Assembly (NCBI RefSeq): GCF_024713945.1
Contig: NC_134678.1
Span: 4,712,001-4,776,000, forward strand
DNA: 64,000 nt
Reading direction: 5' to 3'
Origin: Dermatophagoides farinae
Taxonomy: Eukaryota; Arthropoda; Arachnida; Sarcoptiformes; Pyroglyphidae
The notes below the pieces were generated by a model. The model was not told where the DNA came from. It saw only the letters and a list, made by a program, of their open reading frames with translations, and did not search any database. The position numbers and the translations under genes were made by a program. Positions 1 to 64,000 of this stretch are shown here, in pieces (the stretch's first letter is position 1; each line of letters starts with the position of its first letter).

Positions 1-385
1 AAAATGAATACTTTACCATCAACGAAAAAAAAATTTACATTTAAAATAAAAAAGGACGATAGGAATTTAGAAACAATGACAAGTGATGAAATCACTTCGA
101 CCGATCTTTGTCTTTTGATCTCATCATCATCATCAACGTTATCATCATCATCATCATCATCGTCGTCGTCGTCATCGTCTTCAGTATCACCCACATCTTC
201 TACATCACCTTTGTCATCTACATGATCAATTTGATAGTTTTCTATCAAATTTCTCTTCTGATTTTGCAATCGTGGTTTTTTTCACTCAAAACAGATACAC
301 ACGCAATGATGATTTTTTTTAATGGAACTGTATTTCAAAAATAAGTCTAATCAACCGATGACGAACGTAATGCACTTGTCTTGTA
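1..385. other. Low-complexity gene-free left edge
   Basis: A run of TCA and TCG trinucleotides at about 118-200 gives serine- or isoleucine-rich open frames that are products of the repeat. I see no splice structure, conserved protein or RNA gene here. Confidence 0.6.
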
Positions 386-2333
386 TATACACACATGACC
401 AGTAAAAAACTGGACACTTTCGAAAAAAGCATTACGGCCTATGGGAGAGAGGGTTTTTTCAAAGCTTCTAAAACCATGTTTTTTGTCGGAATCAAGCGAA
501 AATATTTTACCAGTGCATAGTGAAAGAGTTGCTCTTTGAACAGTCTGAGTTTCAACTTCCGGCTACCATTTTCGAGAGTAGATGTGGGGTGTCAAAGTTT
601 ATGTAGGGGAAATTTTCGCCCCTCTCGACTGTACTGCCATCTTGCAGATTAATAAATCCCTGAGATTAGCAAAAATGTATAGACACCAATTTTCGAATGT
701 CGTGCAATCATACTTAACATCAATTTTGACAATTTTGCATTTGTTTTAAATCTTGTTTTAAGACATAAATAAAATATATCACTACATTGGTTTATTTTGT
801 GCCATTTTTTGTTGTAAAGTAAGAATTCAAAAATTCAAAATCGAGAAAATGACCAATATCCAACCTAACACGACCAGATCAGAATCGAGAAAATGGCAAA
901 TTTCAAAACTAACACGACCAGATCAGAATCGAGAAAACATCAAATCCAAACTAACACGATCAGTTCAAAATCGAGAAAATGACAAGTCCAACATAACACG
1001 ACCATTTCAGAATCGAGAAAATAACAAGTCCAAACTAACACAATCAGTTCAGAATTCAAAATACAGAATCGAGAAAATAACAAATCCAACCTAACACAAC
1101 CAGTTCAGAATTCAAAATTCAAAATCCAGAAAATAACAAGTCCAAACTAACACGACCAGTTTAGAATTCAAAATTCAAAATCAAAAAAAAAAAAAAAAAA
1201 AACAAATCCAACCTAACACAACCAGTTCATAATTCAAAATTCAAAATCGAGAATATAACAAGTCCAAACTAACACGAGCAGTTCACAATCAAGAAAATGG
1301 CAAATTCAACCTAACACGACCAGTTCAGATGGTTAGTTATTGGAATTAGTTACCAAAATTGGTTGGTTTCTATACCGTTTTTTAGATTTATTAAAAATTA
1401 TTTTCAATGATGAATGGTGTTTTCCAAGATTCAGAGTTAAATAATGTTTGTTACATTTAATTAATTCGACATGTATCGGATGTTCTGCCATTGAAGATGA
1501 AAATATTTATTTTCAGAATATGTTGTTGTAATTTTCTACACAACGAATAACATTAACAAATGATCATCAAAAAAAATTTTATCTGATTCGAAAAAATGTT
1601 GTAAAAGTTGATAATAATTCAAATTCAGTTTGGATTTGTTATTTTCTTGATTTTGAACTGGTCGTGTTAGTTTGGACTTGTTATTTTCTGAATTTTGAAT
1701 TTTGAATTCTGAATTGATTGTGTTAGTTTGGACTTGCCATTTTCTCGATTCTGAACTGATCGTGTTAGTTTGGATTTGATGTTTTCTCGATTCTGATCTG
1801 GTCGTGTTAGTTTTGAAATTTGCCATTTTCTCGATTCTGATCTGGTCGTGTTAGGTTGGATATTGGTCATTTTCTCGATTTTGAATTTTTGAATTCTTAC
1901 TTTACAACAAAAAATGGCACAAAATAAACCAATGTAGTGATATATTTTATTTATGTCTTAAAACAAGATTTAAAACAAATGCAAAATTGTCAAAATTGAT
2001 GTTAAGTATGATTGCACGACATTCGAAAATTGGTGTCTATACATTTTTGCTAATCTCAGGGATTTATTAATCTGCAAGATGGCAGTACAGTCGAGAGGGG
2101 CGAAAATTTCCCCTACATAAACTTTGACACCCCACATCTACTCTCGAAAATGGTAGCCGGAAGTTGAAACTCAGACTGTTCAAAGAGCAACTCTTTCACT
2201 ATGCACTGGTAAAATATTTTCGCTTGATTCCGACAAAAAACATGGTTTTAGAAGCTTTGAAAAAACCCTCTCTCCCATAGGCCGTAATGCTTTTTTCGAA
2301 AGTGTCCAGTTTTTTACTGGTCATGTGTGTATA
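386..2333. mobile_element. Foldback-type DNA element with 582-bp perfect inverted arms
   Basis: Positions 386-967 and 1752-2333 are reverse complements with no mismatch or gap found by direct comparison (paired positions always sum to 2719). Imperfect pairing continues inward, where both arms carry the same AT-rich tandem units. The outermost bases are TATACACACATGACC, followed by a small palindrome CCAGT-aaaaa-ACTGG. TA dinucleotides lie at both outer edges, so a TA target duplication is possible but cannot be separated from the arm sequence. About 430 bp in the centre (about 1320-1750) differs from the arms. No transposase is encoded; each arm opens a short frame of about 42 codons starting MTSKKLDTFEK. 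The structure fits a non-autonomous foldback or long-TIR DNA transposon. Perfect arm identity suggests recent insertion or arm-to-arm gene conversion. Confidence 0.8.
930..1320. repeat. Minisatellite inside the foldback element (left side)
   Basis: Repeated units of roughly 40-60 bp have the pattern CAGTTCAGAATCGAGAAAAT, then ACAAGTCCAAACTAACACGA. About eight diverged copies run from the left arm inward, and a reverse-complement series of about five copies occupies about 1630-1860. Unit length varies through insertion of short AATTCAAAATTC stretches. The short open frames through this region are repeat translations, not genes. Confidence 0.75.
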
Positions 2334-3866
2334 ATATAATATTATAAAATTCATTCTTTTGAAAGACATTTTTTTTCCATTTGTGCACAATATAACATTA
2401 AAACTAAATTTTCTTCAACACCATCATCATTTTGGTAAGCCGAAGAATGTTGCACACACCTACCGAAAAAATGTGCGCGAAAATTGCGTTACTATCGAGC
2501 AATATACAACCAAATTTCTACATTTGCCTTTAAATATAAACACAAATGAAAGAGAAAGAGAGAGAGAGAAAGATATGCAAACGAATTGTGAATAATGAAG
2601 GCAATATTAAATGAAATAATTCTAAAACAAATATTTCTCAATTTTTTTTTTCTCCAATAACGGTCATGTTATCCATTTTATTCGTTCTGTCAACAGCTTC
2701 AACAGAGAAAACATGGGAACATTTTTGAAATTATAACTAATGCCAACAATAAATTGAATTTGTGTAAATTATTTACTAAACTGAGTCATAAACCATTTAT
2801 ATTTGGTTATTATATTCGGACTGAAGAAGAATTTCGTAATTTTAAACAAAAAAAAAATATTGGATGCGCACTTTTATTTTTTGTTCAGTACTTGTATACT
2901 ATGCCGAAGATTTTCAAGATATCATTTTGATGAATTCATATTCACTTTTGCATAAATGCGGCAACAGGTTAGGTGTGTAATTGATTCAAAATTCTTGATT
3001 CTTTTCATCCGCATCACCGTCAAATCGTATCATGCTATTACAAAAATCATAATCATAATTATAAACTTCTTATCGTATGAATTAAATCACATTGCTAATC
3101 TCATCAATGATAATCATAATCATCATGATAAACATCATGGTAGTCAAAAATATGTCTAATTCAACTACAATGATGTTTTCCTGAAAGATGATGGAAGATT
3201 ATTTTAGTTATTATTCATCCATCTCTTAATTCATTTTTTACGGATATATTTTAGTTTCGATTATTTCTATCTTTTATCCGTGATTCTAATAATAATTTTT
3301 TATGATAACTACCCAAATGCCAAGTTGGATAGAGTTTTCCATTCTGATTAAGCCGAAGTTAAACACAACGATATAAATATATTTTGATGAAAAATAATCA
3401 AAAATTCCTTTCATAGACATAACGAATGTAGAAAGTTGTTTTTTTTGATAGAGGAATTCATGATTTGCCATTTCTTATATCTGTAGCCAACAAGGTGGGC
3501 GTAGTAAAATGGTTGATCTACAAACCAACTGCGAACGGCAAAATGAAAAACAAGAATAGAATTTTCTCCCTTAAAGAATATTTATGAACATATTCACTAT
3601 AGTGATATCATTGCCAATTTCTTTGGTTTTTTCATTCTTGGTCGGAATTGTTTGTTGGTGATCAACAACTCATTTAATTTAATTCTTGCTTTCTCTCTCT
3701 TTTTGTCTATTTAGCCAACATCACAGAAGAACCGTTAGGGGTGAGTTTGGTAGTTTGTTTGCTAGGATATTTTCTTTTTTCGATCATTTACAAAAACGAG
3801 ATTCATCCACAATTTTGATCTTAATTGTCTTTGTGAATAAACAAATTTTATTTCATACATTACAAA
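2334..3866. other. Gene-free region upstream of the smoothelin-like gene
   Basis: AT-rich DNA with short GAGA, CATCAT and ATAATC runs. A possible non-coding first exon for the downstream gene ends near 3738: a pyrimidine-rich tract and TTTAG at about 3714, then CCAACATCACAGAAG and a GTGAG donor-like site. No conserved coding sequence is visible. Confidence 0.4.
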
Positions 3867-5118
3867 ATGGATGACATTGAACAAGAAATCGATCTTGATC
3901 AGATTACCGATGAAAATCTTTTACAAAGCTTGGTTAGTATATTGCTTATGAACCTATTTCAATATCATGATATTTATTAATTGATTCATTATCCAAAAGC
4001 TTGATCAAACTGATGATCCAGAAGATCGGAAGGTCATCAGAGATCGCATCAAAGAACTTCGATCTCAAAAAGCTGTTAAAAAAGGTAACGACAAAACGGA
4101 ACCTAATCGGAATTTAATCGAATTATATTTTTTTTCATAACAGTGGAACGAGATGAAAAATTGACCCGTCTCACTAACACCAGAGAAGATATGCTACAAC
4201 AAAAAAAGAAAGAAGCCGAACAACACAAGCAAAGAACAATGGCAATGTACGATAATATGGCTCGTTCGGCTCCGGCTGGTGGCGACAAAAAGCTTGACAC
4301 GAATATCCTCAAACGTATACATATTTGATGATTTTTATTGAATAAATATTGAATTTTTTTGCTGATTTACAGCTACTTCACCAACACCCCGAACAACGAC
4401 ACCAACATCTCGAGCTCCAACAACCCCACGAACTCCCACTTCGCCCGGTTCTTTACCATCACCTATTGGACCAAAGGTAGATTTAGTTGAGGATGCAATT
4501 AAACGACGACAGAGAGAAGCTGAAGAACGAAAAAAACGAATTTTGGCAGCTTACGATGTTGCAGCAAAAACCCAACCGGCTGGCACTGTTAAGGAAGTCG
4601 ATTTTGATGTTGTCAATAAAATTGATGGTATTTTTTTTTTAATAATTGGTTGATTGATTTCAGGAACAATTTTTCTTATTTTTGATAGTTTCACAATATG
4701 AGATTTCTAAAAACACATCTAATGTCGGAACTTTTCAAATGTCGGGCGGCGTTCCCATTGTCAAAAAAAGTAAGTTATATCAATTTTTTTCGGATTATGT
4801 TTATTTGAAATTCTATTTTTTTTTTTCTTTAGCACCATCTGTTCCTGCCTCACCAGTTATTGAAGCCCTTGCACCCAAGTTTCCTGCTGCAGCTGAAGAA
4901 AAGCTTGATGCTTATGAAAGAGCATTACGAGAACGTCAACGTGAATGTGAAGAACGAAAACGACGATTACTAGAATCTTACCAACAGGTTGCCAGATGTG
5001 AAGCTGGTAAGTTTAATTGGGACTAACTTTTATTATCATTTTATAATTGAAATGGTATTTGCTCTGTTCAAAAAAAGGTCCAAAAACTTTCGTCCCACCA
5101 CCAAATATTGGAATCTAA
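3867..5118 (+). CDS. Smoothelin-domain-like protein with three internal charged repeats
   Basis: Seven exons (3867-3932, 4000-4084, 4144-4314, 4373-4627, 4689-4769, 4833-5006, 5078-5118) join in frame to 290 codons plus stop, all with GT-AG introns. The N-terminal 45 residues (ENLLQSLLDQ, then DPEDRKVIRDRIKELRSQK) fit the short smoothelin domain. The rest has three copies of a charged helical unit ending in a tyrosine and alanine segment (KQRTMAMYDNMA, KKRILAAYDVAA, KRRLLESYQQVA), separated by a Pro/Thr/Ser linker. Vertebrate smoothelins are actin-associated and carry a calponin-homology domain; none is seen here. A cytoskeletal role is therefore inferred from the N-terminal motif alone. The gene converges on pins. 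Confidence 0.65.
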
Positions 5119-5649
5119 GTTTCTGAACTCAAATTCGTATAAGTACTTGATTTCTGTGAGCAAATCAAATGGAATTATACTTGGTTAAAATTTCCTTTGT
5201 TTTGAAGCATTATGCCAATCTTCATAATTACACTGACACATAAGCGCCTGTAAACCTGTATTTTTTCTTGCTGAAAGCAGGAATTTTTCAGTTCTCAAAC
5301 AAAGAATGATTATAAAATGCTTGACTTGATTATTTTTAATGGATTTTTTCGAATACACTTTCTATCATTTAATCGAGATAAATAAATTCCTTAAAATTTA
5401 AGTACAAGTTTTAATTGTTTCGAGTGGTTGAAAAATGTTTTTATTTTTTTCAAAATGAAAGAGGTCGAATTAATAGGGTTTACATCGAATTAATCGTATA
5501 ATAATCATCATCAAATATATTACAGAAATCGCAAACTAAGTCATGAAAAACAATCGGTGGCAGTTATCATCATCAAACAATGTAATAAAATTTTTATGGC
5601 TGCAAAACTTTTATCTGCGAATGAAAATGGGTCTGCATCTTATTCATAA
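5119..5649. other. Convergent 3' intergenic region
   Basis: This stretch lies between the ends of the smoothelin-like gene (+) and pins (-). It is AT-rich, with AATAAA-type polyadenylation candidates at about 5380 and 5587. Nothing coding is seen. Confidence 0.4.
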
Positions 5650-7954
5650 TTAATCAACAGTACTTGGTGGTAAAGCACTACGTTGATCTTCGATTCGATT
5701 AGATTGAAAACGCATGATTAGATTGAAAAAATCTTCATCTGGTACTGTTGGGGCAAATGTCTTAATTCAAAAAAAAGTTATAATGATTATCGATAGATTT
5801 ATTTATCAAATATGCTAATAATACTTACTGGTGTATTACTTTGCGTTGAAGAAACACTGATTGGCCTGTCTATGGTACGTTTTTCAGATGGTCTCTTCAA
5901 TAACAACCCCGATGATGATGAGGGCATCTCGCTACGTTGATCTTCTAAACGACTTGCTTGGCAACGTATGAGCATATCGAAAAAGTCATCATCTAATGCA
6001 TTTCGAGCACCAATGGTATTCAATGAATATTGACGCTGTGTGCGTTTTTTAGTCAAATTATTTTGTTGAGTATTATTAACCTTATTAGTGAAATTGGATT
6101 GAAGACCATTAGAATTGTGCGTGGTCGTACGTGTGGGCAATGTAGCTCTTTGATCATCCATGCGACGTTCTTGCATGCCAGCAATCAAATCAAAAATTGC
6201 TTCATCACCACGGATGTTGGTTTTCTTTTTGTTATTATTTATATTATTATTATTATTATTACTATTAGTTTCATCAATGAAACTAACAGTTTTGTTTGGA
6301 ATGTTCTCTTTGTTGGACAGAATTTCAATTGAACATCTTTGATCATCCATACGTTTACTTTGAAACTTTGAAAGCAATTCAAAGAATTCATCGTTTCCTT
6401 TTGAAACACATTCGAAACTGGCTGCCCTAGTTCTATCTTTCATATTTGAAGCGGTTGATACTTCATCAACATTTTTACGTTGATCTGGTGTGAGGTTGAG
6501 TAATTCAAGTTTATTCATACTAATACGTTTAGGTCGCATTATATTCTTCACCCTTTCGTTTGTAGCCGATTCAAGATTAAGTTTTTGACGAAGTTTGCTG
6601 ATACTGATTTCAGCATTTTCTTGTCCAGTCAAATCTCCAATTTCTTTCGAAATTTCTAAATGTTTTTGAACATATTCCATTGCTTTTTGATGATCACCGA
6701 TCGCTTGTATAGCGTTGCTCAAACTCCAATAGGCTCGACCCTCGCCTATCCGGTCATTTATTTTCTTGGCTATTGCTAAATGTCGTAGATAATATTCAAT
6801 AGCCATATCGAAATTTTTCAGCAAAACATATGTGTTGCCTAAACTATAACATGCTTGAGCTTCAATCAATTGATCTTTCAATTCTTCAGCCAATAATAAT
6901 GTTTGTCTACAATTAAAAGAATGATTAGAGTCAAAAGATATCGTATGAAATAATATACGAACTTGTAATTTTCAATCGCTTTTTCGAATTCACCGAGAAA
7001 TATATGAGCATTTCCTAAATTACAATGGGCTCTTCTCTCCGCTGCTCTATCCTTGAATTGTACCGCAATTTCCAGACGCTTAAATAAAAAATTTTTGATA
7101 TAATCATAATACTTTAACAATTTTTTTCATACAAACCTTTTGATGATATTCGACAGCTTGAGAAAAATTTCCCAATAAATAATACGTATTTCCGAGATTT
7201 CCGTATGTTCGACCTTGTGCTGAATGATCACCCAAATTGATCATTAGCTCTAAATTTTCTCTATTATTTACAAATCAAATAAATGTGTGTCAAATTAAAC
7301 AATAAACAAAAAAATATACTTGTAATATTTAATAGCCATTTCTAAACATCGTTCGACATCCTCTGGAAAATTGCCTGGATCATGACTTCCAAGATGACCA
7401 AGATTTTTGGCTTTCGTATGATAAATATTTCCCAGGTTGTAAAGAGCTCGTCCTTCACCAACCTAGTTGAATCATTAAAAAAAATTACGATTTACATCAC
7501 ATTTAAATATTACCTTATCGTTTAATTCGCGGGCAATATCAAGATGTTTTTTACAATAAGACACGGCTGAATCATATTGATTCATCATTTTTAATGTGTT
7601 ACCCAAATTGCCACTCGCTTTTGCTTCGCCAATCCGATCATTTATTGATCTATATTTTGATGGATAAAATTTTTTTTTTATCAGATGAATATTCGAATTA
7701 AGATTCTGTCATTATTACTTGGCAACGGATAGATCCAATTTATGATATTCCATAGCTTTGGAATAATTGCCCAGATAAAAATAGGCATTACCCAATTGTG
7801 AATAAATGGCTGATAATGTTTTCATGTCATTAGTACCACATTTTACAGCTGCTTCAAAGAATGCAACACCACCATTAAAATCACCAACTTTGCATAGGCG
7901 TTCACCTTCGAGCGCCAATTCTAAACAAGAGACGGAATCCATGCTTGAAGCCAT
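5650..7954 (-). CDS. raps: Pins/LGN: TPR-GoLoco G-protein signalling modulator for spindle orientation
   Basis: Seven exons (7719-7954, 7514-7649, 7320-7462, 7137-7260, 6963-7078, 5829-6906, 5650-5760) join in frame to 647 residues, close to the family's usual 650-680. The N-terminal half is a series of TPR repeats with LGN-type signatures (SQLGNAYFYLGNYSKAMEYH, YGNLGNTYYLLGNFSQAVEY). The C-terminal part has four GoLoco motifs, each ending in the DQR that reaches the G-alpha nucleotide: KRMDDQR, RRMDDQR, SRLEDQR and NRIEDQR. The last is in its own small exon. The family binds G-alpha-i-GDP through GoLoco motifs and NuMA/Mud and Inscuteable through the TPRs, orienting the mitotic spindle at the cell cortex. 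An Asn-rich linker separates GoLoco 1 and 2. Confidence 0.95.
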
Positions 7955-8354
7955 GTTTAATCATTAAAAAACACAGATTAATCTATAATTTGATTGAATT
8001 ATTATAAAACCAATTATTACAAAACGAAATTAATGACAAGACAAGACAAGATGAAGAAAAGTAAAAAGACATACGGACACATAAACATACATTGATGAGA
8101 AAATGATGCTACTTGAGAGGAGGCAAAAGTATCAGAGGTTTTTTCAAGACCTAGCTAGGATACACAAAATGATGAATAGCAAAAAAATCCCTAATTATAA
8201 GTTGCGCGCGTCTTTCGGTTACATTTACATCAAGTTCATTGGCTCATGGGCAATTGGAAATTTTCTTGGATTTCTCAACGGATATTTTCGCTATATAACT
8301 GCCGCATGGTGTCGCTCAAATATGTTTCAGAGTGTATTTTTTTCGTACAATTTG

Positions 8355-8364
8355 ACATGCATGG
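8355..8364. promoter_or_regulatory. CATGCATGG motif at the SNAPC1 5' end
   Basis: ACATGCATGG lies 71 bp upstream of the ATG at 8435. It belongs to a motif family recurring near gene starts in this window, and its position supports the later ATG as the real start. Confidence 0.4.
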
Positions 8365-8371
8365 ATAATGT

Positions 8372-9248
8372 ATGCCATACGATTTTGATTTGCTATATTA
8401 TTATTGTCCTACTAATAAACCTAATGATAGTAATATGGATAAATTCAAACTTGAATATGAACGATTTTTTGATCAATTCAAAGATAAAACATCAATTGTT
8501 ACGAATACTATTGATCTTACCCGCTGTGATGATGATGACGACGACGATTATGAACCGATTATGAAACAGCAATATAATTCAAACGATAAACTACCTCAAC
8601 AAAATCATGAAATATTCAGCTTTTCATTCGAAGAATTTCTGAAATTTTTTGAAAAATTTAAATTTGCCCATTTGATAGCATGGATGATACACAAACAGGA
8701 TACGAAATTCATACGAGAATGTTTTGATGAAACAAGCGAATTCATAGTGAACAAAATGTTGTCAAAAAATTCACTAGAATCGCGTATATTTGCGTTCTAC
8801 GTTCTATATGCATTGTGGGCAATGTTTTGTAGGATTCATCCTTGCATACCATTTCGAATTCGATTAAATCAACAAATGTCATTTTCTATACAAGGTTTAG
8901 TTGCCGATTCATTGAAACTGAATCAATTTGATATATCGATCGCCTACCGAAAAATGGTCACTAATGGAGCATTTGCTTATTGTCAATCGATTACATTATT
9001 AGGACCATATTATAAGGACTATATTTATAAATCACCCAAGTTGGATCTCAATGAAATGGTAAAATTTCAACATTTAAATTTCATTATTATAGTAATTATA
9101 TCTTATTTCTTAATACCAATAGAATCCGTCCAATTTTTATAAAGAAATTGAATCAAACATGGAATACTACGAATCTTTATTGAATGGATTTAACAATATA
9201 GATTATTCATCTATGAAACAATGTTTTGCTGATATTAATAAAAAGTAA
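8372..9248 (+). CDS. SNAPC1: SNAPC1-like subunit of the snRNA-activating protein complex (SNAP43)
   Basis: Two exons (8372-9058, 9123-9248) encode about 270 residues. The start may instead be the in-frame ATG at 8435 (MDKFKLEYERFF), which begins where family members begin and leaves a motif-bearing leader upstream. Family features visible are an opening helix, the FEEFLKFFEKFKFAHLI segment (compare the family's F-x-D-F and MKFG), then SRIFAFYVLYALW followed by a basic RIRL strand. In the family this subunit helps bind the proximal sequence element of snRNA promoters for Pol II and Pol III. An Asp-rich stretch near residue 55 is local. The protein is shorter than vertebrate SNAPC1 (about 370 residues). 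Identification rests on the N-terminal domain. Confidence 0.75.
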
Positions 9249-9349
9249 TTGTTCAATTATTTTAATGATGAAATGAAAAATTCGTCTAATAATTTCAAAT
9301 GAAGGCAACGAATTTGTTTTTCCAAATCGTAAACAAGACGGTGTTATTT

Positions 9350-10161
9350 TCAAAACTGTTCTTGCTTTTCGACTATTTCAGAATCGCTTTCGATTTTATT
9401 CATATTCATTCTATTGCCTGTGATGAAGACAACATTTTCTAAAAACAAAGAAATCATAATTATGTACTAATTCCATTAATAGATATAAAATAATCTTACC
9501 CGCAGTTATGTTTGTGAAATGAATATTCCCATGTTCACCTTTACGAACGTTATAGTTGATTTTTCCTTCGACAAGCACACGAGATCTGTGATTATGAAAA
9601 TTTTTGTTAAATTTGTTTCCACTAAAACCTGATCCAATAGCCATACCCTTTTTGTACAACTTGTATAGTTTTTTGTACCAATCTTGGAATAAACACCTGA
9701 ATCTTATGAAATTCCGATCGTTTAATCAATTCATTAGATCGATTTCGACGAAGTTCATTTGTAACCAATGTAAAAGAAGCCAAATCTACATTTTCTAATC
9801 TGGTTAATGAGGCTGGGCCGGTGGCTCGTCCTAATAGTGTAACACGATTCAGACATTTAAAAGTATCCACATTCTCCAATTGGGCTAAAAGTTTGAAATG
9901 GGAAAAATATTCGTTTGAATAAAAATATTAATTTAAAAAACATAAAAATTAGATGAAACATTCATTCTACCTTGTTCTGAATCGGAACTTTCGCCGGATA
10001 AATTTCGTCTGCTGATTATCTGACTAGATCGAAAAAAATCCTTTGAGCCAAAAAAAAATTTAATATTTTATAGAAATAAAGATTTGAGATAAAAAAAATA
10101 ACGAATGGCCACTTACATTCAACATTGATCTGGCCACATTGAATCGGGATAGACTGGACAT
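9350..10161 (-). CDS. SSBP1: Mitochondrial single-stranded DNA-binding protein, copy 1
   Basis: Five exons (10117-10161, 9971-10019, 9647-9884, 9500-9585, 9350-9438) join to 168 residues. The N-terminus (MSSLSRFNVARSML) is basic and Asp/Glu-free, as expected of a mitochondrial presequence. The OB-fold core has the family landmarks: NRVTLLGRA, FTLVTNE, the RSEFHKIQVF strand and LVEGKINYN. Intron phases are 0, 1, 2, 1. mtSSB coats single-stranded mtDNA and stimulates the helicase and polymerase gamma. The last exon gives a short basic and acidic tail. A paralog with the same gene structure lies on the far side of gamma-tubulin. Confidence 0.92.
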
Positions 10162-10243
10162 GATTATAACGAGATGATGGTAAATAAATCGATTTATATC
10201 AAATTAAATTAATGAAAAATATCTGCATAGAAACATCAATCTT

Positions 10244-10304
10244 ACAAGCATGGATTTTTATGCATGTGCAAAGAACATGAGTTGAATGCACACAAGCATG
10301 CTGC
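10244..10304. promoter_or_regulatory. Cluster of GCATG motifs upstream of mtSSB copy 1
   Basis: Three sites, ACAAGCATGG, TATGCATGTGC and ACAAGCATGCTGC, lie 83-143 bp upstream of the ATG. They are looser members of the CATGCATGC family seen elsewhere in the window. Confidence 0.4.
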
Positions 10305-10449
10305 ACAGAGTTTGGTCAAATATGATGTTACCATCTGACAAGCAAATTCAAAAAATTCAAAAGAGCAAGAACATTTAATTTTTAATTTTAATCTTTTTCG
10401 ATTAATTAAACGATATTCAAAAAAAAATATTGAGGTACAATAATGATTG

Positions 10450-11959
10450 TTATTTATAAAGTGCCAATTCAAGATAATTCGATTTTGAGGCAGCATTATA
10501 TTCATCAATCAATTCTTGAACGACAACTCTAGAATTATCAAATTCATCCAGATTTTGTGAGAAAATTTCCTCGTTTTTGAAACGATCCAAAAATGCTCCT
10601 CGTTTCCTGAGTTTGTCATATTGTGATACAATCCGTTCGAATAGCTAGAATATTTATAATATAAAAAAAATTTAGCAAGCATTCAAGGAATTTTAAAGTG
10701 ATATTACTCACATGAGCAATCGAAGTGTGATTGGCAATTAGTAAACCTGAAACTTTATTTGAAGTTTGTATGTATGGAGATTTTCGTGAAAGGGCTACTT
10801 GAATGTTTGCCGGACCCCATTGTATAAATGGGATTCGCTTTGATTCACGAATTCTAGCTAAACTTTTGTTGACTTCAACCGGATCAGCTTCACCTTGAAT
10901 AATATTCAATATTGAAATATAGCAATGGTTATCGTTTTTGGTTTGTATTGGTGTGGAGACCATCATATTTTTATCATCAAGCAATCGACGCATTACATCC
11001 ATGACAGTTGTCTTACGGACAGATGTTACTTCACTATGATTTTCTTTTTCAGTGGTAAATGGTGTATAGCCAGTCATGAGAAAATGTAGTTGAGGAAAAG
11101 GAATCAATGGTACGATCAATTCGGCTAATCGATTATTCATGAAAGAAGGATATCGCAATGTTGAAGTCGAAGCTGACATGATAGTAGAAACTAATGAATT
11201 TGTTTGTAACATGTTGGGATTTTCTACGTGTAATTTTTCCACTGCAATTCGAAATAAAGCGGCATTATCCAGAACGACAACACAATCTGCATTTTCGGTC
11301 AATCTTCGTAATGTAAGTAGTGAATTATATGGCTCAACAACAACGTCGCTACTTTCTTCTTGACTGGGAAATACGGAGTATGTTTGAATAATCTTTTTAG
11401 GAAAACGGTCTTGAATGGTTTCAAGCACATAGGAACCCATACCCGATCCAGTACCTCCAGCAATTGAATGGCACAAAATGAAACCGTCCAAAGAATCAGC
11501 ACCTTCAGCTTCTCTTTCGATGATTTCGAAAAATTCTTCACTCAATGATTTTCCTTGTGAATATCCAGAGGCCCAAATATTACCAGCACCACCACCATTT
11601 TTTGAGATATAAATGTTTTCATTGTTGAATAGTTTTGAATATTTACTATTCATAATACTATTTACAACACGTGGCTCAAGATCCATTAGAATGGATCTAG
11701 GTATATAATGTTTATCATCAGATTCATAAAAAAATACATCTCTTCTTTCAATACCAGATTTCTCGGCAAATGGTTCTAATTGTCCATCACAATTGATACC
11801 ATGTTCGTAACATAATTTTTTCCAAAATTCAAAGCCGACTGATTGAATTGAGCAAAAAAAATTAAAAAATGTTAAAAATCACCAACAAATGAAACTCAAA
11901 AATAAGATACCTTGGTTACCACATTGTCCCACTTGTAATGTAATGATTTCTCCAGGCAT
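10450..11959 (-). CDS. TUBG1: Gamma-tubulin
   Basis: Three exons (11911-11959, 10712-11838, 10450-10644) join to 456 residues, the normal family length. The start [16 protein letters not shown] is the tubulin N-terminus. The GTP-binding glycine loop is intact as [10 protein letters not shown], and gamma-specific stretches such as [11 protein letters not shown] and [10 protein letters not shown] are present. The protein nucleates microtubules in the gamma-tubulin ring complex at centrosomes and within spindles. The gene sits between two mtSSB paralogs on the same strand, with about 290 bp to copy 1 and about 340 bp to copy 2. A GCATGCATGCAT palindrome lies about 60 bp upstream of its ATG. Confidence 0.97.
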
Positions 11960-12016
11960 TATCGATTATTGATGCCAAATAATCAAAAAATGCAATCTGT
12001 GATTAAATTGACGGGC

Positions 12017-12030
12017 AAGCATGCATGCAT
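12017..12030. promoter_or_regulatory. GCATGCATGCAT palindrome upstream of gamma-tubulin
   Basis: AAGCATGCATGCAT lies 58-71 bp upstream of the gamma-tubulin ATG. It is inside a 337-bp non-coding gap (11960-12296) that otherwise shows only AT-rich sequence. Confidence 0.5.
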
Positions 12031-12296
12031 TCAAGCGCAATATCGTATTGAACGATAAAAGAAAAACGTTTCATTGTATTTCATAATAACGGTCTAGTCG
12101 AGTCGATCAGTGCGACCTCTTTTGCAATTTTCAATTATTATTTTTTTTTTCACAAATTCACTAATATCAATTTCAATTTATTTATATTGTTAATTGTTAA
12201 TTATTATATTGTTAATAATTCGAAAATGATCAACATGAGACTATGGAACGAAAAAAAATGTGATTGGTGACTACAATGTAGTTGTCATGATTGCAA

Positions 12297-13115
12297 TCAA
12301 TATTTTTCCGAAGCTTGGACATTTTGTTGTTCTTCACCTTCAGTGATAAATTCTTCATCAATTTCTTCGATAATGTCATCGTTATCAAGTTCAAATTGTT
12401 GATTGGTACCGGAAATGAATAATATTTTTTCTGTAAGTTTTAAAGTCAAAAAAATAAATATATTTGATTAGTCAATTGGAAGTAATTTTCAATGTAATAA
12501 ATACCGGCAACTATGTTGGAGAAAAATTGATTTTCATATTTTCGATAATTTAGCTTTCCTTCAAGATATAATCGAGTCCTGGTAATAGATGATTTCGTTA
12601 TTGATTTTAAAAATTTTGTAATTATTAGTAAAAAATGAACATTACCCTTTTGTAATTAGATTATGAGATTTTTTTGCCAAAAATGGTTGATAGACGAAAA
12701 CTTTATGATAATCCGAGCGTTTCACAATTTCATTGCTTTTAGTACGACGCAATTCATTTGTAGCCATAATGAATGTAGCATAATTTGTATTATTCAATGG
12801 CTTTAAATTTGCTTCAGCTAAACATCGACCAAGAAGAATAACTTTGTTGATACATTTTGAATTATCAGGAATTTTTATCTCTATCATCAATAGGAAAATA
12901 GATTTATAATCAAAATTGTTATCAAATAATTTAAACTCTCATTAAATTCAAAACACTAACCGCTAGAAGTTTTTGAGCTAGAAAATCGTAAAGTATCAGA
13001 TAAAAATCTGGAACGCTGGTTGAAATTGAATAAAAAATTTTAATTTGATACGTTGAAAACAATGTATACAATTTACCAATAGATTATGAAAATTTTTGAT
13101 ATTTTGATGTGCCAT
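12297..13115 (-). CDS. Mitochondrial SSB-like protein, copy 2, with acidic tail
   Basis: Five exons (13077-13115, 12961-13015, 12646-12880, 12505-12578, 12297-12430) give 178 residues. Intron phases (0, 1, 2, 1) and the motifs at each junction match copy 1 exactly, so the two arose by gene duplication. The OB core is recognisable (NKVILLGRC, FIMATNELRR, KRSDYHKVFVY, LYLEGKLNY). The N-terminal region is again basic with a RSRFLSDTLRFSSS stretch suited to mitochondrial import. The last exon encodes a strongly acidic tail rich in Asp and Glu (DNDDIIEEIDEE), longer than that of copy 1. Sequence between the two copies is well diverged, so the duplication is not recent. Confidence 0.88.
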
Positions 13116-13416
13116 TTTTTTAGATGAGAAAAAAGTGATTCCAATCCAGATTGAACAATTTGAATGTTGTATAAAGAATTCAAACACTGATCATGAAAAG
13201 CATGTTTTGCAGAGCATATCATCATATGAAATTATGTATGTTCACATCATGTCGTACATGCACGGTACATGCATGTATGCATGCAACAGCCTCAACAGAA
13301 TTAGTTTTGTTTCATTTTATTTGAGTTGTATTATTTTGCTTCTAACTTTTCTATCAACATTTATATTTATAGTATATAGTTGTTTTATTTGTCTAATTTA
13401 TAAAATTTCAGATATA
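13116..13416. promoter_or_regulatory. Shared 5' region of mtSSB copy 2 and the transposase gene, with double CATGCATG palindrome
   Basis: These two genes are divergent, with 301 bp between start codons. At 13266-13286 is TACATGCATGTATGCATGCAA, of which 19 bp recur exactly upstream of REXO2. TTTCAG at 13411 just before the transposase ATG suggests a leader intron for that gene. Confidence 0.5.
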
Positions 13417-14712
13417 ATGTCTTCAGATATAATAAATCTTCAAGCCATGAAAGTGAATCAGATACGTCGCCGTAAAAAAGTATTATTGTCAATGCTTCGA
13501 CAAAATTCTGGCCTTTTATATTCATCACGTAGATTCGGTATATCTCCCAAATTCAAACTTCGTGATCAAGAAGGAGAGTTTGCAAAAGTATTCCCTCAAT
13601 TAAAATCTAATCCAGAAGCATTCTATGAATATCTTGGCATGTCAGAAAAGACATTCATGCTGATATTAAATGGTATTCAGGATAAAATTACTCGCCGTTC
13701 AATTCGAAAGCCAATCAGTCCAGAAGAACAACTATTCGCTTGTATAAGGTATTGCTACAAAATTTTAATTACTGAGTATTTCTTGTTTCATAATTATGTA
13801 TAAATTTTCAGATATCTAGTACAAGGTGTATCCCATCGTGTTAGCGAACAACAACTTCGTATTGCTCATCAAACAATCTCAGGCATTGTGACTAGAGTTT
13901 GTCAAGCTATTTGCGACACATTTATGGAAAAATATTTATCATTTCCTACTGTCGAAGAATTTAAACAGATTTCAAATCGATTTTGGACCACATGGAATAT
14001 ACCGAATTGCTTAGGCGCTATCGATGGAAAACATATTAGAATTAAGAATTCTGACAACAAATATGGTATTTACATGCAAGCTGTCACTGATGCTGATTAT
14101 CGTTTCATCTGTTGTGATGTTGGTGTCTACAATGGTCAAAGCGATAAGGAATTTTTTTCCAATTCCATATTCGGTCAATCAGTAATCAATCAAACGATAC
14201 AAGTTCCAACTGAATCAATGTTGCCCATCATCGAGCCGCAGATTGATTTGCCATATTTTTTCATCGGCGATGATAGCTATCCTTTGCGAACCAATTTACT
14301 TCGTCCATATCCAGAAAGATATATCAATGAACAGCAAAAAATTTTCAATTATCGACTTAACCAAGCGAAAAGAGTGGCAGAATATTCGTTTGGCGTATTG
14401 ATCGATAAATTTAAATGCTTGAATTCGTCAAAATTCATGCCTGATAATTCAGACTTTATCGTTCTGACTTGTGTACTCCTGTACAATATGATTCTCACTG
14501 AAGAAGGATTCAACTATAACCAAGAAACATTTGATACATTGCGAACCACACATATTGAAAGCTCACAAAAACCAAAAACAAAGAACAACAATCCAACTTT
14601 CGATGCTAAACGAATTCGTGATATTTATGCAGAATATTTCTGCAATGCAGGATCCGTTCAATCAAATTCCATAGTGGTCATTCAGCCAACCTATACAGCT
14701 ACAATTATTTAG
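13417..14712 (+). CDS. Intact PIF/Harbinger-type DDE transposase or HARBI1-like nuclease
   Basis: Two exons (13417-13748 and 13812-14712) join in frame to 410 residues with no interruption. The three catalytic acidic residues are present in family context: Asp in GAIDGKHIR (codon 14023), Asp in FIGDDSYPL (codon 14269), and Glu in RVAEYSFGVL (codon 14380). Upstream are the Harbinger helix-turn-helix features (RKPISPEEQLFACIRY, then HQTISGIV). PIF/Harbinger transposases cut at 3-bp TWA targets and need a second, DNA-binding element protein; HARBI1 is the domesticated animal form. I could not identify terminal inverted repeats around the gene, so either a domesticated gene or an element with eroded ends is possible. 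A MADF gene and its broken inverted copy lie immediately downstream. Confidence 0.88.
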
Positions 14713-14799
14713 CCATTTTATTGTACATAAATTTGTATAATTTTTTTTTTATTTTTTCCCATTAAATTTATTAAATTTTTTACATTGCTGAGTATTAAC

Positions 14800-15250
14800 A
14801 GCTTCACAAAAAATAATCATTTGGAATGTTTACAAGCATAACGATCAATAAAACACCGTCGAGTTTGAATTTGAGATCACCAATTTTGCTGGAATTAATT
14901 TTCTTCACAACATGATCCTTGCCAAGTATATAATTAAACAAAGGATTCAATGAAAGCTTTTCTCTTTCTGCTTTAAGCATCTGTTTTCTTTTTAGCAAAC
15001 TTTCTCCTTGTTTTTCCATTGTTTTGACCAATGAATCAACATCCATATAGCATTCTCATTTCTCTGGCCATATTTGTAAAACTTGATGATGTCGATTCTT
15101 GCGAGTTTTTATTTGTCCCATCTTTTGATACTCTATTAAGATGTTAGAATTTTTTGAAAATTATGATTATGATCTATTTATCAGAATACAGAAATTACAA
15201 ACCTGAAATTCTAGTTCCAACCTTTTTAATTTTGATGCTATAAATAACAA
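14800..15250 (-). pseudogene. Inverted truncated copy of the MADF gene
   Basis: Read on the minus strand, this is a close copy of the 3' half of the MADF gene at 15499-16525. It includes the end of exon 2 with its donor (about 15190-15245), the segment TNENSQESTSS, and the coding end with LNPLFNYILGKDHVVKKIN. Relative to the gene it lacks exon 1 and most of the central coding region, has an internal deletion joining two distant parts of exon 3, and loses frame before the normal C-terminus. Similarity continues about 25 bp past the gene's stop codon, to GCTGTTAATAC. Overall identity over alignable parts looks above 90 percent by eye. Confidence 0.85.
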
Positions 15251-15498
15251 ATTTGAATAACCAATATAATTTACTGCAAGGAGTATGCGCTTTGTTCGGT
15301 TTGGCTATAAATTAGACGAGCATTTATTTTCACAACGTTTGTTGTATATTTTCATTCAGCTCCTTACAACGGTGAGTTCCACATTGAGTTTACGTTGAAA
15401 TTATGTGTGTGTAGTTTCAGCGAGACTGTACCCTTTACGTCCACATTCAATTTTTATTTTTTTTGTGAAAAAATTCAAAAATCTAGCCAAAATTTGAA

Positions 15499-16525
15499 AT
15501 GAATGAAGAAGAAACTATTCACCCGATAGTAGTCGATGCAAAACGTCAGAGATTAATTGAGAAATTTATAGATTCGGGTAACTTTCAAAATTTTATATTG
15601 TTAAACGATTGAATTTTCGATAAAAAAAATTTTCATCCATAGGAAAATGGCCACTTGAACTTGAAGTCGATTTTATCGAAGCCCTTAAAAAATGTCCTGC
15701 TCTTTGGGCAAAACAAACGGAATCCTTTAAAAATCCTTTGCTCAAGGCATCTCAATTAGAAAGGTTGGGGCTAGAATTTTCCGGTCTATCAGGTTTGTAA
15801 TCTCGAAATTATGTTGAATAGGTAATAATTTTCAAAAAAATTCTAATTTGCTAATCTACGTTAATTGAATAGAGGCAAACATAGTGTCAAAAATCAAATT
15901 GCTAAAAGATAATTTTACACGTGTTCATAAGCAAATAGCAGCACTTGAAAATTCGAATGAAGATCAGATGGTGATTGAGGATAAAATCAAAGCGCTCAAA
16001 TCAAAATGGCATCACTATGAACGATGCGAATTTTTAGCTGAACATATCAAACATCGTAATAGAGCATCAAAAGATGGAACAAATGAAAACTCGCAAGAAT
16101 CGACGTCATCAGGTTTTGCAAATATGGTCAGTTGGTTTACTTCGTCGATGTCCTATCCTGAAAGATGGCAAGGAGCTGAAGATCTTCCATTTGTTAAATT
16201 TCAGCCTACCGAAAAAATGAGACAACAAAAGAATAGCCATATCAAAAATCAACGATCTCGTTTAATGCAACGTCAAAAAGAGATGACTGAATGTTATATG
16301 GATGTTGATTCATTGGTCAAAACAATGGAAAAACAAGAGGAAAGTTTGTTAAAAAGAGAACAGATGCTTAAAGCGGAAAGAGAAAAGCTTTCATTGAATC
16401 CCTTGTTTAATTATATACTTGGCAAGGATCATGTTGTGAAGAAAATTAATCCCAGCAAAATTGATGATCTCAAATTCGAACTTGACGGTGTTATTGATCG
16501 TTATGCTCGTGAACATCCCAAATGA
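15499..16525 (+). CDS. MADF-domain-like DNA-binding protein
   Basis: Three exons (15499-15577, 15643-15792, 15873-16525) give 293 residues. Residues of about 30-100 read as a MADF-type helix bundle: FIEALKKCPALW, SFKNPLLKASQLERLGLEF, and a closing SKIKLLKDNFTRVHKQI. These correspond to the family's P-x-LW, K-n and long basic final helix. The C-terminal half is charged and partly helical (RSRLMQRQKEMTE, EREKLSLNPLFNYIL) and may mediate partner contact. MADF/Myb-like proteins are the usual accessory DNA-binding subunit of Harbinger transposases; the transposase gene 800 bp upstream makes such a partnership plausible. A general MADF transcription regulator is the alternative. Confidence 0.7.
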
Positions 16526-16549
16526 TTATTTTTTGTAAAGCTGTTAATA

Positions 16550-16801
16550 CAGTGGTACCTCGGTTAACGATGGTAATCCGTTCCAAGACGACCATCATTA
16601 AGCGAAGCACAATTTTCTATAGCATATAATGGAAAACCAATTAATTCGTCCAGACCTAAGGTTACTTGATAGAATTATAAATCCTTAAAAACTTAATGAA
16701 AATGTAACTATTTATTTTTTGAAATTTTCAATTGCTATTATGACCCATTCAGTGATCATTAAAGAAAAAAAATCAGCTTTTAAGCTAAAAGAAAACCACT
16801 G
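16550..16801. mobile_element. Degenerate MITE with CAGTGGT ends
   Basis: CAGTGGTACCTCGGTTAACG at the left and an inverted ACCACTG at the right are flanked by TA on both sides. This suits a Tc1/mariner/pogo-class non-autonomous element. The left end contains its own small inverted repeat (TTAACGATGG against CCATCATTAA). The right end matches for only about seven bases, so the copy is old or partial. It sits 24 bp after the MADF stop codon and 63 bp before MsrA. Confidence 0.5.
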
Positions 16802-16864
16802 TATTTGTTATTTATGGCGTTGTAGTGAGGTTTTGGACTTTGAATTAACGGATATATCACAAGC

Positions 16865-17560
16865 ATGGCACGCATCACACTGGGAATGCAATGTTTTTGG
16901 GGCGCGGAAGCAATTTTTGGTTCCCATTTAGGAATAATTAGAACCAGAGTTGGATACTCAGGTGGTTCAACCAAGAATCCAACTTATCGTAATATCGGTG
17001 ATCATATCGAATCGGTGGACATAGAGTTTGATCCGAACACTATTAAGTTTGAGGTATCGTTTTCGGATAATTGAATTTCAGATTAAAAACTATTTTTAAT
17101 AATGATCAATATTTTTGCAAATTGATAGGAAATTCTCGAATTGTTCATGAAATCACATGATCCTACTATCAAACATAAACGCCAATACATGTCAGCCATA
17201 TTCTACAGAAATGCAGATGAAAAAAATTGCATAGAACAATTTTTAGAGTTGAAAAAATCCTACTATTCCTCTCCAATAGTGACTGGAATTGTCCAGCTAG
17301 ATGAATTTACAAATGCAGAGAATTATCATCAAAAATATTTTCTCCGTAAACATCCATCCATTATGCAAGAAACAGATTTGCAAGATGATTCCAAATTAAT
17401 TACATCACCATTAGCTGCTAAATTGAATGGAATCTGTGCTGGTTTTGGAGCAATTGATTACATCAATGAACAAGACAAAGCAAAATTGTCACAAAAAACA
17501 GCAAATTTATTGGAAACATTTATCAAAAACGGCCCAAACATTGCCGAATGTGGACTTTGA
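16865..17560 (+). CDS. MSRA: Peptide methionine sulfoxide reductase MsrA-like
   Basis: Two exons (16865-17053, 17129-17560) join to 206 residues. The catalytic site is MQCFWGAEAIFG, with the nucleophilic Cys in CFWG. Other family landmarks are GYSGGSTKNPTYR, DHIESVDIEFDP, SHDPT, RQYMSAIFYRN and AENYHQKY. MsrA reduces methionine-S-sulfoxide in proteins, recycled by thioredoxin. The shortened GDH stretch in place of CSG-x-TGH follows what I recall of an insect-type MsrA subfamily. Cysteines near the C-terminus (GICAGFG and ECGL) are candidate resolving residues. The ATG used opens directly into the fold, so the predicted form is cytosolic. Confidence 0.9.
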
Positions 17561-17583
17561 AAAATAATTTTTTCAATGATTGA

Positions 17584-18338
17584 TTAAAGTTTCAAAAAGT
17601 ATTTTTCTTTATAGTATTTAATTTCTTCGATGCTCTTATTGATATCACCAAGGGCTCTGTGCGGTGTATTTACATTCCAGAATTCGCGATCTTTATACCA
17701 CATATCTACCAAGACTTTGATTGAGGACACATCTACCATTCGATAATGTAAATGAGAAACAAATTTTGGACAATATTTGTTTAAAAATTGTCGATCCGTT
17801 GCTGCAATCAAAAATTAATAAAAATGATTATTCTCAAATAACCTAAATAATTTTAACTTTACCTATTGAATTACCGGCTAAAATTCCCTGTTTGATTTTA
17901 TTTCTGACCATAAATTCTGCCAACAAGTTATCAGCTTCTTCTATTTGAATTTTGGATCGTAAACATTCTTCATAAAGGCCGTTGCTTCGAAACTGTTTTT
18001 GACACCAATCGTTCATCGATTCTAGAACCTGTGAGGAGGCATTGATATGAATGGGATCAAATTGATCCAGCTAAAAACATCAATGTGAGATATTAATTTT
18101 ACGAATTTCAAAAAATAAACAACACCTTTTTTAAATCCCTGTCGGTGATTACCAAAGCTATTTCAAGCAATTGATCACGATCGACATTCAATCCAGTCAT
18201 CTCACAATCAACCCAGATAAGTTTTTGAGTCATATTTTTAGATGAAAATTTTCTAAGATGATTATGACCAAGGAATAGCCAATTGGAGATTTTAAATAAT
18301 GAACACTTAATGATAAACATGATATTACTATAGGACAT
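17584..18338 (-). CDS. REXO2: Oligoribonuclease (REXO2), mitochondrial-type N-terminus
   Basis: Three exons (18126-18338, 17863-18070, 17584-17801) give 212 residues. The DEDDh catalytic set is present: Asp and Glu in WVDCEMTGL, Asp in [10 protein letters not shown], and His and Asp in HRALGD. Family members usually read HRALDD; the first of those two acidic residues is Gly here, but the catalytic second Asp remains. REXO2 degrades 2-5 nt RNA in mitochondria and cytosol. About 35 extra residues before [13 protein letters not shown] resemble a targeting peptide. Starting at that inner Met would give a cytosolic form. A CATGCATG double palindrome lies 25-46 bp upstream of the outer ATG. Confidence 0.93.
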
Positions 18339-18362
18339 AAATAAGTGGACATTAAAATTTTA

Positions 18363-18384
18363 AAGCATGCATGTATGCATGCAA
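18363..18384. promoter_or_regulatory. Double CATGCATG palindrome upstream of REXO2
   Basis: The site is AAGCATGCATG followed by TATGCATGCAA. Nineteen consecutive bases are identical to the site at 13268-13286. It is 25-46 bp before the REXO2 ATG, in a 307-bp gap (18339-18645) with no other feature seen. Confidence 0.55.
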
Positions 18385-18645
18385 TAACAACATTTGCGAA
18401 TAAACGCTATTCGAAATTTGAAAATTTTTTAAAATGAATTTATTGATGGTAAATAAAAATGGAGAGAGAGAGATGGATAGAATAAAATTTCCTGGTAATG
18501 AAGTAACGTCAAATAGAATGAATTAATGAAAGAGATGAAACAAGTAAAAAGTTCTTTACAAAAAAAATATTGGGAGATGATCATAGAAAAGGATTAGGAA
18601 ATATAAAATGTGTTATTCATGAATACAAAATGTTTGAAATGAATA

Positions 18646-21600
18646 TTATGAAGAATAACAATTATTCAACAATTCACGAATATCACGAATCAATGTCAAT
18701 ATACGATCAATGTAGTTTTTTATGGTAGCAATATCAGTGTTGATTGACCCAATGGTTGGCATATTATCGTAATACGATGAAGTTTGGCTGCCATCACAAA
18801 TCGACTTTGGTGACTCATTTTCACCAATTTCGATATTCGACATCAATTTTGGTTTTTTAGTTTCCGGGTTGTTTTTTAAGTGGTCAGCTATTTTCTTTTC
18901 CGATTCAGAATCATCTAAAAATCATTTTTTATTATTTTAGAATTTCTATAACATCTATGAACTTACCATTAATTTCAAGAGCAGAGTAAATTTTTTCCAG
19001 ACTATTCAAATTCCCACTAAAATTGTCAGCTATTTCCTGATTGACCATTGTATTGGATTCGATAAAAAGCTTGATTGCCAATAAATTCTTTATCGCCAAA
19101 TCAATCATTATTGCTTAAAAAATAAAATCAAAGTAATATCAACTTACCCAAATTAATTGTTGGACAACTTCCATATGTCTCGGGTTTTGATTTTGTGATA
19201 AGTTATCCATCAATGGCAGTATATTTTGCTTTACAATATTGACAGTGTATACACGAGGAGATGCCTAAATAAAGAGATGAATTTTAATTAAAAGCAAATT
19301 AAAAAGATGACAATTTACCTTAGCTAGAAATGTTTTTAAAAAACGAAAAACAAGATCATCTTTCAGCCAACTTTTTTCTTTCAACAGAATAATTTTCATA
19401 TAATCATGGAAAGAATTATTCACTGAAAGAAAGTCTACAATGCTGCGGGAATTGTATTCAGGGTTTTCATATGCGTCAAGCCAGAGCGTGATGAAATTAT
19501 TATTGCGAAAATAAAGACTTTCTAATGCCAATTTAACAGTGAGATCGACAAGTTCTTCGAAAACCAATTCTTTTTTGATAGCAAACCGGCAAATTTCATC
19601 GATGAACGAATAATAAGGACGATAAAATTCGAAAACCATCTGATCATAATCAAAATCACGATCATGTTCATTGCTTGCATCAAGGTTGGTAACGTTGAAG
19701 CACATTTGAAATGTTGGACGTGCTGGCCGTTGGCTGGATTTAGATTGAAAAGCTTTTTGTCCTCGTTTTGGGAAATATGGTCCAATAATAAAAGGGAAAT
19801 TCTGTTCGGCGAACACAATGTGTTGGAATAATAAAAATTTGGCTATACCGATAAGATAATCGTAAGGAAAAACTTTGATTAATTTAAAAATAACTTCAAA
19901 CAAAGCATTCCGAAGATTTGAAGGCGTATAGGAGTTTAATAGGAATAAAAATTTTTTTACATCTAAAAATGTCTTCAAGTTTGATTTATAATCTTGTAGA
20001 GAATCATAATTTTCTTCAAAAGCTGACAATAATGATGATATAATTTTCAATAAATCAATCAATTCGGTTGTAATATGGCAAGCAGTTGCTTGATGAAACA
20101 TAACATACAACGATGAGAATGATTGGAACAAAATACATAATCCGTTGTTTCGTATTATAAAGAATAAATCATCGTTAGTTTCGATCAAAGTTTTCAATAC
20201 GGCAATGATAGTTCCCCAATGAACACTTGGATCCAAGGTATGTAGATACAATTTCAATGTCATGTTTTTAAAATTCATCGCTTCTTTAGTTTCATGTTCA
20301 GTTGAATCCTCGTGAACAGTGGTGAATAATTTGATCAATTTGAAAAGTTCTTGGATGGCTAATGAATATTGATTCGAATATGGAGTAATGTTTTTGAATG
20401 CCCACTGGATATTCTGATGGGATGCAAGATAACGAGAAAATGAACGCGAATGTTCACAACAAAGCCTTAATAAACCATAATAATAGGGTAACATATTTTT
20501 GTTAAACATTACTACTTCCTGATCTTCATGATCGGCTAGAATATAATTGAATGCAATCTTCTTGTACACATGTGGATTCTGAACAATACATTTGATGGAA
20601 TCTTTGCATTCTTGACATGCAACATACAAAAACATCAAGAATGCCTGTTTGTTTTGATGAATAGGAATGGCTGGTTCGGATAACTTTGTCTCAAAAAGCA
20701 TCCAAAAGTCATTAAAATGAGCAATAAATAAACGTTTCTGTTTTGTGTTGACCATAAGATAGGTAAGAACGAAAAAATAATTAGACAATTTTTGTGTGTT
20801 AGGCGAATGAGAATCCGAATAGATTTTGACTTTTTTGATTAGTCCGAGTAGATAGCTGAATAATTGGTCTATAATGGTTGAACTTTCTTTGTTTAAAACG
20901 ATTTCCTTATTGATTGTATATGGAAACGAACGAAACGGTCGATAGTTTTGTCGAAATGAATTGTCCGAAGAAGGTACCAACGAAATCAATAATTGAGCAG
21001 TACTTGATCGAACTCTTGGTATGGAATTTTCTACCAAAAAATATATGACCCAATGATCCATAGTGGATAATACATGATCATGCAAAATTTTATTTTTGGG
21101 TACATGTTGAATTAACCATTCCAATGTCTGTAATGTTGTAGGTTCGGCTAAATCCCAAATTCTTGGCAGGATCAGTTTAGAAAAGTATGATGAAACCCAA
21201 GCAGATTCGGTAACAAATGACAAAATTTTGAAAAACATGGCGCTACTTTCTGGAAATTGAATAATTGAAGAGAATATCATGTTGATGATGTGTGAAAATA
21301 AAGAATCGTCCAGATTACAAATGGAGCAAATCAAATTAAAAGTTTGCCTCAGATTTATATTGTCTCGAATTAGTTGTTGCAGAAACTGAAAACTTTTGTT
21401 GCTGATTAGCGCATCGAAATCGTGTTTGGAAAGAATCAAATGAGAATTTCGGCTTTGAGCCTTCTCTACCAAATAGACAACCAAGCAAAGCATTTTATCT
21501 AAAGATGCTAATCTGGGAAATTTTTCATCCAATATTGGTCGAAAGGCTTGAGGTCTATCACCATTTCATTATAGAAATATAAATAAATTAATATTAAAAT

Positions 21601-24600
21601 TTAACAGATTCACCAACAACGTTCAGTAAAAATTTTAATTTACTAACTTACCTTTCATCAAAATCTTCGTCTTCATTATCACTAAACGATTCAGAGAAAT
21701 CGCCGACGATTTTTCCGTGATTGAGATAAAAGTTGACAAAAGTGGAGATTGTTCCAATCGAAAGTAATAACTTGTATTCTTCATCGCCTTGTTTGGCAAA
21801 TTCCAAAAGAAATGAAAAATATTCAGCGAGATATTTGATATTCGGCCTGGCAATTATTAGATCTGAATTGACCAATGAAATCAATCGTCTGATGAAAGCC
21901 GTAACTGGCAGATTGAGCTCAACTGATGGACGGATACCATCTTCGGTTATTGACGATGCAAGTGGATGCATATAAATCGATGGATGTATTGGTTTCAGTT
22001 TTTGTATGACATGTATGCATAGGCGAACAAAGATTTGGCGTACGGTTTGATTGGAACATTTGAATAAAATTTTCATCGACCACCAATCATTTTCAGCAAG
22101 ATGATTCACAATCCATTCGCAAGCCTTTTTTGAATTATTGAATTGTTTTATCAACAATTCTATCCAACTGGGAATTGTCGGTTTTTCTTTGGCATGAATT
22201 AACGTTTCTAAAACAAACAATGTTGCTAAACGTATTGAAATCAATGTTGATTGACTAGAAATAACACCAGAAAATGTGTGTGGAGTTTGTGTGACTACTC
22301 TCCAAATGAAATCAAAATATGCATGTTCAAAAATTAATTTGTCGCGTACAAACGAAATGTTATCGCTCCAAATCCAGTCGATCAATTCTTTCGATAGATT
22401 TTCAAATGTTATAGCTGCTGGAATTTGATTTTTATCATTATTAATAGTATTTATATCTTCACATTTCTCATAAAATAACATATAAGCCGAATTCGTTTTT
22501 TCGAAACTAAAATCCATAAATTTATCGTTGGTCTAAATGCAAACAAAAAAAATATGTTGATCAAGATGTTGTAAAGAATACTTATTTTTTTTATATTACC
22601 TTATCATATGTTTTGCTAGTCATCTCGCCACCAAAACATTCGGTGGCGATCTGAGCTTTATCGAATAGCTTAACTTCTGCATCATTGAATAAAAACCATT
22701 TATTTCGTGTAGGACTTTGTGGATCTCGATCCTGGATGAAACAATAATAATGACCTCCCTCAGCTGTTCCAGTGTGCACAGTTACGCCAATCAAATCATA
22801 TTTAGTACTAGTTTCCTCGTTTAGCTCACCATTGTCGAATAGTTTTTCATTTGGTAGATTCAACAGATTTTTTTCTAGATATGGGGCCATGTCCAACACG
22901 AAGGGAAATGAAAAATGAGTGTTGACTTTTTCCTTGGTCATCGTTATCATATTGAAAGTATAACGCATCGTGTTAAAACACAAAATTTTTGGCAATTTTT
23001 TGATGCAAGCTCGTTTTTCAGCACGTACTTTTTTTCCACAAACCGAACAATTATACATATTATCGCCATCAAGGGTATCCTTAACAGTCAATTCGTTCAA
23101 AGATTCATAAAGATCCCGCATGTCAGCTACTTGACATCGAAGCGTATAAAATTCTTCCATAGTTTGGCTGATATGAGGACAATCTAGGGAAACCACATTG
23201 TTGGATTGTAATCCACTAAAATGTTTTTTGACCATGTCTTTAAGATCTAGAGTCATTTCTTCGAGTTTGGTAATCAGATCAGTGAAGAATTCGGTCATAT
23301 CTTTTTGTTCACAGATATTTAACGGCTGATGATCCATTGTATATACTTTACAAAAGTTTTTTGGGTTATAGGCTTTTCGTTCAGATTCTTGAAGGAAAAT
23401 GAACATTTTCTGCAATTCTCGCAGAATGGATTCATGCTTAATGACAGTTGACAAATTAGTAGTCAAGATAGCATTTCGTGCTTCAGTAAGCATGAAAAGA
23501 TGCTGCATACAAGAAGCCATATAACAAGTTGCACCTAGGTTGGTTAATCCAACAAAATCAGAACGGCTTTCATCTTGAGGCCAATATTCCCAAGGATAAG
23601 GTGATGATCTACCAAGAATTTCATGGCGATGTTGATCAATAAGTAGATTGGTCAATATGACATAATTATCTTCATTGCCCTTGATCAATTCCAATAATAA
23701 ATCAAAAGCAGTCTTACGAGTGTGAATATTTTTACATTTAGGTGATTCTCGATGATTGAACGTTGGCAAAGCAAAAAGACAATCAAATATTCTAATTATC
23801 AATTCTTTGCTTTCCTGTCTGTTTTTGATAAGTGAATTGTTCTTCAGAATAACCGTCAATAATAAAAATAGACCTTTTAGACCTTCATCTTCAGATTGAT
23901 TTTTATTCAATTCAAAGTTTTCTCGATTGAATATTAGATTGGCCACTTGAATCGGTAAATTTTCAGAATCGATATCATCTTTAGAGTTAGGCTTTTGTGA
24001 ATATAAATGATCAATCAAACGACAGACTAATATAAAATAATCTCTATTGCCAGGACAAAAAGTTTCTTTGTCATCAGAACAGAATCGATTTGAAATTCGT
24101 GGGATATTGACCAATGATGCTTCTTCGAGAAAACTCAACAAAACTTTGAGAAACTTTGGAAGAAATTTGCAGCACAATTCGGGATTCAGGCTTAAGAACA
24201 CGCGGGAGAACACGGTACTGGATTCTTTTCTGACCATTTGATCTACATCGTCTATAAGGAGCTTTTTGATGATTTCTTTGGCATTTTTTGATTCAAAAAA
24301 CAAATAGAAAACGTCAGGATCAGAATAACACCACGATGTGAAAAATGTTAATGTGATGAGCACGACTTGTGAACGTGACCAAATGGAAGTTTGATAAATG
24401 AGCTTAGAATTCATGAATACATGGTTCAAAATTATCATTATAGCGTCCAACAATTTTTCTTTATCTTCTATGATGGCCAATATTTCTGGACTGAATTTCA
24501 GCAAAGAATTTTTTTCAAGAGAGTTTTTTCGTATTCGTTTATTTTTCCGCATTTCAATATTAGAACATGAACTCAAATTGGTTTGATCGCTAGAACAAGT

Positions 24601-27600
24601 TTGTTAGACTGGATAGATAGATAACAAAAAAAATGCTTACCAGGTTTTGTCAAATTCTAATCTATGAATTACGTCATCATTTTTCACCGTAACTTTGGTG
24701 AATTGATATAAAATTTGAACTAACGATGTGAGACAATCTTGTTTCCATTCAGTCCAATCTCGTTTCAATTTGATCGAACTTACGACATCAATAAATGTTC
24801 GATAAAAAAAGCGTAATCCTCCAGTCTCGATAAATACCTGTGGCCAATGTTTGTTAATTTTACGGTAATTTTCTACTAATTGACAAGCGTAAATTAATTT
24901 CTGGTTGGAATTTGACGGAAAAATCTCTTTGTAAAAATCATCATAATCAACACTACAGCTGATCTCATCATTACTGAATTGATTAATAGAAAATTTTTCT
25001 TTATCATTGCTTTGAACAGCATAGAATTTTGACTCTAATTGCTGAAAATTTTTGATGATCTGGTAAGGTGTTGGTAACATCTGCACAATTTCCCAGATAT
25101 TTCGAGACAGTATTCGAGCTTTTAAATTATTCACATTAATCATGTCTAATTGTTGCATCAGTATAAATAAGAGTTCGAAATTGCTTTGTTCAATTAAGAG
25201 ATTCTTAGGATTTTTTTGTTTGAACTCTTCGTTCGAAAATGGCAAGGATAACACGTTTGATGATTTGGTTAAGGTGTGCTTGCAAATATGGAAAGAGATG
25301 TTGTTCATTTGGTTGTCCTTGAAATTCAATTCAAGCAAACGTTTTTCATCACAGTCAAAAGAAATTTCGTGATCTGCATGGAAATATTAATTTTAATTTT
25401 AAAAAAAATAAAACAATCATTTAATTACCGTTCAGTACTAGACAAATTAGTTGATCTAAATCTGTAGATTGGCCGGGTTCCAATGCCTTTCGAAGAGAAC
25501 GCCACCAATGTTGAACTTCCGCTCGAAGATCTCCAATATAATCGAACATTGAAAATTCAAATGTATTCTTGTCGTTGAACGGTGAACAAACCATTATATT
25601 AATCACAGGTTCGGGTTTGTCAGGAATGCGATGCAATGATAGATCGAAACTAGACGAAAGCTTGAGAGAACGAAAAAAAAAGGAATATCTTGCATGGAAT
25701 ACTTCCAAATAAGTTTTCAGCAATATAACAGCTCTTTCAATGATCAAGAGACTTCGGTTACAAGAAATGGGAAGCAAAATTGATGCATCTTTTAAATAGC
25801 TAATACAAGAGCGAATAAATTCTTCTTCTTTATCAAAACGATTTGTACAGCTCAATAGATTGATATAATAATTATTTAGATGACGACTAGCATTCATGGA
25901 AACATTCTGGTTAGGATTCTTGAAAGCAATATCCCATAGCAGCTTCACAACAATATTAAATGTTTTAGGATTTTCACAATTTTTAGAAAGAATGAAACCA
26001 TGTAGATTTTGAAGAAGTTCTAGCGAAATCAATGAAAATGATTCCGGCTTTAGGAATGGCATCTTTTCACATAATATATGCTTGATGATATCAATGTTCA
26101 AGCCGTTATTAAGCTTTATTTGATCTAAAATGATATTAGAATTCAAATCAATCAAAAATCATAAAGAGATATAGGTCACTTACTTAGAAGCCAATCAAAA
26201 AATTCATCCATAATCTCGTTAGATTCGCATTTGGTGAACACATCCCAAAGAATGTCTACATGTTCTTGCGAAAAGTTCAAATTTTCGTGCGAACCAGCAT
26301 AAATAAAAACAAAACTAAGAAAATTCAGCCTTATTTGAATTTCCTCTTTGGGAGAGTAAAATTGCGATTTCAGCATACACCATTGTCGATAGTATTGATC
26401 ATCTTTTTGGTCACAGTTTGCAATCGAATACTTATAATGAGTCATGAAGAGACTGAGATTGTTGAAAAACAATTTCAACATATTCTTTTCTTTTTCACAG
26501 TTGTGAATTATCTTCCGAATTAATTTACCTTCCTGATATTGATAAAATGAAGAGAATAATTTTTGAAGCAAACGCAACGATGTGATAACTGAATAATTTC
26601 TTGCCAAATTTTCCAGACAACCTGATATGAATTTAAATCGTAGTTCCCGATTACTAGCACAACAGATTGTGTTCCAGAATATTTTTTCTGCAGCATTAGC
26701 CAAATCTTCATTAAGAGAATTCAACATGTCATCTTGAAGAATATCATATAATAACGTATTTCCAGGTTTGTGCACATCAGATATTCGGAATCGAAAATCA
26801 TCTTATAATGGGTGAAAATTATGGAAATGAGTTAGATTAATATATTAAATTATTTAAATTACCTCTCCATTTAGTTTTAGGTGGTTGATCTACAAAGTCT
26901 TGATGTTTATTTCGAACAGAATCTTCACTTAACAAACCAAGATCAATTTCCATTTTATTGTTATCAAAACCATCATCATCACCAGGATTCATTCTTTTGT
27001 TCTGCCATTGGATAGATGGATCAACAGCGGGATCATCGTTATTCATATATTCCTTTATTTGTATGTGACAACTCAAACTACTCAATTCATCACCTAGGCA
27101 TAAAAAATGAATATAATAGATTAAAATTTTGGTTGTGATTAAATAAAATACCGTTAATTTTAAAATCATTGTCTTTTTGTGAATCAGAAACATTCTCAGT
27201 GATCTCCATATCAAATTCGCTATCCGAAGATTGATTGTCACCATCATCGCCAATATTCAATTTAGGAGCTGTTGCTTTATCCAATTCATGCATTTGTGGA
27301 CTACTCAAAGTTACATCAAATTCATCCTCTTCATCTTCATCACTGACTTCTATCGAGCTTGCAGACGAACTGTTTGTCTTGATTGTTCGTTCTGAGATAG
27401 AAGAAAGGAATAAAATAAATTAGCAAACCAATATAGTTACACACACCCTAACCTTTAAATAGTGAAGACATTATGGAATTTTTATTCAAAATGCTTTCGT
27501 CGAACCCAACTTTTTCATTAGACATATATGAACAATTCGAAAGCATATCGGGCTGAATTCCATTGAATAACCAAATATATTTGATAACATTTGAAGCCAG

Positions 27601-29056
27601 GTTCAATGTATGTTCAGAATAATCCTTTGGTTTGATCTTCCATAAATGATTGTATAGATGATATACAATATCTATTTTGAGGTTTTTTATCAATTGGCAG
27701 AGTATATCAAGCACGTATCGTTCATAATGTTTAAGTTGGGCTGCACTCCAAATGAGATCTACATGTTCAGCGGTAAGTCTTGGCGCGATAAAATTCAGAA
27801 TGAAATGGCTTTGCTTAATCATTTCTACATGTGAATTTGGTCCATAAATATTTTCAAGAATTCTGTTTTCAATCAACCATTGGCCAAGAAGATCTCTTAT
27901 ATTTTCCATATTTACATCTATTTTAAATAAAATTGAAATTTCGATAAAAATTAATGTTTTAATCACTTACTCATTGAGTTATGTGGGAGATCATTGTAGA
28001 TAGTGATACAGGTGTTGATTTGAGCCAAACCTGATAGTCGCATTGTTAATGTTGATGATGTAAAATACTTGTGAGCAATCTTCAATCCATCTCCATCGAG
28101 GCCAAAATTATTGAAATTATATTCCTTTACAACTGACCAAATGTATTCAAACATTGCTCGGTTAGTGGTATTTCTTAAATCATTATCTCGGATTTTACAC
28201 AGGTAATTTATCACATGTGTTCGCAATGTGACTAGTTCAGGATTGATAGCAGACAGATTGAAATAATACTTAAGGCTCTGTATTGTTGATATCAACGAAT
28301 TGGCATAGGAGATCGTAAGACAACTTGGATCAGATTCTTTAAAACAATCGATGAACAATTTGAATCCGGATGTTTCGATGAAGTGGACGATTTTTCGCAT
28401 CAAAAATATAGGCATTTCATAATCACTGAGATCACAATAGTTTGACAAGATCTTTATCTCTTTAGCCGATAATTCTTCATTTTTTGTATAATTAGAATGT
28501 TTATATGTAACATAGAGAGGAAAAGAAACTTGAAATGCCTGTAATATATGAAAATATTTAGATAAGCATTAAAAATTTTTTTGAAATATCACCTTTGACA
28601 ATAATAGCAATAATCTTTCTTTATCTTCATTACTCCAATCTTCGAAGAATAATGAATATTTTGATTCCTTGGTAATAATGGTATTGAGAAAATTAAAAGA
28701 TTTTATGATCACTGATTGCACCAGATTATTGAAGCGTGTAAAATTTTTTTGATCTTTATAACAACAAGTGCAATGTCTATGAGCGGAAGAATAAACAAAA
28801 AAAAATAATCATATGACGATTAACAATTACAATTATTCTTACTTGGTGGACCAATTATTCATATAATTAATCAACAAATTTAGATCATCTCTTTCCAATA
28901 TATGACCATCCGGATCTTCGGATGTTTGGCATTCATCATCTGAAAATGAAAATAAATTTTTAAAAATCATGATAAATTTCTAAATGTTTATTTACATTTG
29001 GAAAGAAGAACAATCATTTCTTTACAATTATCACAAAAACTTTCTATAAGTGACAT
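18646..29056 (-). CDS. USP34: USP34-type ubiquitin carboxyl-terminal hydrolase (puffyeye ortholog)
   Basis: A large gene of about 15 or more exons joined by short GT-AG introns, encoding roughly 3,000 residues. It starts MSLIESFCDNCKEM at 29056 and ends at 18646. The N-terminal scaffold matches USP34 closely (YMNNWSTKHCTCCYKDQKNF, and FPLYVTYKH in the next exon). The protease domain lies in 22601-24590: Cys box GLTNLGATCYMASC with the nucleophile codon at 23524-23526, zinc-ribbon Cys pair YNCSVCGKKV, and His box HTGTAEGGHYYCF with the His codon at 22750-22752, so it appears active. Long HEAT-like segments follow, including SHQNIQWAFKNITPYSNQY, typical of USP34. USP34 family enzymes remove ubiquitin from proteins including axin and Myc-pathway factors. 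Confidence 0.95.
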
Positions 29057-30062
29057 GATGATAATGAAATTCGATCACTGGGATTTTGGAATTAATATGT
29101 CTTAGTTACAGATTTTATTCGATGAAAAGAATCATTGATATATTTTAGATGATGATCATAAGTGATGAATTTATTTTTTTATTTAAAGAATATTGAAATT
29201 ACATTATAATGATGGCCCGATAAATTTATTTGTTCTCAGGAATAGTGATTCTTTTTTAAACTGTTCATTCACAAAACAAAGGATTATTTAATGGACCATT
29301 GGAAATTGTTTAAAGTAAAAAATCTTCAACAATTGTTTTGGTTGTCTATTCATTTATACACTAATAATGTGTGTAAGTGGTATCATCATCACTCTTTTCT
29401 TTGCTTTTTTTTCGATGATTCGGTATCAATGAGATCATGTGTGTGGCTATAAGAGTATACAGTGGGAACTCTACTTACGAACAATTACGTTCCAGAAGAA
29501 TATGTTCGTAAGTCTAATTTCTAACATTTTAATGGTAACAAATCATGTATTGAAAAAGCTTTCATTCAAAATTAGGAAATCAATTTGAACAAATGATAGA
29601 CTTTCGCATATGTGTGTTTAATATAAAAACTGCTGAAAAAAAAATTTTTAATATCCGGTTGAAATTCAGTAATTTCATCATTTATAACACTTTATCAGTT
29701 TATTCGACAACTAAAAAAATCATCATTGGTTGATTCTACATTCTTTTTTTTCGTTGGAATAGTTTAGAATTTCAAATTAAGAGAAAATTTTTTTTTTTTT
29801 TTTTTTGTTAAAATTTTGTTCGTAAGTCCGAATATTCGTAAGTCGAGTAACCACTGTATTACATTTTCTAAAACCTTTTTCATACTCTACATGCTACTTA
29901 CTAATAAATGGCATGTATAAATTGAAATATTTCAAAACTTATTGATATGTGGCGCGTATTTGTAAAAAATCTTTGATTAAATTTTATTTTTACATTAATA
30001 AAATATATCATATAATAATAGAATTTTTACATTAAGTTTAAATAATCATAATCAAAGAATCA
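29057..30062. other. Gap between MED23 and USP34 containing a MITE
   Basis: About 1 kb of AT-rich DNA downstream of MED23 and upstream of USP34 on the minus strand. It holds the 397-bp MITE annotated separately. No coding sequence or CATGCATGC motif is seen near the USP34 start. Confidence 0.5.
29460..29856. mobile_element. 397-bp MITE with CAGTGG terminal inverted repeats and TA duplication
   Basis: The left end is CAGTGGGAACTCTACTTACG. The right end, reverse-complemented, is CAGTGGTTACTCGACTTACG. They match at 17 of 20 bases and both run on into AA. TA flanks both sides. ACTTACGAAC recurs inside both ends in opposite orientation. There is no open frame of note. This is a non-autonomous element of the Tc1/mariner/pogo class. 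The left end also resembles that of the 16550-16801 copy (CAGTGG, CTC, TTA, CGTTCCA spacing), so the two probably share a source family. Confidence 0.8.
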
Positions 30063-33000
30063 TTAACCACTGACAGAATCATCAGAAATTTGAGAAAGAA
30101 AACGTAATTTTTGTTGAAGTTCTGGCCGCATTGTATCTATTCGTTCATCGATATATTTCTGCAAAAGATTCCCAGTAAATCGATCTGTGGACAAAATTTT
30201 TTTTTATATAAATCTAAATATAAATGTAATATAGTTAATTACTTACATTTGAAATGATAAAACAAGTCACAAATAGTGTCGATATGATAAAGGTGAGTAC
30301 ATTTCTTGTCTACCGTATCCAACATTTGGTACAATTCATGAGCTATAGCAATAATACATTTAGTACGTTCACTTTGTAAACGTTGTAAAAATGGTCCAAC
30401 AAAATAGCAAACCAATATCAATTGTTCTTCTGTCTGAACGATCGGTTTGATCTTTTCTTTTATGAATTGTGGCATCAAACATAATTGGCCAAATGTACCA
30501 TGATACCAATAAGAATGCGATAAAGCCATTGTGTAGCTCATATCGTTCTCATAGAAATTTGCATGGCTATTTTTGAAATCAAAAATGTGAAAAAAACTCT
30601 TCCCAAGGAAAGCACGAGGATTTTTCAATAGTTCCACAAGACGTTCTTTAAGTACAGAGGAATAACTTTCAGGCAATGCCGTGAATATCAAACCGATTGC
30701 GTTGATCCATAATTCAATATCTTGTCGAGATATATTCTTATGGCTATTGGCTACAACATTGATTAATTGATTCGATACATCGAATGGTTTTCCAGGCAAT
30801 GCTAAAATTTCCACACAAGTTACATACAGAGCATGTGATTGAATATTGGAAAATTCATTGAATCGATAATCGGTCATACTGAATGGACATTTGCTTGGAG
30901 AAGATAATGTGTCGACAAATCGTCCAATCAAAAATTTGTAATATTCTGGATCTAATTTTATAATTTTATTAATTATTATTATAATAAACAATCAAACATT
31001 GAGAAAATATTAATCTTACCAGGATTCCATTCTTCATCGTTATTTTTTTGACAATAATTCATAAATGGCTCAGATATGGCCCAATTTTTAGGTCGATAAT
31101 CTTTAAAAGCATTAATGATAGTAAACACCAGTTTTTTCTTCAATTTCGTTTTTCCCTTTAAATTTGTTTCATAATAATGCAGGGTATTGTACAGGAATGT
31201 GATCGGGTAGCTATGAAATTTATACAGGCAGCCGTATTCATCCAATAATGTATCGACAAAATTCGAGACGAATTCATTTCCACATGAAAGCATTTCGATA
31301 AGACGATGAATAATTATATCTTATAATTAGAAAAATAATCTTTAGTCAATGAAAAAGTTCAATTTAATTGTTTGTACAAACCAAAAACTGGCAATATTCT
31401 CAAACAAATATTGCTGAAAATCGGTGGTATATTAATCTGACTTCCCAGATTGTTGACATCCTGTAAATGGTCGAAATAATATTTTTCCGGGTATTTCTAA
31501 ACAAGATTAACAAGAATCAATAAGTCGTTAACTAATACGTATCGCTATATATACTATATATATACAAACCCTGAGGAAATTATTCTGTACTTCTGTCCAA
31601 TTATACTGCTGCCAATGTTCGGGTGAGTTTTCTCTAACAAAATCATTAACACGATTTTTGACATCGGAATTTTTAACAATCAACAATTGAATGATGAAAA
31701 AACAAACTTGTGCTTTGTTTCCTTCAAAACTTCGTAAAGCTAGACATAATAATAGTTTATCCAAAGTAACGACGTGGCATTTCCAAATGAGATCATTCAC
31801 AGCTTCTTTTGATTTGCTTACATGTGATCCACCGAGTAAATTAGCAAATTCGAGTACAAGAAAATCGGCAAAAGTTCGAAGGTGATTCGATAAAGCTTTA
31901 ACACCAATTTTATCTAAAATCTTATAAGATACTTGTGGAATATGTTCATTATCCAGAAGCATTTTGTAAAGAAGACAATAAATCAACGGCGGGGTTCCTT
32001 GCGAAGTAAAATGTTTGATACGATCATTATCATTCGTTATAGATTTCCATCGACGATATTCTTCATCAACAGATTTTTTCAACTGTGCATGATTAGTTTC
32101 TTTTTTGGTACTGGATTGATAAAATTCACTGATAATCGGTGGAAAACATTGAAGCGTGAATGAAGGCCATGCCAAATTGCTATTGAGGTTTTTAATCTCT
32201 TTGAGAATTTCTTGCACCCAATGGACATATTGCTCGCTGGATAATGCTTCGGTTCCAGTTATGTGGGTAGCGCGAGCTAATGTATATATGAAAATTTTGT
32301 ATAATTCTTCGGAATCTGGTGGTAAAAAATTATAAGTCTCATCGACTATCTTTGGCCGCACAGTACAAAAAGCAATAAATTCGAAACAATTAAATCCATA
32401 CAAAATTTTCAATGCAGTATTTTCCATGAATGAATATAGTTGAATATGATTAATTTGAGTAACAATCGATTTGTTGAAAAGTTGTCGCAACAATTGTATT
32501 TGATTGGCACAATTTATTCGATGCAGTCGATAAGAATAGATTTCTAACAAACTAAATAGATAGCTCCATCCATGAATTTTGGAAATTTGTACCATCAACT
32601 GACTCCAAGTTTTGGTCTCTTCATGTTGATCGATTTCACTAATTGATGTTAACCGGCAATATGTTTCTACTAAATATGAAGGGAATGTTGGTACAGTTTT
32701 AGCTTGCATAACACTAAAAAAACGTTTCATTATGTATGATGTTAACCTGTCATGAATTAAACGATTTATAAAATCATCATTTATAAGTCTATAATAGAAA
32801 CTCACTCTTTTCGAGTGTGAATGGTTAACGAATCAAGCATTTCCATCGAGATTGGAGGATCATCACTCATTTGCTGTACAGATGTCGATGTGTTCATTTT
32901 GTTTCTGGTTTCTAAAATATTGTCGACAAAATATCTAAATATTTTTGAGTACAATTCCGGATTGGATGAATCTAGAAATTGGTAGAAATCAAACAATAAT

Positions 33001-34866
33001 TGGTGACATAGCATTAAATAATTGAAAAAACATACAAGAATTGCATAAAATAGCAATTGAGTAATCTTTCGTCAAATTTAAATTTGAACTATGACGTAAA
33101 TAATCGATGTGTAATTTGATTGCGATTGGTATTCGAGGCTGAAATTTTAAACCATCCAAATCATTTTTTGTTATAAAAATGAAAATCGAAGCTGCTGACA
33201 TTATGAAGACACTATTTCGTTTGCGGAAATCTGGCAAGGGTAGAGGTTCTTTTTCGATATATAATAGATCGAATAGTTTTAAAATATTTGAAATAATAAG
33301 ATTGTCATTTTGGCTAGATGAATTGTTATCTGATGATGTTGGATATTCCATTCCGGATAATATTTGCAAGAGCGTCCACATCAAAAACTCTCGACATTTA
33401 ATCAGATGTGTGATTGGTGATATTTTACTATACTCATAAAGCTTTTCCAAAAGATTGTTGATCAATAATGAAAAAGAAATATTCTGATATTGAGAAACAA
33501 AATACAGAGTTGTAGATGAGATATGATTCCAAAGCATAACAATTTGAACAATATCATTTTCCATTTGATTAAAATCAAACTGTTCAAAATTACTGATTTC
33601 AAAAATTGATTTATAATTACAGCTTTTGATGACTGTACTAACGATAAGTTCGATTAATAATTTTTCAATAATATTAATGGAACGATTGTCTTTCAAATCT
33701 TGATGTTTGGCCAACGAAAGAATATGAGCAATGGTTTCACGAGAATTGTTTTGTTCAATGATTTGCAATAATAATGTTGATTGTGGTTCATTCAATTCCT
33801 TATCATATGGTAATAGGCCTTTCAATTTGTATTTAGCAGTTTTTTCATCTAAATTTAATGAATTGATCCAGAAACAATATCCAACAATAGGCATGATACG
33901 AGGTCGTCCAGAATGTGAAACAATTTTGGCTAAATCATGAGAATGTATAATGTAAATAAAACATTATAACAAGTTATATTGGATATAATTCAACATACCA
34001 ATCGGTCGAAAACTATCGACAAATACAGATATTAGTTTAGAAAACGCCTTAAAAAAGGTAAAAAGTTTGAGTTAAAGAGTTGAAACAGGAAGCAATTTAT
34101 TTATTAAATTTACCCAATGACCATTTCCATTTTGTAGAACTGTGTAGAATTTATTTTGAATTTCATCAAGCACCAAGTAAGCTGGTAACAGACTTGTATC
34201 TCGATCCAAAATCAATGCTATCAAGTTATGAAAGGCATGCACTTGTTGATAGATTGATTTGGAACATTTGATTGGTATCAATGATATTTTTGAGAGTAAT
34301 ATAGCTAATATATCTCGCACTTCTTTATATTTGACCAGATGGATGATACGTTCAATGAAATTTAATCCATTCACCCAATAGATTTCATTGTTCAATTCAA
34401 AATTTTCTGACAGGATACAACGACAAACAATCCTTTGACCAAAAATAATGAATCATGATAAGAAATTTAAAATAAAAAATTAAGAATATACTTACATCGG
34501 TTTCACTAGATCAGCTTCAATGATACCTACTAGAAATTCAAACAGTAAATCGCTCTGTTTGTGACCGATTGTTTTACTCATTTTATCGATATAAAATTTG
34601 ATATTACATTCAACAAGATTTGGTTCAACATCTTTGAAGATTGAAATCAATTTTTCTTGTAATACTTTTTTGGTTGTAAAATCATTTTGCGGTGATGTTT
34701 TGGTAAAACCTGAAAAACATTCATCTAATGAATTGTAATGCTGATGAAAAAAAAATATTAAAAATTTAATATATACACATAAATAATAATATTACAATAA
34801 TTAAATCGATGTAATTTTCAATTGGTTGTGGATTTATTAATGATTCCATTATGGTCAATGTATTCA
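30063..34866 (-). CDS. MED23: Mediator complex subunit 23
   Basis: About ten exons encode roughly 1,300 residues, near the human 1,368. Start is MNTLTIMESLINPQ at 34866; the stop codon is 30063-30065. Strong family signatures occur in order: GLLPYDKELNEPQSTLL (family NLPYDKDLLQPQ), MEMLDSLTIH, LEIYSYRLHRI, YTLARATHIT, SVDEEYRRWKSITND, LRTFADFLVLEF, RENSPEHW, YPITFLYNTLHYYE and VGPFLQRLQSERTKC. The last exon ends LRFLSQIS, matching the human C-terminus. MED23 links transcription activators such as ELK1 and C/EBP to Pol II through the Mediator tail. No domain beyond the conserved helical repeat body is visible, and no break in frame was found. Confidence 0.96.
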
Positions 34867-35419
34867 TTTGAAAATTTTAATTTATTGCCGCCGCACACAA
34901 ATCTACAACAATGGAATATTAATTGGAAAATAGATCAGAATACGCTCAATCAAACGCTCAGAGTGTGGTGAGACCAGAGTGTGAAATAAGCATGGTTAAC
35001 TGTACTGCGCATGTCGGTTTCGAACAAAAAAAATTCGACCAAACCATCTCGCGCTTTCAGTAATTTCAATTCGTGAATATTTTTCTGATTCATCATCAGA
35101 ATAATTATGTCAGTAACTTTTCATTTTTTTGGCAGTATTTTTTTTTATTCATTAAAAAAATTCTTTTTCAACAACAGTTCTTCAACAATTTTACTGACAA
35201 AATATAAAATTAATTACATAAAGTGCGCCATTTTAATTTATTAATTTTTAATTCATTTCAAAAATTATACAAAACATCAAATCATATTGTTAATAATATA
35301 TTGATCACAAAAATATAAATAATTAATTAATAAAATAATTAATTTGTACATAAATACGATGGAATGATAAGATGAGAGTTATCGAATTCAATTCAAAGAC
35401 TAGAATACAATGTTTATCA
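34867..35419. other. Region between the PARP-like gene and MED23
   Basis: AT-rich except near MED23, where a GC-richer patch (about 34890-35080) has two GAGTGTG direct repeats and looser GCATGG and GCATG sites. This is the likely MED23 promoter. The rest is AT-rich 3' flank of the PARP-like gene. Confidence 0.4.
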
Positions 35420-38400
35420 TTACATTGTATTTTTAAAATTTAATAAATAACGTGGCCTTAATTGTTTAGGAGACAAATAGAGGAATCGTTTTGAATTACC
35501 GATTTCGAAATTCATAGGAACTATGAAGCCTAAATTATTAAAAAAAAAAATATAAATTTATCTTTACAAAAGAAAATTTTTAAGGAAATTTACCTTTCCA
35601 TAGCAGATAATTGTTATCCTGATTCGAACTTGGTGATGCACTTTTTTCGTCAGATAAGATAAGGCAATCTTTACTACGAATAAATGTTTCGTAATTTTCG
35701 CTTGTTAAAACATTTATATCATCAATTTCTATTGGATTCTGTATCAAAACTTCGCAAAGTATCCAGAAATCATCCGTCTGTTCAAAATTACTAATTCTGT
35801 TAGTCAAACAAACGCCCTACAAGAAAAGGAGAAAAAAAATTAAAATTCAAAATAAATGCAAATTTTTTAATAATATACATTCATGATGATAGGCAGATCA
35901 GAATGCAGTAAAAATGTTTGGCCATCAAATCCACCAAAGAAAAAACTTAAAAATTCATAACTCTTCAAATGACACCATAGTAAATAGGTTTTGCAAGATT
36001 TATTCGTATTCCAATCGACACAGTTGTTGAATTTGAAAAACTCGTAATGGTTCAAACAATCATGATCATCATGTTGTGGACCATGCAAGTACGAACAAAT
36101 AAGATCAATTTCTTCTTTATTGGTCAGAATTCGACATCGCCAACGGAACAATGAATCTAAAGAATTCCATGGATGAATGTTGGAATTTGAATGGAAAGAT
36201 AAAAACAAAGATTCCATGGCGGAAACCATTGATTTTAGCTTCATGACAACGTGAATGATTTCTCGAATATTTTTCATGTTTAGTATGGGTTTAAGTTGAT
36301 CATAATGAGATCCATAGATTTTAATGTGTGAATAAAATTGTTCGCTCAAGTCTATCATATCATTCAATAATTTAGGATCTTCTTTTTGATTTTTTGTCCT
36401 ACTTAGATCATTAAAAGCGATTAGCTTGGACAATCGATTCAGGATGACTATTTTGATAAAAAAGAATATCTAAATGTAAGAAAATCAATATTAAATTGCC
36501 ATACTCACATAAACAACGTTCGATAGATTTTGTGCTCAACTTTTTACAGGATTGATCAGGATCATTTTCGGTTTCCAGATGGAGGATTTTCATATATTTC
36601 ATTATAAGTTTCTTAAAATCTGGATTTGTATTTTCATGAGAGGTTGACGATTCGGAAGTGAGTTTTTCAAAAAGCTCTTGCGAATTCCAGGAATCAAAAC
36701 CTGTTTTAATATCTAAGGTGTTTCTTTCATATTTTTCTTGTACAGCAAAAACATTAACATGATCCCAATCTTCGCCAGACTTTTTAGCGAAAATCTTTTT
36801 GAAATTTTCAATGCTTTCTTCTTGAGAATCATAAAATAATTTTTTCACATTTCCTTTGGTTCCGACACGCCCCCAACGAATTGATAGACAATGTTTTGAT
36901 CCAAATGAAAGTAATTGTACTTTGTAAAAATTATAGACATAATCACTATTTTGATAATCCAATTTTGTGAAAATTACATCAAAAGGAATTTTCGAAGTTT
37001 GATCTTTGATTATCCGCCTAAAAAATAAATTAGTCAAAAATTTCTAAATAAAAATAGACACACTTACTTTAGCCGATAATCTTGAGCAGTCATTGATTGC
37101 AAATCAGCCATATAATCATCATTGCATGATGAATGAGATTTGATGAAAGTTTCACAATTTGATTCAAAATGATTTATAACACAATTTTCACTCGTCACAT
37201 TGTTGAATGAATGTGAGGATATATTTGAACCAATATTCAATGTTTTTTCCATCCAATTAATCAGTTGTAGTGCCTTTTTTTCCATTGAGAATCGATAGAG
37301 TTCATCAATCAGTTGATTAGTTTTATCCGATTTAGTAAGCATATTCCATAGTTTTGAATAATTAATATTAGATTTATAGTAATTGCCTGATTTGAATGGA
37401 GATATTAAATGATGAAACACGGTTAATTGATTGACATCTCTTTTTAAAATATTCAGTTGGTTATATGATACAGAGGATTTAGTTTGAGAATCTGTTTTTC
37501 GAAGAATCTCGGCATCTAACAATGAATGAATGATTTTATTGTCATTTATTAAAATTGCATGCACCAGAGGAGTACGTTCATGAGAATCGACAAAACTAAT
37601 ATCGACAATAAATCGTTTAGTTATTTGTAATGTTAGCAACCATTCAACTGTCGAATGGCATCGCATGATGATCGCTATTATTAGAGGAGAATATTTGATC
37701 GAAGAATATCGATTTTGATAACGATGATCATGTTCACAGAAAGCTCGATACTTTTCCATAATGGAATCTTTATTCTCTTCGATCGGATAGCTTGATAATA
37801 CATTTATTTCTTGAAAATGGTCCATCTCTCCTTTTTGCAAAATCAATTCAATCAAATCCATCATATCTCGAGGCAAATCTTGACGTTCAAAGACTAATTT
37901 TTTGAAACAAAGCGGCAATAAATCGACGTTTTTTTCTTTTATTTTTTTCAATACATTGTTAATGCCAAAAGTTTTTATTAGTTTTTTGCATAGATTGAAA
38001 TTCCAATTATAAAATGCCAACGAAAATAGATCAACAAAAATTGTCGATATAAGATCATCTCTAAAAATCTTTAGAAAGTCATTTTGAATTTCCATATCCA
38101 ATTGTGCGCTGGTATATTTAGCAAACAGTTGCAGATATAACCGACTATATTCTTCAACATGAATGTTTGATCTTATCAAATTTGACGCATACGTCAAACA
38201 CTGAGATTTGATTGATATTTGGATCAATTCATTCAATTCTTTTTGACGAATAGCCCTTTCTTGAATGAGAAAGAATGCATCTAAACAAATTAAATAGATT
38301 ACGGAATGTTTTTTTTTTCATTAAATATCGCTTACCTTTCCACCCATTTTTTAAGATATGACAAAGTAAATTTATTTTAATATTCTTTTTCAAGATAAAT

Positions 38401-41400
38401 TCCAAATTATCTAAAATCCGATTTTTTTCCGATCTCAATAATAACAACGTGCACTCTACAAGAAAAATAATAAAATGTATTAAAATTCTCATAGAAAATT
38501 TCTACAAACCTAGATGATTGTTAAGAATAGCCAATGAGAGAGGAGAATAATTATCGAGATCAATAGAGTTCGGATCAATATATTGCAAAAAGTAGGTAAT
38601 GCATTGAGCAAATCCCGTTTTGGCTGCATAATGCAAAAGATTCATTTGTTTATTATCTAAAAGGTCTTGAAATTTGATTCGTTTTGTATCGATTTGTTTG
38701 AACAAATCTACTGGATCTGATGAGGTATTATTCATAAACAAATAATTGAATGCATTATATCCATTCTGATCTTTAGCATATAAATCGATATCAGTTTTCA
38801 TGAATGTATTCAATAAATCGGATAATCTTGATGAAAATTTATTATTTTTGAAAGCGACATGAAGAACAGTCTGACCTATTAGAAAAAATGAAGGATAAAA
38901 ATGAATAAAAAAAAGTTCTGGACAATGAAATAGACAAACCTTGATAGTTTTTCTTATTAGCATTAACTTTATGATCAATCAAAAGTTTGAAGGATTCGAG
39001 AAAATAATTCCGTTCAACATTTGCACAAATTAAATGTAATGAAGAATTGCCAAATTTATCAATATAATCGGGTTTGGCACCCAATTTTAAGAAATATGAA
39101 CAAAGATTTAATGAAGAACTTTCTCTTAAGTAATAGAAAAAACAAGGCATGCTGTCAATTTCAACATTTATATTAATTTTGGAAGAAAGGAACGCTTCAG
39201 CTGATGATACATTATCATTGACCAATGCGATAGCCAACGGTGTTTGATTTGATTCGTTTCGAATATCGGACATTAGTCCGATTTTATCAATCAAACGTTT
39301 GACGATGCGACCCGGTGCATATCGAGCAGCAAGATGTATTATTGATATGTCTTTCAAAAATTCGCAGTCATAAAATTTCACTAAAAAGTCAAAAACATTT
39401 ACAAGTTTGTGCTCATCATTTTCATATGTCGATGATAAATGTTCTATAATGGAAAAAATTGTAATTATTGAATCATTTTAGTTCAATCTGCTTACTTGAT
39501 AACTTGATGTAAAATTCGATAGGCAAATCTCCACTTGCATTTGTTTTCATAGACAAACTTTTAAGCAGATTAAAAAAATTCTTATCCTTTTCGACTTCAT
39601 TGATGATGAATCTACCGAAAGTTGAAAAATTACCTTTATTCACACGAAATTGACTAAAAATATTTGAAATTATCATGGGCCATAAATATTCATTCGTTGA
39701 TAATGTTTGCAGAAAACAAAAAGTTTTGTGATGGTCATGGAAAAAACGAGAAAATGATACGTAGCATTGATTGGAAAGTGAAAAATTGATGGGAGATATT
39801 CCGGCATTATTTTTCGAATAAATATCACAATTATTTTGTAACAAAATATGTAAAGCATCTTGAATTTCATTTATCTATAGGTTTATGAAACAAACCAAAT
39901 GAATATCAAACATTAATTTAAAAGTTTTTCTAAGAAGCTTACCACAGTTGGACTCGAATTTCGATATTTAGCTTCACATTTCAATAAATAATGTAGCTAT
40001 ATTTTGAAAAATTTGAATTAGTTATAAAAAGTATATAAGTTTTGAATCAAGATTACCGCGTTGTTTCCTTCATAGTCAGTTTTGGAAAGGTCACATTTAA
40101 ATTTTTCGACAAGCATTCGCAAATGGCTAATGGTTCGACTACTTGTTATCATTGAGCAAGCCAACATTGTCATATTGATTCCGGTATCGTTGACTGGAAC
40201 ATTGACATTGAGGATGTTCTTTTTAAGAATGTATTGAATGAATCCTAAATGACCTTTCTTAAAAGCTGCGTATATGGGCGTCAAACCGAAAGTATTTGTA
40301 TCTTTGAGATTAATATTTGTTTTCAATAACAATTCGAAACAAGAATGCCATCCATAAGCCAATGCATAATGGAATAGATTGTTGCCAAACAAATCTTTAT
40401 GTGATGGATTTGCACCTATCTCGAGAAAATATGTGACAATATTTGAGTGTCCATTGATCACCTATGTATAATGAAAAAGAATTGGCATTATAAATCGGAT
40501 GAAAATATAAAACTTTTCTTACAGCATAAGTCAAAGCGCAACGATTTTTTTTATCAAAGATATTGATCGTAGCTCCTTGTTCGACCAACAATTTGACAAT
40601 TTCCAAATAACCATATTTGGATGCAATCATCAACGATGTTAATTCTCCTGAATGAATAGATGTTGCGAAATCAATCTGAACACGATTATCGATGAATATC
40701 TTGACAATTTCGATAAAACCTTTTTGACAAGCTATATGAAATGGTGTGTATCCTTTACGATTGTATGTATTGAATAATGATGGGATAATGCTCTGGGAAG
40801 ATTCATATTGTATGATTAAATTCACATTTTGTATTCTATTGTATTTCGTGGCTAAATGCAGTGACGTATTTCCTTTAGCATCGGATAGACGTGCCGATAC
40901 ACCCAAGTTGAGCAAATGTTTAAGGTTGAAAAATGCTGAAAATCAGAGAAAAAATTATATTTTTTTGTAAGTTAGTCTAATAAAAACAAAAAAATCGTTT
41001 CAACATTACTTTGGCAAACAGAAGCGTAATGTATTGGCATCCATTCTTGGCAGTCATTCTGGTAGATTTGGTTAGGTGTAATAGTGATCATGTGATGAAA
41101 CATGAATGGATCAGGATTAATCGCTGCAAGATGAATTGGATAGAGTTTAAGATATTTATTTACACAACATTCTAGCCACTTATTGTCACTTTCAGATAAC
41201 ATATAACCTTTCAAAAACTGATGAATATTATAAAAGCTCTTATTATCGAATTTAGTTTTAGAAATTTTTTCCATCATCACCACTGCTTGTTCATGATCGC
41301 CACATTTCAGCAGTGTCAAAATGTTTTTATCAAAAACTCCAAGACCATTTTTGAGCAGCGGCATCATTCTTTGAATGAAACTAAGTTTAACACCTTGTTT

Positions 41401-42876
41401 CAAAGCAAATTCAACATATGATTCGTCTAAAGGAAATTCTCGGTGATTATATTTCTCATATTCCTTTGCATCCATCATTAATTCACAATGATCAAGTTCC
41501 AGCGAACAAGGCAACTGATAATCATCATCGAAGCTAACAATGTTTTTTTCAATTTCCTTCAATAACTGTAACGATTTTATATCTTCTTTAATAATGGCAT
41601 AATGTATTGCGTTTCTTTTAATTGAAACTGAACGAGAAATAGATATTGAGCAAATATCAAGATGGTTTTTAACGGCTAGTTTTTCAAGAAATTCATGATC
41701 ATCTAATATGACAGCCCGGATCAATAATTTTGAATTCACATAAGATGATATGAATGGCAGTGTGATTTTGGTTTCGAACAAAATATTTTTTTCTTTTTGA
41801 CATTGATCGATAGTTTCGTTGGCGATAGCATTTTTTGTTATTGAACCAACAATTGATATTGGTGGCGTTGTTTCGTTTATTAAGCCATGTGGTTCCGAAG
41901 AATTTTTTGTTATTTCGAATTTCGCTTTTTTTGTTCGCCTTTGAGAATCACATGATGTGGTGTTTTCATTGTCATCGTTAACGATTGTCGAAGTTGTCGT
42001 CATTGTTCCATTATTTTTTCCACTATTATCATCGACCATTGTCAATGAAGGTAACTTTATGGATTTTTTATGTTCAATCCCATCATGGTTATTATTGATT
42101 TTGGACAAAACATCTTCTTCTTTCACTTTTCCAATAATCGAAATATCTACACCATCACTTAAAACTTTACGAGGATCCGGTGGTAAATTGATTCCTTTTT
42201 CAACATCAAGTGCACGTTGAAGAATATTTAATGCACGATTTTTTTCATTATCCGGCAAAGAAATACCATCTTTTTCACGTTTTACCCGAAGATTAGTAAG
42301 AATGCATTCGAAATCTATGTAATCATCAAAATCTGGGCGGTAAATTTCTTTGTCTTCATCATTACTGTACCATTTGATTTTTATTTTACGGCCATTTTTG
42401 TAGATGTTTTGTCTAGCTCGACAAAGAAAGAAGCTGTTGTGTTCATTTCGAACTGCTAAATAATCATTGCAATTATAAATGACCATTTTTGAGTTTTTTT
42501 CATCGTTGTTATTTGTAGTCGACTGATCGTTTTCCATATTTGAACCTTCTTGTTGTCCATTACATTTGGCATCATTTTTCTGGCTTATCAATCGAGTTTT
42601 TTTGTTTTTTCTTAACACCTCACCAGTATTGGACGTTTCAGAAATTCTTCTTCTTCGAGCACGTAGATTGAAACGCTTCTCCTCTTTCATCGAATCACCA
42701 GATTCGGATTCGTTTTCTTTTTTAATTTCATCTTCATCAATCATGATTTCTCGGATGGAACCGTTTTTATTAGTCAATTGTTTGTTAGCATTATTATTAT
42801 TATTACGATTTTTCGTTAAATGATTTTCAAAGGAAACATTTACCGTTGATTGCTTTATCGATAAATTTGACTCCAT
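35420..42876 (-). CDS. Ankyrin-WGR-PARP protein (PME-5/tankyrase-like) with degenerate catalytic residues
   Basis: About 15 exons encode roughly 2,000 residues. The frame extends upstream to 42924, but only through a TTG after an in-frame stop, so the first ATG (42876, MESNLSIK) is chosen. Order: an Asn-rich acidic N-terminus; a small beta-rich domain (VRNEHNSFFLCRARQN, KIKIKWYSND); many ankyrin repeats (KGNTSLHLATKYNR, LTSLMIASKYGYLEIVKLL); a WGR domain near 36750-37000 (SIRWGRVGTKGNVKKLF); a PARP regulatory-like helical segment; and a C-terminal PARP-like fold. Canonical LLWHG reads LLWCHL, canonical GIYFAD reads GVCLTN, and the usual acidic E-x-VVY reads KRFLYLS. All three H-Y-E positions therefore seem lost. 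The architecture recalls C. elegans PME-5, a DNA-damage-linked PARP. Confidence 0.85.
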
Positions 42877-43884
42877 GTTATTATTATGATAATGATGATT
42901 GTTTACAATAAGCTTGTCATCCAATTCGAGCCGGTGAAATTTGAAAATAATTTAAATCATCATTATGGTCGGTATAGAAACAAATTGAAATAATGATTAA
43001 AACGAAAAAATACTACTCCATGTATGAAAAAAAACAAATACCACGAGGTATATATTGAGAATATGAGAATTTTGTTTGTTGAAAATTCTTACAGAATACA
43101 CACTCTCATCAATTCAAGAGGATCGGCCGTCATCAAAATATTGCAGACGCTCTATAGCTCTGTATAGTCACAATGACTATCATTAACTGTACTCAGTATT
43201 CTAATGTTTACCGTTGTATGAACAATGTTTTAGCATTGTGACTATAACTTGAATTAAGTGAGAATAAAAGAAACTGCCCTGTCAGTACATATTTATGTAA
43301 TATGATGATGATGATCATCATCATCATCGACAATAATGGCTGTTAGTTATAATTTTCGACTCAGTGGTGGCGCTACCAATTGGATCGATCCAACAATAAA
43401 ATTATAGTGTTTGCCTCTTGAACTCTCATGTAAATGTATAAACAACATAAGTAAATGCATTTATAACGGGAACAAAGCATATCATTTTGTTTTCGGTTAC
43501 TTTTAACAAAGTATCGGATGTTAACACACACACACACACGAGCCAAATGAAAATGACACAATCATTTGTCGGTTATGTGAATGATTCTATATTTGAAAAA
43601 AAAATAATAATGGTGATGATGATTCACACAGCACGTGTACGAATGGATATTATTCATGAATTATTCAATAGGAATAATAGTAAATTTAATGTAAAAAAAA
43701 AATTTTGATTCTATAAAAAAAGAATCTTAATGATGATGTAATATAAAGAAAAAAATTTATTAAATGATAAAATCTCATTCCTACATCAATTTCTAAATGT
43801 AATATATGAATATCAGTGATGAGAAAAAATGGCAAAGAAATACAAATCTGATGTTTATTGTATGTGGTGATGTATATGTATCAA
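42877..43884. other. Gene-free region between the bHLH gene and the PARP-like gene
   Basis: This is the upstream side of the PARP-like gene and the 3' flank of the bHLH gene. It contains an inverted repeat at 43163-43246, a GATGATGAT tract with self-complementary ATCATCATC at about 43301-43328, and an (AC)n run at 43523-43539. No coding sequence is seen. Confidence 0.45.
43163..43246. repeat. 13-bp inverted repeat with 58-bp loop
   Basis: TATAGTCACAATG at 43163-43175 is the exact reverse complement of CATTGTGACTATA at 43234-43246. The left arm also starts a near-palindrome TAGTCA-CAA-TGACTA. It lies about 290 bp upstream of the PARP-like ATG. Confidence 0.6.
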
Positions 43885-45264
43885 TCAATGTGCATTATTA
43901 TTTTCATCAATAGTTGATTGTTGCCTTTGTTTTGTATTAACTTTTCGATTTGACATTTTGTTCGCCGTTGATGATGATGATTGCTTAGTCTGTGTCTTTC
44001 TATCATTTTGACATTCATTATTTCCTGTCATTGAATTACTTGTTTCCTCCGGTGCAAATCCATATTGTTCGATTATATTGGCCACTTGCTGTACATTCAT
44101 TGTCTGTCCGGTTGTATTGACCGTCGATAATGATGGTAAATTTGGTGGCAATGGTACGCCTGATTGATACATATAGATTATAAGTCGACGTAATTCTTCA
44201 ATAGCATTGCCTTGCATTAAGATAAAATTCTTGGCCAATAATAAAGTAGCAATTTTCGATAATTTTCGTACAGACGGAGAATGTGCGTATGGAATGACCG
44301 ACCGTAATTCATCAAGGGCATCATTAAGGTCATGCATTCGACGTCGTTCTCTTGCATTTATATTTAAACGTACATGCTGTGAATTGATAAAAAATTATTC
44401 GATTATAAAATATCGATTGGTTTGAAACGAAATTGTAGAAAATATCGAAAAATGAATGAGACTTACATAATTATCACTTACATTGATCGATTTATTTAGC
44501 CGATTCTTATGTGAGCCGGAATTCTCAATGGATATAATAGCATCACAATCGAAAGTCGATTGTTGATTATGAGGATTATTAATATTGCTGTTGTTATCTT
44601 CGTTGTTACTATTTTGTTGTTTTTTCATTTTGCTTGTTATGTTTTCAATTCTTTCAAGATTATGAACAAGACGAAGATTTGATTGTTGGGGATTGAATGA
44701 TAATTGTTTGGTTCGATTAGTTGATAGAAGATTATTTTTTGAACGATGCATGTCTTTACCAGTCATTGGTAGACAACAATCTTTGTTTTTTAACAAATCA
44801 TGATCGTGAACCACGACACGTTTGGCCATTTCTAATGAACTATTGGCTACAAACGGTGTGTACAAATCCGAGATTGGATTGATTTTATGTTCCATTTGTT
44901 CGATGGGTAACTTTCGAATTGTTTGTGTGGTTGATGATGCAACACAAGTAGCATTAAAATAGTGATCAATCGAATGATGAATTGATATAAACTGTGATGA
45001 TCCAGTTGGAACTGTTGCCGTCGGCGTTGGATCGTTATTGGTTTTGCTAGTGGCAGCTACTGTCGATACGGATGATGATGAAAACTTTGTCTTTGGCCAA
45101 ATATTGTTATTAAATGTATTCAAACATGAATCACTTGATTGAAGTGTTGGTTCAACCGCATAGACCAGACTACCACTGACACTAGGACCCGAACAGGACA
45201 GATGGCCTGGCAGGGTCTTTTCCGCGATTATTCCTGGTGAACTAGGATCTTCATAATTTTTCAT
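43885..45264 (-). CDS. Oli: Olig/Beta3 family bHLH transcription factor
   Basis: Two exons: 44467 or 44482 to 45264, and 43885-44376, giving about 424 or 429 residues. The bHLH starts at the second exon with [18 protein letters not shown], continues [20 protein letters not shown], and ends with [20 protein letters not shown]. This is nearly identical to the BHLHE22/Olig class and to Drosophila Oli. The ERRR basic region fits E-box binding as a dimer. Such factors specify neurons, commonly as repressors. The long N-terminal exon is low-complexity (Asn, Ser, Thr) with no other domain, and the C-terminus is Gln/Ser-rich. Exon 1 has two GTAAGT donors 15 nt apart, both in phase with exon 2. More than 1.6 kb of non-coding DNA lies upstream, suiting a regulated developmental gene. 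Confidence 0.92.
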
Positions 45265-46900
45265 TATTGTTATTATATACAGAATACCAGAAAAAAAATG
45301 AAATGGACTCGGTTTTCAACAACAAATGGACAGAACAATTTCTATTGCAGCAATTTAACTACATTAACCATTTAAAATGAATGGCTTATTTATTATTGTT
45401 GTTGTTGTTGTTTGCCATATCGAAGCCACAAAATGAATAAATCCAAATTTTAGTAAATAATATTTGAAGTATTTTTTACTTTGACATTCTGTATGTTTTT
45501 TTTAGCGACGCCTTCTACAACGTTTCAACGTAACACCAATAGTAACAAATCAGAATCGAGAATCGAGCCTATATAGCCTATATACATTAAAAGATTGAAC
45601 CAATGAGAAATAAATTCCCAAACGAATTTGTAGTCCTTGTTTATAACATGTTATTTTATGGTTCTCACTCCAGAAGCTGAACGGAACCCATAAAATAACA
45701 ATACACATAGATACATACACAAACGACAATTGAACTAAATTGAACATTGATTTAATCAAAATGAAAAATAAAACAGTTATTATACTATACTATAGCTTTA
45801 TACTTTAAACACGTTTGTCATTTTGGTTTGAACCAAACTTAACACAACACGATATGAAGATCGAATCACTGAAAAAAAAATTCTTGTAATCATCATCATC
45901 ATCATGTAGCATTCATTTTCTATGGGAAAGCATTATACAAACATTGAAAATATTATGGATGATTAAGTTGTTCAACGCTTTATCTGTGGTACGATCCGAT
46001 CACAGACAATCTCTGGGGTGTTGGATTCCTCGCTCGTTTTTTTTTGTTCCGATCAGATTTGTCACGCTTGTTATATACATGTGTGTATGTATGTATGTAT
46101 GTATATGGATCATTGGACCGTGTTCCATGTTCGCCAATGGGGATGTTCATTCATCCATGCTTTCGCATCATCGACCGCAAAAAACTGTATATATACTATA
46201 TTATGTTTACAACCAACTATGGTTGGTCGGGTCGTAATCATTAATACGAATAATGTGAATGCCAATGGCCATCATCATCATCATCATCATCATAATAATT
46301 GACTTGACTATATAGCGCAAATTCTATGAATCTAATGTCATCAAAAACAAATCTAAGTGTTGTTGAATTTAATAAACATGAACATTAAAATTGGAAAATG
46401 ATGATTGTATGTCAAGATAAAATTGTTAAAGAAACACAGAATACAATCCTAGAATTAGCAGAGTTTTCCAAAAAAATAAAACAAACTCCAAATGTGAGCC
46501 TATTTTCAAATCATACTTTTAATTCCAAAGATTTGTAATAAATGTTTCGGTTAATAGGTTTATTATAATAAAAATAAAGTTTATTATAAATTATAAATCC
46601 CTGAAACTTGTATCAAAACAAATATATAACAAATATTCGAATTGTGATTTCCAGACCAATGTCGAATGGTCTGTTCCAATCTAATCAAATTCTGGCCAAA
46701 CCACTCTCCAAATCTGATTATTTTGACAAAACAAAAAGTTGACAGATGTGACTGCTATGTTTCGACCAAACACGTGCCATAGTGTCACGCTTTTTCAGCT
46801 TCTCATTTATAATACAAAAAATCAATGTAGTTAATTCGATAAGTTTGTTCCGCTTTGTTCGAAATGTCAAAATGAATTCGAATCATCATCATCATCATCA
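45265..46900. other. Long non-coding region upstream of the bHLH gene
   Basis: AT-rich with GTT, CAT and TATG microsatellites (45400-45413, 46272-46293, 46083-46103). A small hairpin AGACCA to TGGTCT is at about 46654-46673. Probably holds regulatory sequence for the bHLH gene and the 3' flank of DHX34. Open frames here cross simple repeats and are not supported. Confidence 0.4.
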
Positions 46901-49900
46901 TCATGAATGTTGTTTTCGGTGCCGAAGTATATCGATGTTCGACAGCCACATTTCTTTCTCACAGTGAGGACAATAATAACGTTTTAAATTACTTGTACTA
47001 GCTTTCAATTTTTCATCTTGATCACTTTTTTTACCACATAATTCTTCATGTCTAACCTGTTCGATTGGTGTTGAATGCATTTTTTGCTTACATTTTTCAC
47101 AAAAAAACCATCGGCGATTGTCGGTTATCGTTTCATTTCCGATTTGTTTTAAACTTATAATTAAAAATGAAAAATTTTCAACGTATAAATTGTTATCTTA
47201 TTTTTACAAATAAGAACAATAAAGAAAACTTACCAATTATAATTTATAAATAAGTGATGAAAACCTCCTTTGTTATGTGAAATCGTTGCAGATTTGTTGG
47301 ATCCAATGTGACCATGCTGGTCTATCAAAAATTTAGATAATTTGTTCTTATAATTCTCATGCATATCTTCTATGGTGACAATAGTATTTGTATAAATTGT
47401 TTTCAAATCCGCTGATAATAAACGTTTCATGGAATATTTGACTCGACATTTCATAAATAATTTAATTTCTTCGATCAAATTTTGTTTCAATTGAAAAAGA
47501 CTTTTACCATCATCACCGACATCATCAATAGTGTCGTTATCGCGCGAATTTAAATCTTGCAGTAAAAACAAATTTTTTGTAAATTATCATTAAAAACATA
47601 ACTTGAAAAACTTACCTTTGCAAATCAATATTAATAATTGGTTCAATTTGTCTCGAATTTTATATGCCCCAATCAAAAGATCCTGTCCATCTTGATAAGT
47701 ATTTCAATTTGATTTCGATCCAATTATCAAAAATGATTCTACTACAATCATGATTCGTATCGATTTCCTGAGCGGATAGCAATAGAACATGTATAGCCGC
47801 CAATCGATAACAATTGCAAATATAGCTTTTGTTTGTCTCTATAAATGAAATGTAACCAAGTAAGCTATGTTCATATGATAGATCACCAAATTCACTGGAT
47901 TCAATTCGTGATGGTTTAAGAAATTCAGGTTCACTATAGTAAACACTGGATGGATGTAAAACGACAAATGGTTTGTCCTATTATGGATGATAGGGATGGT
48001 CAATCACAATTTAGCATTCTCTTTCTATTCCAATTACCTTGGTGTGAAAAATCTGATCCGATCCACATTGATAGGAATTGTCTAGATCGGCAATGGAAAT
48101 TTGTGGATAGAAACTAAGTACAATTATTGTTTTAATTAGATCAAATTCCTCTTTTTTCAGTGAATGTTTCTCTTCATTGTCCTGTATGCAATTAAAGGAA
48201 TTAAAAGTAGATAGAAGTGATAAAAATCTATAAAGATTTTACCAACCTTAAAATAATGAGAGTCAAATAATAAATTGAATTCCAATTCTTTGTAATTATA
48301 GTGATCATCGTTGATTCGGTCATCGTCATCATTTTCATATACTTGAAGTAATTTACGTTTTTTATTATTTCGAGACATTTCTAATTCAATTTTCAATTTT
48401 TTAAATAATTTTTTTCCACTGTGTTTAGCTATTCTTTCCGTTTTGCTCAAAAATTGTTGATCACGATTGTTTACATTATGTTTATCAATCAGGCCGCTAT
48501 CTTTGAGAATTTCTTCAAATTGTCTTCTTAATTTTGTTATTTCATGAAAACGTTGTTCTTCAAAGCCTAATTGTCGACACCAAGAACGTGTATTCTGATT
48601 TGAAGTTTTCATAGTGAGCCATCGCTTATAGAAATTCAAACTGCTGAATAGATCACCATCAAATGAAATCATTGATTTTCTTTCTTCGAGCATTTCTTTG
48701 TTATTTTTTGAACGAATAGTGGTCATTGATTGAACACTTAGACAAGCAGCCATCGACAATGCATATTGGTAGAGATTAATACAAACGGATAAGACCAACA
48801 TTTTACCAATGGGAATATCAACTGGTAATTTTGAAAGGATTCGACCTAAGTAAGTAATATTCTCATTTTCATCCAATGTTTCATAATTGATCAAATATTT
48901 TAACGTATTCTCAATGACCATCTCATCAGGTGCTTCAATGAAAGGAAACTTGCGAACATTATTCAAACCCATTGAAATCATATTCAAAATTAACGATTCA
49001 AGCGAAACACGTTGAATCTCTGGTTTGGAAAAACTGTCAAAACTTTCGAAATCACTGTTGGAATAAAGTCTAAAACACTTTCCCGGCCCGGTTCGACCAG
49101 CTCGACCTTTTCGTTGTTCAGCCGATGCTTTGCTCACCCATATCTCTTGCAATCGATGCATACGAATTTTCGGTTCATAATACATTTCTTTCACTTTACC
49201 GGAATCGATTACAAAACGAATACCATCAATTGTAATTGATGTTTCGGCAATATTTGTTGAAAGAATACATTTACGATAACCTTCAGGAGAAATATCAAAT
49301 ACTTTGTCCTGTTCAGATAATGATAATGCACTGTGCAGATACATAATTATCCATCGCTTATTCTGCGCTGCATATTCTTTTAATTTTTCGCCAATAAATT
49401 CGATTTCTGCAAATCCACTTAAGAATACGAGTACATCACCACGTTCTTTGTGTTTTTAAAAAAAAAAAAATTAAAGAAAAAACAAAGAAAAAAATTATGC
49501 CATTGAATTGTTTAAATAAACAAAATATACAAACCTGTCGATGGATGTTGAGAATCAATGTGCTGAAGTATTTTCAAATAAGGTTCAGGATTAATTTTAT
49601 TTGTGGCTTTGAAAATGTTCACTTTATCCGGAGGAAAGTATTCAGTTTTGATAGGATAAAGACGACCAGGAACTTTTATCACAAGACAATTGCCAAAGTA
49701 ATCAGAGAATAGATCAAAGTTGACCGTTGCCGACATGAGAATAACTTTGAGATCATTTTTTCTTTTATGCAATAAACATTTGATAGCTCCCAACAGAAAA
49801 TCGCTGGATAGATGACGTTCATGAATCTCATCCAAAATAATTACTTCATAATTTGAAAGCAGTGGATCTTCAATCATTTGCCGTAAAAGTAAACCTTCAG

Positions 49901-50567
49901 TCATAAAAATTATCTTTGTATATTTTGTTCGACTTTTTTCGAATCGAATTTGGAACCCAACTTCAGAGTTATATTGATCGACAGTTTCAAACTTTAGTCG
50001 ATTACAAAGTGCAATGCAAGCGATTCGTCGAGGCTGAGTGCAACAGATTCTTTGATAGCCATTTCTCAGAAGATATTGAGGTACTTGTGTTGATTTTCCA
50101 CAACCTGTATCGCCAGCAATCAAGACAACCGAATTTGATTTAATTTTATCCAAGATAGTTTCTTTATATTCATAGATTGGCAAATTTTTCTGAAATTGTA
50201 TAAGCTTTTCTAATTTTTTCTCTTTTCTTTTCAGATTAAAATCGACAAATATGAGCAGGATGTTTCGGAATTCTTTTAGTTCTGCCAAAGAAATGTTGAT
50301 ATCTTTTAAATGAGATTCTTCCCTTAATTTGTCGATATTTATCCATTCTTCGGGAATTTTACCTGTCAATTTTTGTATCAATTTGTCGTATTTGATTGGA
50401 TCATCATGACAAGTTTTTTGTTTCTTCTTTTTTTCCAGATATTTCTCCAGGAACAACCAAAATTCATCAATCTGTAACTTTGAAAACTGAACATTTATAT
50501 TGAATTCATAATTGAAAAATAATTTGTTCAAATAAAATTTTTTATCACGAAAAGTTTGTATTGACAT
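46901..50567 (-). CDS. DHX34: DEAH-box RNA helicase DHX34 with C-terminal zinc fingers
   Basis: About seven exons encode roughly 1,070 residues. The ATG at 50567 (MSIQTFRDKK) is used; the frame's extension to 50588 has only a TTG. The helicase core is complete: motif I AGDTGCGKSTQ, Ia TQPRRIA, II DEIHERH, III MSATVN, V STNIAETSITIDG, VI QRKGRAGRTGPG. DHX34-specific stretches include LPIYEYKETIL, LHSALSLSEQDKVFD and RSWCRQLGFEEQRFHE. The last exon (46901 to about 47155) encodes two small fingers, FFCEKCKQKM and YYCPHCEKEM, each with a following RH-x(3)-C/H. In the family DHX34 acts in nonsense-mediated mRNA decay with UPF1 and SMG1. It is divergent from ZCCHC9 with 139 bp between start codons. 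Confidence 0.95.
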
Positions 50568-50706
50568 TTTGTTGTTTTTTGTAAACAAATATAGATGACG
50601 TCATTTGTGTGGAATCCCAATGAACCAGATGGATTTAAAAACATGCATGCATGCTCGTATGATGATATCGATGTGACAAATATTTTTTTTTTATCATTGT
50701 TTCATT
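50568..50706. promoter_or_regulatory. Bidirectional promoter of DHX34 and ZCCHC9 with CATGCATGCATGC
   Basis: Only 139 bp separate two head-to-head start codons. ACATGCATGCATGC at 50641-50654 sits roughly midway, 74 bp from the DHX34 ATG and 53 bp from the ZCCHC9 ATG. Confidence 0.6.
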
Positions 50707-51504
50707 ATGGCCAATAAAAAAGGAAAAAAATTAAACTCAACTAGAAGTAATGTTTTCAAATGTACATTGATGTCTACCAGCGATGAAACGACAAAGAAAA
50801 ATATCGAATATAAAAAATCTACTGATAGAATAATCAAAAGCAAACGAACAAACAACTTCTACATGAAATGTGCCAAAAATCGTCAGGACAAAGGTCTCGT
50901 CATTCTTCCTCGTAATGTGGAAACAAAAATTTACAAATTGAAAAAGATTTTACAACGTAAGAATATTGACCCAGACGAAATCAAGCAGATTATCAGGAGA
51001 AAACGTCGTGACGAGGAAAATAGACTTCGGCACGATATTAAACGTGTTTGTTTCAAATGTCGACAGCCAGGACATTTAGTATCCGATTGTCCGCTTCAAT
51101 CCGATCCGGATGAACTAACAAACATTTGCTATTTTTGTTGTTCACTTGAACATAAATTATCAGAATGTACAAAGTACCAGAAAAAAATGAAACAGCTTTC
51201 TTCTGATGACGTCAATGATGTAAGCCTGCCATTTGCTAAATGTTTTGTTTGTCATCAAAATGGACATCTGACAAGAAATTGTTCAATGAATAAGAATGGT
51301 GCATTTCCACGTGGAGGTAAATGTCGTGGTTGTGGTTCGATAAACCACACACTAAAAGAATGTCCCAAGAAGAAAACTAATGTGGAAGAAGAGGAAATTT
51401 TATTGTCAACTTTTAATAACATGGATTGCGGTGTTGATGTCGATGAGTTTTCTTTAGAAAAGCTAATAACCCAAACAGGAGAAAAGAAAATTGTAAAATT
51501 TTAA
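50707..51504 (+). CDS. ZCCHC9: CCHC zinc-knuckle protein ZCCHC9
   Basis: A single exon of 265 residues. The basic N-terminal half ends in IKQIIRRKRRDEENRLRH. Four CX2CX4HX4C knuckles follow: CFKCRQPGHLVSDC, CYFCCSLEHKLSEC, CFVCHQNGHLTRNC and CRGCGSINHTLKEC, matching the count and spacing of ZCCHC9. A short acidic tail closes the protein. ZCCHC9 is a nuclear/nucleolar RNA-binding protein. The gene shares a 139-bp promoter with DHX34 and ends 20 bp from the 3' end of the neurochondrin-like gene, a very tight convergent arrangement in which the transcripts probably overlap. Confidence 0.93.
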   Translation: MANKKGKKLNSTRSNVFKCTLMSTSDETTKKNIEYKKSTDRIIKSKRTNNFYMKCAKNRQDKGLVILPRNVETKIYKLKKILQRKNIDPDEIKQIIRRKRRDEENRLRHDIKRVCFKCRQPGHLVSDCPLQSDPDELTNICYFCCSLEHKLSECTKYQKKMKQLSSDDVNDVSLPFAKCFVCHQNGHLTRNCSMNKNGAFPRGGKCRGCGSINHTLKECPKKKTNVEEEEILLSTFNNMDCGVDVDEFSLEKLITQTGEKKIVKF

Positions 51505-51523
51505 TATTTTATTCAATTTTTGT

Positions 51524-52816
51524 TCAATTAAAAGTTATGTTGTTTATTAAATTACGTAATTTTTGAATTTCTGGATCATTTTGTTCTAGAAATTTTATAA
51601 TAAATGGTTTAAGATGGTCTATTTCATTTCGAAATGTTTCACTTTCTTCTTTAGCATAAAGACATAAAAAACGAAATGAAGAAATTATTATTTGTTTAAT
51701 TTCAGCTTGTGAATCCATACTTTCTGCAAAAGCTTTTAGCAAAAAATGAATCAATTGGCTCACTGTTCGTTGAATGGTATCGATGGAATCAACAATCTCA
51801 TCGGCATTTAATTTTAACTGGTCATCATCGGGTACATTATTCAGATCCACATTTTTGATTAACGTGAAAAAAATATGTTCAAAAATCACCAAACATCGAG
51901 TATAATGTTCGACTTCACCATTTATTAATTGTGGCCAATTCGTATGTGACCAAGTAATTTCTAATTCAATAACAATCAATTTAAGCAATAATATGAAGAA
52001 TTTTGAATTATATGCTTCCCATCTTCTAAGCTTGATCCAATCTAAGCCTTCGAATTTCATTATCAACTCAGTAGAAAGATTAATAATCGAATTTCTTAAT
52101 TTATCTGGGAGTCGATTCTGAAAAAGAATGAATATCTCATCGCGAAGAATTGGAATCCATTGTGCAATAACGATTTGTTGATGATTCCAAGGTCCATCTC
52201 GTATAATAATACCGATCAATTTACACAAATGGAATTTTTTCTCAGACTTATCGGAAACGAAAAATTGGCAAATTTTTTCCATAAACTTTTCAACGTTTTC
52301 ATTGTTGTTAGAATTCCGTATTAAACTGATTATAATATTTGAAATATGACATTCCAATTCATTGCCTGGTGTATAACATTTGATGATCAAATTGTTGAAA
52401 AATAATTCGAATAAAAAAACCTCATCATAGAGCGACAAATTAGAGCAAATATAATCAAAACAATCTAAAATAGTTTCCACTACCTCCTGTTGAATTCTTG
52501 ATGGCTTTTCTTGAGAAACGGATAATATTTCACAAAAGATCTGGATGAATTGATTTCTATTTGTCTGTTTAGCAATTTCATTGAAAAAATATGCTATAAT
52601 ATAGATGGCAAATTCATATTCGTCATTGTTTTCAAGATAATTTTTCAGGGATTCGATAAGAAACTGGCCATCAATTAATTGGAATATTGTTGTTTTTTCT
52701 TCTTCATCGAGGCTTAGATTAGACAATCTCTTACCAAGTAACATTAGAGTTGCTATTTTCTCTGTATTGGTTTGAGCATTTTTCAATGCATGAATAATTA
52801 GCTTAGGATTATCCAT
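51524..52816 (-). CDS. NCDN: Neurochondrin-like protein
   Basis: A single intronless frame of 430 residues, all alpha-helical and leucine-rich like an ARM/HEAT solenoid. The N-terminus LIIHALKNAQTNTEKIATLMLLGK follows the neurochondrin opening, where a helix with an alanine/leucine stretch precedes K and a second helix. The C-terminal FRFLCLYAKEESETFRNEI resembles the family's FL-x-WLAEET segment. Vertebrate neurochondrin is about 730 residues, so this is a shortened form. Neurochondrin is cytosolic and linked to CaMKII and Rab5-dependent neurite signalling in vertebrates; its arthropod role is unclear. A CATGTATGCATGG motif lies 38-52 bp upstream of the ATG. Confidence 0.75.
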   Translation of the reverse strand: MDNPKLIIHALKNAQTNTEKIATLMLLGKRLSNLSLDEEEKTTIFQLIDGQFLIESLKNYLENNDEYEFAIYIIAYFFNEIAKQTNRNQFIQIFCEILSVSQEKPSRIQQEVVETILDCFDYICSNLSLYDEVFLFELFFNNLIIKCYTPGNELECHISNIIISLIRNSNNNENVEKFMEKICQFFVSDKSEKKFHLCKLIGIIIRDGPWNHQQIVIAQWIPILRDEIFILFQNRLPDKLRNSIINLSTELIMKFEGLDWIKLRRWEAYNSKFFILLLKLIVIELEITWSHTNWPQLINGEVEHYTRCLVIFEHIFFTLIKNVDLNNVPDDDQLKLNADEIVDSIDTIQRTVSQLIHFLLKAFAESMDSQAEIKQIIISSFRFLCLYAKEESETFRNEIDHLKPFIIKFLEQNDPEIQKLRNLINNITFN

Positions 52817-52853
52817 TATTATTATGGATTGGAGATGATCATATCAATCGATC

Positions 52854-52868
52854 ACATGTATGCATGGC
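52854..52868. promoter_or_regulatory. ACATGTATGCATGGC motif upstream of the neurochondrin-like gene
   Basis: This is a member of the CATGCATGC family with one substitution, 38-52 bp before the ATG. The rest of the 250-bp gap (52817-53067) shows nothing else. Confidence 0.45.
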
Positions 52869-53067
52869 TAAAAAAATATGAATTTCTGAATAAAATTTCC
52901 TAACGTCATCTGGTGCTTGGATTATCAAATGTAATTTATTTAAATTTTTTCAGACTCAAAAAAAAAAAAACAGAAAACACAGAGAGTTATGAACAAAAAT
53001 TATCTTCAAAAAATTAATTAAAACAATTATTAACATATTGAAGAGGAAAAAATATATACAAGTAAAA

Positions 53068-55910
53068 TCAACAGAAATTCTTTTGAAAATTTCTTGTTTC
53101 CAATATGTGCAGAATATGTTTATAACCAAAGAATTGAGCAATATCTTTGGCAGTACGACCATATAAATCCGTTTTATGTCGATTAACATTGATAACGTTC
53201 ACTAGATAATCGATAATTTCCAATTGATTTCTTTCAGTTGCCTGGAATTAGAGAAAATGAAAAAGATTATTAATTCTGTTCATATTGTTATTAACTTTAT
53301 TTTCAATTTTTCATGGACACGATTAACGTTATAATTATTAAAATAATGATACAAAACAGAGGAAAATATAACGGTATAAAAAAGTGCCAGGATTTTTCTT
53401 TCAAAGAAAGTTTGTTTTAAAGGTAAAATAAATAATATATATCAAATCGAATAATCACATCGTTAAAAATATAAATAAATTAAATATTGTAATAATAAGA
53501 TTAAATGGATTGGTGAAACTAAACATTTCAGGTTGTTAATAATTTACATTGATAAAAAGTGGAATAAACTATCCGCGAGTGTGTAAACATACAGCATGTA
53601 TACATTGACGACCGAACGTGTCCTTCTCTTCTAATGTTGCTCCCGCCAATCGTAATGATCTTAAAAGTTGTAATTTTCCATTTGCTGCAGCACTATAGAA
53701 ACAAAGAATTAAAAATTTGCATGAATAAATTGTATAAAAATAACTTTGGAAAATGATTTTGAATTCTTACTTTGTAATAAGATCACCGATTCGATTCTTG
53801 GGAAGGTCCAAAGAGGCACCAGCTTCAATCAACATTTTGATAATTTCATGTTGTTGATTTTTTATGGCCAAATGCAATGGAGTTTCATTGTTTTTATCTT
53901 TAGCATGTACATTGACACCTTCAAATAGAAGATATTTAACCACATCTTTATGACCATGGCTGACGGCTATATGCAATGGTGTACGCATATCATAATCGCA
54001 AGCACATAAATCGATGCCATTCTTTTTAAGCTGAATCAAACTCTCGACATCGCCACGGGCAGTGATAGCACAGACAATCGCTGGATATAGTGCTGAACGC
54101 AGTTTTTCGATTTCATCGGATGTTGAAACTTTTAGCGTGCTTGCGATTGCCTGAACAAGGCTGACATCTTCGACTCTTCTTTCACGAATTACAGTCATTT
54201 CGCCACGTAGATTCGTGCGTACCATCTTAGAAATTTGTCAATATGTCAATCGAATTATATATTGATAATATAATCTTGTCAGCTTACCTCTCTTTTTTTC
54301 TCTAATGACCATTCGTCTTTACTTAGAATGTATGATAGTTTAGCAAGACAGGCTTCAGGAGTCATATCTGAACCAGGTATAACACCGGCTTCTATTAGAG
54401 CGTTTCCAGTTTCATATGATGGATCGACCTTTCCATTTGGACATTGTGTTATATTTACAATAATTAAACCTCTTTTAGTGGCTTCTCGAAATTCATTCAA
54501 GATATCCTTGCGATTGGAAGGAGCATTTCCGGCTCCATATGTTTGTAGCACCACACCCTCTATAGGTTCTCGTAGAAAGACTCGAATCTGTAAAAAAAAT
54601 TGAAAATGGTCAATCATTCATTTAGATTGCTGTATCTGCAAGCAAAACCTTTCGTGTACTTACCGTTTCGACTGTGATGCTAGGAAATAATCGTAATAAA
54701 GTTACATTACGATTAAGTTTTGAATGAACATGTACTTTTGCAATTGTTGAAGGTCTATAAACATTGTTCCAATCAACTATTTGTAATTCATAGTTAGTTG
54801 GTGGCAAACAGATTTAATGAAAGAAATTACTTACCATCAATTTTGATGCCAATATTGACTAGAGGTGACATGTTGGGAGAATTAAAAGCGTCCAATTTTG
54901 AGGCGCTTATTTTCGAGGTTCGATTGCCTCTGAATAATTTATTGTTGAAAAGTATGGCCACTTCAGGTATAGAATAATTGCCAGCAATTATCAATGAATT
55001 TAGCAAATTTTCTTTGGCATCACTACGAGCTTCGAAAAGCGGAATCTGTGATCCAGTAATGACAACTGTTTTGCCCAAATTTTCCAACATGAATGATAAA
55101 GCCGAAGCTGTGTATGCCATTGTATCAGTACCATGTAGTATGACAAAGCCATTGAATCGATGGTATTCTTTCTGTTATGAGCGAAAAAAAATCAGTTGCT
55201 AAAAGATAATTCAGCATTGGAAATGTTTGTCACACCTTAATATTTTGTGCAATCAAAACCCAATCATCGATGGTCATGTTCGATGAATCCAGTAATGGAT
55301 CATATTCAAAAATGGTGTAAATTACTCGTTTTTTCTCTCCGGTATCACTGGTTGTTGGATCAAATGTCAATAGCATTAGTTTTTTGATGAATGAATATTT
55401 ACCCAAATACTTACGGTAAAACTAGCAAATGTTCTGAATCTGGTAATAGCCAACTTTTTTCAAAATATTCAGAATCATGTAATTGGGGATATTTTTTCAA
55501 CACTTGTGTAAAAGCTCCGGGACGTGGTTCATAAACTAAATTGAAAATAATTTCATGTTGAAAAAATGTATGTTCCTGTATAATCTAATAAATAATAAGT
55601 AATTAGTACCTCCAGAACCATTTTTGACCATGCCGATAGTTCCACCTGTGTAGATGACCAAAACTTTGCTTTCTTCGGCCAATGTACCATAAGATTCTAT
55701 TCGGGCAATTGATTTATTTTTGCGCAATACTTTCGGTTCGAATGAAGGGTCAATGAGTTTCTGTTGTGGTATCGTTTGAGCTAGATTCAGGCTTAATCGC
55801 CGTTGACGATTTTTTGTTTTACCATTCGTTAAACCACCATTCAATGGCAGATTATTCAGTAATTCGGCATCCGAATCACAAGAATCTTCTGAAAAAAGTT
55901 TGTCAGTCAT
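53068..55910 (-). CDS. ASPG: Type I L-asparaginase with C-terminal ankyrin repeats (ASPG)
   Basis: About nine exons give roughly 640 residues, starting MTDKLFSEDSCDSD at 55910 with the stop codon at 53068-53070. Both catalytic threonine boxes are present: VIYTGGTIGMVK and ILHGTDTMAYTAS. The family stretch VVITGSQIPLFEARSDAKEN and the Tyr/Gly-rich VVLQTYGAGNAP follow. After about residue 430 are ankyrin repeats (DMRTPLHIAVSHGHKDVVKYL, split by an intron from later ones such as KDTFGRQCIHA). The enzyme hydrolyses asparagine to aspartate and ammonia; the mammalian relative also has lysophospholipase activity. About 100 Ser- and Arg-rich residues precede the catalytic domain. The last exon encodes a partial repeat (DLYGRTAKDIAQFFGYKH). 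Confidence 0.93.
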
Positions 55911-58900
55911 TATGTCAGTTATTATGAAGAATTTGGACCCAATAACTTAAAAATTGGTCAAAATTGAATTTAACCAAACAAAATGAATGAATGAATGAAT
56001 GCCGATAATCCGTGAACAGGATAAATATCAAGTTTTATTATTGTCACAATTATAATGATTATTATTATTATTATTATTGCTATTGGCACAATTCGATAGA
56101 TTCGTGGCACGATGATAACCGTTGTAAATAGAGTGATAAGAAATTTGATGCAACATTAAAAACATTAATTATTGGGGATTTCTTCAAAATGACAACAATA
56201 ATAATAATAATAATAACTGTGAAAGATGATGCTTGATGATAATGATGGCCAACATATACTTTCACAGCGATATACAGGACGGTGACACTAAATTTTTTTT
56301 TTTTTTTTTTTTTGATCAAATGATTTCCAAATGTTGGAATTTCACCAAAATAATTCGGAATGATTTTTATTTGTTGGCAAAAATATCTTTTGATATCGCA
56401 AATAAGGATAATAACAACAATCAGTTTGTATTGATAAAGAAAAAATCAGATTGAATTCGAAAAATAGTGATAATTCAACAAACAAGGACTTAACAAGATG
56501 CAAATAATAATATATTATTTCTTTGACAAAAATAAACGTTTTTATAATTAACGATGATCGTATAGATTCACTGCTGTATCCAGAGATTTACTAGAGTTGA
56601 GGGTGTTCAAAATGTTGAATGATGAAGATGGCTCATAAAACAACGACTTAAATACAGTTTCGTGAATCTATCATTGAAAAAAACCGCCAATGCTTATCCC
56701 GTACATATCCAATGCAATGAAAAAACAAATAGGGAATGAAATGAGGGAGAAAAAATCGGCATAGACCGGGGAACAAAAAATTTGTTTTTGTCAAGATGAA
56801 CTTCATCTCATTTTTTTCTCTTGTGTTCATATATATACGCAAATGCATATAGCTTGCAATGTGTGAATGATTGCAAAGAAAATGATAATCATCATTGAAG
56901 AGTCATATGTAAACGTCTCATGAGATTGCATCAGCTTTTTTTCCAAATGTTTTTTTCTGTTCAATACATTTATCTATATATATACTTTGGCCTATACAAC
57001 AGTTTAGTTCATTCTACAGGACATGTATATGTTAAAAAAAACAAAAACAAATGTTAATCATCTACGACTACATAGTTAAAATGAGCTTACTTGATTGTGA
57101 TATGAACTTACATCAGAATTTTAATAACATCTTGTTGTTTTTTAATGGTTTCTGATTATGATCATCATGATCTTTGGATCATATTTGTTGATTCAATTAT
57201 TCTTATCACCTGATAAATATTTTTCTAAATTATCTCCTTAATTGATTCGAATGATCGTAGAGAATTCAATTCATAAATAGTAAATCAATTTATATGAATT
57301 AATCAAAGATCAAAGATCTGATGATCGTATGATGTTTGATAGGATTTCCATTTTAATTATTCAGGCACATATTTATCAATATCAATCAATACTTACATTT
57401 ATAATGCAATTCAGTTGTTTTTTTTTTGGTTATCTTGTTTGAATGAATAGATTATACATTTGACATGTGATAACGATGATGATGACGATTATTTTTTCCA
57501 AATCATTCGAATCAATGTTGAACATCATAGCCGGATGATGTACTATCATGCTTATCACACCGTTTTTTTTCTTTACATTATAAATATACCTCATCATTTC
57601 GGGCAATACCATTTTAAATATGAGTCCATCATCTTGTCCGTTTGTTTTTGCACATTTCATTTTATTTCAATAATAATGACGTATGAAGGAATTTAAATTC
57701 GCAACTCGTGAAATTGTAATATTTGTTACAAATGGAATCTTCAAGGTTAAATATCATATTTTTTTTATAATAAAATCAATGCATGGTAACAATTAATCTC
57801 TGGTAATCTCAAATAATAATTTATTGCATTAAGAAAAACAGGTGAACAACAAAGTTATTTATTCTGAAGTTAAATAAACAACAACAGTGCAACAGTCACA
57901 TCATCACATCAGCGATCATAGCTCAAAATATCATCCGATTAATTGATTAATCGATCGACCGATTTCAATTGAACATTATCATCATTCCATTTATGATGTG
58001 CCAACAATATTCCACTTTCTTTTTTAATTCTCGGACGATATTCAAATTGATCGATGAAATAGATAAAAAACAAAATTTAACTATCACGTAAACCATTCAC
58101 ACACACACACAGGAGCTTCATTCCAAAAAATGGTACCGTTATAATAACACGATATATGCTCTCATTTTTTTTCTCTATTGGTTTTGATCATTTCCATTAC
58201 ATGTGATGATACAAACATAAACGAAAACATTGATTTCTGATCGAATCATTAATCAACAATATTATTTAAAGATAATCTATAAAGTCATTTCAATCATTGA
58301 TTGATTGTATGATAATAATTCAATTCGAATTGAATCAATTTGATTTGATTTGATAATTTTTTTCTATTCATTCATCAACAACATGACCGTTATATCATTA
58401 ATATCGGTCAAAAGCAACAACAAAAACAACAACGATGCCGACGACGACAATAACAATTTTTTTTTTCGAATCATCAAACAGTCTGATGATGATATGACAT
58501 CACCCAACATTTCATATTCTCTTTGTTTGAATGAAAAAAAATCAATCCAATTGCCAAAAAAAAAAAAATATTGGAATTCCCGCATTATAGGAAGCTATCA
58601 AACGTTTGAAAATGATTTTTCAATCATCAAACTCGATATAATCAATTGATGGAAGGATGGAAATCCCAATACCGCATTCAAAATATCGAAATAAGATTCA
58701 ATTGATTTTTTTAAATTCTTAGAAAATTTTTTTTTTCATTCATTCATTCATTTGTCCAAAAAAAATTCACAAATTCAATTTAAAACATCAATGAAAAAAA
58801 AACAAAATAATAATTAAAACAATATATAATATATGGAAAAAAATATGACTAGTGTAATGAAGTGGTTTTTAATGTGTCGTTGTGATATAAGAACAGAGAA

Positions 58901-59248
58901 AAAAAATGAAATCTTCAATGTTAAATATGTATGTGTGCGTGTGAATGGGCAGGGAATAATGACTGAAAATGGGATGGATGAATGAATAAACAAAAAGGGG
59001 AAAAGAAACAATAAAAAGTGAATAACAAATCTAATTTGATGATGATGATGATGATGATGATAAAAAAAAAATGCGGGAGGAGCCATTTTTGTTTTTGTCT
59101 TTAATTCATATTTTTTTATATATAGTAGGTAGATGTATATCATCATTATGGCTTGGTTTTTTTTCATGATGTTTGCATTTTAATTTTTTTTTTGTATTTG
59201 TATGTATATTTCAACAATTTTTTATATGCAAACGGTTATTTGATGGTG
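55911..59248. other. 3.3-kb gene-free region between the PKC and asparaginase genes
   Basis: AT-rich with (GAAT)n at 55982-56000, (ATT)n near 56063-56080, (AAT)n near 56195-56216, poly-A/T tracts and a (GAT)n tract at 59038-59061. A homeodomain-like cluster, GATTAATTGATTAATCGATC, lies at 57938-57957. Open frames here are repeat-driven, and no splice-supported coding sequence was found. It serves as upstream region for asparaginase and 3' flank for PKC. Confidence 0.45.
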
Positions 59249-62279
<3,031 letters not shown>

Positions 62280-64000
62280 GGTGATAAACTGCGTGTGATA
62301 TATGTGAGTAGGTGTATGTTTATGTTTGAATTGACTTGATTGTTGTTACTTTTTTTAAATTCGTAAACACAAAAAAAAACAGGAGATCAAATTTCAAACG
62401 GCAATAATTTTTTTTTTTTTTTGGAAATAAAATAATCTTTGACTAGGCAACTTTGAAGACTGGATCAAATGGTGAGAGTCTCATTACAGAAATACGGGAA
62501 AAAATATGAATTGTAAAGATGGTATGATATAACACATTTGACAAATCGCGTGGTGTGTCGTATGTTGGTTGTATACGTGTGTGTGTGTGTGTATGTGTGT
62601 GTGTAAATGTGTATTTGTGTGTATGTTTGCGGATACTGTAGTCACAAATGAAACATGATAATGTTGGTATGGCATTCAACAATTCCATTCATAAATGATT
62701 ATCATAAACATCACGATAATATATAGCTGACCAATATTTTCAAATGATGATGATGATATTGTTTGATGTTTGAAAAAAAACATTTGGAAAATTTGCTGCC
62801 TGTGTGAATGTCAAAATTTTTTTTTTATTGAATAAATCATTCGTTTTTGAATGATTCATTCGATTCTAAAATATTTTCGATACAATTCGAATCGAACTTG
62901 ATGGAAAAATGTGAATATGTTTCGATTTATTCAAACAAACAAACAAACAAAAAAGAAAAAAAAATAGGAAATAATTTGGATTGGAATTATTTTGGCAGAC
63001 AAAAAAAAATAAAAGAAAATAATTATAAACAGGTCAAGAAAAATAACAACAACAACAACAAAAAAAAAATTCAGATATCAATATTGTGACAAGAATGAAT
63101 GACAAGATTGGCTCGATTAATTAATAATCAATAATAATGGACGAAATGGATGGACATTGATAATTATGTTGATCAAAGAATTTAATGATGATTATGATAA
63201 AAAAAAAATAAAAATAAAATCAATAATCAAAGAGGAATCTTACAATACACCAAACAATTTATTATTAGAGTCGTTGATGATAATCATAATGACAATGGAG
63301 AAAAATTTTGATTAGATATACACACACACACACTCACAAACGAATACACACAAAATTTATACACAATGACAAGAATATGTTACAGGAAAAATTGTTGGCA
63401 GCTCAATTTGGATCATCAAGAACTTCATCATATTTTTATTTTTTGCATTTATTCCTCCCATTTCTTAACCCAAAGTTGTATATATTCAGTGACCAATTGT
63501 AAGTCACATAGTCACACAATAAATATATTAAAAATTAAAATAGATTAAAGTCTGTTGTCTGGATCATTGATGATGATGATAGTAGTGGTGGTGGTGTTGT
63601 TGTTGCTGGTGCTGGTGGTGGTGGTGGTGTTGGTGGTGGCTACCAAAAGGATAATGAGCCAGAACTGTGTTTGTATATTTTTGTATGTATGAATGTATTG
63701 AGAGAAAGACAGAAAAAGCAATAACTAAGGTATCTGAAAAGACGAAAAGAAAAAAATGAAAACGGCGACAGAAGAATCGAGTCAAGAGTGAATCCCAAAT
63801 ATAAAAAAAAATATTGTTCTACCTAAATAGTAATAAAAAAAAAATTATATACAAGAACTTAGTAAAAAGTTAGTATTAGTTTATGTTATTGTGTTCTACA
63901 TTTAAGCTACGAAATGAATTTGTTGGTTGAATCGCGCACACAACAGCAGTCGACACGATAGAATAACGTCGATTGACACGACATATACAAAAGAATGGCA
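62280..64000. other. Upstream region of PKC with microsatellites
   Basis: Contains (GT)n at about 62576-62604, (CAAA)n at about 62934-62950, (AAC)n at 63045-63060, (AC)n at 63319-63332 and a (GGT/GTT)n tract at 63584-63645. Strand-skewed repeats create His-rich frames with no support as genes. A promoter or leader exon for PKC is likely but not resolvable by eye. Confidence 0.45.
63584..63645. repeat. GTG/GTT trinucleotide tract
   Basis: A strongly G/T-skewed run of GTGGTG, TTGTTG and CTGGTG units. On the minus strand it reads CAC/CAA and gives a false poly-His/Gln frame. Confidence 0.7.

Follow-up and report, generated by a model that had tools for sequence, protein, structure and literature searches.

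Several members of the PARP family have already been described as inactive, including Arabidopsis PARP3, RCD1, ZAP and TASOR, as set out in the parts of two reports used here (PMC6701155, PMC7532188). Arabidopsis PARP3, in which the three catalytic positions read C-V-E, is presented in the passages cited as inactive and unable to bind NAD+; according to the same passages, an AtPARP1 C-V-E mutant still bound NAD+ (PMC6701155), so loss of the triad alone need not abolish NAD+ binding. The inactive PARP domain of TASOR is described, in the excerpt consulted, as lacking a usable NAD+ pocket and as needed for function (PMC7532188). For the ankyrin-type protein PME-5 the summary cited gives a nuclear, chromatin-associated location and induction by DNA damage (PMC2964712), and in PARP1 the DNA contact of the WGR domain is attributed to W589 in the section cited (PMC8150716). 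Here we describe a mite locus that, judged on sequence comparison, is on balance probably a live gene whose product is a pseudo-PARP, with domains in the order ankyrin-WGR-regulatory-catalytic. It lies in a 64-kb stretch of DNA that was analyzed as a whole (the window), from a genome of 62.4 Mb in 22 contigs. Seven ML-domain places were located in this genome, and the one compared with solved structures had Der p 2 and Der f 2 as its best relatives, in keeping with a mite.

The gene model was computed without transcripts and comprises 13 exons on the minus strand, from 42876 to 35420, that together give one open frame and a product of 2243 residues (Table 1), in agreement with the preliminary description, in which the frame had been reported as open over all exons. 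All 12 introns, with lengths of 50 to 74 bases, start with GT and end with AG. The three motifs named there (LLWC, GVCLTN and KRFLYLSPK) were recovered from the minus strand, one each in exons 11, 12 and 13 in that order, and the span that it covered, 35420-36433, corresponds approximately to these exons. When 24 splice combinations were tried, three stayed open past 2200 residues (2243, 2240 and 2217), each of them using the acceptor at 36448. A rival acceptor at 36470, in the region of intron 36508-36448, has the better pyrimidine tract but leads to a stop at residue 1963; the choice of 36448 is backed by the KLSxxxIxxxxxIL pattern of the PARP1 regulatory domain, which, compared by eye, then crosses the junction gaplessly. 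The product from acceptor 36470 would have 1962 residues and end after the WGR domain, inside the regulatory domain, and a truncated isoform of this kind is conceivable. For the last exon, the acceptor at 35562 likewise has a better tract but yields a 2217-residue product and an intron of only 32 bases, for which reason 35530 was chosen.

Table 1. Features of the ankyrin-WGR gene, in positions of the window and listed in the direction of transcription.
Feature	Position	Strand	Content or basis
Exon 1	41010..42876	-	start codon at 42876; low-complexity N-terminus, segment at about residues 131-228, ankyrin region begins
Exons 2-9	37068..40935	-	ankyrin repeats; computed exons, Pfam Ank_2 E 1.2e-68
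Exons 2-5	40935-40523, 40461-40057, 39996-39943, 39874-39496	-	gene model
Exons 6-9	39443-38940, 38875-38510, 38455-38336, 38280-37068	-	gene model
Exon 10	36509..37017	-	WGR and start of PARP regulatory domain; Pfam, genome search
PARP regulatory (helical) domain, residues 1930-2036	36170..36551	-	Pfam PARP_reg; split by intron 36508-36448
Exon 11	35879..36447	-	remaining regulatory domain and first half of PARP-like catalytic domain; alignments
Cys2102 of LLWC	35974-35972	-	His862 column in 10/12 alignments
Exon 12	35594..35816	-	GVCLTN and ILCEVLI strand; gene model, alignments
Cys2136 of GVCLTN	35810-35808	-	Tyr896 column in 12/12 alignments
Exon 13	35420..35529	-	last strands, RPRYLLNF, stop codon ending at 35420; gene model, alignments
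Arg2222	35488-35486	-	Glu988 column in 12/12 alignments

At the N-terminal side of the protein, the segment of exon 1 at about residues 131-228 (YLAVRNEHNSFFLCRARQNIY...IKIKWY) looked beta-rich by eye, and basic clusters preceding it resemble possible nuclear localization signals, also by eye. Pfam matches to this segment all fell below cut-off (best E values 0.023 and 0.027), and its best PDB match had an E value of 1.5. Upstream of the gene, minus-strand open reading frames at 43885-45315 contain a segment that resembles a basic helix-loop-helix by eye. The neighboring minus-strand gene at 31531-33963 was identified as Mediator subunit 23 by Pfam Med23 matches in two exons (E 7.3e-113 and 3.4e-49) and by a PDB match; an open reading frame near it, at 27966-28568, gave no Pfam match.

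The domains upstream of the C-terminal end were readily recognized. Pfam assigned ankyrin repeats to eight stretches across the whole protein, and residues 1802-1860 matched the WGR domain with 42.2 bits (E 8.9e-11) against a cut-off of 22; a six-frame genome search located the same domain at 36756-36935 (E 2.8e-11). Both the ankyrin and WGR parts thus scored above their Pfam cut-offs and are retained, as had been proposed, and the Trp-Gly-Arg of the WGR domain is kept. The regulatory domain scored 26.1 bits (E 9.8e-6), slightly short of its curated cut-off of 26.8. When the last 478 residues were used as a phmmer query against the PDB, the nearest relative was PARP1 (E 2.2e-7), and the match extended over residues 38-308 of the query, from the WGR domain through the regulatory domain to the first portion of the catalytic-like part. 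Lys633 of PARP1, located just past the WGR domain and presumably of importance there, is not retained in the mite protein, as read by eye from the PDB alignment. A search of NCBIfam gave no match. The eight Pfam matches of the full protein at E values up to 1 included no SAM domain, and a separate tankyrase gene was found in the genome; the identification of the ankyrin-WGR gene as a tankyrase was rejected on these two grounds.

The last 205 residues (2039-2243, from 36163 downward) form a catalytic-like domain that is very divergent. With Pfam, the PF00644 catalytic domain was matched neither in the full protein nor in the final 254 residues at E values up to 1, and no catalytic match appeared in the last 300 residues or a 123-residue stretch at E values up to 10; as a positive control, the 37-residue end of human PARP1 was recognized with 29.2 bits. 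We aligned the domain to a clade-1 profile made from mite PARP1 and human PARP1, PARP2 and PARP3. Global alignment was run at two gap settings and gave z values of 6.8 and 7.3; none of 1000 shuffles reached the score at either setting, and at the second neither did any of 85 equally long pieces taken from the protein itself. Four overlapping sub-blocks behaved similarly in global mode (0 of 1000 shuffles as good for each). Local alignment to the profile gave weak scores, equaled or exceeded by 25 and 18 of 1000 shuffles, hhalign in local mode detected the last strands only (probability 1.95%, E 0.025; 4 of 200 shuffles as good), and the four sub-blocks in local mode were equaled by 2, 317, 1 and 2 of 1000 shuffles. 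The LLWH-GEVAL block, which holds two of the triad positions, was at chance level by this measure (317 of 1000 shuffles and 16 of 114 natural pieces as good). When the whole protein was scanned without gaps, the 22-column end block scored best at residue 2220, and for the 47-column LLWH block residue 2099 ranked second, behind an unrelated place in the protein. In one alignment, 43 of 185 aligned residues were identical to human PARP1. AlphaFold models of single exons were unusable (pLDDT 44.8 for exon 11 and 43.7 for exon 10), and scans of genome and viral contig collections, queried with mite PARP1 either by itself or in an alignment with its human counterpart, yielded no confirmed relative; seven phage records that carry distant PARPs were left out of the profile. 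Given where this domain lies, behind the WGR and regulatory domains, together with its length and end-to-end fit, we take its homology to the PARP catalytic domain, as assessed by alignment, to be real, and it appears to keep the order and spacing of the PARP strands.

The residues at the catalytic positions were read from 12 alignments (two starts by six gap settings), which are not independent of one another, a single profile underlying them all. Where PARP1 has the H-Y-E triad, the mite protein reads Cys-Cys-Arg (Table 1), in line with the proposal that all three positions are replaced: the Tyr and Glu were lost in every alignment and the His in 10, the other two alignments (gap opening 6) placing His2103, directly after Cys2102, in the His862 column. 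The spacing of 34 between Cys2102 and Cys2136 equals that of His862 and Tyr896 in human PARP1, human PARP2 and mite PARP1 (30 in human PARP3), and the spacing of 86 between Cys2136 and Arg2222 compares with 92, 96 and 100 in human PARP1, PARP2 and PARP3 and 94 in mite PARP1. Outside the triad, positions 863, 878, 903 and 904 also line the NAD+ pocket. Gly863 corresponded to His2103 in 10 of the alignments and to a gap in two, whereas Arg878 was aligned with Asp2118, Phe897 with Leu2137 and Ala898 with Thr2138 in all 12. Tyr889, Lys903 and Ser904 were without counterpart in every alignment, and Tyr907 was matched by the aromatic Phe2144 in eight and by a gap in four. With the H-Y-E triad and much of the nicotinamide pocket lost, neither ADP-ribose transfer nor normal NAD+ binding is to be expected of the protein. 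These changes support the suggestion that it would be non-catalytic.

The preliminary description had also held that the gene is not a pseudogene, and for an old relic at least this stands, given the open 2243 codons, the canonical ends of all introns and the coding-like codon use of the last domain. With a codon table built from two open reading frames of the neighboring Med23 gene only, the last 205 codons scored +0.40 bits per codon in frame and the WGR domain +0.49, compared to values from -0.30 to +0.14 for the last domain read in its five alternative frames. The probability that random codons of intron composition contain no stop is 3e-8 over 205 codons and, by a crude estimate, about 1e-11 over 300 codons. 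The open frame and codon use suggest that an old relic is not involved; a recent loss is compatible with the same data.

Other PARP-related genes were sought in the genome. A PF00644 search at E values up to 0.001 found three places, none within the window. One is an intact PARP1, with LLWHG, GVYFAD and YNEY, WGR and regulatory domains and, by eye, zinc-finger-like segments in a neighboring frame; another is the tankyrase, with ankyrin repeats and SAM; the third is a short PARP domain that looks PARP16-like by eye. PARG is also present. The PARP_reg search of the genome returned one place, PARP1; this search, which is blind to introns, missed the regulatory domain of the ankyrin-WGR gene. Three places were found with WGR, namely the ankyrin-WGR gene, PARP1 and a weak match at G000:C10:3229914-3230072 (20.1 bits, below cut-off, with two in-frame TAG codons), the last being chance or a relic. 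Searching the genome with the last 478 residues at E values up to 0.1 gave four places, all in the same gene; this excludes only close paralogs, because the search also missed the genome's PARP1.

An alternative to a live pseudo-PARP is that the gene is kept for its ankyrin-WGR part and that the catalytic domain serves no separate function and is drifting under relaxed constraint. Such decay is possible, if unlikely. It would fit a domain so diverged that Pfam misses it, the altered triad and pocket positions, and the better tract of acceptor 36470 with its early end, but with acceptor 36448 exons 11-13 contain neither stop nor frameshift, the odds of random openness and the coding-like codon use are as given above, and the end-to-end PARP fit is preserved. 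The absence of the usual motifs might instead be an artefact of annotation or assembly, with an alternative exon or a sequence error concealing them, since the gene model is computed and two acceptor choices depend on frame, intron length and homology. We searched 34900-37100 with three triad-motif patterns and obtained no minus-strand match in any frame, so the exon that the preliminary description had named as a possible restorer of the motifs did not appear, and the artefact was rejected on this basis; a single plus-strand match was attributed to chance. As the PF00644 search likewise found nothing in the window and errors would be required in three separate exons, we regard this explanation as exceedingly improbable.

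The protein could also be an ADP-ribosyltransferase that is still active through an unusual or displaced set of catalytic residues, in which His2103 would serve for His862 and other residues for the Tyr and Glu, perhaps with mono-ADP-ribosylating activity. Two of the 12 alignments do place His2103 in that column, and mono-ADP-ribosylation is compatible with loss of the Glu alone in the accounts excerpted (PMC7532188, PMC2964712); nevertheless, the consistent Cys at Tyr896 and Arg at Glu988, the missing counterparts of Lys903 and Ser904 and the replaced or unmatched Gly863 make it very improbable. The preliminary description had suggested a non-catalytic ADP-ribose sensor; for a sensor of ADP-ribose or NAD+, the PARP-like domain order and the aromatic Phe2144 at the Tyr907 position were the positive evidence found. 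This part of the proposal is not supported, as the pocket is largely gone: in 10 or more of the 12 alignments, each of positions 862, 863, 878, 896, 903, 904 and 988 was either altered or unmatched, and loss of NAD+/ADP-ribose binding is predicted from the loss of the pocket. Arabidopsis PARP3, with milder changes, is described in the cited passages as having lost NAD+ binding (PMC6701155), and we consider such a sensor improbable. The pocket may have been rebuilt instead. Cys2102, His2103 and Cys2136 sit where the original His, Gly and Tyr were, and together, perhaps with Cys2154 of ILCEVLI, they could make up a site for metal binding or thiol redox chemistry by which the domain is locked or switched in an ankyrin-WGR break sensor acting without ADP-ribose, an arrangement that we think highly improbable.

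Returning to the pseudo-PARP, we infer its inactivity, fold, DNA contact, nuclear location and scaffold role from the features above. In the putative mechanism, the WGR domain would contact DNA, at ends or in chromatin, partner proteins would be carried by the long array of ankyrin repeats, the dead catalytic domain would act as a folded structural or docking part, and the chemistry would be left to the intact PARP1 of the genome. A DNA or chromatin scaffold acting through WGR is plausible, and a DNA-break sensor, the other function put forward in the preliminary description, is possible by way of the Trp-Gly-Arg that the WGR domain keeps.

PARPs without activity have been described from both plants and vertebrates. 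In a limited literature search we came across no PARP of the ankyrin-WGR-regulatory kind in which all three catalytic positions are replaced, and for mites and arthropods the search gave unrelated papers only. If conserved in mites, the gene would offer a natural test of the role of the ankyrin-WGR part in PME-5-like proteins when catalysis is absent, and also of a possible structural function of the regulatory-catalytic unit itself. Compared to known systems, tankyrase shares the ankyrin repeats and PARP-type C-terminus, but its account in the source cited has SAM rather than WGR and regulatory domains (PMC2964712). TASOR, ZAP/PARP13 and RCD1 resemble the mite protein in combining a PARP fold with a degenerate active site and pocket; in the parts cited they are not described as WGR-regulatory proteins (PMC7532188), whereas the context of the mite domain is that of PARP1-3. 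Arabidopsis PARP3 is closer in this respect, with WGR and regulatory domains before an inactive catalytic domain in which the His is a Cys and the Tyr is lost, yet the passages cited give it a retained Glu (C-V-E) and a BRCT domain and describe no ankyrin repeats (PMC6701155). The domain order of the mite protein, with ankyrin repeats followed by WGR, a regulatory part slightly short of the Pfam cut-off and a catalytic-like part, is that reported for the ankyrin-type clade-1 PARPs, C. elegans PME-5 and Dictyostelium ADPRT3 among others, in the excerpts cited (PMC2964712, PMC4245714); the comparison covered domain order, and the mite gene is set apart by its Cys-Cys-Arg and by a catalytic domain invisible to Pfam.
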